64,000 nucleotides of DNA, taken from Alphaproteobacteria bacterium. Lineage in GTDB: Bacteria; Pseudomonadota; Alphaproteobacteria; UBA9219. The stretch spans positions 1 to 64,000 of the forward strand of contig WREW01000005.1 of NCBI GenBank assembly GCA_009779135.1, given 5' to 3'. Positions 1-64,000 of this stretch are shown piece after piece. Numbering within the stretch: the stretch's first letter is position 1; each line of letters begins with the position of its first letter. Below the pieces are notes generated by a model. The model was not told the origin of the DNA. It was given only the letters and a program-made list of their open reading frames with translations, and ran no database searches. The position numbers and the translations under genes were made by a program.

Positions 1-738
1 ACTCTGGGGGGATTTACGGGACAATTACTCGCCGTTTGCAATCCGAGTTGTACAGGCATGTATCGCAATGGTGTTGCGGTGGGGATGTCGGCTAATTTTT
101 CGGCGGGGGATACGATTGCGATTGAGCTTACTTCGGCCTCAATCGCTTCAACGCCTACGACGGCTTCCGTCACAGTCGGCACAACCACTTCCGCCACATG
201 GACAGTCACAACAAACCCGAATGCCTGCGTTGGAACGCCGTCTATCGGCACCCTATGTGACGATGGCACGGTCTATGCGGGCTTGTCGTCGGATGGATCT
301 GTCCCGATGTACACAACGCCCTGCGATGCGGGCAGGGTCTGGAACGGAACAGCCTGCACCGGCGTGGCTTTGCAACTTACATGGGATGATGGCATGGGCA
401 ACAGTGTTGCGACAGGATTCACATCTGTATTCACAGGCAAGGCCAATACAGCGGGACTTGCCGCGCTCGGCACCGCGCCATCGCCTGCGCCCTATCGGGC
501 GGCGCTTTATTGCCACAACCTGACCGCACACGGATATAGCGACTGGTATTTGCCTTCCTCGAATGAGTTAATAACACTTCGCGCAATCGGGTCTTATGTG
601 TCTCCCTATAGCGTCACAAGTGGAAGCATGTGGTCGTCCACCGAAACAAGTAGCAGTACGGTGCAAGTATGGACCGGCGTCGGTGGCCAGCCTGAGAACA
701 AGAATAAAACTAACGCTTTCCGCTGCGTCCGGCGATAA
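1..738 (+). CDS. DUF1566 (Lcl C-terminal type) surface protein, 5' end missing
   Basis: The frame is open from the first base, so only the C-terminal part of the gene is visible. The stop lies 2 bases from the scpB stop on the other strand. The visible protein has a Thr/Ser-rich stretch (SVTVGTTTSATWTV), Cys-containing segments (TPCDAG, WNGTAC), and a C-terminal block with GYSDWYLPSSNEL, MWSSTE and a closing RCVRR. That block is the signature I associate with DUF1566. A damaged relative lies at 31541-32719; their N-terminal parts are close and the tip between WYLP and RCVRR differs. A secreted or surface-exposed adhesin-like role is an inference from the paralogue's signal peptide. Ligand and function are unknown. 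Confidence 0.75.
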   Translation, partial: TLGGFTGQLLAVCNPSCTGMYRNGVAVGMSANFSAGDTIAIELTSASIASTPTTASVTVGTTTSATWTVTTNPNACVGTPSIGTLCDDGTVYAGLSSDGSVPMYTTPCDAGRVWNGTACTGVALQLTWDDGMGNSVATGFTSVFTGKANTAGLAALGTAPSPAPYRAALYCHNLTAHGYSDWYLPSSNELITLRAIGSYVSPYSVTSGSMWSSTETSSSTVQVWTGVGGQPENKNKTNAFRCVRR

Positions 739-740
739 CC

Positions 741-1385
741 CTACTCCTCCGCCAGATGCCCGTAATGTTCATCATCTTCCTGCGCGTAAGTTTGGGCGGT
801 GTCGTTATCTTCCTTGGGAAGATTTTCCATCACGGGGCGCGCGTCCAAAAGACCGGCGGCTTTCAGATCTTCAAGACCGGGGAGTTCCTTGAGATTTGTC
901 AGATTAAAGTGACTTAAAAACGCCGGAGTCGTTTTCCACGTCAAAGGCCGCCCGGGTGTTTCGCGCCGCCGTCCCGGGCGAATCCAGTCCATTTCAAGCA
1001 AAATGTCCAGCGTCCCGCGCGAGGTTTCAACGCCGCGCACAGATTCAATCTCGGCCCGCGTGACAGGCTGATGATAGGCGATGATGGCCAGAACTTCCGC
1101 CGCCGCCTTGGGCAGCTTGCGCTTTGGCACGCGCGTTAGTTTCATCAAAGGCGCAAGATCCGGCGCGGTGCAAAAACTCCACACGCCGTCATTTTCGACA
1201 AGGTTAATGCCGCGTTCCTTGTAATCTTCAGAAAGTTTCAAAAGCAACGGCGCAAGATCGGTCTGGGGCGGAAAATGCTCTTGCAAAAGGCGCAAGGAAG
1301 CAGCCTCCGTCTGCGCAAACAACACGGCCTCCAAAAGCTGCAGAGCTTTTTGTTCATCAAGAGTTTCTTGTGTCATGATCCTCAT
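741..1385 (-). CDS. scpB: Segregation and condensation protein ScpB
   Basis: ScpB is the winged-helix subunit of the SMC-ScpA-ScpB complex, which compacts and separates sister chromosomes. The protein is 214 residues, usual for the family. It shows the typical LLEAVLFAQTEA opening, the IIAYHQPVTRAEIESVRGV core of the first winged helix, and the GRPLTWKTTPAFL segment. The first codon overlaps the 3' end of scpA by 29 bases, so translation is probably coupled; an in-frame ATG nine bases further in (1376) is an alternative start. The acidic tail (roughly residues 195-214) is poorly conserved in such proteins. It is the last gene of a five-gene minus-strand run beginning with the ROK kinase. Confidence 0.95.
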   Translation of the reverse strand: MRIMTQETLDEQKALQLLEAVLFAQTEAASLRLLQEHFPPQTDLAPLLLKLSEDYKERGINLVENDGVWSFCTAPDLAPLMKLTRVPKRKLPKAAAEVLAIIAYHQPVTRAEIESVRGVETSRGTLDILLEMDWIRPGRRRETPGRPLTWKTTPAFLSHFNLTNLKELPGLEDLKAAGLLDARPVMENLPKEDNDTAQTYAQEDDEHYGHLAEE

Positions 1386-2148
1386 CCTGTGATGTTCCGG
1401 ACTTCCCGCGCAGATAAATGGTCGAGAATATACGGCTTTGCTTCAACTCCACCTCGCCTTCTTTGACAAGCTCAAGCACAGCCGCAAAAGTCGAAGCAAT
1501 GGCCGAACGCGCCTGCAACCCTTCATGCCCTTTCATATTGGGAAGAAAAGTAAAAAGCGAATCCCACATTTTGATACCGCCCAGCATGCGGCGCAGGCGC
1601 AAAACGCTTTCTTCCATACTGTAAAGGCGTGTCGGCGCGATGTCATAACGCGCCGGCTTGCGCCGCCGCGCAGGCGCGCCCAAAGCAGATAAAAGATCAT
1701 AAAGAGGCAAATAATAGGTCGGCTTTTCTTCAATCTCAATCGGATCAGGATCGCCGCGCAGGAAAAAATCATGACCGCGCTGCGGCAGCTCAAAAATCTT
1801 TTGTGAGGCCTGTTTCATGGCCTCAAGCCGTAAAAGCTGGAACTTTAAAGCCTCGGCCAAAGCCGCCCCGTCAGGCTCTTCCGAAGGCGGGACAGGTAAA
1901 AGAAGGCGCGATTTAAGATAGGCAAGCCACGCCGCCATCACAAGATAATCCGCCGCCACCTCAAGCTTGAGATGGCGCATTTCTTGGATATAGTAAAGAT
2001 ATTGTTCAGCCAAAGCCAGAATAGAGATGGTAGAAAGATCCACCTTCTGCTCACGCGAAAGCGCTAAAAGAAGATCAATAGGGCCGTCAAACCCATCCAG
2101 ATTTAGAACAAGATCCAAAGCAGGCGTTTGCGCATCTTTCATCGTCAC
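1357..2148 (-). CDS. scpA: Segregation and condensation protein ScpA
   Basis: ScpA is the kleisin that bridges the SMC heads and binds ScpB. The 263-residue product has the N-terminal kleisin signature LDGFDGPIDLLLALSREQKVD and the following helix ending in MAAWLAYLKSRLLLP, then a variable linker and a C-terminal winged-helix region with VLELVKEGEV. The frame begins with GTG at 2148; an ATG at 2142 is equally possible, since an AAAAGG precedes both. It overlaps scpB by 29 bases and follows the 116-residue unknown gene after about 9 bases, so it is surely within an operon. Nothing in the sequence suggests truncation. Confidence 0.95.
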   Translation of the reverse strand: MTMKDAQTPALDLVLNLDGFDGPIDLLLALSREQKVDLSTISILALAEQYLYYIQEMRHLKLEVAADYLVMAAWLAYLKSRLLLPVPPSEEPDGAALAEALKFQLLRLEAMKQASQKIFELPQRGHDFFLRGDPDPIEIEEKPTYYLPLYDLLSALGAPARRRKPARYDIAPTRLYSMEESVLRLRRMLGGIKMWDSLFTFLPNMKGHEGLQARSAIASTFAAVLELVKEGEVELKQSRIFSTIYLRGKSGTSQDEDHDTRNS

Positions 2149-2157
2149 AAAAACCTT

Positions 2158-2508
2158 TTAGGATTTTTTCTTTTTAAAAGCTTGCGCAATCTGGTTCATC
2201 ACAGAGACATGATTGTCCGAAGCCTTGGGCGGCGGCGTTGTGGGATGATGCCGTCTTTCGCCCTTTGCCGAAGGAAAAGAAAAGGCCCCCAAAGGCTGCT
2301 GTTCCTCTTCGCCTTCATATTTCTGCGCCTTGACAAAAGCATGCACACGCGCCGTGACTTCCGCTTTTAAATGAGGCTTGGCAAGGCCGATCAGCAAAGC
2401 CTGATCCCGCACAGCCCAAGTCAAAAGAAGTTTCACGGCATCTTTTTGAACGCCCGACACCGCCTCAAGCGCTTCTTTCACCTTGGCCGCTACATAGTCA
2501 TCCGACAT
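2158..2508 (-). CDS. Hypothetical protein, 116 aa, in scpAB operon
   Basis: I do not recognise this family. The first 60 residues are a predicted helical region (AAKVKEALEAVSGVQKDAVKLLL, then LAKPHLKAEVTARVHAFVKAQ), followed by a low-complexity linker rich in Glu, Pro and His, and a Lys-rich C-terminus ending KKKKS. The start is supported by AAGGGGA 5-6 bases upstream of the ATG. It lies 14 bases downstream of the 175-residue unknown gene and 9 bases upstream of scpA. A cytoplasmic, possibly nucleic-acid-associated protein is suggested only by its position and basic tail. No signal peptide or membrane segment is seen. Confidence 0.7.
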   Translation of the reverse strand: MSDDYVAAKVKEALEAVSGVQKDAVKLLLTWAVRDQALLIGLAKPHLKAEVTARVHAFVKAQKYEGEEEQQPLGAFSFPSAKGERRHHPTTPPPKASDNHVSVMNQIAQAFKKKKS

Positions 2509-2522
2509 GATGTCCCCTTTCT

Positions 2523-3047
2523 TTAAGATGGGTTTGGCCCTTGAAGATGTTTAAATTGTTTCTTGAAAGCAGGAAGAGGCGCTTCAAAAACCTTGATGCC
2601 CATGCGCGGACGTAAAAGGGCGGTGCTGAAAACCCTGCCGAACCAGCCTCTTATTTTTCCGCTGCGCAAATGGCTCAAAGGCACAAACACATAGGCCTTG
2701 CCGTGCGAGAAATACACCCGCACGCCCTTCTTGCCGCAAATAACATAGCGCGGTCTGGGGACAATCCTTTTAAACCGAGGCCAGAAAAGAAGGCCCCCTT
2801 TCCTTTTGATCCATGTCAGGCGAAGCCCTTTAAACCAGTTACGGATACGGCGGCGGCGGAGAAAGCGATCCTGCAGCTTTTTGAAAAGCGAGTCGCTCAT
2901 CTTCAGGCGCTCTATATCCTGCGGCTTGTAAACAAGCGCCGCACGATATTGTTTCAAAATAGCGTGGCGCTTTTTCCGATCAAGCTCGACAAACTCGGGC
3001 GTCAGTTCAAAAACCAGTTTCTTGGACGGCATCATGTTAAACATCAT
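2523..3047 (-). CDS. Hypothetical basic protein, about 174 aa
   Basis: This is an unrecognised, very basic protein. The middle third is dense in Arg and Lys (DRFLRRRRIRNWFKGLRL and neighbours), followed by a region that could form beta strands (RYVICGKKGVRVYFSHGKAYVFVPLSHL). The frame opens TTG-ATG-ATG at 3050-3042; I chose the ATG at 3047, which follows a GAGAG. The start overlaps the 3' end of the ROK kinase by 11 bases, pointing to translational coupling. No membrane segment or signal peptide is evident. A nucleic-acid-binding role would fit the charge but is not demonstrated. Confidence 0.7.
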   Translation of the reverse strand: MMFNMMPSKKLVFELTPEFVELDRKKRHAILKQYRAALVYKPQDIERLKMSDSLFKKLQDRFLRRRRIRNWFKGLRLTWIKRKGGLLFWPRFKRIVPRPRYVICGKKGVRVYFSHGKAYVFVPLSHLRSGKIRGWFGRVFSTALLRPRMGIKVFEAPLPAFKKQFKHLQGPNPS

Positions 3048-3966
3048 CAATTTTCTCTCTTTCCATCATCTCGGGCAAAAGCGATGCGCCGAATGCCGAG
3101 GCCAGTGTATCAAACCGCGCCGGAACAAATGGCGTGCGAATCTCTTCGGCACAAATATAGCGCAAAAGACGCCTCGGTACCTCCTCAAAAAGGCCCGGGA
3201 TATTCATAAGTCCGCCGGATACAACCACAACAGAAGGATCAAGGCTGTGAAAGACACCCACCATAGCCTTGGCCACAAGCTCCAGATAGCGGTCAATAAC
3301 CTCAGCCGCCTTTTTATCGCCGGCAAGACAATGCTGAACGATCATCTCAGGCTCCGGCGCTTCATCGCCGGTTATGAAGCTGTAGAGTCTCTTGAATCCA
3401 CCACCAGAGATTGCATCCTCCACGCAACCTAGCTGGCCGCAGGAACATAAGCTGGGCGGGCCGTCCTGCGGTTCACGAAACGCCAAAGGAAGATGCCCGA
3501 CCTCGCCCGCAAGGCCGTTGGCGCCTTCCCAGATCCGGCCATGCAACACAAAACCCGAACCAATGCCGGTGCTGAGGCAAAGCCCAAGCACGCTTTCATA
3601 CCCCTTGCCCGCGCCGGCCAAAGCCTCGGCCAGAGCCGCGCAGTTGGCATCATTGCCGATCGCAAGAGGACGCTTTAAAAGCCGCTCCAGATCATGGCCA
3701 AACGGCTTTTCCTTCAAAAAAGAAAGATTCCCGCTGGCGACCGTCCCAAGCTTGCGATCAATAACCCCGGGCAGACAAAGCCCTGCCTGCGCGACATCAC
3801 CAGCCTCCCTGACAACAGAAGCAAACAAGGAAAAGCACTGCTCAAGCAGCGCCTCATAAGTCTTTGGTGTCGGCGCGCGGCAAGAAGCCCTGACATCCCC
3901 GTCAGCGCTAAAGGCCGCCACGGCAATCTTTGTGCCGCCAATATCAATCCCGATCTGGATCGCCAT
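3037..3966 (-). CDS. ROK-family sugar kinase
   Basis: ROK kinases phosphorylate hexoses or N-acetylhexosamines with ATP. The 309-residue protein has the phosphate-binding GIDIGGTK at residues 5-12, the GNDANCAALAE loop with the expected catalytic Asp, the STGIGSG nucleotide motif, and the zinc-binding pattern GEVGHLPL followed by CSCGQLGCVE. That zinc motif is typical of N-acetylglucosamine, N-acetylmannosamine and glucose/fructose ROK kinases; substrate cannot be decided from sequence. The protein lacks an N-terminal HTH, so it is an enzyme and not a ROK repressor. It is the first gene of the minus-strand run leading to scpAB and faces the unknown gene at 4123 across a 156-base divergent spacer. 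Confidence 0.9.
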   Translation of the reverse strand: MAIQIGIDIGGTKIAVAAFSADGDVRASCRAPTPKTYEALLEQCFSLFASVVREAGDVAQAGLCLPGVIDRKLGTVASGNLSFLKEKPFGHDLERLLKRPLAIGNDANCAALAEALAGAGKGYESVLGLCLSTGIGSGFVLHGRIWEGANGLAGEVGHLPLAFREPQDGPPSLCSCGQLGCVEDAISGGGFKRLYSFITGDEAPEPEMIVQHCLAGDKKAAEVIDRYLELVAKAMVGVFHSLDPSVVVVSGGLMNIPGLFEEVPRRLLRYICAEEIRTPFVPARFDTLASAFGASLLPEMMEREKIDDV

Positions 3967-4122
3967 GTTCTATCCTTTATGAGTCGGGAAAAGCTTAACG
4001 CAGCCTTATGCCCTTGCAAAGCGCCGATCACGAAAGTATTAACAAGCATTTATTTTCTTGACTTTAACCAACCCAAAAAGCCTTAAATGGGGCGCAATGC
4101 CCCTTTTAAAAGGAGAACAATT

Positions 4123-5190
4123 ATGACAGACCAGCTTCATATCAGCACTGTCCCTCTTGATCCCGCAGAAACATGGATGATCCGCCGCGTGATCGCATCC
4201 AATAATATTGATGATATTCCCCAACTGTTTACGCCCTATACTTGCGCGCTTATGTTGAAAACGATCGAGCCGCCGCGTATGCCCAACACAATGGATATTC
4301 AAGGTTCCCTTGTCAGGGAAAAAACCGGTATCAAGCTTAATCTGACCATCCCGCGCTATGAGCCGCTTCAGGACATTTCAAAACGCATAACGGCGGAGGT
4401 CAAGGATCAAAATATCACCTCATGCCGCAGCAAATATGCCGCTCCGGATTCAAGGCTTACCCCGCCATCCAAGGCGACCGGCTATATTATGACAACAGAT
4501 GGCCGGACGGATTTTTTCAGCATTCCCGCCGGTAAAAAGCAGGATCATGAGATCAACGCCTCGATCCCCTGCGGCAAAAACGCCGCTTTTGTCCATATCA
4601 CAAGCCTGAATGATAGGCCTTTTCATGGCTATGCCGTTTTGGACGACAATTTCAGAACGCCCTTCCTTGCCGCAGACACGATAAAAATATGCGAAGCGGG
4701 CTTTAAGGATGTAAGCATGGATGTCCGGCGGATCAACACGATCGTGGACTTACGTCTTACACAGCGGCATATATCCGCGCGTGGCGACAAAGGCAGCATA
4801 AAAGAATCTCTTCACTGCACGGTTTTTGTACCCATAAAGAAAGCGAAAAACCGCTATGCTGAATCCTATAATGTGTTCAGCATCAACCCCGACGTTACAT
4901 CAAAGACAGTAAGGGGCATGCGGGTTTATGAGCCTACAATCTGCATGCCGCTCCATGCCTCTTACCTCTATATTTCCCATATCGCCCAAAAGAAGGATCA
5001 TAAAAAATCTCATATTCTTCCCGTAGGCCTGCTGGTTCCTCTTATCACCGGCGTAAAATATCCGCGCTATGCGATCCGCTCTCAGGAACTTCCGCTCTTG
5101 TCTGAACAACAGAAATGCGCTAGAGCCTCAAGCCATGCACGTTCCCCCTTATATGGATCACCTGAACCCAGCCCAGCGCCAGGCGGTTGA
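4123..5190 (+). CDS. Hypothetical protein, 355 aa, overlapping uvrD
   Basis: I do not recognise the family. The chosen ATG follows AGGAG at about 7 bases; the longer frame from 4087 has no ribosome site. The protein looks soluble, with mixed strands and helices (for example GYIMTTDGRTDFFSIPAG and VFVPIKKAKNRYAESYNVFS) and no signal peptide. The last 20 or so residues (SSHARSPLYGSPEPSPAPGG) look unlike the rest, and are encoded where the helicase gene starts in another frame. The original stop may therefore have been lost, with the frame reading on into uvrD. The promoter would lie in the spacer shared with the ROK kinase. Confidence 0.7.
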   Translation: MTDQLHISTVPLDPAETWMIRRVIASNNIDDIPQLFTPYTCALMLKTIEPPRMPNTMDIQGSLVREKTGIKLNLTIPRYEPLQDISKRITAEVKDQNITSCRSKYAAPDSRLTPPSKATGYIMTTDGRTDFFSIPAGKKQDHEINASIPCGKNAAFVHITSLNDRPFHGYAVLDDNFRTPFLAADTIKICEAGFKDVSMDVRRINTIVDLRLTQRHISARGDKGSIKESLHCTVFVPIKKAKNRYAESYNVFSINPDVTSKTVRGMRVYEPTICMPLHASYLYISHIAQKKDHKKSHILPVGLLVPLITGVKYPRYAIRSQELPLLSEQQKCARASSHARSPLYGSPEPSPAPGG

Positions 5191-7174
5191 GGCTTTATCC
5201 GGCCCCGTTCTGGTTCTGGCCGGCGCGGGTACGGGCAAAACGCGCGTTTTAACCACGCGGCTTGCGCATCTTCTGGCCACAGGCAAAGCCATGCCGGGCC
5301 AGATCATGGCCGTGACCTTCACTAACAAAGCCGCCACTGAAATCCGCGAACGTGTCGCCGCTCTTTTAGGCCGCTCGGTGGAGGGCTGGTATTTGGGCAC
5401 TTTCCATGCTTTGGCCGCGCGGCTTTTGCGCCCTGTGGCCGAGCGCGTGGGGCTTAAACCATCTTTCACCATTTTAGGCACGGACGATCAGCTGCGCCTG
5501 ATTAAGCAGCTTTTGCAAGCTGAAAACATCGACGACAAAAAAAACCCGCCGCGCATGATTTTAGCCTTTATCGAGCGCTGGAAAGATCGCGGCCTGACCC
5601 CTTCCGATGTGCAGCATGAAAAAAGCGACATCGCGCACGGCAAACTGCCAAAGCTTTATGCGCTTTATCAGGAACGTCTTGCCTCCCTCAACGCCTGCGA
5701 CTTTGGCGATCTGCTTTTGCATCATTTGACTTTGATGCGGCAGGATTCTGATATTCTGGCCGCGATCCACAACCGCTTTCATTATCTTCTGGTCGATGAA
5801 TATCAGGACACCAACATTGCGCAATATCTGTGGCTGCGCCTGATCGCGCAGAAAAATCGCAATATCTGCGTTGTCGGCGATGAAGACCAATCCATCTATG
5901 GCTGGCGCGGCGCTGAAATCGGCAATATTCTGCGCTTTGAAGAAGACTTCCCGGGCGCGCAAGTGATACGCCTTGAAGAAAACTACCGCTCAACAGGCCA
6001 TATACTGGGCGCCGCCGGACAATTAATCGCCCACAACAGCATGCGCCTTGGCAAAAACCTCTGGACGGCAGCCGAGCCGGGCGAAAAAATCCATATCCGC
6101 ACGCTCTGGGACGGCGAAAAAGAAGCGCAATGGGTCGGCGATGAAATTGAATCTCTGGAGCGCCGCCATATTCCGCTTTCCTCCATCGCCATTATGGTGC
6201 GCGCCGGTTTTCAAACGCGCCTGTTTGAGGAAATCTTTATCATGCGCGGCATTCCCTACCGCGTCCTTGTCGGCGCGCGTTTTTATGAACGGCAGGAAAT
6301 CCGCGATGCTCTGGCCTATTTGCGGCTTGTGCGCTCAAGCGATGATGATTTGGCTTTTGAGCGCATTATCAACCTTCCCAAACGCGGTATCGGGCCGGCA
6401 GCGCTTGCGCAAATCCACCGCTTCGCCAAAGAAAATACGATGTCTTTAAGTGAAGCTTCCCTGCGTCTGGCCCAGAGCGATGCGCTTAAACCTAAATTGC
6501 GCGCCACGCTACAAAATCTGATTGAGCATTTCACAAGATGGCGCGGGCTTCTTGAAGCCCTGCCCCATACGGAAGTTGCACAAATTATTCTTGAGGAGTC
6601 CGGCTATACCGGCATGTGGCAGGCCGACAAATCTCCCGACTCGCCCGCGCGGCTTGATAATCTCAAAGAGCTTATCACGGCCATGGCCGGTTTTGACACG
6701 CTTGAAGCCTTTCTTGAGCATGTCAGTCTTGTGATGGAAGTCACGGAAAACAACCGCGACAATCAGGTCAGCATCATGACGCTGCACGGCGCCAAAGGTC
6801 TTGAGTTCCCTTATGTCTTTTTGCCTGGCTGGGAAGAAGAAATCTTCCCTTCACCCCTGAGCTTGACGGAAAACGGCCTAAAAGGCCTTGAAGAAGAGCG
6901 CCGCCTTGCCTATGTCGGCCTCACCCGCGCAAGAGAGCGCGCTTTTGTCAGCCATGTCGCAAGCCGTTTTATACATGGCCGTGGAATAAACCCTCTGCCC
7001 TCACGCTTTATCGGCGAGATTCCCGAAGAACATAGCGAACGCTTTTCTTCCTTCACCCAAAGCGAGCCTGTTGAGCGCAGCCCGACCCTGTGGCACCAAC
7101 TCAAAGCAACCCAAAGCCGCACAAAAACCGCCCAGATCGAAGGCCGCGCAAGAGAGATCAAAGAAGAAACTTAA
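5135..7174 (+). CDS. uvrD: UvrD/PcrA-type superfamily 1 DNA helicase
   Basis: This is an ATP-dependent 3'-5' helicase of the UvrD/PcrA/Rep group, acting in nucleotide excision and mismatch repair and in removing proteins from DNA. Visible motifs in order: LNPAQRQAVEA (Q motif), AGAGTGKTRVLTTRL (Walker A), TFTNKAATEIRER (Ia), VDEYQDTN (Walker B), GDEDQSIYGWRGA (III), RLEENYRST (IV), VSIMTLHGAKGLEFPYVF (V) and EEERRLAYVGLTRARE (VI). It has about 679 residues, near the usual size. I chose the ATG at 5135 because MHVPPYMDHLNP aligns with the usual N-terminus; the next ATG is at 5153. It overlaps the upstream gene. PcrA-like naming is equally acceptable. Confidence 0.93.
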   Translation: MHVPPYMDHLNPAQRQAVEALSGPVLVLAGAGTGKTRVLTTRLAHLLATGKAMPGQIMAVTFTNKAATEIRERVAALLGRSVEGWYLGTFHALAARLLRPVAERVGLKPSFTILGTDDQLRLIKQLLQAENIDDKKNPPRMILAFIERWKDRGLTPSDVQHEKSDIAHGKLPKLYALYQERLASLNACDFGDLLLHHLTLMRQDSDILAAIHNRFHYLLVDEYQDTNIAQYLWLRLIAQKNRNICVVGDEDQSIYGWRGAEIGNILRFEEDFPGAQVIRLEENYRSTGHILGAAGQLIAHNSMRLGKNLWTAAEPGEKIHIRTLWDGEKEAQWVGDEIESLERRHIPLSSIAIMVRAGFQTRLFEEIFIMRGIPYRVLVGARFYERQEIRDALAYLRLVRSSDDDLAFERIINLPKRGIGPAALAQIHRFAKENTMSLSEASLRLAQSDALKPKLRATLQNLIEHFTRWRGLLEALPHTEVAQIILEESGYTGMWQADKSPDSPARLDNLKELITAMAGFDTLEAFLEHVSLVMEVTENNRDNQVSIMTLHGAKGLEFPYVFLPGWEEEIFPSPLSLTENGLKGLEEERRLAYVGLTRARERAFVSHVASRFIHGRGINPLPSRFIGEIPEEHSERFSSFTQSEPVERSPTLWHQLKATQSRTKTAQIEGRAREIKEET

Positions 7175-7181
7175 AAAAACC

Positions 7182-7283
7182 TGTCATTGCGAGGAAAGCC
7201 GGCGCAGGCGGCTTGACGCGGCAATCTCGGCAACGTCGCAGAGATTGCCGCGTCAGGCCTAAAGGCCTTCCTCGCGGGTGACA
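7182..7283. repeat. Palindromic repeat, family A copy 1
   Basis: A long imperfect inverted repeat lies between uvrD and ispA. It begins TGTCATTGCGAGGAAAGCC and ends with the mirror-image CTTCCTCGCGGGTGACA, with inner arms GACGCGGCAATCTC and GAGATTGCCGCGTC around a short loop. The end near 7275 has GGG in place of the CAA seen in other copies, so this copy has diverged. Related copies lie at 28460, 31365, 63022, 63073 and 63481. It starts 7 bases after the helicase stop, and transcripts from either side could fold into a long hairpin. Confidence 0.85.
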
Positions 7284-7292
7284 TGAGTTATC

Positions 7293-8192
7293 TTACGACT
7301 TCCGATCCACCACAAAAACCGCAATATCTTCAAGCTGACCCGCGCGGCCTTCGAAAATGCTCAGATGCGCGATGGCTTGCTCTGAAAGAAGTCTGGCTTG
7401 CTGCAAGGCACGGTCATGGCCTAGAATGCTGACAAAGGTCGCCTTGCCCGCCTGTTCATCCTGCCCCACGGACTTGCCTGTTTCCTCGGGCGAGCCTTGA
7501 AGATCCAGAAGATCATCAATGATCTGAAAAGCAAGCCCCAGATCATGCGCGTAAGCGCGCAGCGCGCTCAGATGCGGCGCGGGAGCTTTGCCCAAAATCC
7601 CGCCCATTTCTGTGGCGCATGCAATCAGCTCCCCCGTTTTCATGCGTTGCAGGCGCGTGATCGCGCCGATGTCAAAGCGCGTGGTCTCGGCGATAAGATC
7701 AAGCATCTGCCCGCCGACCATGCCGCGCGCGCCGGCCGCATGCGCAAGTAAAGCCACCATGGCAATCCGCACTTTGGGATCTTCATGCGTGCGGGCGTCA
7801 GCCAAAATTTCAAACGCCATAGTCAAAAGAGCGTCGCCCGCCAAAATGGCCGTAGCTTCGTTAAACTTCAAATGCGTTGTAGGCTGCCCGCGCCGCAAAT
7901 CAGCATTGTCCATGGCAGGGAGATCGTCATGAACAAGCGAATAGCAATGCAAAAACTCAATCGCGGCGGCGGCGCGAAAAGCGCTTTCATCGCTGACGCC
8001 GTAAAGCCGCGCGGTGCTGACGGTCAAAAAAGGCCGCAAACGCTTGCCACCGGCCAGAACACTGTAGCGCATGGCATCAAAAAGCCGCTGTTCGGCAAAA
8101 TCCGATTTTGGCAAAAGGCGGGCCATGACTTCCGTTACCGAAGCGGCAACCTGCGCCATAGCGGTTGAAAGTGAAGGACTTACTGAAGGCAT
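7293..8192 (-). CDS. ispA: Geranyl/farnesyl diphosphate synthase
   Basis: This polyprenyl synthase condenses IPP with DMAPP or GPP to make farnesyl diphosphate for quinones, undecaprenyl carriers and other isoprenoids. The 299-residue product has GGKRLRP near residue 49, the first Asp-rich motif DDLPAMD, the GQPTTHLKF loop, GGQMLDL, KTGEL and the second Asp-rich motif DDLLD followed by GKSVGQDEQAGKATF. The start has AGGAG 9 bases upstream. It lies 15 bases downstream of xseB, the usual arrangement; dxs, which often follows, is absent here. Chain length (C15 versus C20) cannot be settled by eye, but the short-chain pattern favours farnesyl diphosphate. Confidence 0.93.
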   Translation of the reverse strand: MPSVSPSLSTAMAQVAASVTEVMARLLPKSDFAEQRLFDAMRYSVLAGGKRLRPFLTVSTARLYGVSDESAFRAAAAIEFLHCYSLVHDDLPAMDNADLRRGQPTTHLKFNEATAILAGDALLTMAFEILADARTHEDPKVRIAMVALLAHAAGARGMVGGQMLDLIAETTRFDIGAITRLQRMKTGELIACATEMGGILGKAPAPHLSALRAYAHDLGLAFQIIDDLLDLQGSPEETGKSVGQDEQAGKATFVSILGHDRALQQARLLSEQAIAHLSIFEGRAGQLEDIAVFVVDRKS

Positions 8193-8207
8193 GGGTATTA
8201 TCTCCTG

Positions 8208-8450
8208 CTATGAAAAAGGTTCCGCCTTAACGGTGCCGTCTTCTGCAGCCGTAATTTTTTCAATACACGCCTGCGCCCCGCGCAGCAATGACTCACAATG
8301 TTGCTTCAAAAGAGCGCCTCTTTCATAAGCCGTAATGGCGTCTTCAAGCTTGCTTTGCCCGCTTTCAAGCTGGCGCACCAGCGCCTCAAGCGCCGCCATG
8401 GCGTCTTCAAAGCTCATTCCCGTCATGTCGTTTTTTGGCGTTTTTGTCAT
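8208..8450 (-). CDS. xseB: Exodeoxyribonuclease VII small subunit
   Basis: XseB is the small helical subunit that coats the XseA nuclease; the complex degrades single-stranded DNA from both ends. The 80-residue protein carries the diagnostic FEDAMAALEALVRQLESGQSKLEDAI segment followed by YERGALLKQHCESLL, as in the whole family, plus a short variable tail. It sits 15 bases upstream of ispA on the same strand and probably shares its transcript. The partner xseA is not in this window. Confidence 0.93.
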   Translation of the reverse strand: MTKTPKNDMTGMSFEDAMAALEALVRQLESGQSKLEDAITAYERGALLKQHCESLLRGAQACIEKITAAEDGTVKAEPFS

Positions 8451-8533
8451 CAGAAACGGACTTTAAGGACACTCGGCCCAAAGCACAAGGAAAAGATTGA
8501 AGTCCTTTCTTTTCAGTTTTATCCTTGAAACCC

Positions 8534-9265
8534 ATGATCCAAAGCGAGCTTTCAGACCTCACCCCTACCATCGTCCGCAGTGCAAGAAGGCGGCGGTCTT
8601 TGGCGCTTTATGTCGAAAATGACGGCTCGCTACGGGTGCTTGTGCCCATGAAAACAAGCCTGCGCTCCATCCAAGCTTTTATCCTTGAGCGCACAACTTG
8701 GATTAAAAAACAGCGGCAAGCCCTTAAAAACAACGAAGATTCCCTAAAACTGCCAAGCCTTTGCGACGGCATGATGATCCCTTTTCAGGGGCAGGATCTC
8801 AGGCTCGTGCTTGAACATCGTGATGCCCCTTTGACCTGCGCGGATGAAACCTGCCTGAATATGGCCTTTCCCTTAAAAAACCTCACGCCCGCGCTTTTGG
8901 AAAGCGAGATCAAAACCGCTTTGACCTTATGGTATAAAAAACAGGCGCGGCAGATTCTCCCTCAAAAACTTGCGGCATGGGCGGCGGTTATGAACCTTAA
9001 ACCGCGCGCGGTTTTTATAACAAGCCCGCGCCAGCGCTGGGGAAGCTGCTCGGCGCAGGATGAAATCAGGTTGAACTGGCGCCTTATCATGACGCATCCT
9101 TTGCTGCTGGACTATCTTGTGATTCACGAGCTTGCTCATATCAAACACAAAAATCATGGCAAAAGATTTTGGAATCTTGTAGAAAAGTTCGCGCCGCAAA
9201 GCAAAGAAACCCGCGCAAGGCTGCGCAAGTTCGAAAAATCGCCCTTTTTAAAACTTTTTGAATAA
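8534..9265 (+). CDS. M48-like (YgjP/SprT-type, DUF45) metalloprotease
   Basis: The protein belongs to the DUF45/YgjP group of putative zinc metallopeptidases. The catalytic signature is VIHELAHIKHKNHGKRFW near residue 200, with HELAH supplying two zinc-binding His and the Glu, and a third His in NHGKRF. Upstream is the conserved SPRQRWGSCSAQDEIRLNWRL block typical of the family, and the N-terminal third has the RSLALYVENDGSLRVLVP pattern. No signal peptide is seen, so it is probably cytoplasmic. The ATG at 8534 is preferred over the TTG at 8525; neither has a clear ribosome site. The substrate is unknown. Confidence 0.88.
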   Translation: MIQSELSDLTPTIVRSARRRRSLALYVENDGSLRVLVPMKTSLRSIQAFILERTTWIKKQRQALKNNEDSLKLPSLCDGMMIPFQGQDLRLVLEHRDAPLTCADETCLNMAFPLKNLTPALLESEIKTALTLWYKKQARQILPQKLAAWAAVMNLKPRAVFITSPRQRWGSCSAQDEIRLNWRLIMTHPLLLDYLVIHELAHIKHKNHGKRFWNLVEKFAPQSKETRARLRKFEKSPFLKLFE

Positions 9266-9277
9266 GAAAGGCCACTT

Positions 9278-10483
9278 ATGCCCCGCTTTAACACGCTTGA
9301 TGATCTTCCCTTGGCAGGAAAAACCGTTCTTTTGCGCGTGGACTATAATGTGCCGATCAAGGATGGCCGGATCACAGACCTCACGCGCCTTGAACGAACC
9401 CTGCCGACGCTTCTTGATCTTATCAAGGCGGGCGCCAAAATTGTGATCCTTTCGCATTTTGGCCGACCCAAAGGCAAACGGCAGGATAGTATGTCCCTGC
9501 GTCCTGTTGCTCAGGCGCTTAGCACGCTGATAAAGCGCCCTGTCGCTTTTGCCGAAGATTGCAAAGGCGAAGATGTCAAAAAAGCCGTAGCGGCGCTTTC
9601 TTCGGGCGAGATCCTTATGCTCGAAAATGTCCGCTTTTATGAGGGCGAGGAAAAAGGCGATCCCGCCTTTGCGCAAGAGCTGGCCGCGCTCGGTGACGTC
9701 TTCGTCAATGACGCTTTCGGCGCGGCGCATCGCGCGCATGCCTCAACAACGCTTTTGGCGCGGCTTTTGCCTTCTGCGGCGGGACGGCTGATGCAAAGCG
9801 AACTGACTGCGCTTAAAGATGCGCTGGATGATCCCCAGCATCCTGTGGCGGCTTTGGTGGGCGGCTCCAAAATCTCGACCAAACTTGATCTTCTTTTTAA
9901 TCTTGTAAGCAAGGTTGATGTTTTGGTTTTGGGCGGCGGCATGGCCAATACTTTTCTTGCCGCGCAGGGTATTGCGCTCGGGCGTTCGCTTTATGAGGCC
10001 GACATGCTTGAGCAAGCCGCAAAAATCACGCAGCGCGCAGCTGACGCAGGATGCACCATTCTTTTACCCGCAGATGTTGTGGTCACAACAGAAATCAAGG
10101 AAGGCGAAGGCAGCCAGACCGTCAATATCGATCAAATCCCGCAGAATAAAATGGTCGTGGATCTGGGGTCGCAAGCCATCAAAACCATCAACGAAACGCT
10201 GGCACGGTGTAAGACGGTTCTCTGGAACGGCCCGCTGGGCGTCTTTGAAGTCAAACCCTTTGACCACGCAACCAACGAAGTTGGCCGTCATATCGCAGCG
10301 CTGACAAAAAGCGGCCAGCTCCTGTCCGTAGCCGGAGGCGGCGACACCATCGCCGCCATCACGCACGCGGATCTTGGTGATGGAATATCCTACATCTCAA
10401 CAGCAGGCGGCGCCTTTTTGGAATATCTGGAAGGCAAGACCCTGCCGGGCGTTGAGGCGCTTGAAAAGGCGGCTACACTCTAA
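9278..10483 (+). CDS. pgk: Phosphoglycerate kinase
   Basis: The enzyme transfers phosphate between 1,3-bisphosphoglycerate and ADP in glycolysis and gluconeogenesis. The 401-residue product has the signature LLRVDYNVPIKDG near the N-terminus, LSHFGRPKG, ENVRFYEGEEKGDP, NDAFGAAHRAHAST, GGSKISTKLDLL, LGGGMANTFL, the hinge region WNGPLGVFE and the nucleotide-binding SVAGGGDTIAAI. A GAAAGG lies about 7 bases before the ATG. It follows the protease gene after 12 bases. Its 3' end overlaps the convergent pilin-like gene by 11 bases. Length and motifs are ordinary. Confidence 0.96.
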   Translation: MPRFNTLDDLPLAGKTVLLRVDYNVPIKDGRITDLTRLERTLPTLLDLIKAGAKIVILSHFGRPKGKRQDSMSLRPVAQALSTLIKRPVAFAEDCKGEDVKKAVAALSSGEILMLENVRFYEGEEKGDPAFAQELAALGDVFVNDAFGAAHRAHASTTLLARLLPSAAGRLMQSELTALKDALDDPQHPVAALVGGSKISTKLDLLFNLVSKVDVLVLGGGMANTFLAAQGIALGRSLYEADMLEQAAKITQRAADAGCTILLPADVVVTTEIKEGEGSQTVNIDQIPQNKMVVDLGSQAIKTINETLARCKTVLWNGPLGVFEVKPFDHATNEVGRHIAALTKSGQLLSVAGGGDTIAAITHADLGDGISYISTAGGAFLEYLEGKTLPGVEALEKAATL

Positions 10484-11126
10484 AATAAAAAGCAAAGCCG
10501 TCACAACGCTGCCGCCCAACCGTAAACAGCGCGGTGGGCGCCAAAGCCGTAGCATTGATCCATTCGCCGCCCCGATTGATATAGGAGAAGAAAGGCCCCC
10601 CATCCTGCGTGGGCTCCAAAGGCAAAACATCTGCCGGCATAAAACCGCTATGAGTGCCCGTATAATCACCGCGATTGCCGCGCAAAGCCACCATCATGTC
10701 CGTGCAGATAGCGCGGCTCGCGTCAGGCGCAACATCCGGCAATGTGAACTCAATCGTAAAACCGCGCGTGATGCTGTTGCCATTGGTATCAGTCGTACGG
10801 TGAAAATGTAACAAGATCTCGCCGTTCCAAGCATTCACCACATGCGTCCCTACATTAGGGATGGCGTAGGCAGGAAAAAGCCCAGCCGCGATCTGACCTT
10901 CAATATCAGTCGGCGGCGCAGCCATAATATGCATGCCGTAAATGGCGCGGACGGTATTGGCGATCTCCATGGCTGTCGCCGCCGTATCGGAAATGTTAAG
11001 CCGCGCGCGCGTATGTGTCGCCGCCGCCCAGATAGCCGCCATAAGAAACCCGACAAAAGCGAAAACAAGGACGGCTTCGGTCAGCGTAAAACCGCGCTGG
11101 CGGCGTAAAAATGTCATGCTGGTCAT
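10473..11126 (-). CDS. Type IV prepilin-like protein
   Basis: The N-terminus carries a class III signal: a short basic leader (RRQRG) followed by FTLTEAVLVFAFVGFLMAA, with cleavage expected after the Gly and Glu at mature position 5. The rest is a soluble domain with few Cys (ICTDMM, RQRCDGF). The start was placed at the ATG at 11126, 4 bases after the heparinase-like gene's stop and behind AAGGAG at about 9 bases; a further ATG lies at 11117. The presumed role is a pilin or pseudopilin processed by a prepilin peptidase. No pilus assembly gene is visible nearby, so the machine it serves cannot be named. It overlaps pgk at the 3' end. Confidence 0.8.
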   Translation of the reverse strand: MTSMTFLRRQRGFTLTEAVLVFAFVGFLMAAIWAAATHTRARLNISDTAATAMEIANTVRAIYGMHIMAAPPTDIEGQIAAGLFPAYAIPNVGTHVVNAWNGEILLHFHRTTDTNGNSITRGFTIEFTLPDVAPDASRAICTDMMVALRGNRGDYTGTHSGFMPADVLPLEPTQDGGPFFSYINRGGEWINATALAPTALFTVGRQRCDGFAFYFRV

Positions 11127-11130
11127 AAGG

Positions 11131-12768
11131 TCACGCTCCTTTTTTGTCCTTGCTGCCTTCACGGCTTAGCACCCATTGCACGCGCGTTGTGCCGGAGCCG
11201 CTGAAGCCGGAGATTCGCACCTGCAGTGTACGCACAAGCCTCCCATCGGCGCAATAGACGCTTGGTTCAAGAGCCGGAGATTCATGAAAAGGCGGGCAAA
11301 GGCGCAGGCGCCAGCCGCTTCCCGAAGCCGTGCGCAGCAAAACCGAGCCGCCATCTTGGGAAAGCATCGCCCGCACAGCCGGATGCAGGTGCCAGCGTAT
11401 AGAAAACTCCTGCCCCTGCACCCCTTCGATAAGGTCTTCGCCTTCAAGCTGATCGCCCGAGGCAGAAAGGCGCAGGCTGCGCGCCACCGTTACATGATGG
11501 CGCTGCGCATAACCGTCATGCGCGCAATCGACATAGGCTTTCTGGTCTTGCTCGTAACGTAAAGTTGAAACACGCAAAGGCCGCTGCGCAATACCGCCTT
11601 CGGGCAACAAGGCACAGGCGTTTTTGTCGCAGACCGTAATGGTGCTGTGCGCTGCTGTCGCACGCAGGGCCGACCACCAGTGCGGTTTATGGTGCGGCGC
11701 TGCGCCGCAGTTGGTAATGATTTTCTCACGCCCCACGCTGAACTCAAAACCCATAAGGCCTGCATGCGCCTCTTTGTCAAAAGGCCGCAAAGGCGGCGCG
11801 CCGACATCAACCACCAGCAGACTGCGCCCCGCAACAACCCTTTCATAGCCCATGTAAGGCAGCCGCTTGATCAGCCTTGTGCGCATGCGCGCCAAAGACA
11901 CGGTCGCATCCAAAAGCAGCGCGCGCTCTTCACAGCTGCCGTGGAAAAGGGCCAAAGACCCGTCACCATGACGGAAGAACTTCAAAACCGGCAGCATGCG
12001 CGTGATGGCCAGCGTCATGGCGGAAGGCACTTCAAGGCCGGCCACCTGCAAAGCATCGCGCATATCAATAAGAAGCCGCAGCATATGCGCATGCACAGAA
12101 GGATTGCGCGCGACATGCCCGCCATCCGGTAAAATCTCGGCTGTCAGCTGGCGCTCCAAAAGCTCAAACCCTAAACTGAGCGCCCGCTCCCGATCCACCA
12201 AGGCAAGACCGCCGAAAATAAGGCCCTTGACGACATAAAGCCCCTCAACACCCGTAAAGCCGCTTTGTGCGGTTAAAAGCAGATGCCTAAGCTGGCGCGT
12301 GGCGCAAATAAGGAAATCGCGCGTAAAAGCCGGACGCGCGCAAGGCGAAAAGAAATCATAAAAAGCAATCCAGTTGGAAAGACGCGCGCCTAAAACAGGC
12401 GGCGACCAGCTTTCCTCATCCCATGCCGAAAGATCTTCCATCCATTCCTGAATAAGCACCACGGCGCGCTGCCTTGCCCGCTCTGTCCCGACAGCGCGCA
12501 AATCGCGCAAAGCCTCCTGCGTTAAAAGATGGCAACACGGAGTTTCCTGATCGGCAAATACACCTTCAAGAGGATCTAAAAGGCTGCCCTGCCTTGCGAT
12601 CAGCATTTGTCCGGCCTGCGCGTCACCCGGCCAAAGATCCGGCAAGGATAAACCGATTTTTTGAGCAACCTCGCCCTGATCCAGAACAAGACGATAAAGA
12701 GGATTGCCATAAGTCACAGACTGAACGCGCCGCTTAATCTGGCGTAATATTTTCGCCGGGCTGTTCAT
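11131..12768 (-). CDS. Heparinase II/III-family protein
   Basis: The 545-residue product matches the alphaproteobacterial heparinase II/III-like proteins commonly found beside rpe. The N-terminal two thirds is an all-alpha toroid (repeated helical segments around residues 100-300, such as GLYVVKGLIFGGLAL and GHVARNPSVHAHMLRLLIDMRDAL). The C-terminal part is a beta-rich region with the polysaccharide-lyase-like HKPHWWSALRATAAHSTITVCDK segment. It has no clear signal peptide. Polysaccharide or oligosaccharide cleavage is inferred from the fold; the substrate is unknown. It runs with rpe upstream (20 bases) and the pilin-like gene downstream (4 bases). Confidence 0.85.
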   Translation of the reverse strand: MNSPAKILRQIKRRVQSVTYGNPLYRLVLDQGEVAQKIGLSLPDLWPGDAQAGQMLIARQGSLLDPLEGVFADQETPCCHLLTQEALRDLRAVGTERARQRAVVLIQEWMEDLSAWDEESWSPPVLGARLSNWIAFYDFFSPCARPAFTRDFLICATRQLRHLLLTAQSGFTGVEGLYVVKGLIFGGLALVDRERALSLGFELLERQLTAEILPDGGHVARNPSVHAHMLRLLIDMRDALQVAGLEVPSAMTLAITRMLPVLKFFRHGDGSLALFHGSCEERALLLDATVSLARMRTRLIKRLPYMGYERVVAGRSLLVVDVGAPPLRPFDKEAHAGLMGFEFSVGREKIITNCGAAPHHKPHWWSALRATAAHSTITVCDKNACALLPEGGIAQRPLRVSTLRYEQDQKAYVDCAHDGYAQRHHVTVARSLRLSASGDQLEGEDLIEGVQGQEFSIRWHLHPAVRAMLSQDGGSVLLRTASGSGWRLRLCPPFHESPALEPSVYCADGRLVRTLQVRISGFSGSGTTRVQWVLSREGSKDKKGA

Positions 12769-12788
12769 AAACGGCAGACTCTCTTCAT

Positions 12789-13454
12789 TCAGCGACGCAA
12801 AGCGTCTAGGTTTGATTGATATTGCGCAGGCCCCCCTGCAAAAGCGGCAGTTCCCGCCACAAGCACATCAGCGCCGGCCTTGCGCACAAGCGCCGCCGTC
12901 TGCGCGTTAATTCCGCCATCAACTTCAAGATCAATAGTTTTTCCCAAAGCATTGATAGCGCGGCGAAGCTGGCCGATTCTCTCAAGCTGGTTTTCAAGAA
13001 AAGACTGCCCGCCAAAACCCGGATTGACCGTCATCACCAAAACAAGATCAAGCATGGACAAAACCGGCTCGACCACAGACAAAGGCGTTGCGGGATTAAG
13101 TGCCACACCGGCTTTTTTCCCAAAGCTCTTGATAAGCCCGAGCGTGCGGTGGAGATGAGGCCCCGCCTCGGGATGCACAGTGATAATATCCGCCCCCGCC
13201 TTGGCGAAAGCTTCGATAAAGGGATCAGCCGGCGCAATCATCAAATGCGCATCAAACGGCTTTGGGGAAAGAGGCCGCAGCGCCGCCACGACCGAAGGGC
13301 CAAAAGTGATATTGGGCACAAAATGCCCGTCCATAATATCCAGATGGATATAATCAGCCCCCGCCTGATCCATGGCGGCAAGCTCCTGCCCGAGACAGGA
13401 GAAATCAGCCGCCAAAAGAGATGGCGCAATAAGAACAGGGTCATTCATGTGCAT
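12789..13454 (-). CDS. rpe: Ribulose-phosphate 3-epimerase
   Basis: Rpe interconverts ribulose 5-phosphate and xylulose 5-phosphate in the pentose phosphate pathway. The 221-residue TIM-barrel has APSLLAADF near the N-terminus, HLDIMDGHFVPNITFGP with catalytic Asp and metal His, FDAHLMI, ITVHPEA, VMTVNPGFGGQSF and EVDGGIN. It is the first gene of the rpe, heparinase-like, pilin-like minus-strand run. An ATG two codons in (MNDPVL, 13448) is an alternative start. The divergent spacer to 13618 must carry the promoter. Confidence 0.96.
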   Translation of the reverse strand: MHMNDPVLIAPSLLAADFSCLGQELAAMDQAGADYIHLDIMDGHFVPNITFGPSVVAALRPLSPKPFDAHLMIAPADPFIEAFAKAGADIITVHPEAGPHLHRTLGLIKSFGKKAGVALNPATPLSVVEPVLSMLDLVLVMTVNPGFGGQSFLENQLERIGQLRRAINALGKTIDLEVDGGINAQTAALVRKAGADVLVAGTAAFAGGPAQYQSNLDALRR

Positions 13455-13617
13455 AACTCTAACAAAATCAGTGACCTAAAGCAATATTGGATCAACACGC
13501 CCTTTTGTTATGACAGGTTTTTCCAAAGAATCCCTTAAAATAATCTGGCGCAAGTAAAAAACCCGCGATAAAGTTCAAACACTGCTCCTAACACATAGAA
13601 ATTGAAGGATTTAAGCC

Positions 13618-14154
13618 ATGAACAACCCTTTTATTCCCCATACGACCGTCGTTGCAGAGTTTGCTCATGACCTTGCCGTCAAAATCAAAAAAGATCCTTA
13701 TGATGAAGCCTCACGCGAGGGTCTTGTTTTTTTACTCTCCGAAAATGGGCCCGGGTTGGAAGAAAATATACGCACCATCGCCCGCGAAGGTCTTTTGAAA
13801 CCTCAAGCTTTTTCGGCAGCCTATAATATTCTGGGCGCGCTTTTTAAAACAAAGCTGGATTTGCTGCCGCCCGCCATAAGCGAAAAACAGGGCATTGAAA
13901 AAGGATTCAAAGACGCCAAAAAACTGCTTGGCGAGCACGAAGACCCTTCCTTTGGCCCCCACATAACAACCCTTATCCGTGACCTCCGCAATCCGGACAA
14001 CACAGAAGTCAGCCTGATGGCAACGCAGCTTATTCAAAACGCCTACAACGAACCCTGTTCTTTTTTCAAAACCAAACGCTCAGTCCTGCAGCATCTCAAG
14101 GTTCGGGAAGATGCCTTCCATAAACGCGCCAAAGCTCTGGGCCTTAGCCTCTAA
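13618..14154 (+). CDS. Hypothetical protein, tandem paralogue A
   Basis: I do not recognise this family. The 178-residue soluble protein has no signal peptide and looks largely helical. It shares with the next gene the motif NGPGLEENIR followed by REGLLK near residues 43-61, plus looser similarity through DLLPPAISE, GFKDAKKLL and a C-terminal SVLQHLKVREDAF-like helix. GAAGGA stands 8 bases before the ATG. The pair is separated by 14 bases and so is probably cotranscribed from the spacer shared with rpe. Length and arrangement suggest a local duplication followed by strong divergence. Function is unknown. Confidence 0.75.
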   Translation: MNNPFIPHTTVVAEFAHDLAVKIKKDPYDEASREGLVFLLSENGPGLEENIRTIAREGLLKPQAFSAAYNILGALFKTKLDLLPPAISEKQGIEKGFKDAKKLLGEHEDPSFGPHITTLIRDLRNPDNTEVSLMATQLIQNAYNEPCSFFKTKRSVLQHLKVREDAFHKRAKALGLSL

Positions 14155-14168
14155 AAGGAATTAAAATC

Positions 14169-14714
14169 ATGAAAAAAACTTCTTCTTCCGCTATGACGAA
14201 CAGGGTTGCCGTTATGACGCGCGTCCATTCTTTTGCCCTTGCGATTAACAACAATCTAAATGAGTACAGATTCCACGAGAGTCTTATTTCTGCTCTTTCC
14301 AACAACGGGCCTGGTCTGGAAGAAAATATCCGCAGCCTCACCCGCGAAGGCCTTTTGAAGACGGCAACTTTTGGAAGAACAAAGGAAATCCTGAGCGCGG
14401 CCTTTAAAGTGCAGCCGGATTTAAAGCCGTTCATCATCAACGAAGTTGAGAAACTTGACGAAGGCTTTAAAAAAGCCGCAACAGCGCTCCACAGGCTCAA
14501 GGAAAATCCCTTTAGCCCGAACATCCACACCCTTATCATGGACACGTTCGACCCTAAGATCAAAAAGTTCAGCCCCATGGCAAGGCAGCATCTTCAAAGT
14601 GCCTACACAGAAGACCGCTCCCCCATCAAAACAAGGGACTCCGTCCTAAGGCAGCTTGAGGCTCAGGAAAAAGTCTTTTGCGAGAACGCAAGGCTTTTGG
14701 CCCCCATCCTCTAA
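14169..14714 (+). CDS. Hypothetical protein, tandem paralogue B
   Basis: The 181-residue product is a divergent copy of the gene just upstream: NNGPGLEENIRSLTREGLLK aligns almost without change, as do FKVQPDLKPFI, DEGFKKAATALH and DSVLRQLEAQEKVF. The N-terminus (MKKTSSSAMTNRVAVMTR) differs from that of copy A. A clear AAGGA lies 8 bases before the ATG. No membrane segments are seen. The 3' end overlaps the convergent phaB by 4 bases. I cannot assign a function; conservation concentrated in one short motif suggests a binding site or interaction surface. Confidence 0.75.
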   Translation: MKKTSSSAMTNRVAVMTRVHSFALAINNNLNEYRFHESLISALSNNGPGLEENIRSLTREGLLKTATFGRTKEILSAAFKVQPDLKPFIINEVEKLDEGFKKAATALHRLKENPFSPNIHTLIMDTFDPKIKKFSPMARQHLQSAYTEDRSPIKTRDSVLRQLEAQEKVFCENARLLAPIL

Positions 14715-15454
14715 GCCATATACTGGCCGCCATTGATGTTAAAGGTCGCGCCGGTGATAAAAACATTGTCATCATCAGCCAGAAAAGCGACAAGCCGCGC
14801 AATGCTGTCCGCGCTGCCGAGCTTCTTGACGGGGATTTTCGCAACGATCTTTTCCAAAATCGTAGCATCCACCGCGCGCACCATGTCCGTGTCGATATAG
14901 CCGGGCGCAATCACATTGACGGTCACGCCCTTGGAGGCCACCTCAAGCGCCAGAGACTTGGAAAAGCCCACAATACCGGCCTTGGCGGCCGCGTAATTGG
15001 TCTGCCCCACCTGCCCCGACAGGCCGTTGATGGAGCTGATCGAGATAATGCGCCCGAATTCGCGCTGGCGCATCCCTTCCACCACAAGGCGTGACAGGTT
15101 AAAGACCGAATCAAGATTGGTGTGGATCACTTCCTGCCATTGCTGCGGCGTCATTTTATGCAAGAACGCATCCCGCGTGATGCCCGCATTATTGACCAGA
15201 ATGTCCACAGGCCCGAGATCTTTTTCAATGCGGGCGATATATTCGGCGCAAGCGTCATAATCGGCCACATTAAACTTATAGACGGCATCAATGCCTGTTT
15301 TTTCACGAAAAGCCTCAGCCGCCTTGTCATTACCCATGTAAGTGGCCGCAACCTTATAGCCGAACTTATGCAGCAAAGCGCTGATAGAAGCGCCGATTCC
15401 GCGCGTTCCCCCTGTGACGACCGCTACCCGTGATGTTTCAATTTTTCTTACCAT
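14711..15454 (-). CDS. phaB: Acetoacetyl-CoA reductase
   Basis: PhaB is the NADPH-dependent reductase giving (R)-3-hydroxybutyryl-CoA for polyhydroxybutyrate. The 247-residue short-chain dehydrogenase has TGGTRGIGASI at the nucleotide site, NNAGITRDAFLHKM, the catalytic Ser in ISISSINGLSG, the YAAAKAG Tyr/Lys pair, and the PhaB-typical GQVGQTNYAAAKAGIVGF. AAGGA lies 8 bases before the ATG. It lies downstream of phaA on the same strand, separated by about 96 bases with a hairpin. The polymerase phaC is not in the window. FabG is the alternative assignment, made less likely by the phaA neighbour. Confidence 0.9.
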   Translation of the reverse strand: MVRKIETSRVAVVTGGTRGIGASISALLHKFGYKVAATYMGNDKAAEAFREKTGIDAVYKFNVADYDACAEYIARIEKDLGPVDILVNNAGITRDAFLHKMTPQQWQEVIHTNLDSVFNLSRLVVEGMRQREFGRIISISSINGLSGQVGQTNYAAAKAGIVGFSKSLALEVASKGVTVNVIAPGYIDTDMVRAVDATILEKIVAKIPVKKLGSADSIARLVAFLADDDNVFITGATFNINGGQYMA

Positions 15455-15503
15455 TTGCTTGATCCTTTATGATGTGTGTCGTTGAAAAAAAGACCGCATG
15501 GCT

Positions 15504-15524
15504 ACAGCCCTTTTTCGGGGCTGC
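15504..15524 (-). other. Short hairpin in the phaA-phaB spacer
   Basis: A stem of six to seven G/C-rich pairs (CAGCCC against GGGCTG) with a small loop lies between phaA and phaB. Read in the direction of transcription it is followed, about 11 bases later, by a run of T. It could weaken readthrough or protect the phaA message, but the distance to the T-run is longer than in a classical terminator. Confidence 0.35.
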
Positions 15525-15550
15525 AGCGATGCTTTTACCGGACTTCAAGT

Positions 15551-16729
<1,179 letters not shown>

Positions 16730-16859
16730 GTTCAGGAAACTCCTTAGGAAAGAGATAAGTCGCGCAGTTGCCTTAAAAACGAATGTTCAAAAACATCTGC
16801 GGACGCGGGAGAGGTGTAAGTTGGGCGAAAGCTTACCGTGATCGACTCAACAAAGCAAC

Positions 16860-18572
16860 CTAAGATTCATCCCGCGCTGGTAACTGCATAACAAAGCGTG
16901 CGCCAAAAACAAGGCCTTTTTCATTTTTTCGGTTTTCAGCCCATATTTTTCCATGGTGCGCTGCAACAATTTGCTTGGAAATGCTAAGACCCAGACCGGA
17001 ATGCAGTCCGAACTTTTCGGTTTTAGGGCGCTCGGAATAAAAGCGGTCAAAAATAGCCTCGATCTTGGCCTGCGGAATCCCGGGCCCTTCATCTTCGACA
17101 ATAATCTCAATCACATTTTCCGTGGCGCGCCGCGCGCGGATCACGACCTTGGTGCCCGCAGGGGCAAAGGACTGCGCGTTATCAATAAGATTTTGCATCA
17201 CCTGAATCAGGCGGGCCTCAACACCGGATATTTTAAGATTTTCCGCCCTGTCAAGCTCCAGCACCACCGGCGCAAGCTCTGTATATTGGCTGTAAAAACC
17301 GATAAAAGTCGTGAGCATCTGATAAATATCAATAACGGTCATCTCATCCCGCGAAAGCTCCCCATCAAGGCGCGAGGCGCGCGAAATATCCGTAATCAGT
17401 CGGTCAAGGCGGTCCACATCATCCTTGATAACCGCCATCAAAGCGCTAAGCCGGTTCTGATCCTTGATTTTTGTAGATGTTTCAACCGCGCTGCGCAAAG
17501 AGGTCAAAGGATTTTTAATCTCATGCGCCACATCGGCGGCAAAGTTTTCAATAGCGCTGATGCGTCTGGCGATCGCGGACGTCATCTCATTCACGGCCAC
17601 AGAGAGATCGCCGATTTCATCCTGCCTTTTGCTGAAATCCGGAATGACGCTGCGCTTGAGCGCCCGCGCCGAACCTTCAAGCCCCTGCAGCTGCACCTGC
17701 CCCTTGCGTATGCTCTCAACAGCTTTGGATAAAAGCTTCAAGGGCCTTACAATGGCCTGCGCCAGATAAAGCGCCAATAAAACCGTCACAAACAAAGCTA
17801 TGCCGAAAAGCTTCAGCGTGTCATCCCGCACAATCTGAATGGCTCTCATGATTTTTTCATCCGACTGGGTCAGCATCACCGTGCCGAGAACCTGCCGGTA
17901 ACGCTGCACCGGCGCCACAGCCACTAAAAAGTAGCCGCCCTCGGGCAAGCGCCATACCTGCGTCTTGGGCCGCCCTTCCTCACGCGCCTGCCTTATAATG
18001 TCATAAGCATGCCCCCGCTCGATCTGGGAGCCCGGGTAAAGCGGGTATTCGCGTTTCTGCGCAAGCCGGTCAAGGCGGTCATAAAAAGCCCTGACGCCGA
18101 AATCATGCCAGATGTTTTCCACAGGCGGCAGTTCCTGCGGTTTGTTCATCACTTCAAGCAAAATCCGGCTGTCGGCCACAAGCTGGTCGTTGATATCAAA
18201 AAGCCTTGTGCGCGTTTCGCTGGCCTCGACAAGACGGCGCACCATAAGTCTGGCCAAAAGAGGCGAGAGAATATTGCTCTCATCCTCATCCAAAACCACA
18301 GCGCCCTCGGCCAGAGCGCTTGCGGACATGCGCGTCTGCATCAAAAGACTGTTAAGCTCGGCCTCAATCAGGCGGTTTTTATATTGGCCCATATAAAGGA
18401 AGCTGCCGACCAGAACGGCCGGCGCGATCAAAGGAACAATAAGGATTCGCAGCGTCAAAGGCGAAAAATGCGTCCGCGTACGCTCCCGAACCCACAAAAC
18501 ATGGGGCCAAGCTTGTTCCGCCACCTTACGCCGGAAAGACCAGAAGTGAAAAAGACGCAGCTTTTTCTTCAT
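16860..18572 (-). CDS. chvG: ChvG-type sensor histidine kinase
   Basis: This is the membrane sensor of a ChvG/ChvI (ExoS/ChvI) pair; in related bacteria it responds to envelope stress or acid. The 570-residue protein has a basic N-terminus, a first membrane segment around residues 42-64, a periplasmic stimulus-sensing domain, a second membrane segment around 245-268 (LFGIALFVTVLLALYLAQAIV), a HAMP region, HisKA with AHEIKNPLTSLRSAVE, and HATPase with NLIDNAQSFAP, DEGPGIP and HSGLGLSISKQI. The response regulator lies just upstream, 6 bases away. An HPr kinase gene that often follows in relatives is not present here. Confidence 0.9.
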   Translation of the reverse strand: MKKKLRLFHFWSFRRKVAEQAWPHVLWVRERTRTHFSPLTLRILIVPLIAPAVLVGSFLYMGQYKNRLIEAELNSLLMQTRMSASALAEGAVVLDEDESNILSPLLARLMVRRLVEASETRTRLFDINDQLVADSRILLEVMNKPQELPPVENIWHDFGVRAFYDRLDRLAQKREYPLYPGSQIERGHAYDIIRQAREEGRPKTQVWRLPEGGYFLVAVAPVQRYRQVLGTVMLTQSDEKIMRAIQIVRDDTLKLFGIALFVTVLLALYLAQAIVRPLKLLSKAVESIRKGQVQLQGLEGSARALKRSVIPDFSKRQDEIGDLSVAVNEMTSAIARRISAIENFAADVAHEIKNPLTSLRSAVETSTKIKDQNRLSALMAVIKDDVDRLDRLITDISRASRLDGELSRDEMTVIDIYQMLTTFIGFYSQYTELAPVVLELDRAENLKISGVEARLIQVMQNLIDNAQSFAPAGTKVVIRARRATENVIEIIVEDEGPGIPQAKIEAIFDRFYSERPKTEKFGLHSGLGLSISKQIVAAHHGKIWAENRKNEKGLVFGARFVMQLPARDES

Positions 18573-18578
18573 AAGGCT

Positions 18579-19286
18579 TTAGCCTTCCTTGTAGCGATAG
18601 CCGACACCGTAAAGCGTTTCGATCATCGAAAACTCCGAATCCACCACGCGGAACTTTTTGCGCAGACGCTTGATGTGGCTGTCAATCGTGCGGTCATCCA
18701 CATAAATGGATTCGCCATAAGCCGCATCCATCAGCTGGTCGCGGCTTTTGACATGGCCCACGCGCTGCGCAAGCGCCTTGACAAGAAGAAACTCGGTCAC
18801 CGTTAAATCAACGGTCTTTCCCCGCCAAGCGCATTGATGCCGCGCGCTGTCCAAAACCAGATCGCCGCGTTTCATGGTGCTTGCCGCATCCTCCGCAGGC
18901 GGATTTAGCCGCAACTGCTCGCGCCGCAAAATGGCGCGGATACGCTCAAGCAAAAGCCGATGGGAAAAAGGCTTGGTGATATAATCATCTGCGCCCATGG
19001 AAAGCCCCATAATCTCGTCAATTTCCTCATCCTTCGAGGTCAGAAAGATTACAGGCATCGCCTGCGTCACAGGGCTCTGGCGCAGTTTCTGCAAAAGCTC
19101 CATACCCGTCAGGCGCGGCATCTTGATATCAAGCACGGCCAAATCCGCAGGCCGCCCCGCAAGGCCGCGCAAAGCCTCCTCCGAATCCGAAAAAGTGCGC
19201 ACCTCAAAGCCTTCCGCTTCCAAAGCCATACTGACGGAAATCAGGATGTTGCGGTCATCATCGACAAGAACGATCGTCTGGGACAA
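18579..19286 (-). CDS. chvI: ChvI-type response regulator, TTG start
   Basis: An OmpR-family transcription factor, partner of the sensor downstream. The receiver domain has the acidic pair DDD at residues 8-10, the phosphoacceptor Asp in [13 protein letters not shown], and the Lys in ITKPFS; the C-terminal winged helix runs through [18 protein letters not shown] to [12 protein letters not shown] and GVGYRY. The start codon is TTG with AAGGAGG 6 bases upstream, a strong site that decides the start. It faces guaB across about 150 bases. The arrangement with chvG is the usual one. Confidence 0.92.
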
Positions 19287-19437
19287 AGGACGCCTCCTTA
19301 CATCATAAAAAACAAGAGCCTAAACCGAAACTAGGACATAATTTGGTGGAAAATCAAGTTTTTAATTATTTCTCCTTGTCTTGCAAGGCCGCACCGTGAT
19401 AAACATGGCCGCCACCGTTTTGTTATGGAGGCGCCCG

Positions 19438-20904
19438 ATGACCGATTTCCGCGAAGCTCTTACTTTTGACGATGTTTTACTGGTTCCCGCAGCCTCTCAC
19501 ATTCTGCCGGCTGATGTCAAAACGGAAACTTTTTTCTCCCGCCATATCGCCCTGAACATCCCTTTGGTCTCCGCCGCCATGGACACGGTCACGGAAAGCG
19601 CTCTGGCCATCGCTCTGGCTCAGGCCGGAGGCCTTGGCGTCATACACCGCAATATGTCCCCGGCCGCTCAGGCCGAAGAAGTGCGTAAAGTCAAACGCTT
19701 TGAATCCGGCATGGTGATGAACCCCGTCACCATCACGCCCGATGCGCCCCTTTCAGCCGCTCTGGATCTTATGCACCAGAACAATATTTCAGGCATCCCC
19801 GTGGTGGAAGGCTCCGGCAACCGCCTTGTCGGCATTTTAACGCACCGCGATGTACGTTTTGCGGAAAATCCGGCCCAGCCCGTGGCCGAGCTGATGACCA
19901 AAGACAATCTGGTTACCTGCAGCGCCCGCATCAGCCGCGAAGAAAGCCGCGCGCTTTTGCACAAACACCGCATTGAAAAATTGATTGTCGTTGATGAAGA
20001 TTACCGTTGTGTCGGCCTTTTGACCGTCAAGGATATAGAAAAAGCGCGTCTTAATCCGCAGGCCTGTAAAGACGACAAGGGCCGTCTGCGCGTGGCCGCC
20101 GCTATCGGCACGGGCCCGGATTCGCTAACGCGCGTTGATTATTTGGTGGATGCCGGTGTGGATGCCATCGTCCTTGATACGGCCCACGGCCACAGCGCCA
20201 GCGTCATTGCGGCGCTCAAGACTATACGGCAGCGTGTAAAAAATGTTGATATTGTCGCAGGAAATATCGCCACGGCTGAAGCCGCGCAAGCGCTGATTGA
20301 CGCAGGCGCGGACGGGATTAAAGTCGGCATCGGCCCGGGCTCCATCTGCACGACACGCATTATTGCGGGCGTTGGCGTGCCGCAGCTCACGGCCATTATG
20401 GACGCGGCTAAAGTGGCCAAAAAACACAAAATCCCGCTGATCGGCGATGGCGGCATCAAGTTCTCCGGCGAAATCGCCAAAGCCATCGCGGCGGGCGCGG
20501 ATTGCGTGATGCTGGGATCTTTGTTTGCAGGCACGGATGAGGTGCCCGGTCAGGTCATCCTCTATCAGGGCCGCTCTTACAAAAGCTATCGTGGGATGGG
20601 CTCCATGGGCGCCATGATGGAAGGCTCGGCAGATCGCTATTTCCAAAAGGCTGACGGGCATGACAACAGCAAACTGGTTCCCGAAGGCATTGAAGGTCGC
20701 GTCCCGTATAAAGGCCCCGTCAGCCAAGTCATCCACCAGCTGATCGGCGGCCTGCGCGCCTCCATGGGCTATACAGGCTGCGAAAACATCGCCGCGATGA
20801 AGGAACGCGCAACCTTCGTACGCATCACAAACGCCGGCCTACGCGAAAGCCACGTCCACGATGTAACGATCACGGCAGAGGCGCCTAATTATCAGGCGGG
20901 GTGA
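19438..20904 (+). CDS. guaB: Inosine-5'-monophosphate dehydrogenase
   Basis: GuaB oxidises IMP to XMP with NAD, the committed step to GMP. The 488-residue protein starts [18 protein letters not shown], contains the usual CBS pair ([16 protein letters not shown] and [14 protein letters not shown]), and has the active-site loop [18 protein letters not shown] with the catalytic Cys, then [20 protein letters not shown] and the flap [15 protein letters not shown] lies about 7 bases before the ATG; the frame extends upstream to 19381 without a ribosome site. The 3' end overlaps convergent rlmE by 20 bases. guaA is not next to it. Confidence 0.96.
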
Positions 20905-21601
20905 TCTGCCCCCGAAACCCCATCGCCACGATAAAGCTTTCTGACGAGTCGGCGCGGCTGGCGGCGGGTTTGGCGTGGCGGACTTTGGCGAAACTCTTTT
21001 TCAGCGAGTCCAAAAGTTCCTTCTCCGCGCCGCCTTGGAAATATTTACAGACAACCACGCCGTCCTTGGCCAGCACGGACATGGCAAAATGCACCGCATG
21101 TTCGGCCAGATCCATAATGCGCAAATGATCGGTTCCGCTATGGCCCGTGGTGGAAGGCGCCATATCGCTTAAAACAAGATCCGCCTGCCCGCCCAAAGCT
21201 TGTTTCAATTTTTCCGGCGCTTCATCATCCATAAAATCCATCTGTAGAAAAGTTACGCCGTTAAGTGGATCAAGCGGCAAAAGATCAAGCGCGATGATTT
21301 TCCCCTTTTCCCCTATTTTCTTAGCCGCAACCTGAGACCACCCGCCGGGCGCCGCCCCAAGATCCACCACGCGCAAATGCGGGCGCAAAAGATGAAACTT
21401 CTCGTCAAGCTGCAAAAGCTTAAAAGCCGCGCGCGAGCGAAACCCGCGATCTTTGGCCTCGGCCACATAAGGATCATTCAGCTGCCTTTGAAGCCACTGC
21501 GCAGAAGAACTGGAGCGCCGCCGCGCCGTCTTCACGCGCACCGCAAGCCGCCTTTTGCTGGCATCCCCCCCGATCCCGCGATGTCCGCCTTTTCCCTTCA
21601 T
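20885..21601 (-). CDS. rlmE: 23S rRNA 2'-O-methyltransferase RlmE/FtsJ
   Basis: RlmE methylates the ribose of U2552 in 23S rRNA late in 50S assembly. The product of about 238 residues has a basic N-terminal tail ([18 protein letters not shown]), [15 protein letters not shown], the SAM-binding [35 protein letters not shown] and VVCKYFQGG, covering the K-D-K catalytic residues. I placed the start at the ATG at 21601; a longer frame begins at 21619. It converges on guaB with a 20-base overlap. Confidence 0.94.
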
Positions 21602-21695
21602 AATTCCCCGCAAAAACAAAAGCTAAAGCATGACACTATCATAGCACTATAACTTTACAAAGGGCCATCAAATATGATAGGAAACCCCTCACGCT

Positions 21696-21769
21696 TGGGA
21701 GATCGTCTAGCGGTAGGACAACAGACTCTGACTCTGTTTACCTAGGTTCGAATCCTAGTCTCCCAGCCA
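21696..21769 (+). tRNA. tRNA-Gln (CTG)
   Basis: The sequence folds as a 74-base cloverleaf. The acceptor pairs TGGGAGA with TCTCCCA, followed by discriminator G and an encoded CCA. The D arm is GTCTAGCGGTAGGAC, the anticodon stem is ACAGA/TCTGT around the loop CTCTGAC giving anticodon CTG, and the T arm is CTAGG-TTCGAAT-CCTAG. CTG decodes CAG as glutamine. It stands alone, 51 bases before the spermidine-synthase-like gene. I saw no duplicated tRNA end that would mark an integrated element. Confidence 0.95.
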
Positions 21770-21820
21770 GCCTGCTATTTTTCGTTACGCAAAGCCCATA
21801 TTAAATAATAGAGGGAACAG

Positions 21821-23965
21821 ATGAAACCGCCGAAATTGAAGCTCAAGGTTTCTTCTGCCCTGCCCCTTTTTGTCCTCACGATTTTCAGCAGCGCCTTTTT
21901 ACTGTTTTTAGTGCAGCCCTTGATTGCCAAGCAGTTGCTGCCCGTATTCGGCGGCAGCGCGGTTGTCTGGAATGTCTGCATGCTTTTTTATCAGGCGCTG
22001 CTGCTGTGCGGCTATCTTTATGCCCATCTGCTGGCAAGCTTCTTTTCAGTCAAAAAGCAATATATCATTCACATCATCTTCCTGCTCCTCAGCTTAATGC
22101 TGTTGCCCATAGGCTTTTCCGCCGAGCTGGTGGAAACCACCGGTGGCCGGATACCTGAGCTTCGAATCTTCCTCCTGCTGGGCGCTGCTATTGGCGCCCC
22201 GTTTTTCTTTTTGTCGGCCAGCGCGCCGCTCCTGCAACGATGGTTTTTGGAAGCCGGCGAAAGCAAAGAAAACAAAAATCCATATTTCCTTTACGCCGCC
22301 AGCAATTTCGGGAGTTTTCTGGCTCTTTTTGCCTATCCGTTTGTCATAGAGCCGTTTTCATCCCTCCTTTGGCAGTTAAAAGCTTGGAGCTTTTTCTATT
22401 TCCTCCTCACTTTGCTGTTCGTCAATTTAGGCGTTTTCCTGAAAAAGAAAAAAGAGGCCGTCATTGCAAAACAGGAAATAAAAGAAAAAATCCGCCCTGA
22501 AATCGTCCTGAAATGGATTGTTCTGGCCTTTTTCCCTTCCAGTTTAATGCTGGGGTTAACGCAATACATCACCACGGACATCGCGCCTGTGCCGATGCTG
22601 TGGATTGTTCCGCTGGCGTTGTATCTCCTCACCTTCGTCATTGCGTTTGCAGACAGAAAATCTTATTCCGAAGACGTTCTCTCAAAAATCTTTTACGGTT
22701 TTTGCTGCGGCTTTGTTTATATCTTCTTCCAAAGAACACCCGGGTTTTTCACCACCCTTGGTTTTTACCTGCCTCTGTTCTTTCTGGCCGCGCTTTTGTG
22801 CCATAATCGCTTAAACCTCACCAAACCGAACCCCAGAAACCTCACCACCTTCTATCTCTGCCTGTCTGTCGGCGGAACTTTGGGCGGCGTGTTTAATGCA
22901 CTTTTGGTGCCGCTTATCTTCTCAAGGCTGATCGAGTTTCAACTTGTTCTGGCGTTCACGGCTCTTTATTTCCTGCCCACACTCAAGAAACAAGGCATGA
23001 AATGGATGTTGCTTATCGGCGGCCTGTTTGCGGCGGCCATCGCGCTGCTGTATTTTTCGCCCCCTAACCCCTTCTTGCAGGAAAAAACTTTGCTGGAAGA
23101 AAGGAACTTCTACGGCGCCTTTAAGGTCACGGAAAACCCGATACGGGAGCATAGAGAGCGCGCGCTGCTTCACGGCTCCACCTTTCACGGCAAACAGTTT
23201 CTGGGGACATTTGAAACGGAATTGACGGCTTATTTTGCGGTATTAAGGAACTTCTTCCAGCCGTTCAACGAAAGGAATGACGACTGGTCTGTGGCCGTCT
23301 TCGGTTTGGGCGCAGGAACGGTCGCCTGCCTTGCCAAAAAGGGGCAGACATGGGATTTCTTTGAAATCAATCCGGCGATCATAAAACTTTCCATTCCTGA
23401 AAAGGAAGGAGAGGAGCCGCTATTCACCTTTGTTAAAAGATGCGCGCCGGATGCAAAAATGTATCTGGGCGATGCGCGTATGGAAATGGCCAAACTCCCC
23501 AAAGACAAGAAATATAACGTCATCATCATGGACGCCTTTTCATCGGATTCCATTCCTGCCCATCTTTTGACAAAAGAGGCGTTCGAGCTTTACTTCTCGC
23601 GCCTCAAGGAAGGTGGCCTGATATTTGTCCATATCAGCAACCGCTATCTTGACTTGCGTTCGGTGATCGCAAACATGGCGAAGGAATTGGGTATGCAGGC
23701 AAGAGTAAACCAGACGAATATGGCGCCCCTCGTAAGTCAGGAAGCGGAAAAGACATTCCAGCTGGAGGAAGTGGCTTCTTATTCAAGATGGGTGATTGTC
23801 GGTCGGACACGGGAAGACATCGCGCCGTTTCTGGATTGGGAAATACCGCCGCCGGACGAAAAAATCGGCCTGTGGACGGATGATTATTATAACATCTTTA
23901 AAATCATGGCGAAGGAAATAGAAAAGGGAATAAGAAAAGAACTCAGCTCTTTAGTCGGTTCTTGA
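21821..23965 (+). CDS. Membrane protein fused to a spermidine-synthase-like domain
   Basis: The 714-residue product has an N-terminal half with about ten to twelve hydrophobic segments (first around residues 13-35, last around residues 400-415) and a C-terminal soluble half resembling polyamine aminopropyltransferases. The latter has VFGLGAGTVACL (SAM-like site), FFEINPAI, YLGDARMEM, YNVIIMDAFSSDSIPAHLLTKEAF and FVHISNRY. Similar fused membrane/spermidine-synthase-like proteins are widespread; polyamine synthesis is unproven for them. The gene has a GAGGG before its ATG and looks more A/T-rich than its neighbours, possibly reflecting transfer. It stands beside tRNA-Gln and converges on the PH-like gene. 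Confidence 0.85.
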   Translation: MKPPKLKLKVSSALPLFVLTIFSSAFLLFLVQPLIAKQLLPVFGGSAVVWNVCMLFYQALLLCGYLYAHLLASFFSVKKQYIIHIIFLLLSLMLLPIGFSAELVETTGGRIPELRIFLLLGAAIGAPFFFLSASAPLLQRWFLEAGESKENKNPYFLYAASNFGSFLALFAYPFVIEPFSSLLWQLKAWSFFYFLLTLLFVNLGVFLKKKKEAVIAKQEIKEKIRPEIVLKWIVLAFFPSSLMLGLTQYITTDIAPVPMLWIVPLALYLLTFVIAFADRKSYSEDVLSKIFYGFCCGFVYIFFQRTPGFFTTLGFYLPLFFLAALLCHNRLNLTKPNPRNLTTFYLCLSVGGTLGGVFNALLVPLIFSRLIEFQLVLAFTALYFLPTLKKQGMKWMLLIGGLFAAAIALLYFSPPNPFLQEKTLLEERNFYGAFKVTENPIREHRERALLHGSTFHGKQFLGTFETELTAYFAVLRNFFQPFNERNDDWSVAVFGLGAGTVACLAKKGQTWDFFEINPAIIKLSIPEKEGEEPLFTFVKRCAPDAKMYLGDARMEMAKLPKDKKYNVIIMDAFSSDSIPAHLLTKEAFELYFSRLKEGGLIFVHISNRYLDLRSVIANMAKELGMQARVNQTNMAPLVSQEAEKTFQLEEVASYSRWVIVGRTREDIAPFLDWEIPPPDEKIGLWTDDYYNIFKIMAKEIEKGIRKELSSLVGS

Positions 23966-23971
23966 TTTGCT

Positions 23972-24664
23972 TTAGTGCAAAGGCGCATGACCCGTTTTGC
24001 GGGTGAAGGCCTGAACAAAAACATCCTCAACCGCATCAATGCGGGCCACGGAAGAAAACTCCCCCGAAGGAAGAGCATCCCTCATCATGCGCGGCATGCT
24101 GGCGCTGCTAGTGACGTTGAAAAAGGCAAGTGTCCCGCTGTCCCCCTGCGGCGCTTTTTCCTTTGCGGTGCGCAGGCTTTCCTGAAAGGGGATTGAGATC
24201 AGCTTGTTTCGCCACCCCCTCTTTAAAATCAAAGCGCGGTCATTGGTGAGCGCATAAATCGATCTTCTTATTTTATTTCTATCCGCAAAAGGCTTGTAAA
24301 GCAGCCAAAGCCCCGCCAGAACAAACGGCACGCCGAAAAGAGGAAAAACAAACGCAAAGACAATCTCGACAAAATCCGTTTCCTGAAACCCGCGCGCAGC
24401 CATCTCCTGCAAAGGCGTGCTGGCGCCGTTGACCCAAAACAATGAAAAGGCAAGCCAGAAAAAAGCAAACGGATAAACCACAAAAGACTGGCGGTTCAGG
24501 CGCAGCGCCTGCGGCGCTGGCGCGCCTTGCCATAAGATCGTCTCTGACGGCTGGAGATAAGCTTCAAAAGACCTTGTTTCCGTCACGCGCCCGCGCATTT
24601 TTTCATGCGCGGGAACTGCCGTAAGGCCGCGCGCGTGATCGGGATTAAAAGGATCTTTTTTCAA
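23972..24664 (-). CDS. PH-like membrane protein downstream of gcrA
   Basis: The 230-residue protein has two membrane segments around residues 63-80 and 102-121, between an N-terminal GETILWQG-like motif (PSETILWQGAPAPQ) and a C-terminal region with YALTNDRALILKRGW, both recalling bacterial PH-domain (YdbT/bPH2-like) membrane proteins. The start is a TTG whose last base overlaps the gcrA stop in a TTGA arrangement, so translation is probably coupled; the first internal ATG lies at 24598. Function is unknown. The partnership with gcrA comes only from adjacency. Confidence 0.7.
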   Translation of the reverse strand: MKKDPFNPDHARGLTAVPAHEKMRGRVTETRSFEAYLQPSETILWQGAPAPQALRLNRQSFVVYPFAFFWLAFSLFWVNGASTPLQEMAARGFQETDFVEIVFAFVFPLFGVPFVLAGLWLLYKPFADRNKIRRSIYALTNDRALILKRGWRNKLISIPFQESLRTAKEKAPQGDSGTLAFFNVTSSASMPRMMRDALPSGEFSSVARIDAVEDVFVQAFTRKTGHAPLH

Positions 24665-25227
24665 CGCGAGCCGCCGGCTTTGCGCTCACGCAGCTCCGGC
24701 ACGGAAGCCACGAGCGAAGCATTGGCGCGCGAACGCCGCGAAACCGTCTGATACGCCACCCGTGCATGGTGCGCGCAATAAGGCAGGCCTTCTTGAGCTT
24801 CACAGCCGCAAAAACGGAACTCCGGCGAGCGCGGATCACCAATGGGCCAGCGGCAGTGACGCTCTCCCACCTTGGTGACGGGAACACCTTCGCTGCGCCG
24901 CGCAATATCAATGGGCCGTGGCGTTGTGTCGCGGTTGATCGTTGTGCGCGGCAAAACATCCGAAGGCGGCAAGGATGGCAGCGCCCTTAACATCGAGCGC
25001 GGCTTGCTGACCTTTTTGATCTTGGTCATCACAACACCCGGCACGCCGGAAGGAGGCTCGGCCGCCGCGCGGCTTGCCATACCCACCGAGAGCTTTAAAC
25101 GATGAGCCTTTCCGATCACGGCATTGCGCGTCACGCCCCCGCCAAGGCTCTTGGCAATATCATTGGCGCTATAGCCATTGCCCCACATCCGCCGGAGGGT
25201 CTCTATCTGTTGTTCAGTCCAGGCCAT
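24661..25227 (-). CDS. gcrA: GcrA cell-cycle regulator
   Basis: GcrA is an alphaproteobacterial sigma-70-associated activator recognising promoters with methylated GANTC. The 188-residue protein has the N-terminal DNA-binding region TEQQIETLRRMWGNGYSANDIAKSLGGGVTRNAVIGKAHRLKLS, a variable linker, and the C-terminal CRWPIGDP with FRFCGCEAQEGLPYCAHHARVAYQ. AAGGAG lies 9 bases before the ATG. The divergent spacer towards parE holds four GANTC sites, compatible with autoregulation or methylation control. Its presence is one of the best lineage markers in the window. Confidence 0.95.
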   Translation of the reverse strand: MAWTEQQIETLRRMWGNGYSANDIAKSLGGGVTRNAVIGKAHRLKLSVGMASRAAAEPPSGVPGVVMTKIKKVSKPRSMLRALPSLPPSDVLPRTTINRDTTPRPIDIARRSEGVPVTKVGERHCRWPIGDPRSPEFRFCGCEAQEGLPYCAHHARVAYQTVSRRSRANASLVASVPELRERKAGGSR

Positions 25228-25595
25228 AGGTCTAAGCTCCTTGGTTTTGAAGTGTTACGAATCCGAAAAAAGGCTGTTCAACATTAACCAAAACACCCCT
25301 AAAGAAACACAAGATATAGTGGTTAATGGGGATTATCCATACCAGATGCGGACGCACCTTTCCAGTCTTTCGCTTTTTTGGGGATAACCGAAAAGAGCCC
25401 AGTCCGGCGCGCGGTATAAGCTTTTGAAAGGTCGTTGTCATTTCAAGCTATACACATGTGGACAAGGCCGCCCTGAGAGGGATCTGCGCGATTCGTTTAT
25501 CCACAACTTTTTGATTCGTTCTTTTTTTTGCCATTTGGCCCAACGAAAGATAAGATCGCCGCGCAACTTTATGTGATTCACGAACCTTTAGGGCC
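25228..25595. promoter_or_regulatory. gcrA-parE divergent spacer with four GANTC sites
   Basis: No gene was found in this 368-base divergent spacer, which must hold the promoters of both genes. It contains four GANTC sites at 25259, 25490, 25513 and 25575 (GAATC, GATTC, GATTC, GATTC); chance would give about one or two. GANTC is the CcrM methylation site through which GcrA acts in relatives. I could not assign -35/-10 elements with confidence. The last 100 bases before parE contain several T-runs. Confidence 0.6.
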
Positions 25596-27590
25596 ATGGC
25601 AGATCTTTTATCATCATCTCAAGGCGCCGGACGCAAAGGCGCAGGCTATAACGCCAAAGACATCGAAGTCCTTGAAGGGCTTGAACCTGTGCGCCGCCGC
25701 CCGGGCATGTATATCGGCGGCACGGATGAAGCCGCTTTGCATCATCTTGTGGCGGAAGTGCTCGACAATGGTATGGATGAAGCCGTTGCAGGTTGCGCCA
25801 GTGTGATAACCGTTCGCCTTGATGCGGACAACAAAGTCACCATCAGTGACAATGGCCGTGGCATCCCCGTTGATGACCATCCGAAATACCCGGGAACATC
25901 GGCGCTTGAAGTGATTATGACCACGCTGCATGCGGGCGGCAAGTTTTCGGATCACGTTTACCAGACTGCAGGCGGGCTGCATGGCGTAGGCGTCTCGGTC
26001 GTCAACGCGCTCTCACAAGAACTTGTGGTTGAGGTCGCGCGGGGCAAGCAGCTTTACCGCCAAAGCTACAGCCGTGGCCTTGCGACAGGCAAACTTAAAA
26101 AGATCGGCGCAACGACCAAACAAGGCACAACGATTATCTTTGTCCCCGATTGTGAAATCTTCGGCTCTAAACTGCGCTTTAAACCTTCAACGCTTTACAA
26201 AATGGCGCGCGCCAAAGCCTATCTTTTTCGCGGCGTTGAAATCAGGTGGTCTTGCGATCCCGCTTTGATTAAAAGTGACGATCACACGCCTGAAAAAGCC
26301 ACGCTCCATTTCCCGGGGGGGCTTGCGGATTATTTGGCTTCTGCCCTCGAAGACCGCGCGCTTGTCACGCCGCAGCTTTTTTCCGGCACAGCCGATCTTC
26401 CCGACAATAAGGGGCGCGTGGAATGGGCCATTGCTTGGCCGAGCAATGGGCAGGGCTTTTGCCACTCTTATTGCAACACCATCCCGACCCCTCAAGGCGG
26501 CACGCATGAACAAGGGCTGCGCGCAGCGCTTTTACGCGGCTTGCGCGCGCATGGCGATCTTTTGGGCAACCGCCGCGCAAGCGCTATCACCGGCGATGAA
26601 GCCTTTGGCGATGCGACTTCGCTTTTGTCCTTGTTCATCCACGATCCGCAATTTCAGGGACAAACCAAAGAAAAACTGGCCTCCGTTGAAACCATCCGTC
26701 TTGTGGATCAGGTCATCAAGGATCATTTCGATCACTGGCTTTCGGCAGATCCTTTAAGCAGCAAAGCGCTTTTAGATCACCTTGCCGCCAAAGCTGAGGA
26801 GCGCATCAAAGCCTCGCAAGCCAAAGAGCTTGCGCGCAAAAGCGCCACGCACAGGCTGCGACTCCCCGGCAAGCTGGCTGATTGCGCCCAGATGGCGGCA
26901 ACGGATACAGAGATCTTTATTGTCGAAGGCGATTCCGCCGGAGGCTCCGCCAAACAAGCCCGCAACCGCGCCACACAAGCGATCCTGCCCATTCGCGGCA
27001 AGATTCTCAATGTCGCCAGCGCAAGCACGGAAAAACTCCGCGCCAATCAGGAAATCGCTGATCTTGCGCTTGCGCTTGGCTGCGGGATCGGCAGCGCCTT
27101 TGACCTCAGCAAACTGCGTTATGAGCGCGTGATTATCATGACCGACGCCGATGTGGACGGCGCGCATATTGCATCGCTCCTGATGACGTTCTTTTACCGC
27201 GAGATGCCGGGCCTTATCCATGCGGGTCATCTTTATCTGGCGCAACCGCCGCTCTACCGCCTGACCCAAGGCGACAAAACCGCCTATGCCCGCGATGAAG
27301 CGCATAAGGAAGAACTTCTTGAAACCACCTTTAACGGACGCGGCAAAATCGAAATCAGCCGCTTCAAAGGCCTTGGCGAGATGATGCCCGCGCAACTTAA
27401 ACAAACCACCATGGATCCGCAAAGCCGATCTCTCTTGCGCGTCATCATCGCCGCCCCCGACTCCCCCGACCGTGCCGAAGAAACCAAAGAAACCGAAACC
27501 CTCGTAGAAAAACTCATGGGCCGCAAAGCTGAGCTACGCTTTCAATACATTCAGGAAAACGCGAAGTTTGTGCAGGATGTGGATATTTAA
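25596..27590 (+). CDS. parE: DNA topoisomerase IV subunit B
   Basis: ParE is the ATPase subunit that, with ParC, decatenates replicated chromosomes. The 664-residue product has VLDNGMDEAVAG (where SMDE is more usual), GRGIPVD, the GHKL loop QTAGGLHGVGVSVVNALS, the transducer Lys region QTKEKL, and the TOPRIM motifs EGDSAGGSAKQARNR and MTDADVDGAHI, ending ELRFQYIQENA. The length and the absence of the large GyrB insert favour ParE over GyrB. The ATG at 25596 has no strong ribosome site. Confidence 0.93.
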   Translation: MADLLSSSQGAGRKGAGYNAKDIEVLEGLEPVRRRPGMYIGGTDEAALHHLVAEVLDNGMDEAVAGCASVITVRLDADNKVTISDNGRGIPVDDHPKYPGTSALEVIMTTLHAGGKFSDHVYQTAGGLHGVGVSVVNALSQELVVEVARGKQLYRQSYSRGLATGKLKKIGATTKQGTTIIFVPDCEIFGSKLRFKPSTLYKMARAKAYLFRGVEIRWSCDPALIKSDDHTPEKATLHFPGGLADYLASALEDRALVTPQLFSGTADLPDNKGRVEWAIAWPSNGQGFCHSYCNTIPTPQGGTHEQGLRAALLRGLRAHGDLLGNRRASAITGDEAFGDATSLLSLFIHDPQFQGQTKEKLASVETIRLVDQVIKDHFDHWLSADPLSSKALLDHLAAKAEERIKASQAKELARKSATHRLRLPGKLADCAQMAATDTEIFIVEGDSAGGSAKQARNRATQAILPIRGKILNVASASTEKLRANQEIADLALALGCGIGSAFDLSKLRYERVIIMTDADVDGAHIASLLMTFFYREMPGLIHAGHLYLAQPPLYRLTQGDKTAYARDEAHKEELLETTFNGRGKIEISRFKGLGEMMPAQLKQTTMDPQSRSLLRVIIAAPDSPDRAEETKETETLVEKLMGRKAELRFQYIQENAKFVQDVDI

Positions 27591-27604
27591 GGACACCAGC
27601 TGCT

Positions 27605-28381
27605 TTAGCCCGTACCCGGTACCCATTGCGGCAGCATATAATAATGAAGGCCACCCCATCCTTTCTTGAGGGCGTTACATGTTGCATTACTTATAGATCC
27701 GGTAGAAATACATGCTGTCGGCGCGGCAAAACATCCTATAAGGGATGGGATGCCAAGATTCCCACTATCATTTATGGCCGTGACCTTATGGGCAGGATCT
27801 CTTTCGTCAGGGTGTACGATTACATCGTCCCACTTTAATACAATGGGAATCGTACTTTCAGGGCAACTGCACTGTCCTGTGGCAGGATTGGGGGCAAGGC
27901 AGCAAACTTCATTACTAAAAGATTTGCCAAAGGAGTCGACCTGTATGCCTCCCCAGAACGAAAGATTCATCAACCCACCAGGACATGCCGGCATACTCCA
28001 TCCCATCGAATACCACTTACGTCTAGCGCCAGCGCCATAATTGAGTCCATCAACCACAAATACGGAGCCACCACCGCCCGCAGCCGTCACGCAAACAGGC
28101 TGGCCGGCTTCAATGCCTTGCAAGGTCTGTCCCTCGGCGCACTTCATATTGCCGATGGAGTTTTGCTTCCAGTAATATGTTGTCCCATCCGCGCCCGCAA
28201 GACAGGCCAGAATATTCTTCTTGTCAAAATCAAGCAGCGTAACGCCCCGCTGCACCGGATCGCATGCTCGTCCGATACAAACCTCTTTTCTGGGATCACA
28301 GGGGGCTGTCTCGGCCCACGCCTGCCCCGCCAAAACCAAAACGCCTACAAAGGCCAAAAAACCAAGACTAAAGCGGGTCAT
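27605..28381 (-). CDS. Secreted Cys-rich protein, unknown
   Basis: The start was set at 28381 because AAGGAG lies 7 bases upstream and a signal peptide follows at once (MTRFSLGFLAFVGVLVLAGQAWA, cut after AWA). The frame extends further upstream, without such support. The mature part has about fourteen Cys, including ETAPCDPRKEVCIGRACDP, MKCAEGQTLQGIEAGQPVCV and EVCCLAPNPATGQCSCPES, plus a Gly-run (AAGGGGS). The CAEGQ...GQPVC pattern recalls repeats in bacterial surface, pilus-tip and tail-like proteins, but I cannot name a family. It converges on parE, 14 bases away, and is well separated from the ATPase. An exported protein is well supported; its function is not. Confidence 0.75.
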   Translation of the reverse strand: MTRFSLGFLAFVGVLVLAGQAWAETAPCDPRKEVCIGRACDPVQRGVTLLDFDKKNILACLAGADGTTYYWKQNSIGNMKCAEGQTLQGIEAGQPVCVTAAGGGGSVFVVDGLNYGAGARRKWYSMGWSMPACPGGLMNLSFWGGIQVDSFGKSFSNEVCCLAPNPATGQCSCPESTIPIVLKWDDVIVHPDERDPAHKVTAINDSGNLGIPSLIGCFAAPTACISTGSISNATCNALKKGWGGLHYYMLPQWVPGTG

Positions 28382-28459
28382 GGGAAGCTCCTTTGATAGA
28401 GAGAAAAAACGCCACGCTATTATACACAAAAAACTTAAAAAAAGCTTTATCACCCCACT

Positions 28460-28563
28460 TGTCATTGCGAGGAAGGCCTTCAGGCCTGACGCGGCAATCT
28501 CTGTACCAACATCGCCGAGATTGCCGCGTCAAGCCGGCTTCGCCGGCTTTCCTCGCAATGACA
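28460..28563. repeat. Palindromic repeat, family A copy 2
   Basis: The long inverted repeat starts TGTCATTGCGAGGAAGGCC and ends with its mirror, CCTCGCAATGACA. Inner arms are TGACGCGGCAATCTC and GAGATTGCCGCGTCA; each half also holds a small secondary palindrome (GGCCTTCAGGCC and GCCGGCTTCGCCGGC). The right half encodes the last residues and stop of the P-type ATPase, so the element has changed the end of that protein. Confidence 0.9.
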
Positions 28564-31258
28564 GGTTTTTTAGACCTTCTTTCCGCCTATCCAGCGCGCG
28601 CATCACAAACTTTTCAACCTCGACCACAAAAAAGATAATAGCCGCTACCACAACAGGCTCTACCCACCGCGCGGGGGCAAGGGGGACGGTGTGGAACAGA
28701 TCATTCATGAACGGCAGATAGACGACAGCAAACTGAAGCGCCATCAAAAGACCCAGCACAACAAAGATCATCTTATTGCCAAAGAAGGGCATCGCGTAGA
28801 TGGGCCTTCGGATGCTTCGGCTGTTGAAAAGATGAAAGGCCTGACTTAGCACAATCGCTTGCAGCGTCACCGTGCGCACAAGATCCTCGTGATAGCCAAG
28901 GGCAAGCAAATGAACGCTTAAAGCCAGCGTCAAGCCGCCGATCAACACAGACACAAACAAAATGCGCCAAAGGAAATAGCCGTTCAGGAAAGACTCGCGC
29001 GCATCACGCGGCGGCCTTGCCATAATGCCGCTTTCCGCAGGCTCAAACGCAAGCGCCATGGAAAGCGTGACCGAAGTCACCATATTCACCCACAAAATCT
29101 GTATCGGCGTCAGAGGGATCATCGTCCCGAACAAAATGCTGGCGATCACCAGAAAACTTTGCCCGCCATTGGTCGGCAGAATAAAGAGAATGGTTTTTTT
29201 CAGATTGTCATAAACCCTGCGCCCTTCTTCCACCGCAGCCGCAATGGTGCTGAAATTATCGTCCGCCAGCACAATCTCGGCAGCGTCCTTGGTGACTTCC
29301 GTTCCCTTGATGCCCATGGCCACGCCTACATCCGCTTTGCGCAACGCCGGCGCGTCATTCACGCCATCCCCCGTCATGGCGCAAATCGAGCCATGAGCCT
29401 GCAAAGCCTTCACCAGTTTTAGTTTATGTTCCGGACTTGTGCGGGCGAAAATATCATATTTTCGGGCAGCGGCATAAAACTGCTCGTCCGTCATATCATC
29501 AAGTTCACTGCCGGTCAGAGCTTTGTCCCCATTGCCGATCCCCAGATCCTTGCCGATAGCCTTGGCCGTATCTGCATGGTCGCCTGTTATCATCTTGACG
29601 CAGATTCCGGCCTCATGACATCTGGCAATGGCCTCAACCACCTCATCGCGCGGCGGATCGAAAATACCGGCAAGCCCGAGGAAAATCACGCCCTCCTGCA
29701 AATCTTCATGCGTGATGCTTGTTTTGCTCGCATCAACAATTTTCATCGCCGCGCCAAGCACGCGCATCCCTCTGGCCGCAAGCATGGCGACCGCCTCGTC
29801 CCAATATTCCCGAGTCAAAGCCGTAGCGCCGCCCAAAGCCATTTCCTGCTGTGCCATAGCCAAAAGCCTGTCAGGCGCGCCTTTAATATAAAGAACGCCT
29901 CCACCGTCCAAACTGGCCATATATTTATATGCCGAGTCAAAAGGCAAAGTAGCGATACGCGGCGGCAACTCTGTCGTGATTCCCGCTTTTTCATAAACCG
30001 TCAGCAAAGCGCCCTCGGTCGGATCGCCCTGCACGCTCCAGATATTTTTCTCCTGCGACAAGGCCGCGTCATTGCAATGCTTAAAACAGGTCAAAAGCCT
30101 GCGCAGCAATGTTCCTTCCTCCACAGACGCCGGATGGTGCCCCTGACAGATTTCCCCCACCGGCGCATAGCCGGAGCCGGTGACGGTAAAACCGGAATCA
30201 TGCACCACAAGATTTTTCACCGTCATCTCATTTTTTGTCAGCGTCCCCGTTTTGTCCGAGCAAATGACGGAGACAGATCCCAATGTCTCAACCGAAGGAA
30301 GATTGCGCACAATGGTGTTACGCCGCGCCATATTCTGAACGCCAATGGCAAGGATAATGGAAAGAATGGCAGGCAGCCCTTCCGGAATGGCCGCGATAGC
30401 AAGCCCGATGGTGGAAAGCAAAAGCTCCGCCGGTTCATAATCGCGCCAAAAACGTCCGAACAGATAAACAAAAACCGCGATACTGATAATCACAATAGAG
30501 ATGGTCTTGCCGAAAGCCGTCATCTGCCGGATAAGAGGCGTGGTCGTATCGCCCACCTCGGCAATAAGCTGGTTGATGCGCCCTATTTCCGTTTCTGCGC
30601 CAATATCCACCACCACGCCATAGCCTGTGCCTGCGCTGACCATAGTGCCGCAATAAGCCATGTTGGAGCGATCACCCAGCGCAGTTTCAGGATCAAGCGG
30701 CGCGGTCTGTTTTTCAGAAGGCATGGCCTCGCCCGTAAGGGCTGATTCCTCAATGCGCAAGTTTTCCGTGCGAAAAAGGCGCAAATCGGCAGGGATTTTA
30801 TCCCCCGGGGAAAGATAAACAATATCGCCAAGAGTGAGCTGCGCGGCATCAACTTCAAGCCGCACCCCATCACGTATCACCGAGGCCCGCAGCGAAAGAA
30901 GTTTTCGGATGTCGTTAAGAGCTTTCTCCGCCTTGCTTTCCTGAAAATATCCGATGGCCGCGTTAATCACGACCACGGCGAGAATCACAGCCGTGTCGGC
31001 ATAATGCCGCAGCGCCAAAGTCACAAAGGCGCAGATCAAAAGAATATAGATCAGAATATCATGAAAATGCCTGATAAAGCGGATAAAGGCAGGGTCTGTC
31101 TTGGGAGCGGGAAGCTGATTAAGGCCGAACTCCTCAAGCCGCTGCGCCGCCTGTAGGGCCGTCAAGCCCTGATCCGGCATGGTTTTCAGCCTTTCCAGCA
31201 CAAGCGCGGCATCTTTGGCAAACCACTTTGCGTGGGTATGAACATAACGCTCTTTCAC
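28529..31258 (-). CDS. Cation-transporting P-type ATPase (P2 type)
   Basis: A roughly 909-residue P-type ATPase of the PMA1/SERCA-like class, moving a cation across the inner membrane. Motifs in order: PGDKIPADLRL and TGEAMPSEK (actuator), a membrane helix with AIPEGLPAI (PEGLP ion site), CSDKTGTLTKNEMT with the phosphorylated Asp, KGAPDRLL (nucleotide domain), and TGDGVNDAPALRKADVGVAMG, followed by about six C-terminal membrane helices. I chose GTG at 31258, with AAGGA about 9 bases before; a TTG at 31267 is too close to that site. The last dozen residues and the stop lie within palindromic repeat A. The ion cannot be decided; PEGLP fits calcium, sodium or proton pumps. Confidence 0.9.
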   Translation of the reverse strand: MKERYVHTHAKWFAKDAALVLERLKTMPDQGLTALQAAQRLEEFGLNQLPAPKTDPAFIRFIRHFHDILIYILLICAFVTLALRHYADTAVILAVVVINAAIGYFQESKAEKALNDIRKLLSLRASVIRDGVRLEVDAAQLTLGDIVYLSPGDKIPADLRLFRTENLRIEESALTGEAMPSEKQTAPLDPETALGDRSNMAYCGTMVSAGTGYGVVVDIGAETEIGRINQLIAEVGDTTTPLIRQMTAFGKTISIVIISIAVFVYLFGRFWRDYEPAELLLSTIGLAIAAIPEGLPAILSIILAIGVQNMARRNTIVRNLPSVETLGSVSVICSDKTGTLTKNEMTVKNLVVHDSGFTVTGSGYAPVGEICQGHHPASVEEGTLLRRLLTCFKHCNDAALSQEKNIWSVQGDPTEGALLTVYEKAGITTELPPRIATLPFDSAYKYMASLDGGGVLYIKGAPDRLLAMAQQEMALGGATALTREYWDEAVAMLAARGMRVLGAAMKIVDASKTSITHEDLQEGVIFLGLAGIFDPPRDEVVEAIARCHEAGICVKMITGDHADTAKAIGKDLGIGNGDKALTGSELDDMTDEQFYAAARKYDIFARTSPEHKLKLVKALQAHGSICAMTGDGVNDAPALRKADVGVAMGIKGTEVTKDAAEIVLADDNFSTIAAAVEEGRRVYDNLKKTILFILPTNGGQSFLVIASILFGTMIPLTPIQILWVNMVTSVTLSMALAFEPAESGIMARPPRDARESFLNGYFLWRILFVSVLIGGLTLALSVHLLALGYHEDLVRTVTLQAIVLSQAFHLFNSRSIRRPIYAMPFFGNKMIFVVLGLLMALQFAVVYLPFMNDLFHTVPLAPARWVEPVVVAAIIFFVVEVEKFVMRALDRRKEGLKNLSLRGKPAKPA

Positions 31259-31364
31259 GGCCCGCAATCCTTTGTTGCCCTTGTTTTCTTTTTGGCAACA
31301 AAAAATGAAAATTATATGTATAAGGTGCCGCGCTGTATGTTCTGGCCATCCCCTCCCCCCTCCT

Positions 31365-31465
31365 TGTCATTGCGAGGAAGGCCTTTAGGCCTGACGTGGC
31401 AATCTCTGCAACATCGCCGAGATTGCCGCGTCAATCCGGCTGCGCCGGCTTTCCTCGCAATGACA
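31365..31465. repeat. Palindromic repeat, family A copy 3
   Basis: It has the same architecture as the other family A copies: TGTCATTGCGAGGAAGGCC at the left, mirror CCTCGCAATGACA at the right, with GACGTGGCAATCTC and GAGATTGCCGCGTC inside. It lies between the ATPase start and the promoter of the second DUF1566 gene, ending 13 bases before its probable -35 box, and follows a C-rich stretch. Confidence 0.9.
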
Positions 31466-31478
31466 ATGGGGATGGGTG

Positions 31479-31507
31479 TTGACATGACTCACCGCGTGCG
31501 TAAATAT
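31479..31507 (+). promoter_or_regulatory. Probable promoter of the second DUF1566 gene
   Basis: A perfect -35 box TTGACA at 31479-31484 is followed after 16 or 17 bases by TAAATA/AAATAT (31501-31507), a good -10. The predicted transcript start, about 31514, lies about 27 bases before the ATG at 31541, which itself follows AGAAAGG at about 8 bases. This supports 31541 as the translation start. Confidence 0.6.
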
Positions 31508-31540
31508 GACCCCATAAATCGCTTCAGAAAGGCCTTTTTG

Positions 31541-32719
31541 ATGCACAGCCTACGGTTACACCCCCCCCCATATAATAACTAATTGTTGTATAACACTTTT
31601 TTGCCTGCTTCTAGCTATCTCTCCCCCTGCTTTTGCGCGTACAACTGCAACCCTTGGACAGAAGTCTGTGGGGCAGCCTTGTGGGAATCTGGCAAGCGGG
31701 GCTGATTTTGATACTTTGTTTCAGTGCACATCTTCCGCAGCAGGGACAAGCGGCACGATGCAGACAACGCCGGTTATTCTCGGCACACTGACCGCGCCGC
31801 CCTACACTTCTACCGCCTGCGATGCGAGCAAGGCAGGCATGCTGCAATGGACGGGGAGTTCTTTTCAAGGGTGCGATGGATCAACATGGCTTACGCTGGG
31901 CGGGTCGGTGAATACAGCCTCAAACCCTTTCAGCTTTATTGACCAGACGAACGTGCTGCTCAATACAACGATTATCAGCAACGCTATAACTCTGGGCGGC
32001 TTTACGGGGCAGTTGCTTGCCACCTGCAACCCGAGCTGCACGGGCATGTACCGCAACGGCGTCTTGGTGGGCATGTCGGCTAATTTTTCGGCGGGCGACG
32101 CGATTGCCATTCAGTTGACTTCGGCTTGACGCCTACAACGGCCAGCGTCACGATTGGGACGACAACTTCGGCTACATGGACAGTCACGACCAATCCGAAT
32201 GCCTGTCTTGGGACGCCGCCTGTTGGCACGCGGTGTGATGATGGGACGGTCTATACGGGTTTGTCGTCGGATGGGACTGTTCCGATGTATACCACGCCTT
32301 GTGATGCGGGCATGAGCTGGAATGGGACAGCCTGTACCAGCGTGCAACTAAAACTTACATGGGACGATGGTTTCGGCAATAGCGTCGCTACAGGATTCAC
32401 GAACAGGTTTACAGGTCGCGCGAATACAGCGGGACTTGCCGCGCTCGGTACCTCGCCTGCGCCTTATCGGGCGGCGCTCTATTGCCACGACCTGACCGCG
32501 CACGGGTATAGTGACTGGTATCTGCCTGCCATAGAGGCGTTAATCACGCTTCGCGGACTCAGGAGTCTCGGCAGCGCCTATGGATTCAGTTCCAGTAGTA
32601 AGTACTGGTCGTCCACGGAGGTCAGTAGTACGCATGTGAATGGAGTAAGCGATGCCTCCATGGATCCTGCGAACAAGGGGGACAGCACAAACTCTGGGCT
32701 TCGTTGCGTCAGAAGATAA
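31541..32719 (+). pseudogene. DUF1566 surface protein, two reading-frame breaks
   Basis: A good promoter and ribosome site lead to an ATG at 31541, but the frame crosses nine C (31561-31569) and stops at 31582. If one C is removed, the frame continues as a fine signal peptide (CCITLFCLLLAISPPAFA) into RTTATLGQKSVGQPCGN and the long frame ending at 32129. There a second break occurs: relative to the copy at position 1 about 10 bases are missing, and the protein continues in another frame as TPTTASV to the stop at 32719. The end has GYSDWYLP, YWSSTE and RCVRR as in DUF1566. Sequencing error, phase variation at the C-tract, and true decay are all possible for the first break; the second looks like a deletion. 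Confidence 0.7.
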
Positions 32720-32725
32720 TCTATC

Positions 32726-32812
32726 TGGTGCCCCAGGAGGGACTTGAACCCCCACTCACTTGCGTGAAGCAGATTTTGAGTCTGCCGCGTCTACCGATTC
32801 CGCCACTGGGGC
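32726..32812 (-). tRNA. tRNA-Leu (CAA)
   Basis: Read on the minus strand, the 87-base sequence has acceptor GCCCCAG pairing with CTGGGGC, discriminator A and encoded CCA, a long variable arm typical of class II tRNAs, and an anticodon stem GCAGA/TCTGC around loop CTCAAAA. The anticodon CAA decodes UUG as leucine. It begins 6 bases after the stop of the second DUF1566 frame and faces ileS. Confidence 0.95.
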
Positions 32813-32947
32813 CTTGCGCTGAAAGGCCGACCGCGATCATAACCTGATAAATCCTTTGGTCAATGAAGAAATAATAAAAACCTGCCCTTGTCCCGCGCCC
32901 GCAAGGCCTGTATTCTGCCCCATGTTTTAAAAGCAGGAAAGAACCTC

Positions 32948-35827
32948 ATGGCCGAGACTGAAAAAGACTATCGCGATACCGTTTTTCTTCCCAAAACCGA
33001 TTTTCCCATGCGGGCCTCTCTGGCTGCCAAAGAACCGGAGCTTCGCGAGCGCTGGAAAAAAATGGAGCTTTACAACCGTTTGCGTGCAGGCAGCGCGGGG
33101 CGTCCCACTTATATCCTTCACGACGGCCCTCCCTTTGCCAACGGGCATATCCATCTCGGCCATGCGCTCAACAAGATCCTCAAAGACGTTGTCGTCCGCA
33201 CCCATCAAATGCTGGGCTATGACGCGCCTTTTGTGCCTGGCTGGGATTGTCACGGTCTTCCCATCGAATGGAAAATCGAAGAACAGCACCGTGCCAAAGG
33301 TCAGGACAAGGACAGCGTCCCCATCCCCGTCTTCCGCGCCGAATGCCGCACTTTCGCAGACAAATGGATGAAAACCCAGTCCGAAGAGTTCCAGCGTTTA
33401 GGCGGCCTCGGTGATTGGGAAAACCCCTACGCCACCATGACCGCCCGTTCCGAAGCGCTTATTGTGCGCGAGATTCACAGATTTCTTGAAGCCAGCCTTC
33501 TCTATCGCGGCGAAAGGCCCGTTCTATGGTCTGTGGTTGAAAAAACCGCGCTGGCCGAGGCTGAAATCGAATATCACGATCACAAATCCACATCCCTGTG
33601 GGTGCGCTTTCCGATCTGTGCTGCGACAAACCCCGCGCTTTTGGGCGCTTATGTCGTGATCTGGACGACAACGCCCTGGACGATCCCTTCAAACCGTGCC
33701 ATTGCCTATGGTGATTTTTCTTACGCGCTGATCCAGGTGGACGGCATAAGCGAAGGCGCCAATGTCAAAGAGGGTGACCGCTTTGTAATCGCAACCGATC
33801 TTGTGAATGATTTCTGCACGCAGGCCAAAATTACGGCGCGCACAATTTTGCAGGATCATCTCACAGCCAAAGATCTTGAGCGCACGCAATGCGCCCATCC
33901 TTTCCGTGGCCGCGCGGGAACAGATCATTATTTTGACTATGATGTGCCCTTGCATCAGGGCGATTTTGTCTCAACCGAAACAGGCACCGGCTTTGTTCAT
34001 ATTGCCCCAGGCCATGGCGAAGATGATTTCAATTTTGCACGTCAATATAAAATCCGTTTTGAGCCTTCCGTGGATGCCGACGGACGTTATCTTCCCGCGA
34101 TCCAAGGCTTTGAAGGGCTTTATATCTATACGCCTGACGGCAAGGCCGGCGAAGCCAACGCGGTCGTGATGCGCGCGCTGGCGCAGGAAAACGCGCTTGT
34201 AGCCAAGAAAAACATCACGCACAGCTACCCGCATTCCTGGCGCTCCAAAGCGCCTTTGATCTTCCGCACGACGCCGCAATGGTTTGTGGCGCTTGATGAT
34301 GTCAAAGTGGGACAGACAGGCCTTTCCCTGCGCCAGCTTGCCTTAAAATCCATTCAGGAAACGACCTTCTACCCGCCGCAAGGCCAAAGCCGTATTGAAG
34401 CCATGGTCGCGGGCCGCCCCGACTGGTGCATCAGCCGCCAGCGCGCCTGGGGCGTGCCGCTGGCCTTTTTTGTCGATAAAGTTTCAGGCAAGCCACTGAA
34501 AGACCGTGACGTGCTAAACCGCATTGTTACCATCTTTGAAAAAGAAGGTGCAGACGCCTGGTATGAACGCGGGCCGCAGGATTTTCTCGGCACCGCTTAC
34601 AGGGCCGAAGATTACGAGCAGATTTTCGACATCGTTGATGTCTGGTTTGAATCAGGCTCCACCCACGCCCTTTGTCTGGATCAAACGCAACCCGCGCCGC
34701 CCTGGCCAGCGCTGCGCTGGCCGGCGGATCTTTATCTTGAAGGCTCAGACCAGCATCGCGGATGGTTTCAATCCTCGCTGCTCGAAGCCTGCGGCACGCG
34801 CGGTGCCGCGCCCTTTAAAAAGATTCTCACGCACGGGTTTGTGCTGGATGAAAAGGGCCATAAACAATCTAAATCGCTCGGCAATGTTGTTGATCCCATG
34901 GAAGTGATGAACACGCAGGGCGCTGATATTCTCCGCCTGTGGGTTTTGTCATCCGATTATACGCAGGATCTTCACGCAGGCCCCAATGTCATCAAACAAA
35001 CCGGCGATCTTTACCGGCGTTTTCGCAACACGCTGCGCTATCTCTTAGGCGCTCTGGACGGGTTTGAGGAAACGGAAATTGTGGCCCTCAAGGACATGCC
35101 CGAGCTTGAGCGCTGGGTTCTGCACCGTCTGGCGCAGGTCAATTTCATCCTGCGCACGGATATTGCGGCCTATGACTATAATCACTGGCTGCAAACACTC
35201 CATTTATTCTGCACGCAGGATCTTTCGGCCTTTTATTTTGATGTCCGCAAAGACAGCCTCTATTGCGATGCCACGGATTCGCCCACGCGCCGCGCCGCGC
35301 GTACAGTCCTTATGATCCTTTATGAGCATCTGACCGTCTGGCTGGCCCCTGCTTTGTGTTTTACGGCGGAAGAAGCCTGGCTTGCGCGTCATAAGGAAGA
35401 AGATGCCAGCGTGCATTTTGAACAGTTCCCCGCGCCGGATCCGGCCTGGCAAAATGACGCGCTCGGACAGGAATGGGAAACGCTGCGCGCCATCCGCCGC
35501 GTGGTCACGGGCGCGATGGAAGTTGCGCGCGCGGCTAATATCATCGGATCAAGCCTGCAAGCCGCGCCGGTTGTCTATGTCAATGAAAAACAAAAAGCGC
35601 TTCTGGAAAAGCATGATTTCGCAACCGTCTGCATCGCCTCGTCCCTCAGTTTCAGCGCGCAGGCCTCGCCTGCACAGGCCTTTACGCTGCCCGATGTCGC
35701 GGATGTTGCGGTCATTGTAGGGCAGGCGGAAGGCGAAAAATGCCTGCGCTGCTGGCAGGTGCGCCAGGACGTCAACAAAGAAAAACTTTGTGCGCGCTGC
35801 GCCGCTGTGGTTGCAAAGGGGTTTTAA
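32948..35827 (+). CDS. ileS: Isoleucyl-tRNA synthetase
   Basis: IleS charges tRNA-Ile and edits valine. The 959-residue product has the HIGH signature as HIHLGHALNK, the editing-domain threonine-rich motif VIWTTTPWTIPSNRA, WCISRQRAWGVP, the signature KQSKSLGNVVDP (KMSKS variant with Gln in place of Met), and a C-terminal zinc finger CLRCWQ...CARCAAVV. The start was placed at the ATG at 32948, behind an AGGAAAG. The longer frame from 32888 lacks a ribosome site. lspA follows after 2 bases. Confidence 0.97.
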   Translation: MAETEKDYRDTVFLPKTDFPMRASLAAKEPELRERWKKMELYNRLRAGSAGRPTYILHDGPPFANGHIHLGHALNKILKDVVVRTHQMLGYDAPFVPGWDCHGLPIEWKIEEQHRAKGQDKDSVPIPVFRAECRTFADKWMKTQSEEFQRLGGLGDWENPYATMTARSEALIVREIHRFLEASLLYRGERPVLWSVVEKTALAEAEIEYHDHKSTSLWVRFPICAATNPALLGAYVVIWTTTPWTIPSNRAIAYGDFSYALIQVDGISEGANVKEGDRFVIATDLVNDFCTQAKITARTILQDHLTAKDLERTQCAHPFRGRAGTDHYFDYDVPLHQGDFVSTETGTGFVHIAPGHGEDDFNFARQYKIRFEPSVDADGRYLPAIQGFEGLYIYTPDGKAGEANAVVMRALAQENALVAKKNITHSYPHSWRSKAPLIFRTTPQWFVALDDVKVGQTGLSLRQLALKSIQETTFYPPQGQSRIEAMVAGRPDWCISRQRAWGVPLAFFVDKVSGKPLKDRDVLNRIVTIFEKEGADAWYERGPQDFLGTAYRAEDYEQIFDIVDVWFESGSTHALCLDQTQPAPPWPALRWPADLYLEGSDQHRGWFQSSLLEACGTRGAAPFKKILTHGFVLDEKGHKQSKSLGNVVDPMEVMNTQGADILRLWVLSSDYTQDLHAGPNVIKQTGDLYRRFRNTLRYLLGALDGFEETEIVALKDMPELERWVLHRLAQVNFILRTDIAAYDYNHWLQTLHLFCTQDLSAFYFDVRKDSLYCDATDSPTRRAARTVLMILYEHLTVWLAPALCFTAEEAWLARHKEEDASVHFEQFPAPDPAWQNDALGQEWETLRAIRRVVTGAMEVARAANIIGSSLQAAPVVYVNEKQKALLEKHDFATVCIASSLSFSAQASPAQAFTLPDVADVAVIVGQAEGEKCLRCWQVRQDVNKEKLCARCAAVVAKGF

Positions 35828-35829
35828 GC

Positions 35830-36354
35830 ATGCCGCCGTATAAAAACAACATCAGCATCGCCTCTTACGTCATGGTTTTTATCCTGCTGATCGATCAGGC
35901 GTCAAAAAGCTGGTTTTTAAACCAGACGCTGGATCCGCGGGTTGTTTTTGAAATCATGCCCCTTTTAAACTTTCGCCTCAGCTGGAACACAGGCATTACT
36001 TTTGGCCTTCTGCGCCACGACCAGTCATGGATGGTTTATTTTCTCATCAGCATGGCCATGTTGATTATTTTCTTTTTGTTCCGGTGGCTTAGGCAGGCTT
36101 CAACCCTTTGGGCGGTGCTGGGGCTCGGCCTGATTATGGGCGGCGCTATCAGCAATGTCCTCGACCGCTTGCGTTTCGGCGCGGTGGTTGATTTTATAGA
36201 CTTCCATATCGGCGCCTGGCACTGGTACACCTTCAACCTGGCCGACTCGGCCATTGTAGGCGGAATCATCTTTCTTATGCTTGACAGTTTTGTTCTTAAC
36301 AGGCGCGAACAAAAAATTGCCAAAGAAGAAAAAGACGATCACAATAACGCGTAA
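35830..36354 (+). CDS. lspA: Lipoprotein signal peptidase
   Basis: LspA removes signal peptides from diacylglyceryl-modified prolipoproteins in the inner membrane. The 174-residue protein has four membrane segments (around residues 11-27, 65-83, 92-110 and 138-158), the ILLIDQASKSW motif, and the two catalytic Asp in NVLDRLRFGAVVDFI and FNLADSAI. The ATG at 35830 follows the ileS stop by 2 bases. The likely client lipoprotein, a BamF-like protein, is encoded just downstream. Confidence 0.95.
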   Translation: MPPYKNNISIASYVMVFILLIDQASKSWFLNQTLDPRVVFEIMPLLNFRLSWNTGITFGLLRHDQSWMVYFLISMAMLIIFFLFRWLRQASTLWAVLGLGLIMGGAISNVLDRLRFGAVVDFIDFHIGAWHWYTFNLADSAIVGGIIFLMLDSFVLNRREQKIAKEEKDDHNNA

Positions 36355-36371
36355 AAGAGGAAAGGGATCTG

Positions 36372-36917
36372 ATGATGAAAAAAAGCGCCCATCTTGCGGT
36401 TTTGGGACTAAGCGCCATCCTTCTTGCGGGATGTTCAGGCGTGAGCGAAAGCATGGGCTTTGGCCGCCATGTGCCGGATGAGTTTTCTGTTGTGGATCGA
36501 GCGCCCTTGTCTTTGCCGCCTGTTTACGATCTGCGCGCTCCAACCCCTGGCGCGGCGCGTCCGCAGGATGAAACCGCCCAAAAACGGGCAAATCAGGTTG
36601 TCTTTGGCACAGCAGGCAAGGCCGCTTTGCCCGCGGCTTCCAAAACCGAAATCGCTCTTTTGACGCAGGCCGGCGCAGAGCAGGCTGAGCCGCAGATTCG
36701 CACGCTGGTGGATCGTGAATCCGCACAAAAAGCGCTGGGCGAGCGGCATCTGGTCGAAGAACTTTTATGGTGGAAAAACCCCGAGGGCAAAAGCGTGACT
36801 GTGGACGCCGTGGCCGAAGCTGAGCGCCTTAAAGAGATCAAAGAAAAAGGCGAATCCGTCACCACCGGCGCCACTCCGATTATCGAGAAAAACAAAAGCG
36901 GCTGGCTTGGCCTATGA
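36372..36917 (+). CDS. BamF-like lipoprotein (DUF3035)
   Basis: The 181-residue protein has a lipoprotein signal ending LLAGCS, giving Cys21 as the lipidation site. After it comes GRHVPDEFSVVDRAPLSLPPVYDLRAP, the motif I associate with DUF3035/BamF, reported as part of the alphaproteobacterial outer-membrane barrel assembly complex. A second conserved-looking block is EELLWWKNPEG. It overlaps the M16 peptidase start by 4 bases and is preceded by lspA. The role in barrel assembly is inferred from family knowledge. Confidence 0.82.
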   Translation: MMKKSAHLAVLGLSAILLAGCSGVSESMGFGRHVPDEFSVVDRAPLSLPPVYDLRAPTPGAARPQDETAQKRANQVVFGTAGKAALPAASKTEIALLTQAGAEQAEPQIRTLVDRESAQKALGERHLVEELLWWKNPEGKSVTVDAVAEAERLKEIKEKGESVTTGATPIIEKNKSGWLGL

Positions 36918-38239
36918 AAAGACGGCTTTTAGCCTTTATTTTCCTGCTTACGCTGCTCCTGCCATGCCCGTTAAAGGCAGCTGTTTTTTATCCTCAAACA
37001 AAAACGCTTGATAACGAGCTTCAAATTGTTGTTGTCGAAAACCATCTTTCACCGGCAGCGGCTTTTATGCTGTTTTACAAGGTCGGCGCGGCGGATGATC
37101 CAAAAGGCCAGACAGGCCTTGCGCATTTTCTTGAACATATGATGTTCAAAGGCACGCGCGATGTTCCCAAAGGCGCTTTCAGCGCCAAAATCGCGGCGCT
37201 GGGCGGGCAGGAAAACGCCTACACAACGAAAGACTATACGGCCTATCACACAAGCCTCGCTGCCGAGCGGCTTGAAGATATTTTCGCCCTTGAAGCCGAC
37301 CGCATGAAAAATCTTCTTCTTGATCCGCAAGAAACGCTGCGCGAGCGCGATGTTGTCCTCAATGAACGCAAAGAGCGCACAGACAACAGCCCACAGGGAA
37401 TCTTCGCTGAAAAAATGAACGAAGCCCTCTACGGCGCCCACCCCTACGCCGCCCCCATCATCGGAAAGAAGCAGGATATCCAAAACTTCACCCCCCAGAT
37501 TGTGCGCGACTTTTACGAACGCCATTATGCGCCGAGCAGGGCCATTCTCGTGGTCAGCGGCGCTGTGCAGCCCCAAGAGATTTTTGCGCTGGCCCAAAAA
37601 TATTTCGGCGAGATCTCCGCGCCATCTTTTGCTGCCGCCCCTTTGCCGGTCTGGACAAGGGAAAAAGGCACGATCGCCGTAGAACATAAGGATGAGCGCG
37701 TCAAACAAGCCTTTTTCGTGCGGCGCTGGGTATTGCCGGAGATCAAGGTCCAAAGCCGTGAAGCTCTGGCCTTTGATGTTTTGGCCGAGCTTCTGGCCGG
37801 CGGCGAGGTTGGTCTGGCCTTCAGGCATTTTGTTCTGGATCAAAACAGCGCAACCTCTTTAAGCGCCTCCGCCGATACATTGACGCGCGGGCCTGTAAGT
37901 TTTGTCCTAAGCGCCACGCCCGCACCGGATCATGATGTCCGTGATCTTGAGCGTGACGTTATGCGCTTTTTGCAGGAGCTTGCGCAAAAAGGCTTGACGG
38001 CCCGCACCGTGGTCGAAGCAAAACAACGCATGAAAGACAGCGCGATCTTTGCGCGTGACCGCCTGATGGCACCGGCGCAGATTTTAGGCGCGACTTTGGC
38101 CGCAGGCTATGATTTGTCTTTCATCGAAGACTGGCCCGAACATATTGACACCGTCACAACAAAAGATGTCCATCAGGCCCTGCAAACCCTGCTGCACGCG
38201 CCCTATCAGGCGCGCGGGATTTTGGAAGGCGGCGCATGA
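36914..38239 (+). CDS. M16 zinc peptidase, catalytic member
   Basis: The 441-residue protein starts with a signal peptide (MKRRLLAFIFLLTLLLPCPLKA) and has the inverted zinc motif HFLEHMMFKGT (HxxEH) near residue 77, with the expected downstream Glu in the ERDVVLNERKERTDNSP region. It is thus probably an active periplasmic M16 peptidase of the PqqL/processing-peptidase type. It overlaps the next M16 gene by 4 bases; such pairs of an active and a non-catalytic subunit are common in proteobacteria. The substrate is unknown. Confidence 0.9.
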   Translation: MKRRLLAFIFLLTLLLPCPLKAAVFYPQTKTLDNELQIVVVENHLSPAAAFMLFYKVGAADDPKGQTGLAHFLEHMMFKGTRDVPKGAFSAKIAALGGQENAYTTKDYTAYHTSLAAERLEDIFALEADRMKNLLLDPQETLRERDVVLNERKERTDNSPQGIFAEKMNEALYGAHPYAAPIIGKKQDIQNFTPQIVRDFYERHYAPSRAILVVSGAVQPQEIFALAQKYFGEISAPSFAAAPLPVWTREKGTIAVEHKDERVKQAFFVRRWVLPEIKVQSREALAFDVLAELLAGGEVGLAFRHFVLDQNSATSLSASADTLTRGPVSFVLSATPAPDHDVRDLERDVMRFLQELAQKGLTARTVVEAKQRMKDSAIFARDRLMAPAQILGATLAAGYDLSFIEDWPEHIDTVTTKDVHQALQTLLHAPYQARGILEGGA

Positions 38240-39579
38240 ATAGGCTTATCCTTTTTTTCCTGCTCCTTTTGCTTTGGCCCGTACACGCGCACGCGGAAAG
38301 CACGCCTGTTATTCAGCGCATCAAAAGCCCCAAAGGTCTTGAAGCATGGCTCATTGAAGATCACAAACTGCCCTTGATCGCCTTCCAGTTCGCCTTTGAA
38401 GGCGGGGTTGAAACGGACTCCCCCGACAAGCAGGGCCTGTCGGTTTTGATGGCTTCTTTGCTCACGCAGGGCGCAGGATCTTATGACGAAAAAGCCTTTC
38501 AAGACGCTCTGGCCGCCGCGTCTATTGCTCTTGACGTTGAAGCCGGACGCGATCGCATCACAGGCACCATGAAAACGCTTGCGCGCAACAAGGATGAGGC
38601 GTTCAAGTTTCTGGCGCTGGCCCTGACGTCACCGCGTTTTGAACAGTCAAGTTTCGTGCGCCTGAAACGCCAGATGCAAACGCTGCGCAAAATCCAAAGC
38701 GCAAAACCGGCTTGGATGAGCCGCTATACGCTTTACCGTCATATTTTCCAAGCCCACCCCTACAGCCAGCGCGCGCTCGGCACCGCGCAAAGCCTTGAGG
38801 CCTTAACGCGGGAAGATATCAAAACCCATCACGCTAACCTTCTTGCGCGCGATAATCTTTCTGTGGCCGTTGTCGGCGCGATCACGGCGCAGGAACTTGC
38901 CCCGCTTTTGGATCAGATTTTCGGCGCTTTACCCGAAAAAAGCACAAGGCCGAACATCCCGCCTGTCGTCTGGCCAAAGGCGCCTGCGCGGACTCTCGTC
39001 AAACGGCAGGGCGAGCAAACGGAAATCCTTTTTGCAGCCCCCATGCTGCCGCGCCATGATCCTGACTGGCACGCCGCGCAAATCGCCAATTATATTCTGG
39101 GCGGCGGCGGCTTTACCGCGCGCCTGATGACCGCCTTGCGCGCGCATCAGGGGTTAACCTACGGGATTAGTACGGATCTGATTGCCATGGAAAAAGCCTC
39201 GCTTTTGATCGGCTCTGTCGCCACCGGCAACACGCAGGTTCGGCCGGCCTTGGATCTTCTTCAAACCGTATGGCAGGATTTTTACAAAAACGGCGCTGCG
39301 GAGCCGGAGATCACAGCCGCGCAGGATTTCCTGACCGGCTCCCTGCCCCTTTCTTTGACCTCAACCGACGCCATGGCCGCTATGCTTCTTGCCATGCAGA
39401 CACAAAAGCTTGGCATGGATTACCTTGCGCGGTATAAAGAGCGCGTCCGTGCTGTCACTAAAGATCAGGTTCAGCGCGTGATCCAAAAATGGTTTGACCC
39501 GCAACAGCTGAGTTTTGCCATGGCTGGCGCGCCGGATAATGTCACCTTTAATGTGGTTTACGATAAAATAGACGATTGA
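38236..39579 (+). CDS. M16-like protein, zinc motif absent
   Basis: The 447-residue product has a signal peptide (MNRLILFFLLLLLWPVHAHA) and the M16 fold, with GLSVLMASLLTQGAGSYDE in place of the HxxEH helix, so it should be non-catalytic. The second half has the R/Y substrate-binding motif MTALRAHQGLTYGIS. By analogy it forms a heterodimer with the upstream catalytic protein. It is followed 4 bases later by pgi. Role in the pair is inferred from the family. Confidence 0.88.
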   Translation: MNRLILFFLLLLLWPVHAHAESTPVIQRIKSPKGLEAWLIEDHKLPLIAFQFAFEGGVETDSPDKQGLSVLMASLLTQGAGSYDEKAFQDALAAASIALDVEAGRDRITGTMKTLARNKDEAFKFLALALTSPRFEQSSFVRLKRQMQTLRKIQSAKPAWMSRYTLYRHIFQAHPYSQRALGTAQSLEALTREDIKTHHANLLARDNLSVAVVGAITAQELAPLLDQIFGALPEKSTRPNIPPVVWPKAPARTLVKRQGEQTEILFAAPMLPRHDPDWHAAQIANYILGGGGFTARLMTALRAHQGLTYGISTDLIAMEKASLLIGSVATGNTQVRPALDLLQTVWQDFYKNGAAEPEITAAQDFLTGSLPLSLTSTDAMAAMLLAMQTQKLGMDYLARYKERVRAVTKDQVQRVIQKWFDPQQLSFAMAGAPDNVTFNVVYDKIDD

Positions 39580-39583
39580 GCCG

Positions 39584-41089
39584 ATGACAAACCCTCAAAC
39601 CCTTCCCGTCTGGGCAAGCCTTCAGGCGCATCAGAAAGAGCTTGAAACGCAGTCGCTCAAAACCTTGCGCGAAGATCAGGCAAGGCAGGAAAAGCTCACC
39701 CTCACGCTTGAAAACATCACGGGCGATTTCACCCGCATGCCCGCCACAATACAAACGCTGGATCTCCTTTTTGCGCTCGCCCATGGCCAGAACTTTGAGG
39801 CCATGCGAAAATCCATGTTCGAAGGCGAAAAGATAAATCTCAGCGAAAGCCGCCCCGTTTTGCACACCGCCCTGCGCAGCACGCAAGTCCAGCCTCTTTT
39901 TGTGGACGGGCAGGATATCATGCCGCTTATAAGGCAGACCCGTATGCGCATGGAAAGTTTCGTCCGCGCCGTGCGGACAAGGCAGCAGCGCGGCTTTACC
40001 GGAAAACCCATCGACACCATCGTTAATATCGGCATCGGCGGCTCGGATCTAGGCCCGCATCTTCTGTGTCAAGCCCTCAAGGATCTTGAAGGCGTGCAAA
40101 GCGCGCAGGCGCCGGCGCTCTTTTTCGTCAATAATCTCGACAGCGCCGCCTTGCGCGATGTTTTTAAAACATGCAACCCGCAAACAACGCTTTTTCTTCT
40201 TGTCTCCAAAAGCTTCACCACACAGGAAACTCTGGTCAACGCCCGCCACGCCAAAAACTGGCTGAATAAGGCCATGGGCGAGATGGCGCACACGCAGCAT
40301 TTTCTGGCCGTCACGGCTAACGCGCAAGGCGCGCGCGATTTCGGCATCATCAATCCCGACATGATTTTCCCGATGTGGGACTGGGTGGGCGGACGCTTTA
40401 GTCTTTGGTCTGCCGCCAGCCTTAGCTTTGCGCTTTTGGCCGGATGGAATGCGTTTGCAACCCTTCTGGCTGGCGCCGCCAAAATGGACGAGCATTTTAA
40501 AACCGCGTCACTGCCTGAAAACCTGCCCGCTATGGCCGCCCTTTTGGAATTGTGGGTCTTAAACTTCTGGGCCGTTCCGGCCATCGCCATCCTGCCTTAC
40601 GCGCAGAGGCTTGAGCTGCTGCCCGCCTATCTGCAGCAGCTTGAGATGGAGAGCAACGGCAAAAGCGTCTCGCGCCAAAGTGAACCACTTTCCTACAGCA
40701 CGGGCCCCATTATTTTCGGCAGCTGCGGGACAAGCTGCCAGCATAGTTTTATGCAGTGGATTCACCAAAGCCCCACCGCGCTCCTCAGCTCTTTCATCGG
40801 CATCAAGCATGACCCTCTGGCCCTTGAAGACACACATCAGGCCCTGCTCAAAAACCTGAAAGCGCAAGCACAGGCTCTGGAAATCGGCACCAGCGCAGAC
40901 GATCCCGCCCGCACAAACCCGGGCAACAGACCATCCATGATCCTATGGCTTGACCGCCTGACGCCCTTCACGCTGGGCCAGCTTCTGGCCTTTTACGAGC
41001 ATAAGGTTTTTACGCAAAGCATCCTTTGGAACATCAACGCCTTCGACCAGTTCGGCGTCGAACTCGGCAAAACCCTCGCGCGGGAATAA
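39584..41089 (+). CDS. pgi: Glucose-6-phosphate isomerase, altered active-site motif
   Basis: The 501-residue protein matches bacterial Pgi: IGIGGSDLGPHLL, LLVSKSFTTQETL, GGRFSLWSAASLSFALL, ESNGKSVSRQ, and a C-terminal NINAFDQFGVELGK with the catalytic Lys. The usual GEPGTNGQHSFYQLIHQG motif reads instead FGSCGTSCQHSFMQWIHQS: the Glu that acts as base in classical enzymes is Ser and the nearby Asn is Ser, while the His is kept. Some alphaproteobacterial enzymes vary here, so loss of activity is not certain. It follows the M16 pair after 4 bases. Confidence 0.9.
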   Translation: MTNPQTLPVWASLQAHQKELETQSLKTLREDQARQEKLTLTLENITGDFTRMPATIQTLDLLFALAHGQNFEAMRKSMFEGEKINLSESRPVLHTALRSTQVQPLFVDGQDIMPLIRQTRMRMESFVRAVRTRQQRGFTGKPIDTIVNIGIGGSDLGPHLLCQALKDLEGVQSAQAPALFFVNNLDSAALRDVFKTCNPQTTLFLLVSKSFTTQETLVNARHAKNWLNKAMGEMAHTQHFLAVTANAQGARDFGIINPDMIFPMWDWVGGRFSLWSAASLSFALLAGWNAFATLLAGAAKMDEHFKTASLPENLPAMAALLELWVLNFWAVPAIAILPYAQRLELLPAYLQQLEMESNGKSVSRQSEPLSYSTGPIIFGSCGTSCQHSFMQWIHQSPTALLSSFIGIKHDPLALEDTHQALLKNLKAQAQALEIGTSADDPARTNPGNRPSMILWLDRLTPFTLGQLLAFYEHKVFTQSILWNINAFDQFGVELGKTLARE

Positions 41090-41241
41090 GATCCAGCCAG
41101 AAAAAAGCGAAAAATTATATTTCCTTCCCCCAAAACATGGTTAACAAGGCCGTCGCGCACCGGCCTTAACCCTTTATCCTTGAACAGGAAAAAGGTTAAA
41201 TTAACCAGTCATTAATTAACGCATTGAAAATAATAGCAAAA

Positions 41242-41270
41242 TTGTATGGGGCCTGAATTTATGGCATAAT
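41242..41270 (+). promoter_or_regulatory. Possible promoter before the 41335 locus
   Basis: A -35-like TTGTAT at 41242-41247 and CATAAT at 41265-41270 are separated by 17 bases in an A/T-rich part of the 245-base spacer after pgi. The spacer is also rich in TTAA. It could drive the two unknown genes downstream. The box sequences match consensus only partly. Confidence 0.4.
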
Positions 41271-41414
41271 AGGCTCACGCCAGACGGGCCAGCATAACGA
41301 TGAAACTATTTGAAGAAAGCAAAGGAAAAGATCTATGTTAAGCGCAAGATTGATTGAAACACCCCGCTGCCCGCAGCTTTTTGGTGCTGGTGCGCGATAT
41401 GTGAAAGCTCTGCC

Positions 41415-41912
41415 ATGCCTCCCTACGACCCCCAATTACGCCATGTGGCGACAATCATTGACGGAGGCGGTGTGCTTGAAAGAGGCTACCCGCTGGGTGA
41501 AATCTGGCGCGGGTCTAATGATCTGTTCGTTCATATCCCCCTTGAGCGTTTCAGATATGTCTTTTCAAAAGCAACCCATTTGTCCAAAGCAAGTTCCATT
41601 TATAAAAGTCTCAAAGACAACGCAGGAAAAATTACGGATCCTTTTTCGGAATATGATATCTTTATCAAACGCCTTAAAAGAGACGGTTTCCTTAAAGAAG
41701 ACGAGCCTCTTACAGAAGATCATCATCTTATTAAGCTGCTTAAAAAAGAAGAAAGAGTTCTTGATTTCACAATATCTTCTGAAAAATATGAAGGCGAGCC
41801 TTTGCAGGGAAAAGAGCTTGAAGATTTTCGCACAGCCTTTTGGCGAGGCGCAAAGCTTCGAAATCTGCAACGCACACGTCAAGGATGGGATTGTTACCGT
41901 CACGATCTGTAA
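41415..41912 (+). CDS. Hypothetical protein, 165 aa; start or frame uncertain
   Basis: Not a family I recognise. This frame reads like a real protein: IIDGGGVLERGYPLGEIWRGSNDLFVHIP followed by a charged helical stretch (YDIFIKRLKRDGFLKEDEPLTEDHHLIKLLKKEERVLDF). Its ATG lacks a clear ribosome site. A better one (AAGGA about 9 bases from an ATG at 41335) opens another frame, open to 41934, whose first 27 residues (MLSARLIETPRCPQLFGAG) look credible but whose later part looks out of frame. A frame break near 41413 joining the two would explain both. The next gene begins 18 bases after this stop. Confidence 0.65.
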   Translation: MPPYDPQLRHVATIIDGGGVLERGYPLGEIWRGSNDLFVHIPLERFRYVFSKATHLSKASSIYKSLKDNAGKITDPFSEYDIFIKRLKRDGFLKEDEPLTEDHHLIKLLKKEERVLDFTISSEKYEGEPLQGKELEDFRTAFWRGAKLRNLQRTRQGWDCYRHDL

Positions 41913-41930
41913 GCAACAAGGGGGGCTGTC

Positions 41931-42896
41931 ATGACTCCCCTACAACGCGATGCCAACGACCTTATTGAACGTGTTAAAGCTGTCATTTTACGCGATGGCA
42001 CAGCGGCATGCCCTTATGCGGGTCATGCCCATCTTTACAGCGGGCCGCGTAAAGAGGCTGCGGTTCACGTTCTTGGTTACAGCTATGAAACTGACAGAAA
42101 TCATATACGCGCCAAAGAAATTGCGCGTATTACAGGCGCAACGCTTATTGACGACACAAACATCTCCAAAGAGGTTTTGGAGAATGTCAATGATTCAGGG
42201 TTGAATCTTTATGATTATCTTAAGCAGCAGCAAGAGGAGCATGCTTCTCAAGAGCCTGAAGATGAAGCCAAGCCCAAAGACAAAACCGAATTCAAAATCG
42301 AAGCCGACCGCGTGATGCGCTATGCTTCGCTGCACTTCGTTGACAGCCTTCACGGGCGTGTTGACACTTCCGTTTGCGGCGCTGCGCGGGATCGTGTCTT
42401 TTTTGAAGTGGAGCTCCCCCGTTTAGGCGAAGAAACCGCCAGCCTTATCACGGGCATTGCCAAAGCGCGGGATATTGAGATTGTCAATGACGGCTCCATT
42501 ATGGACATCCGCAAGCTCTTTAAGCACCACGCCATTGAAACGGCCTACCGCCTTGTCTGTATCAATGAGCAGGACATGCTCCACCGGATGGCTTGGAAAA
42601 TGGGATCAGAAAAAATCATGCAACACTATCTTGGCACGCGCGAGCTTTACATGATCGACCGTGAACAAGCTTGGAAAGCCGCCGCGCATGAGCTGTTCCA
42701 AAACAAGATCCCTGCCGCCGAGCTGATACGGCTTGACCGCAAGATGACGCGCCGCGATCATATGGCAAGCCGAGCGCCGCGCCACTATGGCGCGGCGGAA
42801 GACAGGCTTTCGCAAAAAGAAATCCAGCTGGTCGCGTTTGTCGCCAAAGCAGCCGCTACGGCCTTTTGGCCCAAGGCGGCGCTGCGGATGTCGTAA
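41931..42896 (+). CDS. Hypothetical protein, 321 aa
   Basis: No family recognised. The 321-residue soluble protein has no signal peptide; an acidic linker (EEHASQEPEDEAKPKDKTE, around residues 100-120) separates two parts. The C-terminal part has RDRVFFEVELPRLGEE, HHAIETAYRLVCINEQDMLHRMAWKMG and a basic C-terminal region around DRKMTRRDHMASRAPRHYG. A run of G (AAGGGGG) precedes the ATG by about 6 bases. The gene ends 3 bases before a strong terminator, which closes the two-gene unit. Its position next to another unknown gene suggests they act together. Confidence 0.75.
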   Translation: MTPLQRDANDLIERVKAVILRDGTAACPYAGHAHLYSGPRKEAAVHVLGYSYETDRNHIRAKEIARITGATLIDDTNISKEVLENVNDSGLNLYDYLKQQQEEHASQEPEDEAKPKDKTEFKIEADRVMRYASLHFVDSLHGRVDTSVCGAARDRVFFEVELPRLGEETASLITGIAKARDIEIVNDGSIMDIRKLFKHHAIETAYRLVCINEQDMLHRMAWKMGSEKIMQHYLGTRELYMIDREQAWKAAAHELFQNKIPAAELIRLDRKMTRRDHMASRAPRHYGAAEDRLSQKEIQLVAFVAKAAATAFWPKAALRMS

Positions 42897-42899
42897 ATA

Positions 42900-42929
42900 A
42901 AACCCGCCGTCCCATCAGACGGCGGGTTT
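42900..42929. terminator. Bidirectional intrinsic terminator
   Basis: A 12-pair stem (AAACCCGCCGTC against GACGGCGGGTTT) with a 6-base loop CCATCA is followed by T-rich sequence on both strands. It lies between the convergent 321-residue unknown gene and the OmpA-like gene and should terminate both. Confidence 0.9.
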
Positions 42930-42951
42930 CTTATTCTCATTCAAACCAAGC

Positions 42952-43536
42952 TTATCTGACTGACTTGGTTTCGATCTGAACGTCAACGCGACGATCGGGC
43001 TGCAGGCACTTAATCAGCGCGTCACGCGAGAGATCCTTGGCGCACTTGGTGGCCGGCTGGCTGTCGCCGAACCAGACTGTTTCAACATCATGTACGCGAA
43101 GCACGCCCTTATTGAGCAGATAGCGGCGAACAGCGTCAGCGCGCTGTTTGGAGATACGCTCATTAATCGCGGCAGTGCCGATACGGTCAGCAAAACCGGT
43201 CACGCGCACGCCCGTCACCTTATCTCCGCTGGCTTTCACACTCTTGACGAAAGCATCAAGGGTCTGACGTGCATCAGCAGTTAGGACAGCTTTGTTGAAG
43301 TCAAAGTAAACAGAAACGCTCTCTCCACCCATGAAGAAAGCTTTAGACCAGCATCCACCACAAAAATCAGCCGCAACCTCTTGGTTGTGGCGGACACAGT
43401 CGCCGGAAAGAGCCGCACGCACCGTATTGCCGTTGCTGTCACGAACGACGTTAAGGATTTGCGCCTCAGCCGCTGATGATCCAAGGCCGATCAGCAAAGC
43501 CGCGCCGGCCAGCATAAGTTTCACAGAAGTATTCAT
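42952..43536 (-). CDS. OmpA-family outer membrane protein
   Basis: The 194-residue protein has a signal peptide (NTSVKLMLAGAALLIGLGSSAAEA, cut before QIL), a Cys-containing N-terminal part (GDCVRHNQEVAADFCGGCWS), and a C-terminal OmpA domain, VYFDFNKAVLTADARQTLDAF, TGFADRIGTAAINERISKQRADAV and the terminal PDRRVDVQIE. The domain binds peptidoglycan non-covalently in relatives. The start is set at 43536 because GGAG lies 6 bases before it; an earlier frame start at 43581 has no support. There is no lipobox, so it is not a Pal lipoprotein. It ends against the terminator. Confidence 0.88.
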   Translation of the reverse strand: MNTSVKLMLAGAALLIGLGSSAAEAQILNVVRDSNGNTVRAALSGDCVRHNQEVAADFCGGCWSKAFFMGGESVSVYFDFNKAVLTADARQTLDAFVKSVKASGDKVTGVRVTGFADRIGTAAINERISKQRADAVRRYLLNKGVLRVHDVETVWFGDSQPATKCAKDLSRDALIKCLQPDRRVDVQIETKSVR

Positions 43537-43917
43537 GTTGTTCTCCATCACAAAGAAAGTAAGACAAAAACCGCGAAGCAAGGGTCAGGCGGGTCAACCC
43601 ACTTTTAAGCCATGACTTATTAATTAATGCTTATAGGGGTGCATGCGATATAGAAAAAGTGCTTCTTGTGGTGTTTTTGCGCTAACGCGCGGCCTTTAAG
43701 TCACAGTTTTCCGAAGGAAAAAACCCGCCATCGCATGAAGACAGGGAAAGAGCCCCGTTTAAGAAAAAGCGACAAGGATTTTAAGGTCTGGTTTTTGTTG
43801 AGATATTTTAAAAATACACGCCTGAACAGGAAAAAATCGCGGTACAATAATCCTTTCCTCGGAATCAAAATTGGTTTAGCGTTGTGATTCGTGCGTTCTT
43901 TATCGTGAGGAATCCTC
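43537..43917. promoter_or_regulatory. ompA-like/hemN spacer with three GANTC sites
   Basis: No convincing gene was found in this 381-base divergent spacer. Three GANTC sites stand at 43862, 43886 and 43910, each exactly 24 bases apart; the last overlaps the hemN ribosome site. The interval of about 2.3 helix turns places them on rotating faces. No FNR-like TTGAT-N4-ATCAA palindrome was found, though hemN is often regulated by oxygen. A 73-residue plus-strand frame in it (43666-43887) was rejected. Confidence 0.45.
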
Positions 43918-45363
43918 TTGATTGCCAGCCAGACCCGCCCTTTTGCCCCCCTCAACGAACCGGACGCGCCGGGTTTAGATCTTGATGATCCCTATATCGG
44001 CCCTTTGGGCGAACCCAAGACAATAGAATCTCTCTGGCTAGGCCGCGCAGCCCCGCGTTATACAAGCTACCCGTCCGCAACCTCTTTTCATGAAGGCATC
44101 ACCGCGCAGGACTACGCCTCAGCTCTTGCCGTCCTGCCTCAGGAAGAGCCGGTATCGCTTTATCTTCACATCCCTTTTTGCCAGTCTCTGTGCCTTTATT
44201 GCGGGTGCAACAGCACGGCCACCCAGAAATATGAGCGTGTGTCCCATTATATGGACTATCTCCATCGGGAGCTTGAACTGATCGCCCGCAGCGCCGGTAC
44301 GCCGCGCAAAGTTCGTCAAGTTCATTTCGGCGGCGGATCGCCCAACATTCTTTCCGAGAAAAATCTGGGGTTACTCTTCGGCATCCTTGCCCGCCATTAT
44401 GACCTCGGCGCGTGCGAAGAAGTGTCGATGGAGCTGGACCCGCGCCTGATTACCAAAGCGCAAGCGCGCGTTTTGGCGCTGCTGGGTGTCAATCGCGTCA
44501 GTCTGGGCATTCAGGACTTTGATCCTGAAGTGCAATACGCCATCGGCCGCGCGCAATCTTACGAGCGGGTCAGAGAGGCCTGCGACACGCTGCGCCAAGC
44601 AGGGATTTACGCCATAAACTTTGACATGATGTACGGCCTGCCCCGCCAGACGCCGCAGTCCATAGAGCTAACGGCGCAAGAGGCCTTGACACTGCACCCC
44701 TCGCGCCTTGCGCTTTTTTCTTATGCGCATATGCCGACATTTAAGCCGCACCAGAAAGCTTTGGAAGCCTCTGTTCTTCCCGACCCGCAAACCTGCCTGA
44801 CCCTTGAGCAAACCGCGCGGCAGATTTTTGTGCAGGCCGGTTTTTGTGAAATAGGGATCGACCATTTCGCGCATTCCACCGACCCGCTCAGCCTTGCGGC
44901 CAAAGAAAAAACGCTGCGGCGCAATTTTCAGGGCTATACAGCGAATCAGGCGCCAACTCTTTTGGGAATCGGCGCAAGCGCGATCAGTTTTCTGGGCGGC
45001 AATTACTATCAAAACGCGCGCAAGGACAGCTCTTACGAAAACGCGCTGCGCCAAAACGGCTTCGCCACGGCGCGCGGTTTGCGCACAAGCGGTGAAGACC
45101 ATCTGCGCGCCGCGATTATCGAGCAGCTTATGTGCCACATGACCGTCAATCTGGAAACGACCTGTCGGCAGCATGATTTTTCTCTCACGGTTCTGCGGCC
45201 ATCTCTTGAGGCGCTTGAACCCTTCATCCAAAGCGGCCTCATCGCAAAAGACGGCTACAAAATCACGCTGACCACCCCCCACCGCATGGCCGTGCGCGTG
45301 ATAGCCTCTTTGTTCGACAGATATTTCGATCCGGCAAAAACACCGGCTTCCAAGGTTGTTTAA
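43918..45363 (+). CDS. hemN: Oxygen-independent coproporphyrinogen III oxidase
   Basis: HemN is a radical SAM enzyme converting coproporphyrinogen III to protoporphyrinogen IX without oxygen. The 481-residue product has PRYTSYPSATSFHEG, the cluster motif HIPFCQSLCLYCGCN (CxxxCxxC), HFGGGSPNIL, ELDPRLITKAQ, RVSLGIQDFDPEVQYAIGR, NFDMMYGLPRQTPQS and IGIDHFAHSTDPL. These favour HemN over HemW. The start is TTG with GAGG 7 bases before, which decides it. It stands alone and converges on secB, 5 bases away. Confidence 0.94.
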   Translation: MIASQTRPFAPLNEPDAPGLDLDDPYIGPLGEPKTIESLWLGRAAPRYTSYPSATSFHEGITAQDYASALAVLPQEEPVSLYLHIPFCQSLCLYCGCNSTATQKYERVSHYMDYLHRELELIARSAGTPRKVRQVHFGGGSPNILSEKNLGLLFGILARHYDLGACEEVSMELDPRLITKAQARVLALLGVNRVSLGIQDFDPEVQYAIGRAQSYERVREACDTLRQAGIYAINFDMMYGLPRQTPQSIELTAQEALTLHPSRLALFSYAHMPTFKPHQKALEASVLPDPQTCLTLEQTARQIFVQAGFCEIGIDHFAHSTDPLSLAAKEKTLRRNFQGYTANQAPTLLGIGASAISFLGGNYYQNARKDSSYENALRQNGFATARGLRTSGEDHLRAAIIEQLMCHMTVNLETTCRQHDFSLTVLRPSLEALEPFIQSGLIAKDGYKITLTTPHRMAVRVIASLFDRYFDPAKTPASKVV

Positions 45364-45368
45364 ATCCA

Positions 45369-45854
45369 CTAATCCTGATTAGCGGGCGCCGCAGCCCCCT
45401 GCTGCTGCTCCATCTGCTGCTGATAAAGCATGCCGAAATCAATGGGATTGATGAGCACCTGCGGAAAGCCGCCGTCACGCACCGCATTGGCCACAATATT
45501 CCGCGCAAAGGGGAAGAGCAGACGCGGCGCTTCAATCAAAAGAAAGAGCTTTTTATGTGCCTCTTCCATGGTGGGCAGGCCGAACACGCCGCCATAGGCC
45601 AGCTCGACAATAAAGGCCGTGTCCGTGTCCGTTTTGGCTGTAAGCTTAATCATCAGCATGACTTCATGCGTATGCGCATCCATCATGCGCGTTTGCACAT
45701 TAATCCCTAAATCAATCGTGGGCTGAGCCTGATTTTGCACAAAAATGTCGGGCGCGGCAGGGCTTTCAAAGGACAGATCGCGCACATATTGGGTGTGCAC
45801 CATGACTTGGAGCGGGGCGGCAGGCTGTTGTTCTTCTTGTTTGTCTTTGGTCAT
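45369..45854 (-). CDS. secB: Protein-export chaperone SecB
   Basis: SecB binds unfolded preproteins and delivers them to SecA. The 161-residue protein contains QYVRDLSFESPAAPDIF, the beta-sheet core and ELAYGGVFGLP, and the terminal ARNIVANAVRDGGFPQVLINPIDFGMLYQQQ that marks the family; the tail is Gln/Ala-rich. It converges on hemN. The region upstream, between secB and the Tim44-like gene, is divergent and short (97 bases). Confidence 0.95.
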   Translation of the reverse strand: MTKDKQEEQQPAAPLQVMVHTQYVRDLSFESPAAPDIFVQNQAQPTIDLGINVQTRMMDAHTHEVMLMIKLTAKTDTDTAFIVELAYGGVFGLPTMEEAHKKLFLLIEAPRLLFPFARNIVANAVRDGGFPQVLINPIDFGMLYQQQMEQQQGAAAPANQD

Positions 45855-45951
45855 GAGGAAAAATCCTTTCTTCGGGAAAAAATACGCGCAGACACCCTAG
45901 CTTCATTGCGTTTTAAACACAAGCACGCTATACCAAGTGCAAGAGGGTGAA

Positions 45952-46650
45952 ATGCTTGATATTTTGATCTATGCGGCCATAGCCGCCTTTCTTGCGGTAC
46001 GGCTTTGGTCTGTGCTGGGCCAGCGCGATGAGGAAGGCGAAGACAAGCCCTCGCGCCAAAGCCCCTTTACCCCGCGCGAAAAAACGCCCCCCTCGTCCGA
46101 GCGGCCGAATCATCAGGACGCCCCCGAAGCAACCCTTACGCTTGCAGATTCTACGCGGCCGCCTCTTGTCTCGGCCCTGACAAGCGCGGGCCATGCACCG
46201 GCTTCTCTGGCAGGCGCTTTGGATCAAATCAAAATGGTCGATCCCCATTTTCATGAAAAAGATTTTCTCGCCGGCGCGCGCGTGGCGTTCACGGCGATTG
46301 TAAGCGCCTTTGCGTCCGGCGATTTAAGCGCGGTCACGCGCTTTTTGGGCCCCAAAGTCCGCCAGTCTTTTGAAGACGCCATCGCCGCACGCGCAGAAGA
46401 AAACCTAAGCCTCGAAAACAGAATCGAGCGCATTGTCGCAGCTGACATTGTTGAAGCTCAGCATAAAGGCGCCCATGTCGCGCTGACGGTTGAGTTTATC
46501 TCCCACCAAGTCAATGTGCTGCGCGATGCGCAAAGCCGGATTTTGGAAGGAACAGCCGCGCGCGCCGAAGAGGTTCGGGATTTCTGGGTTTTTGAGCGCG
46601 ACCTGACCTCAGGCGATCCCAACTGGCTTTTGACCGAGACCCAGTCGTGA
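45952..46650 (+). CDS. Tim44-domain membrane protein
   Basis: The product of about 232 residues has one N-terminal membrane helix (MLDILIYAAIAAFLAVRLWSVLG), a Pro/Ser-rich linker, and a C-terminal Tim44-like domain with FLAGARVAFTAIVSAFASGDLSAVTRFLGPKVRQSFEDAI and FWVFERDLTSGDPNWLLTETQ. Alphaproteobacterial proteins of this type (TimA) resemble mitochondrial Tim44; an envelope role is proposed. The ATG at 45952 has GAGG 5 bases upstream. It overlaps the mltA GTG start by 4 bases. Confidence 0.9.
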   Translation: MLDILIYAAIAAFLAVRLWSVLGQRDEEGEDKPSRQSPFTPREKTPPSSERPNHQDAPEATLTLADSTRPPLVSALTSAGHAPASLAGALDQIKMVDPHFHEKDFLAGARVAFTAIVSAFASGDLSAVTRFLGPKVRQSFEDAIAARAEENLSLENRIERIVAADIVEAQHKGAHVALTVEFISHQVNVLRDAQSRILEGTAARAEEVRDFWVFERDLTSGDPNWLLTETQS

Positions 46651-47786
46651 CGGGCGCCTTTCTCAAGAACATCCTTTGCGGCGCACTTTTCTTGCTTTTA
46701 TGCGCCTGCGCGCAAAAACCGCCCGAAACCTTACGTCTTGCGCCCATATCCTTTGACGCGCTTGAAGGCTGGACGAAGGACAATCAGCAAGAAGCCCTTC
46801 CCGCTTTCCAAAAAAGCTGCGATCTTTTTGAAAAACGCGATCCGTCCCGTCCGCTTAAAATGGAAGAAGCCGGCCTGATGGAGGACTGGCAGAATATCTG
46901 CGCGCATCTTGCCCTTTTACAGGCCCCTGATGCGGCCACAGCGCGCGCTTTTTTTGAAAGCTGGTTTACGCCCTACCGCGTCACGGCCCCACAAGAAACG
47001 GGCCTTTTCACAGGCTACTATCAAGCGCAGCTGCGGGGAAGTCTGACGCAGGATGAGATCTACACCACGCCCTTATGGGCCGCGCCCGAGGATATGATTA
47101 CCGCCGACCTCGGCCTTTTTCGTGATTCTTTAAAGGGCCAGAAAATAACCGGCAAAGTCAGTGAAAGAAAACTGGTTCCCTATGATACGCGCGCGGAGAT
47201 TGCCGATGGCGCACTTGGCGGACGCGCGCAGCCCTTGGTTTATGTTGATGATCCCATCGGGGCTTTCTTTTTGGAAATACAGGGCTCGGGACAAATCAGG
47301 CTGCCGGATGGCAGCATCATCGCGCTTGGCTACGCCGCGCAAAACGGACACGGCTACACCCCCATCGGACGCATTTTGCTCGAGCGCGAAGAAATTGAGC
47401 GCCCCGTCTCCATGCAAAAAATACGTGCATGGCTCACTGCCAACCCCGCGCAGCAGCAGGAGGTGATGAATAAAAACGCCTCGGTCGTTTTCTTTCAGAT
47501 TCAAGGCAGCGTGGATGCCATCGGCGCGCAGGGCGTTGGCTTGACGCCCTTGCGTTCGCTGGCCGTGGATCCTTCTTATATACCGCTTGGCATTCCGCTT
47601 TGGCTTGTCACGCCGCAGAAAAGGCAGTTGGTGATCGCGCAGGATATCGGGGGCGCGATTAAGGGCGCTGTGCGCGGCGATCTTTTCTGGGGCGCAGGCC
47701 CCTATGCCGAAGATCAGGCGGGCACGATGCAATATCAGGGCTATTATGTGCTTCTTTTGCCCAAAACAATCGCGGATCGCCCATGA
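46647..47786 (+). CDS. mltA: Membrane-bound lytic transglycosylase A
   Basis: MltA cleaves peptidoglycan glycan strands. The 379-residue protein has a lipoprotein signal ending LLLCACAQ, the MltA domain (TGLFTGYYQAQLRGS, GRAQPLVYVDDPIGAFFLEIQGSG), and a C-terminal 3D domain with the catalytic Asp in AQDIGGAIKGAVRGDLFWG. The start is GTG at 46647, overlapping the Tim44-like stop in a GTGA arrangement, so translation is probably coupled. The Smr gene overlaps its end by 4 bases. Confidence 0.94.
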   Translation: MTGAFLKNILCGALFLLLCACAQKPPETLRLAPISFDALEGWTKDNQQEALPAFQKSCDLFEKRDPSRPLKMEEAGLMEDWQNICAHLALLQAPDAATARAFFESWFTPYRVTAPQETGLFTGYYQAQLRGSLTQDEIYTTPLWAAPEDMITADLGLFRDSLKGQKITGKVSERKLVPYDTRAEIADGALGGRAQPLVYVDDPIGAFFLEIQGSGQIRLPDGSIIALGYAAQNGHGYTPIGRILLEREEIERPVSMQKIRAWLTANPAQQQEVMNKNASVVFFQIQGSVDAIGAQGVGLTPLRSLAVDPSYIPLGIPLWLVTPQKRQLVIAQDIGGAIKGAVRGDLFWGAGPYAEDQAGTMQYQGYYVLLLPKTIADRP

Positions 47787-48310
47787 AAGACGAAGATCTT
47801 TGGAAAACCTATGCGCAGGGCGTGAAACCTCTTACCGACAAAACGCCACCGGCAAAAAAAACACCCGCCAAAGAACAGCAGAAAAAAGAAACTCTCCTCA
47901 AGGAAGAAGCCTCGCGGCAGGCCGCAAGCCTCTCCAAGCTTCCGCCTGTACCGGCACCGACAAAAAGCCATATCCCAAGGCAAGCTCTTGATTCGCGGAT
48001 CAAGCGCAATATGACGCGCGGCGAGGTGTTGATCGAAGCACGCCTTGATCTTCACGCCATGACCGAGCAGGAGGCTTATGAAGCCTTCTACGCCTTCATC
48101 CACCAGCAGCATGATCGCGGGCGGCGCATGCTTCTTATCATCACCGGCAAAGGCGCGGATGGAAGCTGCGCACTAAAAACAAACCTTCCCCGCTGGAGTG
48201 AAACAGCCCCCTTTGATGAAAAAATCCTTGCGCTCCGGCCCGCAGCACCGCACCATGGGGGTGCCGGCGCTTATTATGTCCTCTTGAGAAAAAACGGTAA
48301 CGCACCATGA
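47783..48310 (+). CDS. Smr/MutS2-domain protein
   Basis: The 175-residue protein has a basic, Lys/Pro/Ala-rich N-terminus (to about residue 70) and a C-terminal Smr domain: ARLDLHAMTEQEAYEAFYAFI, RRMLLIITGKGAD and ALRPAAPHHGGAGAYYVLLRK. These include the LDLHG-like motif (with Ala after His) and the TGKG motif, seen in Smr endonucleases that nick DNA or cut RNA. Its exact role is unknown. It overlaps mltA and the HIT gene by 4 bases each, in the frequent alphaproteobacterial order tim44-mltA-smr. Confidence 0.9.
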   Translation: MKDEDLWKTYAQGVKPLTDKTPPAKKTPAKEQQKKETLLKEEASRQAASLSKLPPVPAPTKSHIPRQALDSRIKRNMTRGEVLIEARLDLHAMTEQEAYEAFYAFIHQQHDRGRRMLLIITGKGADGSCALKTNLPRWSETAPFDEKILALRPAAPHHGGAGAYYVLLRKNGNAP

Positions 48311-48672
48311 CCTACGATCCCGAAAATGTTTTTGCAAAAATCCTGCGCGGCGAGATTCCGGCGAAAAAGCTTTACGAAGATGATGTCGCGCTGGCCTTTC
48401 CCGATTTGCACCCGCAAGCCCCCACGCATGTCCTTGTGATCCCCAAGGGCCCCTACAAAAACCATGATGATTTTTCTGCCCATGCGACGGACGCAGAAAT
48501 TGCAGGCTTCACCCGCGCCATCGGTAAGGTGATCGACATCACGGGCGCCGCGGATCAGGGCTACCGCCTGATTGCAAACTGCGGCGCGCATGGCGGGCAG
48601 GAGGTTCCACACTATCATGTGCATATTCTGGCAGGCCGCAAACTGGGACGCATGCTGCCTTCCGCCTCATAA
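48307..48672 (+). CDS. HIT-family nucleotide hydrolase/transferase
   Basis: The 121-residue protein has the histidine triad HYHVHIL near its C-terminus (residues about 104-110) and the usual N-terminal NVFAKILRGEIPAKKLYEDD segment of bacterial HinT-like proteins. It probably hydrolyses nucleoside phosphoramidates. It overlaps the Smr gene by 4 bases and ends 24 bases before the quinone-oxidoreductase-like gene. Confidence 0.93.
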   Translation: MTYDPENVFAKILRGEIPAKKLYEDDVALAFPDLHPQAPTHVLVIPKGPYKNHDDFSAHATDAEIAGFTRAIGKVIDITGAADQGYRLIANCGAHGGQEVPHYHVHILAGRKLGRMLPSAS

Positions 48673-48696
48673 AAAACATAAAAAGAGGAGGCCCCC

Positions 48697-49788
48697 ATGA
48701 CCACAGACAAACCCTGTTGCTGCACGCCTGAACTCAAGCTTCCGCCCGAAAGCGCAGCCGCGCATCATTACCACCCTGCTCCAGATGAAACCATCAAAGC
48801 CGCACGTTTTCACCGCGCGCATGAGCCTCTTGCGCTTGAAACACACCATCTGCCGCCGCTACAAAAAGACGAGGTGCATATCCGCGTTCTTTACGCCGGA
48901 ATTAATTTTTACGAATCCATGATTCTCAAAGGCTGTTATCCTTTTACCGCTCAGCCGCCCTTAACTCTGGGCGGCGAATGTCTGGGGCAGGTGCTGCAAA
49001 TCGGAAACGCGGTGCAGGATATTGCCATCGGAGACAGCGTCATCACCTTTGCACAAAGCGGCTTTGGCACAAGCGGCGTGATTGCACAGCAAGCCCATGT
49101 CAAAGACAAATATGTTTTTAAACTCCCGCAAAAAACCGAAGATCCCTTATGGGCCGCGCTTCCCATGGCGTATTTTACGGCATGGTTTCTTATCAACCGC
49201 TGCCTGCGTATCAAAGACAATAACAGGGTTTTGATCCACAGCGCCGCAGGCGGCGTAGGCCTTGCGATCAGCGACCTTTTGCGCGCGGGCGGCTGGCACG
49301 GCCTGAACTTTACAGGCACATGCTCAAACGCGGACAAGGTTGCGTATCTTGAAAAAGAGCGCGGCTTTGACAAAGTCATCAATGTCAGCGAAAAGCCATG
49401 GTCTTTTTTTGCGCAAAACAGCCTGCTTGACAGTATCGACATTCTTTTGGACGCCCATGGAGGCCCCTATTTTGACGATAATCTGGCCGCGCTCCACAGC
49501 ATCGGTGGACAAATCTGTATCTTCGGCGCCTATGACGGCGCGGTTCAGGATCATGAAATCATCGCCAAGCTCCGCCGCAAAAACGCGATCCTGTCAGGCT
49601 TTCTTATGTGGCCGCTGATCGAGCATCGCCTTTTATGCCAGTCCGTCTTTGATGAGCTTTTTGACCTGATGAAAAAAGAAAAAATCAAACCCAAAATCGA
49701 TACCATCTTCCCCCTGACCGCCATCAACGACGCCTACGCACACCTAAACGCGCGTAAGAATATCGGAAAGATATTGATTCAAATCTAA
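48697..49788 (+). CDS. Quinone oxidoreductase-like MDR protein with Cys/His-rich N-terminus
   Basis: The 363-residue protein is a zinc-free medium-chain reductase: VLYAGINFYESMILKGCYP, LGGECLGQVLQIGNAV, VLIHSAAGGVGLAISDLLRAGG (nucleotide site), and IKPKIDTIFPLTAINDAYAHL at the end. It probably reduces a quinone or enone with NADPH. Its N-terminal 27 residues are unusual: DKPCCCTPELKLP followed by AAHHYHP, a Cys triplet with a His cluster that suggests metal binding or a regulatory tail. GAGG lies about 7 bases upstream. The following spacer holds palindromic repeat B. Confidence 0.85.
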   Translation: MTTDKPCCCTPELKLPPESAAAHHYHPAPDETIKAARFHRAHEPLALETHHLPPLQKDEVHIRVLYAGINFYESMILKGCYPFTAQPPLTLGGECLGQVLQIGNAVQDIAIGDSVITFAQSGFGTSGVIAQQAHVKDKYVFKLPQKTEDPLWAALPMAYFTAWFLINRCLRIKDNNRVLIHSAAGGVGLAISDLLRAGGWHGLNFTGTCSNADKVAYLEKERGFDKVINVSEKPWSFFAQNSLLDSIDILLDAHGGPYFDDNLAALHSIGGQICIFGAYDGAVQDHEIIAKLRRKNAILSGFLMWPLIEHRLLCQSVFDELFDLMKKEKIKPKIDTIFPLTAINDAYAHLNARKNIGKILIQI

Positions 49789-49796
49789 CCACTTCT

Positions 49797-49906
49797 TGTC
49801 ATCCTCGGGGCTTGCGAAGCAAGAGCCCGGGGATCTGGCGTTAGAGAAACGTGAATCGAGCGTCAGATCCCCGGATCAATCGCTTCGCGCTTGTCCGAGG
49901 ATGACA
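49797..49906. repeat. Palindromic repeat, family B copy 1
   Basis: An imperfect inverted repeat about 110 bases long starts TGTCATCCTCGGGGCTTGCG and ends with CCGAGGATGACA, with inner arms GGGGATCTGGCG and CAGATCCCC. It lies between the MDR gene and the convergent hypothetical gene, ending 11 bases before its stop. The outer arms match those of the repeat at 55085-55141. Confidence 0.85.
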
Positions 49907-49916
49907 AAAAATGTTC

Positions 49917-50612
49917 CTACATCCCACCACCAGGCTTAAAGTTCATCTTCACGCCGGCTTTTTCCCATTTCTGATTGGTGGCCGCTGTCGTGGCAACATA
50001 TTGCTGCACAGCTGCAGACTGCATAACATGCCCATAATCGGTCGGCGCGCGGTTTGAAGATGATTTCTCCGCCGCCACCATGTTGTTAATCAGTCCGGGC
50101 AGGCCACCATCTTCAACCTTGCCGCTGCGAATCCCTTCATCCTGACGTTCCTTGGGCCCCCAGAAAAGTTCGGTGACGCGGAGATCTTCACTGCTTTTCT
50201 TCTTTTTCTTTTTGGCCATGCCTGTGCGCTCATCAAGCTGGTCTTCATCATCCTCTGCGGGCCATTTGACATCCTCCCAGTAGATATAAAGGAAATCCTG
50301 AATGGCCGAGGATATAAAAGGAAAATTGGTCAAAACATCACGAAACATCACCGCAGCGTTGAAGATGGATTCTTCTTCAAGCTTGCGAATGGCTTCTTTC
50401 TGTTCGTCCGTGTTGATGCCTTTGCGCGCTTCCATCACGGGAACCATGCAATTATCTTTAAGCTTGCGCGCAAGCTCGCCGATCACATCGCTGCGCTCAA
50501 GCTCACCATTTTCGCGGTAGATCTCGGCAATGGTGCGGAAACGCTTGACAAGACATTCAGACCAGTACCACCAGTCATTGAAGGGCGCTTTTTGTGCATA
50601 GGTTTGTGCCAT
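49917..50612 (-). CDS. Hypothetical protein, GPxR-EGI-SG family paralogue A
   Basis: The 231-residue protein belongs to no family I know. It shares with its neighbour the N-terminal WWYWSECLVKRFRTIAEIY (WMYFTQVVLDRLSTVTQIY in the other), and the block LFWGPKERQDEGIRSGKVEDGGLPGLINNMV (LFRGPERREEEGIGSGMVEHGRLP there). Between them is a Lys/Glu-rich linker with a run of six Lys (MAKKKKKKSS) absent from the neighbour. It lacks a signal peptide or membrane segment. The two genes are separated by 25 bases and presumably cotranscribed. Confidence 0.75.
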   Translation of the reverse strand: MAQTYAQKAPFNDWWYWSECLVKRFRTIAEIYRENGELERSDVIGELARKLKDNCMVPVMEARKGINTDEQKEAIRKLEEESIFNAAVMFRDVLTNFPFISSAIQDFLYIYWEDVKWPAEDDEDQLDERTGMAKKKKKKSSEDLRVTELFWGPKERQDEGIRSGKVEDGGLPGLINNMVAAEKSSSNRAPTDYGHVMQSAAVQQYVATTAATNQKWEKAGVKMNFKPGGGM

Positions 50613-50637
50613 AATTTTCTTTCCTTAAAAATGAGGT

Positions 50638-51258
50638 CTAGTCCATACGTCCGGCCGTGCGGAGAAACGCGCCATTCTGCTTGGCCCAAAGCCGCGCCAG
50701 ATCTTCCCGCCGCATAACGTCGCCCTGCGCCGCCGCCGGTTTTTTCACGCGCGCCGCGCGCTCGCCACCGGCGGATTCAAGATCGACCATGGCAGCAAGC
50801 TTGGCCGGCAGCCTCCCATGCTCCACCATGCCCGAGCCGATCCCTTCTTCCTCCCGCCTTTCGGGGCCGCGAAAGAGAATGGTCGCCACTTTGCCTGCGC
50901 AATTTTGCATCCAAGGCGATTTCAAAAGAAGCTGCATATCCGCAGACCATATAGGCAGTTTGGCCAGAACATCCACCATCGCAAGCTGGATCTGCGCAAT
51001 CAAACCTTCCTCAAGCGCGGATGTATCCTGATCTTCCTCAAACAGGCCGAAGGCAGGCTCATCCGTCAGCGTATGGAGCTGCCGCATCACCGCAACCGTC
51101 ATGCCGAGTTTTTCCTGACGCTCTTTTTCGCGCATATAGGCATCCACATGCGGAGGATTTTTATAAATCTGCGTTACAGTGGAAAGCCTATCAAGCACCA
51201 CTTGTGTAAAATACATCCACTCATCATAAGAAGGCTTGATTGTCTCAAAGCCGGACAT
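50638..51258 (-). CDS. Hypothetical protein, GPxR-EGI-SG family paralogue B
   Basis: The 206-residue protein is the second member of the pair: it has the aromatic N-terminal helix (DEWMYFTQVVLDRLSTVTQIY), a central helical region, and the shared GPERREEEGIGSGMVEHGRLPAKLAAMVDLE block near residues 128-160, then a basic tail. It lacks the poly-Lys linker of paralogue A. It begins 21 bases after the DUF805 gene on the same strand. Function unknown; duplication with different linkers suggests a heteromeric pair. Confidence 0.75.
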   Translation of the reverse strand: MSGFETIKPSYDEWMYFTQVVLDRLSTVTQIYKNPPHVDAYMREKERQEKLGMTVAVMRQLHTLTDEPAFGLFEEDQDTSALEEGLIAQIQLAMVDVLAKLPIWSADMQLLLKSPWMQNCAGKVATILFRGPERREEEGIGSGMVEHGRLPAKLAAMVDLESAGGERAARVKKPAAAQGDVMRREDLARLWAKQNGAFLRTAGRMD

Positions 51259-51279
51259 GAGATCCTCTAGTGTTTAAGT

Positions 51280-51651
51280 TTATGCATCGACAACAGGGTC
51301 GCCATAAGCGTTTTTCCCTTCCTGACCTTCCATGGCAAACCAGAAAACCAAAATGATCCAGCCCACAACAGGAACCAGCCCAAGCAACTGCCACCAGCCC
51401 GTTTTGCCCAGATCATGAAGGCGCCGCGCGCCAATGGCCAGTCCGGGCGCAAGCAAAGCCAGCGCAAGCAGCGTCTGAAGAACAGGCATATGAAGGATTT
51501 CATCAGCAAGCCTGACAATAAGACTTACGGCAGCATAGCACAGCACGAAATACCAAAATTGCGAGCGCAGCGCGCGACCATTAAAATCAGCATATTGCGT
51601 CTTCAAAACATCCACAAAATACTTGCGGAACAAAGCGACCATTTTTTCCAT
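51280..51651 (-). CDS. DUF805 membrane protein
   Basis: The 123-residue protein is a DUF805 (YhaH-like) inner-membrane protein: YADFNGRALRSQFWYFVLCYAAVSLIV, LLALALLAPGLAIGARRLHDLGKTGWWQLLGLVPVVGWIILVFWFAMEG, with the conserved RRLHDLGKTGWW loop. Three to four membrane segments are visible. It heads the run leading into the two unknown paralogues and is separated from aroC by 90 bases. Function of DUF805 proteins is not established. Confidence 0.88.
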   Translation of the reverse strand: MEKMVALFRKYFVDVLKTQYADFNGRALRSQFWYFVLCYAAVSLIVRLADEILHMPVLQTLLALALLAPGLAIGARRLHDLGKTGWWQLLGLVPVVGWIILVFWFAMEGQEGKNAYGDPVVDA

Positions 51652-51741
51652 GGAAAATCTCCCCCTGTTTGTAAGACTTCGGCTTTTTTCATCTTAGACA
51701 AAAGCTTCCGCTCTGGCAAGGAGACCGCGCTAACATTTTGT

Positions 51742-52812
51742 TTATAAAAGAGCTTTTGCTTTCAATTTGGCATCGGCCAGCACGCAGGCCAGCATCGCTT
51801 CACCAATGGGCACGGCGCGAATGCCAACGCAAGGATCATGACGCCCCTGCGTTTCTATCATGATTTCCTCACCCGCTTCATTCACGGTGCGCCGTGGCAT
51901 AAGGATAGAGCTTGTCGGTTTCAGCGCAAAGCGCACAACCACATCCTGCCCTGTCGAGATGCCTCCCAGCACGCCGCCTGCGTGATTGGAAAGAAAAACA
52001 GGCCGCCCGTCTTCACCACGGCGCATTTCATCCTGCCCCTGATCGCTCGTCATCGCCGCCAGCGCAAAGCCGCTGCCGATTTCAACGCCTTTGACCGCGT
52101 TGATCGACATCATGGCGCATGCAAGCGCGCTATCAAGCTTTTCATAAACCGGATCGCCCCAGCCGGCCTCAAGGCCGCTTGCATGAAGCTCAACAACCGC
52201 GCCCACGGCATTGCCTTCTTTTTTCACCGCTTCAAGATACTGCGCCCAAAGCAAAGCCGCCGTTGCGTCCGGCGCAAAAAAAGGATTGCGCTGCGTTTCC
52301 TGCCAATCCCACTTCGCGCGATCTATTTTATGAGGCCCCAGTTGAACCACAGCGCCACGGATTTGAACCTTTTCACCAAGCACTTTGCGCGCAAGCGCGC
52401 CTGCCGCCACACGCGCGATGGTTTCGCGCGCGCTTGAACGGCCACCGCCGCGCGGATCGCGCACCCCATATTTCACGCTGTAAGTATAGTCGGCATGCCC
52501 GGGTCGAAAACTATGCTTGATAGAATCATAATCGCCCGGGCGCTGATCTTTATTGACCACAAGCATGCAGACCGGCGCGCCTGTCGTCACACCTTCATAA
52601 GTTCCTGAAAGAATCTCAACGCGGTCATCTTCCTGCCTTGCCGTGGTAAAAGCGGATTGCCCGGGCTTGCGCTGATCCAAAAAAGGCTGAACATCAGCCT
52701 CGGTAAAAGGAAGACGCGGCGGACAGCCATCCACAACAACCCCGATAAAAGGCCCGTGACTTTCTCCAAAACTTGTAAAACGAAAAAATGATCCGAAACT
52801 GTTGCTGGCCAT
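51742..52812 (-). CDS. aroC: Chorismate synthase
   Basis: AroC makes chorismate from EPSP in a reaction needing reduced flavin, the end of the common aromatic pathway. The 356-residue product has [20 protein letters not shown] at the start, [46 protein letters not shown] and [24 protein letters not shown], all signatures of the enzyme. It lies 3 bases after fabI on the same strand. Nothing unusual was seen. Confidence 0.97.
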
Positions 52813-52815
52813 GTT

Positions 52816-53670
52816 TCAGCTCTTTCCGACAAACCCGCTAAGAAGATCAACAACAGCTTCAGCCCGATCCACAGCCAGCATGCCGACATTGTGATAGCCC
52901 GAGTCAACGTGGAAAACCTCCCCCGTCATGCCCGTGCCGAGATCCGACAAAGCAAACAAACCCGCATGACCGACTTCAACAATCGTCACATTCCGCCGCA
53001 GCGGCGCGTTAATTTCATTCCACCGCAAAATCGCGCGGAAATCGCCGATTCCGCTTGCCGCAAGTGTTTTGATAGGCCCTGCCGAAATGGCATTGACGCG
53101 AATATTCTGCGGCCCCAGATCCACGGCAAGATAGCGCACGCTTGCCTCCAAAGCCGCTTTGGCCACGCCCATCACATTGTAATGCGGCATCACCCGCTCC
53201 GCCCCGATATAGCTAAGCGTCAAAATCGAGCCGCCCTTTTTCATCAAAGGCGCCGCCCGCCGCGCCACAGAAGTCAGCGAATAGCAGGACACATCCATCG
53301 TCTTGAGAAAATTATCCCGCGATGTATTCAGATAAAGACCATCCAGTTCCGTCTTGTCGGAAAACGCAACAGCATGCACGACAAAATCAAGCGCGCCCCA
53401 TTTTTCCTCCAGCGTTTTGAATAAAGCATCCATGCTGTCTTCATCCGTCACATCGCAAGGCTCGACAAAGGATGAGCCCAGAGAAGCAGCCAAAGGCGTC
53501 ACGCGCTTTTTTAGCGCCTCACCCTGATAGGTAAAAGCAAGCTCAGCGCCATGCGCGCCGCACACTTGCGCCAGCCCCCAAGCAAGAGAATGATCGTTGG
53601 CCACACCCATAATAAGGCCTTTTTTGCCCTGCATCAAAGTACCTGCCACGGGCGTTGTCGGCATTGTCAT
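52816..53670 (-). CDS. fabI: Enoyl-ACP reductase (NADH)
   Basis: FabI reduces trans-2-enoyl-ACP in fatty acid elongation and is the target of triclosan. The 284-residue protein has GVANDHSLAWGLAQ, SLGSSFVEPCDVTD, VHAVAFSDKTELDG, LTLSYIGAERVMPHYNVMGVAKAALEASVRYLA with the Tyr-x6-Lys pair, and AISAGPIKTLAASGIGDF. AGAGG lies 8 bases before the ATG; a second ATG is two codons in. The regulator gene diverges upstream. Order fabI-aroC is common in alphaproteobacteria. Confidence 0.95.
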   Translation of the reverse strand: MTMPTTPVAGTLMQGKKGLIMGVANDHSLAWGLAQVCGAHGAELAFTYQGEALKKRVTPLAASLGSSFVEPCDVTDEDSMDALFKTLEEKWGALDFVVHAVAFSDKTELDGLYLNTSRDNFLKTMDVSCYSLTSVARRAAPLMKKGGSILTLSYIGAERVMPHYNVMGVAKAALEASVRYLAVDLGPQNIRVNAISAGPIKTLAASGIGDFRAILRWNEINAPLRRNVTIVEVGHAGLFALSDLGTGMTGEVFHVDSGYHNVGMLAVDRAEAVVDLLSGFVGKS

Positions 53671-53791
53671 GATAAAAACCTCTTTTCTCGTCTTTTTGCA
53701 CCACGGATTTAATTACACAAAGGCAGCCACGGCGTCAAATCGTGAAAAGCCTCCCTTGCCCGCGCTGCGCTTTTTCTGTAAAACTATAGGC

Positions 53792-54490
53792 ATGTTTCTT
53801 TTAGGCCTTATTTCCTCCGATCCCGTCCTTTGCGGCGCCGTCAGCGAGCAGCTTCAGCATGAAAAAAAAGGGTTGCAGCTGGCCCTCTTCCCGTCTCTTG
53901 AAGAAGCCTTGGAGGCTTGGCAGCAAAACCTGCCGCACGCCATTTTGCTTGACTGGGATGACTCGGCGCAGGCCCCCGCACCCCTTTGGGACAAGCTCGT
54001 GGCCCATCTTGAGGCAAGCTTTACGCCGCCCTTTTTTATGATTCTGGGCCGTCCGCCCAGCTGGCCGCAGGCGCTTGATGTCATGACCTTGACGCGGCCC
54101 TTTCGCCTTGGCGCGTTGCTAGGCCTGCTTGAGGAGGCCAGACGGCCACCCTCTTTCATGACAAGCAAGCCCAAAATCATAGGCCCTTGGCTTTTCACCC
54201 CAAACCTGCGCCTTTTGCAAAACAGAAAAACCGGTCAAGAAGTCAGGCTGACGGACAAGGAAACGGCCCTTTTGGACTATTTTTATCTGGCGCAAGGCCC
54301 CTGCGCGCGGGATGAGATTTTAACCGCGCTCTGGGGATCTCAGGATTGTTTTGACACACACAGGCTTGATGCGCATCTCTACCGCCTGCGCCGCAAAATC
54401 ATGGATCAAAATGAAAAACAGGATGTCTTTCTGATGGAGCAAGGGCTTTACCGCTTCAACCCCCTATGGCGCGGCAAGGGGGACTCATGA
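53792..54490 (+). CDS. OmpR-like winged-helix regulator with atypical receiver
   Basis: The product of about 232 residues has an N-terminal receiver-like domain and a C-terminal winged helix (VRLTDKETALLDYFYLAQG, DAHLYRLRRKIMD, LYRFNP). The receiver has AILLDWDDSAQAP, a candidate phosphoacceptor Asp, but the N-terminal acidic pair is reduced to a single Asp (ISSDPVL) and the conserved Lys near the end is Arg (LTRPF). It may thus act without normal phosphorylation. The chosen ATG at 53792 has no strong ribosome site; the longer frame to 53597 runs over fabI on the other strand. It overlaps the lipoprotein gene by 4 bases (ATGA). Confidence 0.8.
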   Translation: MFLLGLISSDPVLCGAVSEQLQHEKKGLQLALFPSLEEALEAWQQNLPHAILLDWDDSAQAPAPLWDKLVAHLEASFTPPFFMILGRPPSWPQALDVMTLTRPFRLGALLGLLEEARRPPSFMTSKPKIIGPWLFTPNLRLLQNRKTGQEVRLTDKETALLDYFYLAQGPCARDEILTALWGSQDCFDTHRLDAHLYRLRRKIMDQNEKQDVFLMEQGLYRFNPLWRGKGDS

Positions 54491-55074
54491 AAAAGCAAAA
54501 TATCCTTCTTCTGGTCTTTTGTTGTTTTGTTCTGGCTTTGGCGGGCTGCGCCGCGCCGCTGTCCAAAAAGCCCGTCACAACCGGCAGCGCCGCCAAAACG
54601 CACCCCGATCAGGTTCCCGAGCGCGCCATTGTCCTGAGCCACCCGCCAAGCGGCGAGCGGCTGAACCTCACCTACTACAAAAACAACCGCTATGATCCGG
54701 CGGCCTTGACCAAGATCAACCGCTTGTTTCGTGACCGCCAAAATAACAGCATCGGCAAAATTGATCCCGAACTTATTGATTTTCTTGTTGATATCCGCAC
54801 ACGCCTTGGCCTGCCGCCCAGCGTGACGTTCGAGATTCTGGACGGCTACCGCAGCCGGAGCACCAACGAGAAGTTACGCGCCCGCAACAGTCAGGCCGCC
54901 AAGGACAGCCTGCATATATACGGATGGGCCGTTGATTTCAGGATCAGCAAAGTCAATGGCCGCGCCGTGGCAGAGATTGCAAAAACCATGCAAAGAGGAG
55001 GGGTCTCCTACTACCCTTCCAGCAACCATATCCATATCGACCTTGGCAATATCCGCACATGGAAAACGAAATAA
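54487..55074 (+). CDS. Peptidase M15-like lipoprotein (DUF882/YcbK)
   Basis: The 195-residue protein has a lipoprotein signal ending ALAGC (lipidated Cys at about 21), then an M15/DUF882 domain: ILDGYRSRSTNEKL, DSLHIYGWAVDFRI and SSNHIHIDLG, giving the H...D...H pattern of zinc-dependent murein peptidases. A role in peptidoglycan trimming is inferred. The ATG at 54487 overlaps the regulator stop in an ATGA arrangement, so the two are cotranslated and the regulator may act on envelope genes. A repeat of family B follows 10 bases later. Confidence 0.85.
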   Translation: MKKQNILLLVFCCFVLALAGCAAPLSKKPVTTGSAAKTHPDQVPERAIVLSHPPSGERLNLTYYKNNRYDPAALTKINRLFRDRQNNSIGKIDPELIDFLVDIRTRLGLPPSVTFEILDGYRSRSTNEKLRARNSQAAKDSLHIYGWAVDFRISKVNGRAVAEIAKTMQRGGVSYYPSSNHIHIDLGNIRTWKTK

Positions 55075-55084
55075 CCCCGCTCCC

Positions 55085-55141
55085 CTTGTCATCCTCGTGG
55101 CTTGCCTGCCGACAAGACGGGCAAGCCACGAGGATGACAAG
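55085..55141. repeat. Palindromic repeat, family B copy 2
   Basis: A nearly perfect inverted repeat: 22 bases at the left (starting CTTGTCATCCTCGTGGC) pair fully with 22 at the right (ending GAGGATGACAAG) around a 13-base loop. It lies 10 bases after the M15-like gene and 61 bases before the DUF924 gene. It could act as a terminator-like stem but lacks a T-run. Confidence 0.9.
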
Positions 55142-55202
55142 TAGGAGATTCGGATTAAAAGAGTAACACTTTCGAAAGATTCACCTCTTACAATGCCGCC
55201 TT

Positions 55203-55769
55203 ATGTTGACAGATCCTGAAGAGATACTGAACTACTGGTTCTACGAAGTCGGCCCCCAGCACTGGTTTACGCCTGACGCGGCTGTGGACGATGCCATTCG
55301 TTCGCGTTTTCTTATCGCCCATGAGCGCGCCGCCCTTGACGGGCTTCGTCCGTGGGAAGAAACGCCCGAAGGCATGTTGGCCCTGCTTTTGCTGCTTGAT
55401 ATTTTTCCGCGTCGTATGTTCTGCGGCACGGCGCGCGCTTATGCCACGGATGAAACGGCGCTTGATTTGGCGCGGCAGGCGATCATTCACCATTTTGACG
55501 ACCGCATTGACATCAATTTCAAACTTTTTTTCTACCTTCCTTTTCTTCATGCGGAAAACAGCGGCGATCAACGTCTGGCCTCTTTTTACATACGCGAACG
55601 CACCAAAACATCCGCTTGGGTGGATTGGGCCAACTGGTCTTCAGCCGTCATCCAGCGCTTTGGCCGTTTTCCTCACCGCAATGCAGTTTTAGGCCGTGTC
55701 TCGACAGAAGAGGAAATTGCTTTCCTTGAAACGAATCAAGGAAAAGATGATAACGTTGTTTTCTGCTAG
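55203..55769 (+). CDS. DUF924-family protein
   Basis: The 188-residue protein matches DUF924: EILNYWFYEVGPQHWF near the start, LLLLLDIFPRRMFCGTARAYATDETAL in the middle, FFYLPFLHAE and FGRFPHRNAVLGR towards the end. These all-helical proteins have no established function. It stands alone between repeat B and the mgtC-like gene, 29 bases before the latter. There is no clear ribosome site at the ATG. Confidence 0.9.
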   Translation: MLTDPEEILNYWFYEVGPQHWFTPDAAVDDAIRSRFLIAHERAALDGLRPWEETPEGMLALLLLLDIFPRRMFCGTARAYATDETALDLARQAIIHHFDDRIDINFKLFFYLPFLHAENSGDQRLASFYIRERTKTSAWVDWANWSSAVIQRFGRFPHRNAVLGRVSTEEEIAFLETNQGKDDNVVFC

Positions 55770-55798
55770 AATAAAAACAACGTTACGGATGGCCGCGC

Positions 55799-56563
55799 AT
55801 GATAGATTTCACAATGCATTTTTACGAAGTCCTGCACCATTACTGGCTTTTCGCGCATGCTTCGGCGCAGATATCTGTTGTAACAGCCATGCTTGTGGCC
55901 CTGTTTTTAGGCTTTACCTTCGGTTATGAGCGTTCCTACCGTGGCCGCGCGGCAGGCGTGCGTACCTACGGGCTTGTATGCATGGTATCAGCAGCGCTTA
56001 CGGCCCTGTCCGCGCATCCTGACGCTTGGTCAACAACGGGGCAGGCTGCATCCCATTTGACCATGATTGATCCGACCCGCACCATTCAAGGCATCGTCAC
56101 CGGCATCGGTTTTCTCGGCGCGGGAATCATCATGCAAAACGGCATGAAAATCTCGGGCCTGACCACGGCAGCGTCTATCTGGTGCGCGGCGGCGATCGGC
56201 GTTCTTGTGGGACTGGGCTTTTATATTCCGGCCTTGTCGATGACGATTGTGGCGCTTTTGTTTGTTCTTTTCGGCGCAAGCCTTGATCGCTTTCTGCCCG
56301 CGCAGCGCCCCATCAGCGTGCGCGTTCAATTTAAAAGAGGCTTTCACCCCACGCGCGACTATATTGTCGAGATGTTAAAAAACCACGGCTACCGCGTGGC
56401 GCGCGGCTCGCTTTCCATCCAGCATCACAACAACCAGCTGGAATGGCGCTTTGTGGCGCTTTCAAACTATCACCGCCGCGATCTGGTGCTTTCCGACCTC
56501 GCGCACCTGCTGCCCTCGCTGGAGGGCGTTGACAGCTTCTTCGTCTCACGCGCGCGCAATTAG
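55799..56563 (+). CDS. MgtC/SapB-family membrane protein
   Basis: The 254-residue protein has the MgtC membrane domain: LFLGFTFGYERSYRGRAAGVRTYGLVCMVSAALTAL, GIVTGIGFLGAGIIM and GLTTAASIWCAAAIGVLVGLGFY, with about five membrane segments, then a C-terminal cytoplasmic ACT-like region of about 80 residues. Roles in magnesium-limited growth or in ATP synthase inhibition are known for relatives; none is shown here. It overlaps the convergent bacteriohemerythrin by 4 bases. Confidence 0.9.
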   Translation: MIDFTMHFYEVLHHYWLFAHASAQISVVTAMLVALFLGFTFGYERSYRGRAAGVRTYGLVCMVSAALTALSAHPDAWSTTGQAASHLTMIDPTRTIQGIVTGIGFLGAGIIMQNGMKISGLTTAASIWCAAAIGVLVGLGFYIPALSMTIVALLFVLFGASLDRFLPAQRPISVRVQFKRGFHPTRDYIVEMLKNHGYRVARGSLSIQHHNNQLEWRFVALSNYHRRDLVLSDLAHLLPSLEGVDSFFVSRARN

Positions 56564-56976
56564 GTCACTGTTTCTTTCGCATGCTTGGAAAGCCACGCGC
56601 CCAAAGGGGCGTCCATGGCGACAATGTGATCGCAGATTCCCGCATATACAGCCATTAAACTGTCATCATTGAGCATCACCTGCCCGCCGGCCAGACGCTT
56701 GCGGAAATCTTCCACCTCACGGAAAAGGCGGTCATGCTCGATTTTATGGGGAATAAAAGACGGATAGGCCGTGCGCCGCATCAGCGTTTCCTCATGCGTC
56801 AAATGGGTTCTGGCAAAGGCCAGAAGATGATCCACTTCACCCAAAATCTCGCGCACCCCCGCACCTTTATGGGCAAGCTCTTTAAGAGTCGAGACAAATC
56901 CCAAAAGCCGCTTATGGTCTTCGTCCAAAAGACGAACCTTAACAGTCAATTTGTCAGACCAAGCAAAGTTTGCCAT
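56560..56976 (-). CDS. Bacteriohemerythrin
   Basis: The 138-residue four-helix protein has all residues of a di-iron hemerythrin site: His21, His58, Glu62, His77, His81, His117 and Asp122, counted from the ATG. It probably binds oxygen reversibly, or iron or nitric oxide. The gene converges on mgtC with a 4-base overlap and diverges from ruvC. No signal peptide or extra domain is present. Confidence 0.92.
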   Translation of the reverse strand: MANFAWSDKLTVKVRLLDEDHKRLLGFVSTLKELAHKGAGVREILGEVDHLLAFARTHLTHEETLMRRTAYPSFIPHKIEHDRLFREVEDFRKRLAGGQVMLNDDSLMAVYAGICDHIVAMDAPLGAWLSKHAKETVT

Positions 56977-57037
56977 CGGCTTTTCTCCCTTTCTTCAAAC
57001 ACTAACACAAGCGCCAAAAAAGATCTATCCTCCTGGC

Positions 57038-57553
57038 ATGCAGATGATTCGTTCCATATTGGGCATTGACCCGGGTTTGCGCCATACGGGCTGGGGCGTT
57101 ATCCGCCAGGACGGCCAGCATCTGTCCTTTATCGCCGCCGGACGCATCAGTCCCAGCCCCGATCTTCCCATGGCTGAGCGTCTGGCCGCGCTGGCCCAGG
57201 GCCTGCAAGAGGTCATCCGCGCCCACGCCCCCAAAGAAGCCGCCATTGAGGAAACCTTTGTCAACAAAAATGCAGCCTCAGCCCTCAAGCTCGGTCAGGC
57301 GCGCGGCGTGGCCATGCTTACGGCCGCTCAGGCCGGCTTGGCCGTGACAGAATATTCCGCAAACAAAATAAAGCAGACGGTGACAGGATTTGGCCATGCC
57401 GACAAAAAACAGATCATGGCCATGATTCGTCTTTTGCTGCCTTTATCGGGAGATTTGGCGGCGGATGCGGCGGATGCGCTTGCTATTGCCGTGTGTCACG
57501 CGCATCATCATGATATTTTAGCGGCGAATCAACATTTAAAGGTCTTGGCATGA
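57038..57553 (+). CDS. ruvC: Holliday junction resolvase RuvC
   Basis: RuvC cuts Holliday junctions symmetrically. The 171-residue product has the four acidic active-site motifs: GIDPGLRHTGWGVI, EETFVNKNA, the HADKKQ region, and DAADALAIAVCHAHHH. The start was set at 57038; an ATG two codons in (57044) is possible and neither has a strong ribosome site. It overlaps ruvA in an ATGA arrangement and starts the long ruv-tol unit. Confidence 0.95.
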   Translation: MQMIRSILGIDPGLRHTGWGVIRQDGQHLSFIAAGRISPSPDLPMAERLAALAQGLQEVIRAHAPKEAAIEETFVNKNAASALKLGQARGVAMLTAAQAGLAVTEYSANKIKQTVTGFGHADKKQIMAMIRLLLPLSGDLAADAADALAIAVCHAHHHDILAANQHLKVLA

Positions 57554-58167
57554 TCGGAAAACTGACCGGACATCTTGACAGCATCGCAGGGCACCACATT
57601 CTCGTGGATGTCGGCGGCGTGGGGTATCTGGTAGCTTGCTCGGCCCATACGCTAAGGCTGACGGGTGACAAAGCCGGAACACCGGTAAGCCTGTGGATCG
57701 AAACGCAAGTCCGCGAAGATGCCTTTAATCTTTTCGGCTTTCACACGCTGGCGGAGCGGGACTGGTTTCGCCTTCTTATCACAGTGCAGGGCGTCGGCGC
57801 CAAATCCGCCCTTTCGATTCTGGGCCTGCTATCACCTGAGCGTCTTGCGCAAGTGCTTTTGTCCGGCGACAAAAACGCACTGACTGCCGCAGACGGGGTA
57901 GGCCCCAAACTGGCCCTAAGACTTATCACGGAGCTGAAAGACAAAGTCACTACCCTGAGTCTGCAAACCAAAGACAAAACGCCCTTCGTGCCGTACCAGA
58001 CGCCTCAAGTGGCCGAAGACGCCCTTTCGGCGCTTTTGAATCTCGGCTATCAGCGCATGGAAGCTTTTATGGCCGTCAACGCCGCCCGCCTTGAGCTTGG
58101 CGAGCAGCCGCAGCTGGATGAGCTTATAAAAACCGCCCTGAACGCCCTTGGAAAGAAGGAGGTCTAG
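57550..58167 (+). CDS. ruvA: Holliday junction DNA helicase subunit RuvA
   Basis: RuvA tetramers bind the four-way junction and load RuvB. The 205-residue protein has the usual N-terminal barrel (MIGKLTGHLDSIAGHHILVDVGGVGYLV), REDAFNLFGF, two helix-hairpin-helix motifs (TVQGVGAKSALSIL and ADGVGPKLALRLITELK), and a C-terminal domain binding RuvB. It overlaps ruvC by 4 bases and is 3 bases from ruvB. Confidence 0.96.
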   Translation: MIGKLTGHLDSIAGHHILVDVGGVGYLVACSAHTLRLTGDKAGTPVSLWIETQVREDAFNLFGFHTLAERDWFRLLITVQGVGAKSALSILGLLSPERLAQVLLSGDKNALTAADGVGPKLALRLITELKDKVTTLSLQTKDKTPFVPYQTPQVAEDALSALLNLGYQRMEAFMAVNAARLELGEQPQLDELIKTALNALGKKEV

Positions 58168-58170
58168 CGC

Positions 58171-59223
58171 ATGAGCAAAGCCGCCGACCGCTTGATCGTC
58201 CCGCAGGAGCTGCCGCATGAGAGCCCCGACATGGCATGGCGACCGCAAAAGCTTGAGGATTTTGTCGGCCAGGACTCCTTATGTAAAAATCTGCGCGTTT
58301 TTATTGAGGCTTCAAAAACACGGGCCTCAGCGCTTGACCATGTTTTATTTTCCGGCCCCCCTGGCCTTGGCAAAACAACCCTGGCGCAAATTGTCGCGCA
58401 TGAACGCGGCGTCAGCTTTCGCGGCACATCCGGCCCCGTTATTGCGCGCGCCGGCGATCTGGCCGCGCTTTTAACCAATCTTCAGCCGCATGACGTTCTT
58501 TTTATTGATGAGATTCACCGCCTTAGCTCATCCGTGGAAGAAATCCTCTATCCGGCCATGGAAGATTTCCAGCTTGATCTTATCATCGGCGAAGGCCCTG
58601 CGGCGCGCTCGGTTAAAATCGATCTGCCGCCCTTTACTTTGATCGGCGCAACAACCCGCAGCGGCCTGATTTCAAGACCTTTGCGGGAACGCTTTGGCAT
58701 TCCTCTGCGCCTGCAGTTCTACACGCCCGAGGAATTAAGCGCCATTGTCAAACGCGCAGCGGCAAAACTGCGTGTACCCATCTCGGAAGACGGCGCGTTT
58801 GAAATCGCACGGCGCGCGCGCGGAACCCCGCGCGTGGCAGGCCGTTTGCTGCGCCGCGTCTGCGACTTTGCCGCCGTGCAGGGCGCAAAAACCATTGACG
58901 CAAAAATGGCGGATCATGCCCTGACATGTCTTGAGGTGGATCGCCTTGGCTTTGATTCGATGGATCGGCGCTATATGAATCTGATCGCGCAGCATTATGC
59001 CGGAGGCCCCGTAGGGGTCGAAACGCTGGCCGCTTCCTTGGCCGAGCAGCGCGATATGCTCGAAGAGGTGATAGAGCCTTTTCTCATCCAGCAAGGCCTC
59101 TTGCAACGCACGCCTCGGGGGCGCATGCTCACCGCAAGCGGCTATAAGCATCTTGGCCTTCATGCGCCTGCGGATGCGCCCGAGCAGCAAGACTTCACCC
59201 TTTCCGCAGATGAGCCTTTCTGA
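58171..59223 (+). CDS. ruvB: Holliday junction branch-migration ATPase RuvB
   Basis: RuvB is the hexameric motor of branch migration. The 350-residue product has [11 protein letters not shown], Walker [12 protein letters not shown], Walker [33 protein letters not shown] (sensor region) and a C-terminal winged helix with [14 protein letters not shown]. It is preceded by GGAGG 10 bases upstream. Its stop overlaps the ybgC start by one base (TGATG). Confidence 0.97.
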
Positions 59224-59651
59224 TGACTGTTTTTGATCCGGAAAACAAGAAACGTTTCCTTTTGCCCGTGCGCGTTTACTACGAAGACACGGACGCCGGC
59301 GGAGTCGTCTATTACGCCAACTACCTGCGCTATGCCGAGCGCGCCCGCAGCGAGTTTCTGCGCACCATACTGGGCCGAGGCGAGGGCCATTTATGGCAAA
59401 AAGACGACCCCCTCTTCGTCGCCCGCCGCCTCGAAGCGGACTACACAGCCCCCGCGCGGCTTGATGATTTGCTTTTGGTCAGCGCAGAAGTTGCGCATAT
59501 AGGGGGCGCCAGCCTGACCATGAACCAAACTGTCACACGTCAAGGATTTCCTCTTTTTGCCACAAAAGTGACACTGGTTGCCGTTACACAGGCGGGCGAA
59601 GTGATGCGTTTGCCGACATTGTGGCGGGAAAAACTGACAGCCTATTTATAA
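59223..59651 (+). CDS. ybgC: Acyl-CoA thioesterase YbgC of the Tol cluster
   Basis: The 142-residue hotdog-fold protein has the 4HBT motif VRVYYEDTDAGGVVYYANYLRYAERARSEFLR with the active-site Asp, and hydrolyses short acyl-CoA in relatives. It sits between ruvB (1-base overlap) and tolQ (17 bases), the conserved Tol-Pal position. Confidence 0.94.
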   Translation: MTVFDPENKKRFLLPVRVYYEDTDAGGVVYYANYLRYAERARSEFLRTILGRGEGHLWQKDDPLFVARRLEADYTAPARLDDLLLVSAEVAHIGGASLTMNQTVTRQGFPLFATKVTLVAVTQAGEVMRLPTLWREKLTAYL

Positions 59652-59668
59652 ACAGGAGCGTTCATCGA

Positions 59669-60394
59669 ATGGAAACTCAACTTGTAGAAAGCGTAAAACT
59701 GGCCGGCTCGGTGCCTGCTTTGGATATGTCATTGTGGGGCCTTTTCAGCCATGCGGATCTTATCGGAAAAAGCGTGATGATCGGACTTTTGGTGGTCTCG
59801 GTTTTCACATGGGCCTTGATTTTTGACAAAATCGCCAAAATATCGCGCCTAAAAACCCGCGCCGGTTTTTTTGAGGAACGCTTTTGGGCCGCAGGCTCCC
59901 TTGATGGGCTTTACGAGAAAATCAAACGCCCGGGCGATCCCATGCAGGCCGTCTTTGTGGCGGGAATGAAGGAGTGGCGCGCCGCCCACGACAAAGGCCT
60001 TTTGGACACGCCGCAGGGCCGCAGCAATATTCTGGCGCGCATCGACCGCATGCTCCAAGTAACCATAGGGCGCGAGATGGCGCAGGTTGAAACATGGATG
60101 ACTTTTCTGGCCTCGGTCGGATCTGTAGCGCCTTTTGTCGGGCTTTTCGGAACCGTCTGGGGAATCATGAGGGCCTTTATCGGAATCGCGCAGGCGCAGA
60201 ACACATCTTTGGGTGTTGTCGCGCCAGGCATTGCCGAGGCTTTGATGGCCACCGCCGTAGGCCTTGTGGCCGCCATTCCGGCGACGGCAGCCTATAACAA
60301 GTTCGCCAATGAAATAGGCCGCTACGGCGCAAGGCTTGAAAACTTCGCCAATGATATGATCGCCACCCTCTCACGCAATATGGAAAGCAAGTAA
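59669..60394 (+). CDS. tolQ: Tol-Pal system protein TolQ
   Basis: TolQ is the proton-channel subunit that drives outer-membrane constriction with TolR. The 241-residue protein has three membrane segments (around residues 32-50, 145-165 and 180-200), AQVETWMTFLASVGSVAPFVGLFGTVWGIMRAF and GIAEALMATAVGLVAAIPATAAYN, as in ExbB/TolQ. The start is the ATG at 59669, with AGGAG about 10 bases before. tolR follows at 1 base. Confidence 0.95.
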   Translation: METQLVESVKLAGSVPALDMSLWGLFSHADLIGKSVMIGLLVVSVFTWALIFDKIAKISRLKTRAGFFEERFWAAGSLDGLYEKIKRPGDPMQAVFVAGMKEWRAAHDKGLLDTPQGRSNILARIDRMLQVTIGREMAQVETWMTFLASVGSVAPFVGLFGTVWGIMRAFIGIAQAQNTSLGVVAPGIAEALMATAVGLVAAIPATAAYNKFANEIGRYGARLENFANDMIATLSRNMESK

Positions 60395-60395
60395 G

Positions 60396-60869
60396 ATGGC
60401 CGGGCCTCTTTTACCGCCAAACGGCAGCGGACGACGTTCACGATTCAGCAATTTCCGCCCTATGGCTGAGATTAACGTCACGCCCTTTGTGGATGTGATG
60501 CTTGTGCTGCTGATTGTGTTTATGGTGACGGCGCCTCTTCTGACGGTGGCGGTGCCTTTGGATCTACCTCAAACAAACGCCCAGTCCCTTAAACAGGACA
60601 AGGAGCCGCTTGTCATTTCCATTGACGCCAAGGGCCGCATTTATCTGCAGGAAACGAAGTTTGAACCGGCGCAGCTCGTCGCGCGGCTCAAAGCCATCAC
60701 AGGCGCCGACCCTCAGGCGCGTATTTTCGTGCGCGGTGACAAAGGCATTTCCTACGGCAAAATCATGGAAGTGATGGGCACGATCAGCGCGGCGGGCTTT
60801 ACCAAAATCGCGCTTGTGGCCGAGCTTCCCAAAGAAGAATCCGTCTCTGGCTCCAAAGGTCGCCGATAA
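60396..60869 (+). CDS. tolR: Tol-Pal system protein TolR
   Basis: TolR has one membrane helix with the proton-carrying Asp and a periplasmic domain. The 157-residue protein shows EINVTPFVDVMLVLLIVFMVTAPLL, with the critical Asp in PFVDVMLV, then a dimerisation domain containing FVRGDKGISYGKIMEVMGTISAAGFTKIALVAE. It sits between tolQ (1 base) and tolA (4 bases). Confidence 0.95.
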   Translation: MAGPLLPPNGSGRRSRFSNFRPMAEINVTPFVDVMLVLLIVFMVTAPLLTVAVPLDLPQTNAQSLKQDKEPLVISIDAKGRIYLQETKFEPAQLVARLKAITGADPQARIFVRGDKGISYGKIMEVMGTISAAGFTKIALVAELPKEESVSGSKGRR

Positions 60870-60873
60870 ACGC

Positions 60874-61677
60874 ATGTCTTTTCACGATGAAAATCTGAAA
60901 CCGGCTCTGGCGCTTTCGCTTTTTCTTCACACCCTTATGCTGGGAGGGCTTTACTGGGGCGCGCCCTCTTTTTTCAATGCCCCGCCCTTAAAAGAGCCAT
61001 GGCAGCCCTTGCCTGTCGATATTGTGGAAATCGGCGCCATCACCAACACCCGCAAAGTCAGCGAGAAGGTCGAGGAGCCGCCGAAAAAAGCCCCGCCCCC
61101 GCAGCCCAAGGAGGTTAAACCGCCCGAACCGCTCAAGAGCGAGGCCATTCCGCCCCCGCCCGAAAAACCGGCCCCGCCCAAGCCCGAGCCTGTGAAAAAG
61201 CCCGAGCCGCCCAAGGAAGACCCTCTGGCCAGCGTGTTGAAAAACGTGGCCAAAATCAAACCTGCCGAGCGCCCCGCGCCGCCGGCCAAACAAATCGCGC
61301 CGGAAAAACAGGACGGAAGCGCCAAAAGCACGGACGCCGCCCGCACAGGCCCCGCTTTTTCGGATCGGCTGACTATTTCGCAGGAAGACGCCCTGCGCCG
61401 CCAGATCAGCGCATGCTGGAACGTGCCGATGGGTGCGCGAGATGCGCATGAGCTTGTTGTTGAAGTCTTGATTGAAATGAACGAGGATCGTACGGTACGT
61501 TCGGCGGAAGTTGTCGATCAGTTCCGCTTTAACGCGGACTCGCATTTCCGCACGGCGGCTGAAGCGGCGATAAGAGCGCTGCGCCACCCGCGCTGCACGC
61601 CGCTGGAGCTGCCGCCGGATCGTTATGACCAATGGAAGACCATACGTTTCACCTTTGACCCGCGCGATATGTTTTAA
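60874..61677 (+). CDS. tolA: Tol-Pal system protein TolA
   Basis: TolA links the inner-membrane motor to Pal in the outer membrane. The 267-residue protein has a membrane helix near residues 9-27 ([18 protein letters not shown]), a Pro/Lys/Glu-rich stalk ([17 protein letters not shown] and following, about residues 65-150), and a C-terminal TonB-like domain with a Cys ([21 protein letters not shown]). Start at 60874; an upstream in-frame region to 60814 overlaps tolR. It is shorter than enterobacterial TolA, typical of alphaproteobacteria. Confidence 0.92.
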
Positions 61678-61690
61678 AGAGGAGCCTTTT

Positions 61691-63022
61691 ATGATAACCC
61701 GTCAAACTTTGCTGAGTCTTATTCTCGGAATCTTTTTTCTATTTGGAGCAAACGCTGCGCAGGCGGAAATCCGCATTGATATTACGCGCGGCACGGTGGA
61801 GCCTATTCCCATCGCCATTCCGGCCTTTTACGCAAAAACCCAGAATGAGTCGCGCTTCGGGCAGGACATTGCGCAAGTGGTCATGCAGGATCTTATGCGC
61901 TCGGGCCTTTTTACGATGGTAGATCCGCGCTCTTTCATTCAGGATCGAGATTCACTTATGGCAGGCCCGCGCTTTGCGGACTGGCGCGTTTTAAACGCTC
62001 AGGCGCTTGTTATAGGCCGCATTGAAGCGCAAACCGATGGCCGCTTGAAAGTCGAGTTCCGCTTGTGGGACGTCTTCGGTGAACAGCAAATGACAGGCCT
62101 TGCTTATTTTACGATCCCGGGGAACTGGCGGCGCGTGGCGCATATTATCGCGGACGCAATTTATAAACGCATCACCGGCGAAGACGGCTACTTTGACACC
62201 CGCATTGTCTATGTCGCAGAAAGCGGCCCCTCCACAGCCCGTGTCAAACGTCTTGCGATTATGGATCAGGACGGCGAAAACCACCGCATTCTGAGTGACG
62301 GGCGCGCGCTGGTTTTAACGCCGCGCTTTTCACCCACCATGCAGGAAATCACCTACATGGCTTATTATAACAAAAGACCGCGCGTTTATCTTTTTAACAT
62401 TGATACGGGACGGCAAGAGGTTCTCGGCAATTTCGACAATATGACTTTCGCCCCGCGCTTTGCGCCGGATGGAAATAAGGTTGTCTTCTCGCTCTCGCGC
62501 AATGGGAACTCGGATATTTATACGATGGATTTGCGCTCGCGCAAAATCGCGCAGATCACCAACCACCCGTCTATTAATACAGGGCCCAGTTACGCACCGG
62601 ACGGCAAGAGAATAACTTTTGAATCGGATCGAGGCGGCACGCAGCAGATTTATACGATGACAGCGGGCGGAGGCGAAGTTAAGCGCATCAGCTTCGGCGA
62701 AGGCCGCTACGCCACGCCCGTCTGGTCGCCGCGCGGCGATCTGATCGCCTTCACCAAACAATTAAGAGGCCGCTTTTACATCGGCGTGATGCGCCCTGAT
62801 GGTTCAGGCGAAAGACTGCTGACGGAATCCTTCCACGTCGAAGGCCCCACATGGGCCCCGAACGGCCGCGTGCTGATGTACTTCAAGGATCTCCCCTCCG
62901 GCCCGGGAGGCCGCAATAAAAAATCGCGCCTCTACAGCATCGATCTAACCGGCTACAACGAACGAGAAATCCCCACCCCCATGGACGCCTCAGATCCGGC
63001 TTGGTCGCCGTTGATTCCGTAG
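61691..63022 (+). CDS. tolB: Tol-Pal system protein TolB
   Basis: TolB is a periplasmic beta-propeller binding Pal and other proteins. The 443-residue product has a signal peptide ([18 protein letters not shown]), the N-terminal domain starting [21 protein letters not shown], and propeller repeats such as [28 protein letters not shown] and [31 protein letters not shown] lies about 7 bases before the ATG. The stop overlaps the first base of a palindromic repeat half. pal, which usually follows, is not within the 978 bases to the window edge. Confidence 0.95.
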
Positions 63023-63063
63023 AGATTGCCACGTCAGGCCTAAAGGCCCGCCTCGCAATGACA
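63022..63063. repeat. Palindromic repeat, family A half-copy
   Basis: This is the right half of family A alone: GAGATTGCCACGTCAGGCC to CCTCGCAATGACA. It begins within the tolB stop codon. The left half is missing, so this is a remnant or a separate, shorter form. It is followed 9 bases later by a full copy. Confidence 0.8.
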
Positions 63064-63072
63064 AGCGGCATG

Positions 63073-63175
63073 TGTCATTGCGAGGAAGGCCGGCGTAAGC
63101 CGGTTTGACGTGGCAATCTCAACGATGTTACAGGGGATTGCCGCGTCGGGCCTAAAGGCCCTCCTCGCAATGACA
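63073..63175. repeat. Palindromic repeat, family A copy 4
   Basis: A complete element with TGTCATTGCGAGGAAGGCC at the left and CCTCGCAATGACA at the right, arms GACGTGGCAATCTC and GATTGCCGCGTC. It lies just after the half-copy and 10 bases before the GIY-YIG gene, forming a small cluster of repeats after tolB. Confidence 0.88.
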
Positions 63176-63185
63176 GGTTTAAAAA

Positions 63186-63479
63186 ATGCCCCAGCAATAC
63201 TACATCTACTTCATAACCAACAAAACAAACTCCACCATCTACACCGGCGTAACCCGCGACCTAAGCAGAAGGGTATATGAACACAAAAACAAACTACTGA
63301 ACGGCTTCAGCAAGCGATATAATTTAAACAAACTGGTTTATTACGAAGCATTTGAAAACATCAACGACGCGATAAAAAGAGAAAAACAAATCAAAAGCGG
63401 TTCAAGACGGGATAAGATTGATTTAATCATAAAGAACCATGCGGATTGGAAGGATCTGTATGATGAGATTGTTTCCTAA
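63186..63479 (+). CDS. GIY-YIG nuclease-like protein
   Basis: The 97-residue protein is a minimal GIY-YIG domain of the UPF0213/YhbQ type: YYIYFITNKTNSTIYTGVTRDLSRRVYEHKN, with GIY as YIY and YIG as YTG, the Arg in DLSRRVYEH, and YYEAFENINDAIKREKQIKSG with the Glu of the active site. The DNA is richer in A than its neighbours, suggesting transfer. It lies exactly between two family A repeats (63073-63175 and 63481-63535). Its substrate is unknown; the position raises the idea that it mobilises with, or acts on, the repeats. Confidence 0.88.
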   Translation: MPQQYYIYFITNKTNSTIYTGVTRDLSRRVYEHKNKLLNGFSKRYNLNKLVYYEAFENINDAIKREKQIKSGSRRDKIDLIIKNHADWKDLYDEIVS

Positions 63480-63480
63480 C

Positions 63481-63535
63481 TGTCATTGCAACAGAGATTG
63501 CCACGTCGGGCCTGAAGGCCCGCCTCGCAATGACA
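63481..63535. repeat. Palindromic repeat, family A, truncated left arm
   Basis: It begins TGTCATTGC, as a family A element does, but then jumps to AACAGAGATTGCCACGTCGGG and the right arm ending CCTCGCAATGACA. Most of the left arm is missing. It abuts the stop codon of the GIY-YIG gene and may have arisen by internal deletion. Confidence 0.82.
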
Positions 63536-63549
63536 GGGGGGGCACCACC

Positions 63550-64000
63550 CTACGCTGCTCGCTTTCTTCCCCGCACCAACGCCACGCCGCATCCAGCCAG
63601 CCCGACCCCCAGCACAAGCGCCACGGTCCCGCCGACCCAGATAATCATCCGGACTTGCGCCTCAAGCCCTCCCCCCTTGCGGGGGAGGGTTGGGTGGGGG
63701 GCATCCCCGCTCGCCATCCCACCAACCATTTCGCGCAATCTCTTATTCTCCGCCTCAAGCGCATCAATCCGCACTTGCTGCTCCTGAATGGCCTTCACCG
63801 CCACGGCGAGCAGGTTGCCGTAGCTCAACCCGAACCTTGTATCCTCGCTGCCGGAGACAACCTCCGGCACCACCTTCATCACTTCCTGCGCAATAAACCC
63901 GATCTGCTTTTCGTGCGTGCCTATCATCTCGTAAGCGACAGGCCTTAGCTTCATCAGATCCTCGATCGAATAAGGCAGCTCGCGCACATTCTCTTTCACT
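63550..64000 (-). CDS. S74 chaperone domain with coiled coil and membrane segment, 5' end missing
   Basis: The frame is open to the right edge, so only the C-terminus is visible. It begins within the S74 (endosialidase-type intramolecular chaperone) domain: LMKLRPVAYEM, KQIGFIAQEVMKVVPEVV, LSYGNLLAVAVKAIQEQ. Then comes a coiled coil (IDALEAENKRLREMV), a Gly/Pro segment encoded by a palindromic element, and one membrane helix (IIWVGGTVALVLGVGLAGCGVAL) with a basic end. S74 domains usually fold a phage tail spike and then cut themselves off; a membrane segment after the domain recalls the eukaryotic factor MYRF. The upstream SD-x-R-x-K self-cleavage region lies outside the window. Confidence 0.8.
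   Translation of the reverse strand, partial: VKENVRELPYSIEDLMKLRPVAYEMIGTHEKQIGFIAQEVMKVVPEVVSGSEDTRFGLSYGNLLAVAVKAIQEQQVRIDALEAENKRLREMVGGMASGDAPHPTLPRKGGGLEAQVRMIIWVGGTVALVLGVGLAGCGVALVRGRKRAA
63664..63706. repeat. Palindromic G/C-rich element inside the S74 gene
   Basis: A short inverted repeat (CCCTCCCCCC...GGGGGAGGG) lies within the coding region and encodes PHPTLPRKGGG on the minus strand, keeping the frame. Its length is a multiple that preserves reading. It separates the coiled coil from the membrane segment. Such translated palindromes (LPRKGGG/SPLAGEG types) occur widely in bacterial genomes. Confidence 0.65.

Follow-up and report, generated by a model that had tools for sequence, protein, structure and literature searches.

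P1 and P2, adjacent paralogous proteins of an uncatalogued orphan family in one order of Alphaproteobacteria

Organization of the locus

The window analysed here is a stretch of 64,000 nucleotides from an alphaproteobacterial contig (WREW01000005.1, positions 1 to 64,000 of the forward strand, assembly GCA_009779135.1). Two adjacent genes, referred to as P1 and P2, lie in it together with the neighbours and protein features listed below. The gene names aroC, fabI, map, radC, rpsB and nusA used in this work are presumed identities, given by recognition of the sequence and not by a family call.

49917-50612, minus strand: P1 gene, 231 aa, the hub paralogue in the proposed reading (open reading frame list, orthologue alignment, structure model)
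50511-50588, minus strand: P1 residues 9-34, first helix (alignment and structure model)
50196-50213, minus strand: P1 six-lysine (K6) run, residues 134-139, after an acidic stretch (sequence and alignment)
50097-50159, minus strand: P1 motif GPKERQDEGIRSGKVEDGGLP, residues 152-172 (sequence and alignment)
49920-49943, minus strand: P1 C-terminal tail NFKPGGGM, residues 224-231, conserved in orthologues
50638-51258, minus strand: P2 gene, 206 aa, fast-evolving paralogue, predicted helical bundle
51160-51228, minus strand: P2 residues 11-33, first helix, counterpart of the P1 aromatic helix, with W14 and Y32 in common
50806-50868, minus strand: P2 motif GPERREEEGIGSGMVEHGRLP, residues 131-151, a loop between helices 122-130 and 149-163
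50641-50655, minus strand: P2 C-terminal tail AGRMD, residues 202-206, conserved in orthologues
51280-51651, minus strand: DUF805 membrane protein gene, 123 aa (Pfam DUF805, E=3.8e-27), local neighbour
51742-52812, minus strand: aroC (chorismate synthase), recurrent neighbour upstream of P2
52816-53670, minus strand: fabI (enoyl-ACP reductase), recurrent neighbour upstream of aroC

P1 and P2 are separated by 25 bases, and P2 and the DUF805 gene by 21 bases, all three being on the minus strand; the reading frames, gaps and coordinates agree with the initial annotation. The gene downstream of P1 is convergent. Directly 3' of the P1 stop lies a nested palindromic element (49790-49913) with arms at 49790-49808/49895-49913 and 49827-49845/49856-49874, and similar arms (GTCATCCTCGT) are found again at 55088-55138. 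It may represent a dispersed repeat that also serves as terminator between the convergent genes.

Paralogy and the shared motif

The suggestion that the two adjacent genes are paralogous was confirmed by each comparison applied. BLASTP aligned P1 with P2 over 217 columns at 25% identity (E=2e-14), the profile-profile comparison covered 163 columns (E=1.4e-24), and the local alignment score of 133 stood far above those of 1000 shuffled sequences (mean 31, maximum 61). The likeness extends beyond the motif over most of both proteins. Judged from their sequences, P1 and P2 are thus true paralogues. The conserved block that had been reported is real, with a corrected spacing at its start: the two proteins have GP-x2-R-x2-EGI-x-SG-x-VE-x-G-x-LP in common, not GP-x-R-x2-EGI. 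A third paralogue, in which GIADGWPRxGYL replaces the EGI-SG block, adjoins P2 in G025 and G027 of family f3 (L082:9491-10129, minus strand, and L095:769-1395, plus strand). In an alignment of 26 chosen rows covering all three kinds of paralogue, the positions conserved in 90% or more of the rows are, in P2 numbering, W14, Y32, P102, Q109, F129, G131, G139, I140, G143, G148, L150 and P151. These are hydrophobic residues, glycines, prolines and one glutamine; no catalytic residue set common to the family was found in this alignment, and no Glu or His, the residues expected as metal ligands in a ferritin-like protein, reached the 90% level in it.

Predicted structure

Both proteins are supported as hydrophilic and helical, in line with their earlier description as soluble. 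The P2 model (mean pLDDT 85.3, pTM 0.78) contains helices at residues 11-33, 44-71, 79-112 and 122-130, followed by the motif loop, a helix at 149-163 and a less certain end. The P1 model, of lower confidence (mean pLDDT 67.0, pTM 0.62), resembles it in layout except that an acidic/K6 linker is inserted; the predicted parts are a helical bundle, the linker, the motif loop, a poorly modelled C-terminal region and the conserved C-terminal tail. P1 is acidic overall (pI 5.4). Its first helix is amphipathic and aromatic (moment 0.40), and in 28 orthologues none of residues 9-17 (APFNDWWYW) varies, which means that the helix is conserved there on every face; in the first helix of P2 little besides W14 and Y32 is kept. 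The six-lysine linker noted earlier in one of the proteins is likewise present. Among the 28 P1 orthologues the longest K/R run found anywhere in the protein has 4-7 residues, and the alignment places the run in the linker; the copy from G132, a genome outside the order, has no K6 run. In 26 of the 28 P1 orthologues KP occurs within the last 8 residues, behind a stretch that is little conserved; 18 of 27 P2 orthologues have [AS]GR, a hydrophobic residue and D, E or N at the extreme C-terminus. The conserved tails of both proteins are regarded as putative short binding motifs.

Fold searches against the PDB returned nothing above background for either protein, which does not establish a new fold, and the same was true of P2 in a viral structure library. 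P2 had no Foldseek match at E<=0.001. Its best VIA-align row was 6n63, an iron-binding protein with a similar arrangement of helices (Z 10.7, rmsd 3.6, 129 aligned residues); however, the identity is 7% and the Z score is under the value of about 13 which the tool advises for helical bundles. For P1, ferritins were among the rows of low rank. In general form the two proteins resemble S23-like and related small helical bundles, but 2rld (Z 6.4 with P2) and 2gsc (Z 6.4 with P2, 7.0 with P1) reached only middling scores, with no PDB profile sequence match to P1 or P2.

Family searches

The earlier statement that the motif belongs to no known family held at the thresholds used, and no match to a characterised family emerged from the profile searches. 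P1 and P2 matched no family in Pfam at E<=10, nor in NCBIfam, PHROGs or PADLOC, and the Pfam rows of single orthologues were scattered, none of them better than E 0.025. Profile searches of the PDB yielded only chance-level rows. No paper was found in a literature search with the motif string, or in one combining four terms, which is a weak test; a further search returned papers on unrelated subjects. None of the libraries searched contains the family as such; conserved orphan families restricted to one lineage are, as a kind, already known. In our view P1 and P2 represent a real, uncatalogued orphan family that spans the order and in which one protein is strikingly conserved.

A pair of small neighbouring genes that belong to no known family could also be phage or plasmid genes, a toxin-antitoxin pair or a defence system. 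This explanation is barely credible here: P1, the protein searched in these collections, was unmatched in viral contigs, phages and plasmids, both proteins were unmatched in PHROGs and PADLOC, and the genes recur in a housekeeping-gene setting with vertical inheritance. An origin from phages, plasmids or defence systems is therefore strongly disfavoured.

Distribution across genomes

The order was sampled with 33 genomes, including that of the window. A P1 of full or nearly full length was found in 28 of them. P2 is also present in 28, in 27 cases with more than 190 aa and in G018 split over two contigs. Both genes are carried by 27 of the 33 genomes; the pair is thus not missing from all the relatives, as it would have had to be for the initial annotation to be refuted. 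P1 was not found in G004 and in G008 and G015 of genus g4, which are 63-80% complete, nor in G020, which is 99% complete and whose match is its P2; G003 has only C-terminal pieces of P1, at contig ends. P2 was not found in G003, G004, G007, G008 and G015, the sole match in G007 being the motif of P1 itself. Thus, G007 has P1 without P2, and G020 has P2 without P1. In G007 a 64-aa reading frame (L085:9156-9350, minus strand) lies 13 nt before P1 and ends in SGGIE like some P2 tails; it matched the P2 profile at E=0.03 in a search of two loci, and could possibly be a P2 remnant.

The P1 profile, applied to 385 genomes drawn from the class, recovered five members of the order and G132. With the family profile the same draw gave additionally a truncated homologue of 146 aa in G133 and two chance-level rows. 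Outside the order, the class draw contains both genes in G132 and one truncated homologue in G133, each of which is the sole sampled genome of its own order. Nothing was found in 398 genomes of the phylum besides two members of the order and three weak rows. In the genomes searched, the family is almost confined to one branch of the Alphaproteobacteria. Several weak matches were set aside. Those of G185, G398 and G730 in the class and phylum searches (E about 0.02) were treated as chance, as was that of G667 (E 0.0016), where the frame holds no gene of plausible length. A match of P2 alone in G086 (5.5e-4) was also rejected, the 17-kb stretch concerned having no P2 or family profile match (best E 1.3 and 0.38).

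Gene neighbourhood

The recurrent gene order is fabI-aroC-P2-P1-map, in some genomes followed by radC. In 20 of the 27 genomes that carry both, P2 stands directly before P1 on one strand, at a distance of 8-107 nt. In G017 and G018 the pair is broken by contig ends in a way compatible with the same order; for the spacing figures the P1 start of G018 was set by eye. P1 and P2 are on different contigs in G006, G014, G019 and G027. In G023 a gene of the histidine-phosphatase family separates P2 from P1, and an M48 peptidase gene precedes P2 (L080:8098-9057 and 6313-7302, respectively, both on the plus strand). In G132 the two genes are 94 kb apart. Two tandem reading frames beside P1 of G132 (L120:2158-3489, minus strand) share LRQQNNCAD and KLGILHGL by eye, and one of them had no match in Pfam. 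In genus g10 (L083, L093, L096) related small reading frames of cluster c20 occur between fabI and aroC, three each in G024 and G028 and one in G030; one of them has, by eye, a start like that of a signal peptide and many cysteines.

The neighbourhood comparison upheld the adjacency of P2 and P1 and not that of DUF805. The gaps of 21 and 25 bases and the common strand in the window had suggested a three-gene unit, in which DUF805 (PF05656) would recruit a P1-P2 complex to the membrane. However, no more than 5 of the 33 genomes sampled from the order have DUF805. Besides the window, G013 is the one genome in which it is close to the pair, there on the opposite strand; a co-directional DUF805 gene adjoining the pair is seen in the window alone. 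It is an unrelated membrane protein, adjacent in the window genome and not conserved with P1 and P2. The three-gene arrangement is therefore local, and membrane recruitment through DUF805 is very improbable.

The downstream flank of P1 raises the question of a link with translation. Map follows P1 in 13 of the 26 genomes with a visible flank, the count leaving out G012 and G031, in which P1 is at a contig end. The P1 stop overlaps the map start as TGATG in five of the 13 (G007, G016, G017, G018, G021), the gap is 2-3 nt in three more (G019, G023, G025), and it ranges from 8 to about 73 nt in the remaining five, with the map ATG of G011 8 nt past the P1 stop. P1 might accordingly be a translation factor, for example an adaptor that uses its acidic/K6 linker to deliver methionine aminopeptidase to the ribosome. 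The way in which P1 runs into map, its core-like conservation, and its position near rpsB in G132 and before a putative nusA in G006 (both recognised by sequence) speak for this idea. Eukaryotic MetAP2 has a charged N-terminus, which the acidic-then-lysine linker of P1 may be seen to resemble by analogy. On the other hand, map is not found after P1 in the other 13 visible flanks, among them those of the window genome and of all five members of family f2, the K6 run is missing in G132, and P1 is acidic. Moreover, aroC and fabI belong to the same cluster without such a link, so that co-transcription may mean only a shared operon. On balance, a role of P1 in translation is improbable. A fuller form of this idea would make P1 an order-specific core translation adaptor, produced together with methionine aminopeptidase, docking on the ribosome or nascent chain via its acidic/K6 linker and aromatic helix, and recruiting processing factors by its NFKPGGx tail and P2. 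This version is a distinctly long shot; if true, a core machine would have gained in P1 a component restricted to one lineage.

Evolution and constraint

In a tree of 60 rows, P1 (29 rows) and P2 (28 rows) each fell on one side of a branch, with supports of 99/99 and 83/85, respectively; the support for the P2 branch is not strong, and long branches make it unsure where the third paralogue and the G133 row belong. The G132 copies fell among P1 and P2, respectively. Since the two sides include these copies from outside the order, the duplication would most simply predate the order. Within the order, the two genes appear to have been inherited vertically.

The two paralogues differ greatly in rate. 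The mean identity of P1 was 66.7% vs 72.4% for fabI (136 genome pairs), 67.1% vs 73.6% for aroC (120 pairs) and 70.6% vs 72.8% for map (78 pairs), while P2 reached 36.4% vs 73.0% for fabI (105 pairs). In the five genomes compared, dN was small beside a near-saturated dS for both genes, which indicates that both P1 and P2 are selected genes. Throughout the sampled order P1 has changed little more than fabI, aroC and map, a degree of conservation that points to a constrained function in some central process. The distances of P1 and P2 are correlated (0.82, with a partial r of 0.57 after removal of fabI and aroC) in 15 related genomes; the effect of shared descent is perhaps incompletely removed, and such a correlation counts as weak evidence.

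The slow evolution of P1 also bears on another explanation, namely that P1 and P2 are polyhydroxyalkanoate (PHA) granule proteins, either unusual phasins or synthase activators, with the aromatic helix lying on the polymer surface. PHA granule proteins such as Phasin_2 (PF09361) are likewise small, mostly helical and found in genomes with PHA synthase, and the helical character of P1 and its amphipathic aromatic first helix would suit such a role. PHA synthase (PhaC_N) was matched in 33/33 genomes of the order, a presence which is not specific, as the control genome of Caulobacter vibrioides matches too. A Phasin_2 gene is on the P1 contig about 4 kb away in G009 (C29:146476-146772) and about 8 kb away in G006 (C40:3302-3595); none was so close in the other places listed. 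However, ordinary, genuine Phasin_2 genes are present elsewhere in 32 of the 33 genomes, and no phasin replacement is therefore needed. Phasins evolve fast, unlike P1, which is nearly as slow as aroC. In the places listed, every PhaC_N match lay more than 20 kb from P1, the closest of them at about 21 kb (G024, G028). The Phasin_2 profile matched neither P1 nor P2 at E<=10, and 28 P1 and 27 P2 orthologues gave no Phasin profile match at E<=1. A function on PHA granules is thus unlikely.

Proposed function of P1 and P2

The interpretation we tentatively favour, at somewhat short of an even chance, is that P1 and P2 are non-enzymatic helical-bundle adaptors or scaffolds which act as a heteromer with P1 as its hub. 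We picture the glycine-rich EGI-x-SG loop as closing the bundle and P1 as docking on a strongly conserved component of the cell via its invariant first helix APFNDWWYW, the K6 linker and the C-terminal NFKPGGx tail; P2 would tune or position P1. Only W, Y, P, Q, F, G, I and L are retained at the 90% level or above in the family alignment, which speaks for adaptors rather than enzymes. The lack of a family-wide catalytic set, the strong conservation of P1, the charged linker and the conserved tails would together fit adaptors or scaffolds.

The heteromeric complex proposed in the initial annotation is plausible from the adjacency of P2 and P1 in 20 of the 27 genomes, although its recruitment to the membrane by DUF805 found no backing. 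Adjacency, co-occurrence and correlated distances would fit a P1-P2 heteromer with P1 as the hub. Against it stand G007 with P1 alone and G020 with P2 alone, the separate contigs in G006, G014, G019 and G027, the intervening gene in G023, the separation of 94 kb in G132 and the very different rates of the two proteins. The missing K6 run in the G132 copy and the low confidence of the P1 model also count against the reading as a whole. The partner of P1, once found, would show how a lineage adds a core component which most other Alphaproteobacteria lack. P1 considered alone has many invariant charged residues, including the glutamates E19, E79, E148, E159 and E182 and no invariant His, and given these residues it may be a candidate enzyme or contain a candidate binding site.
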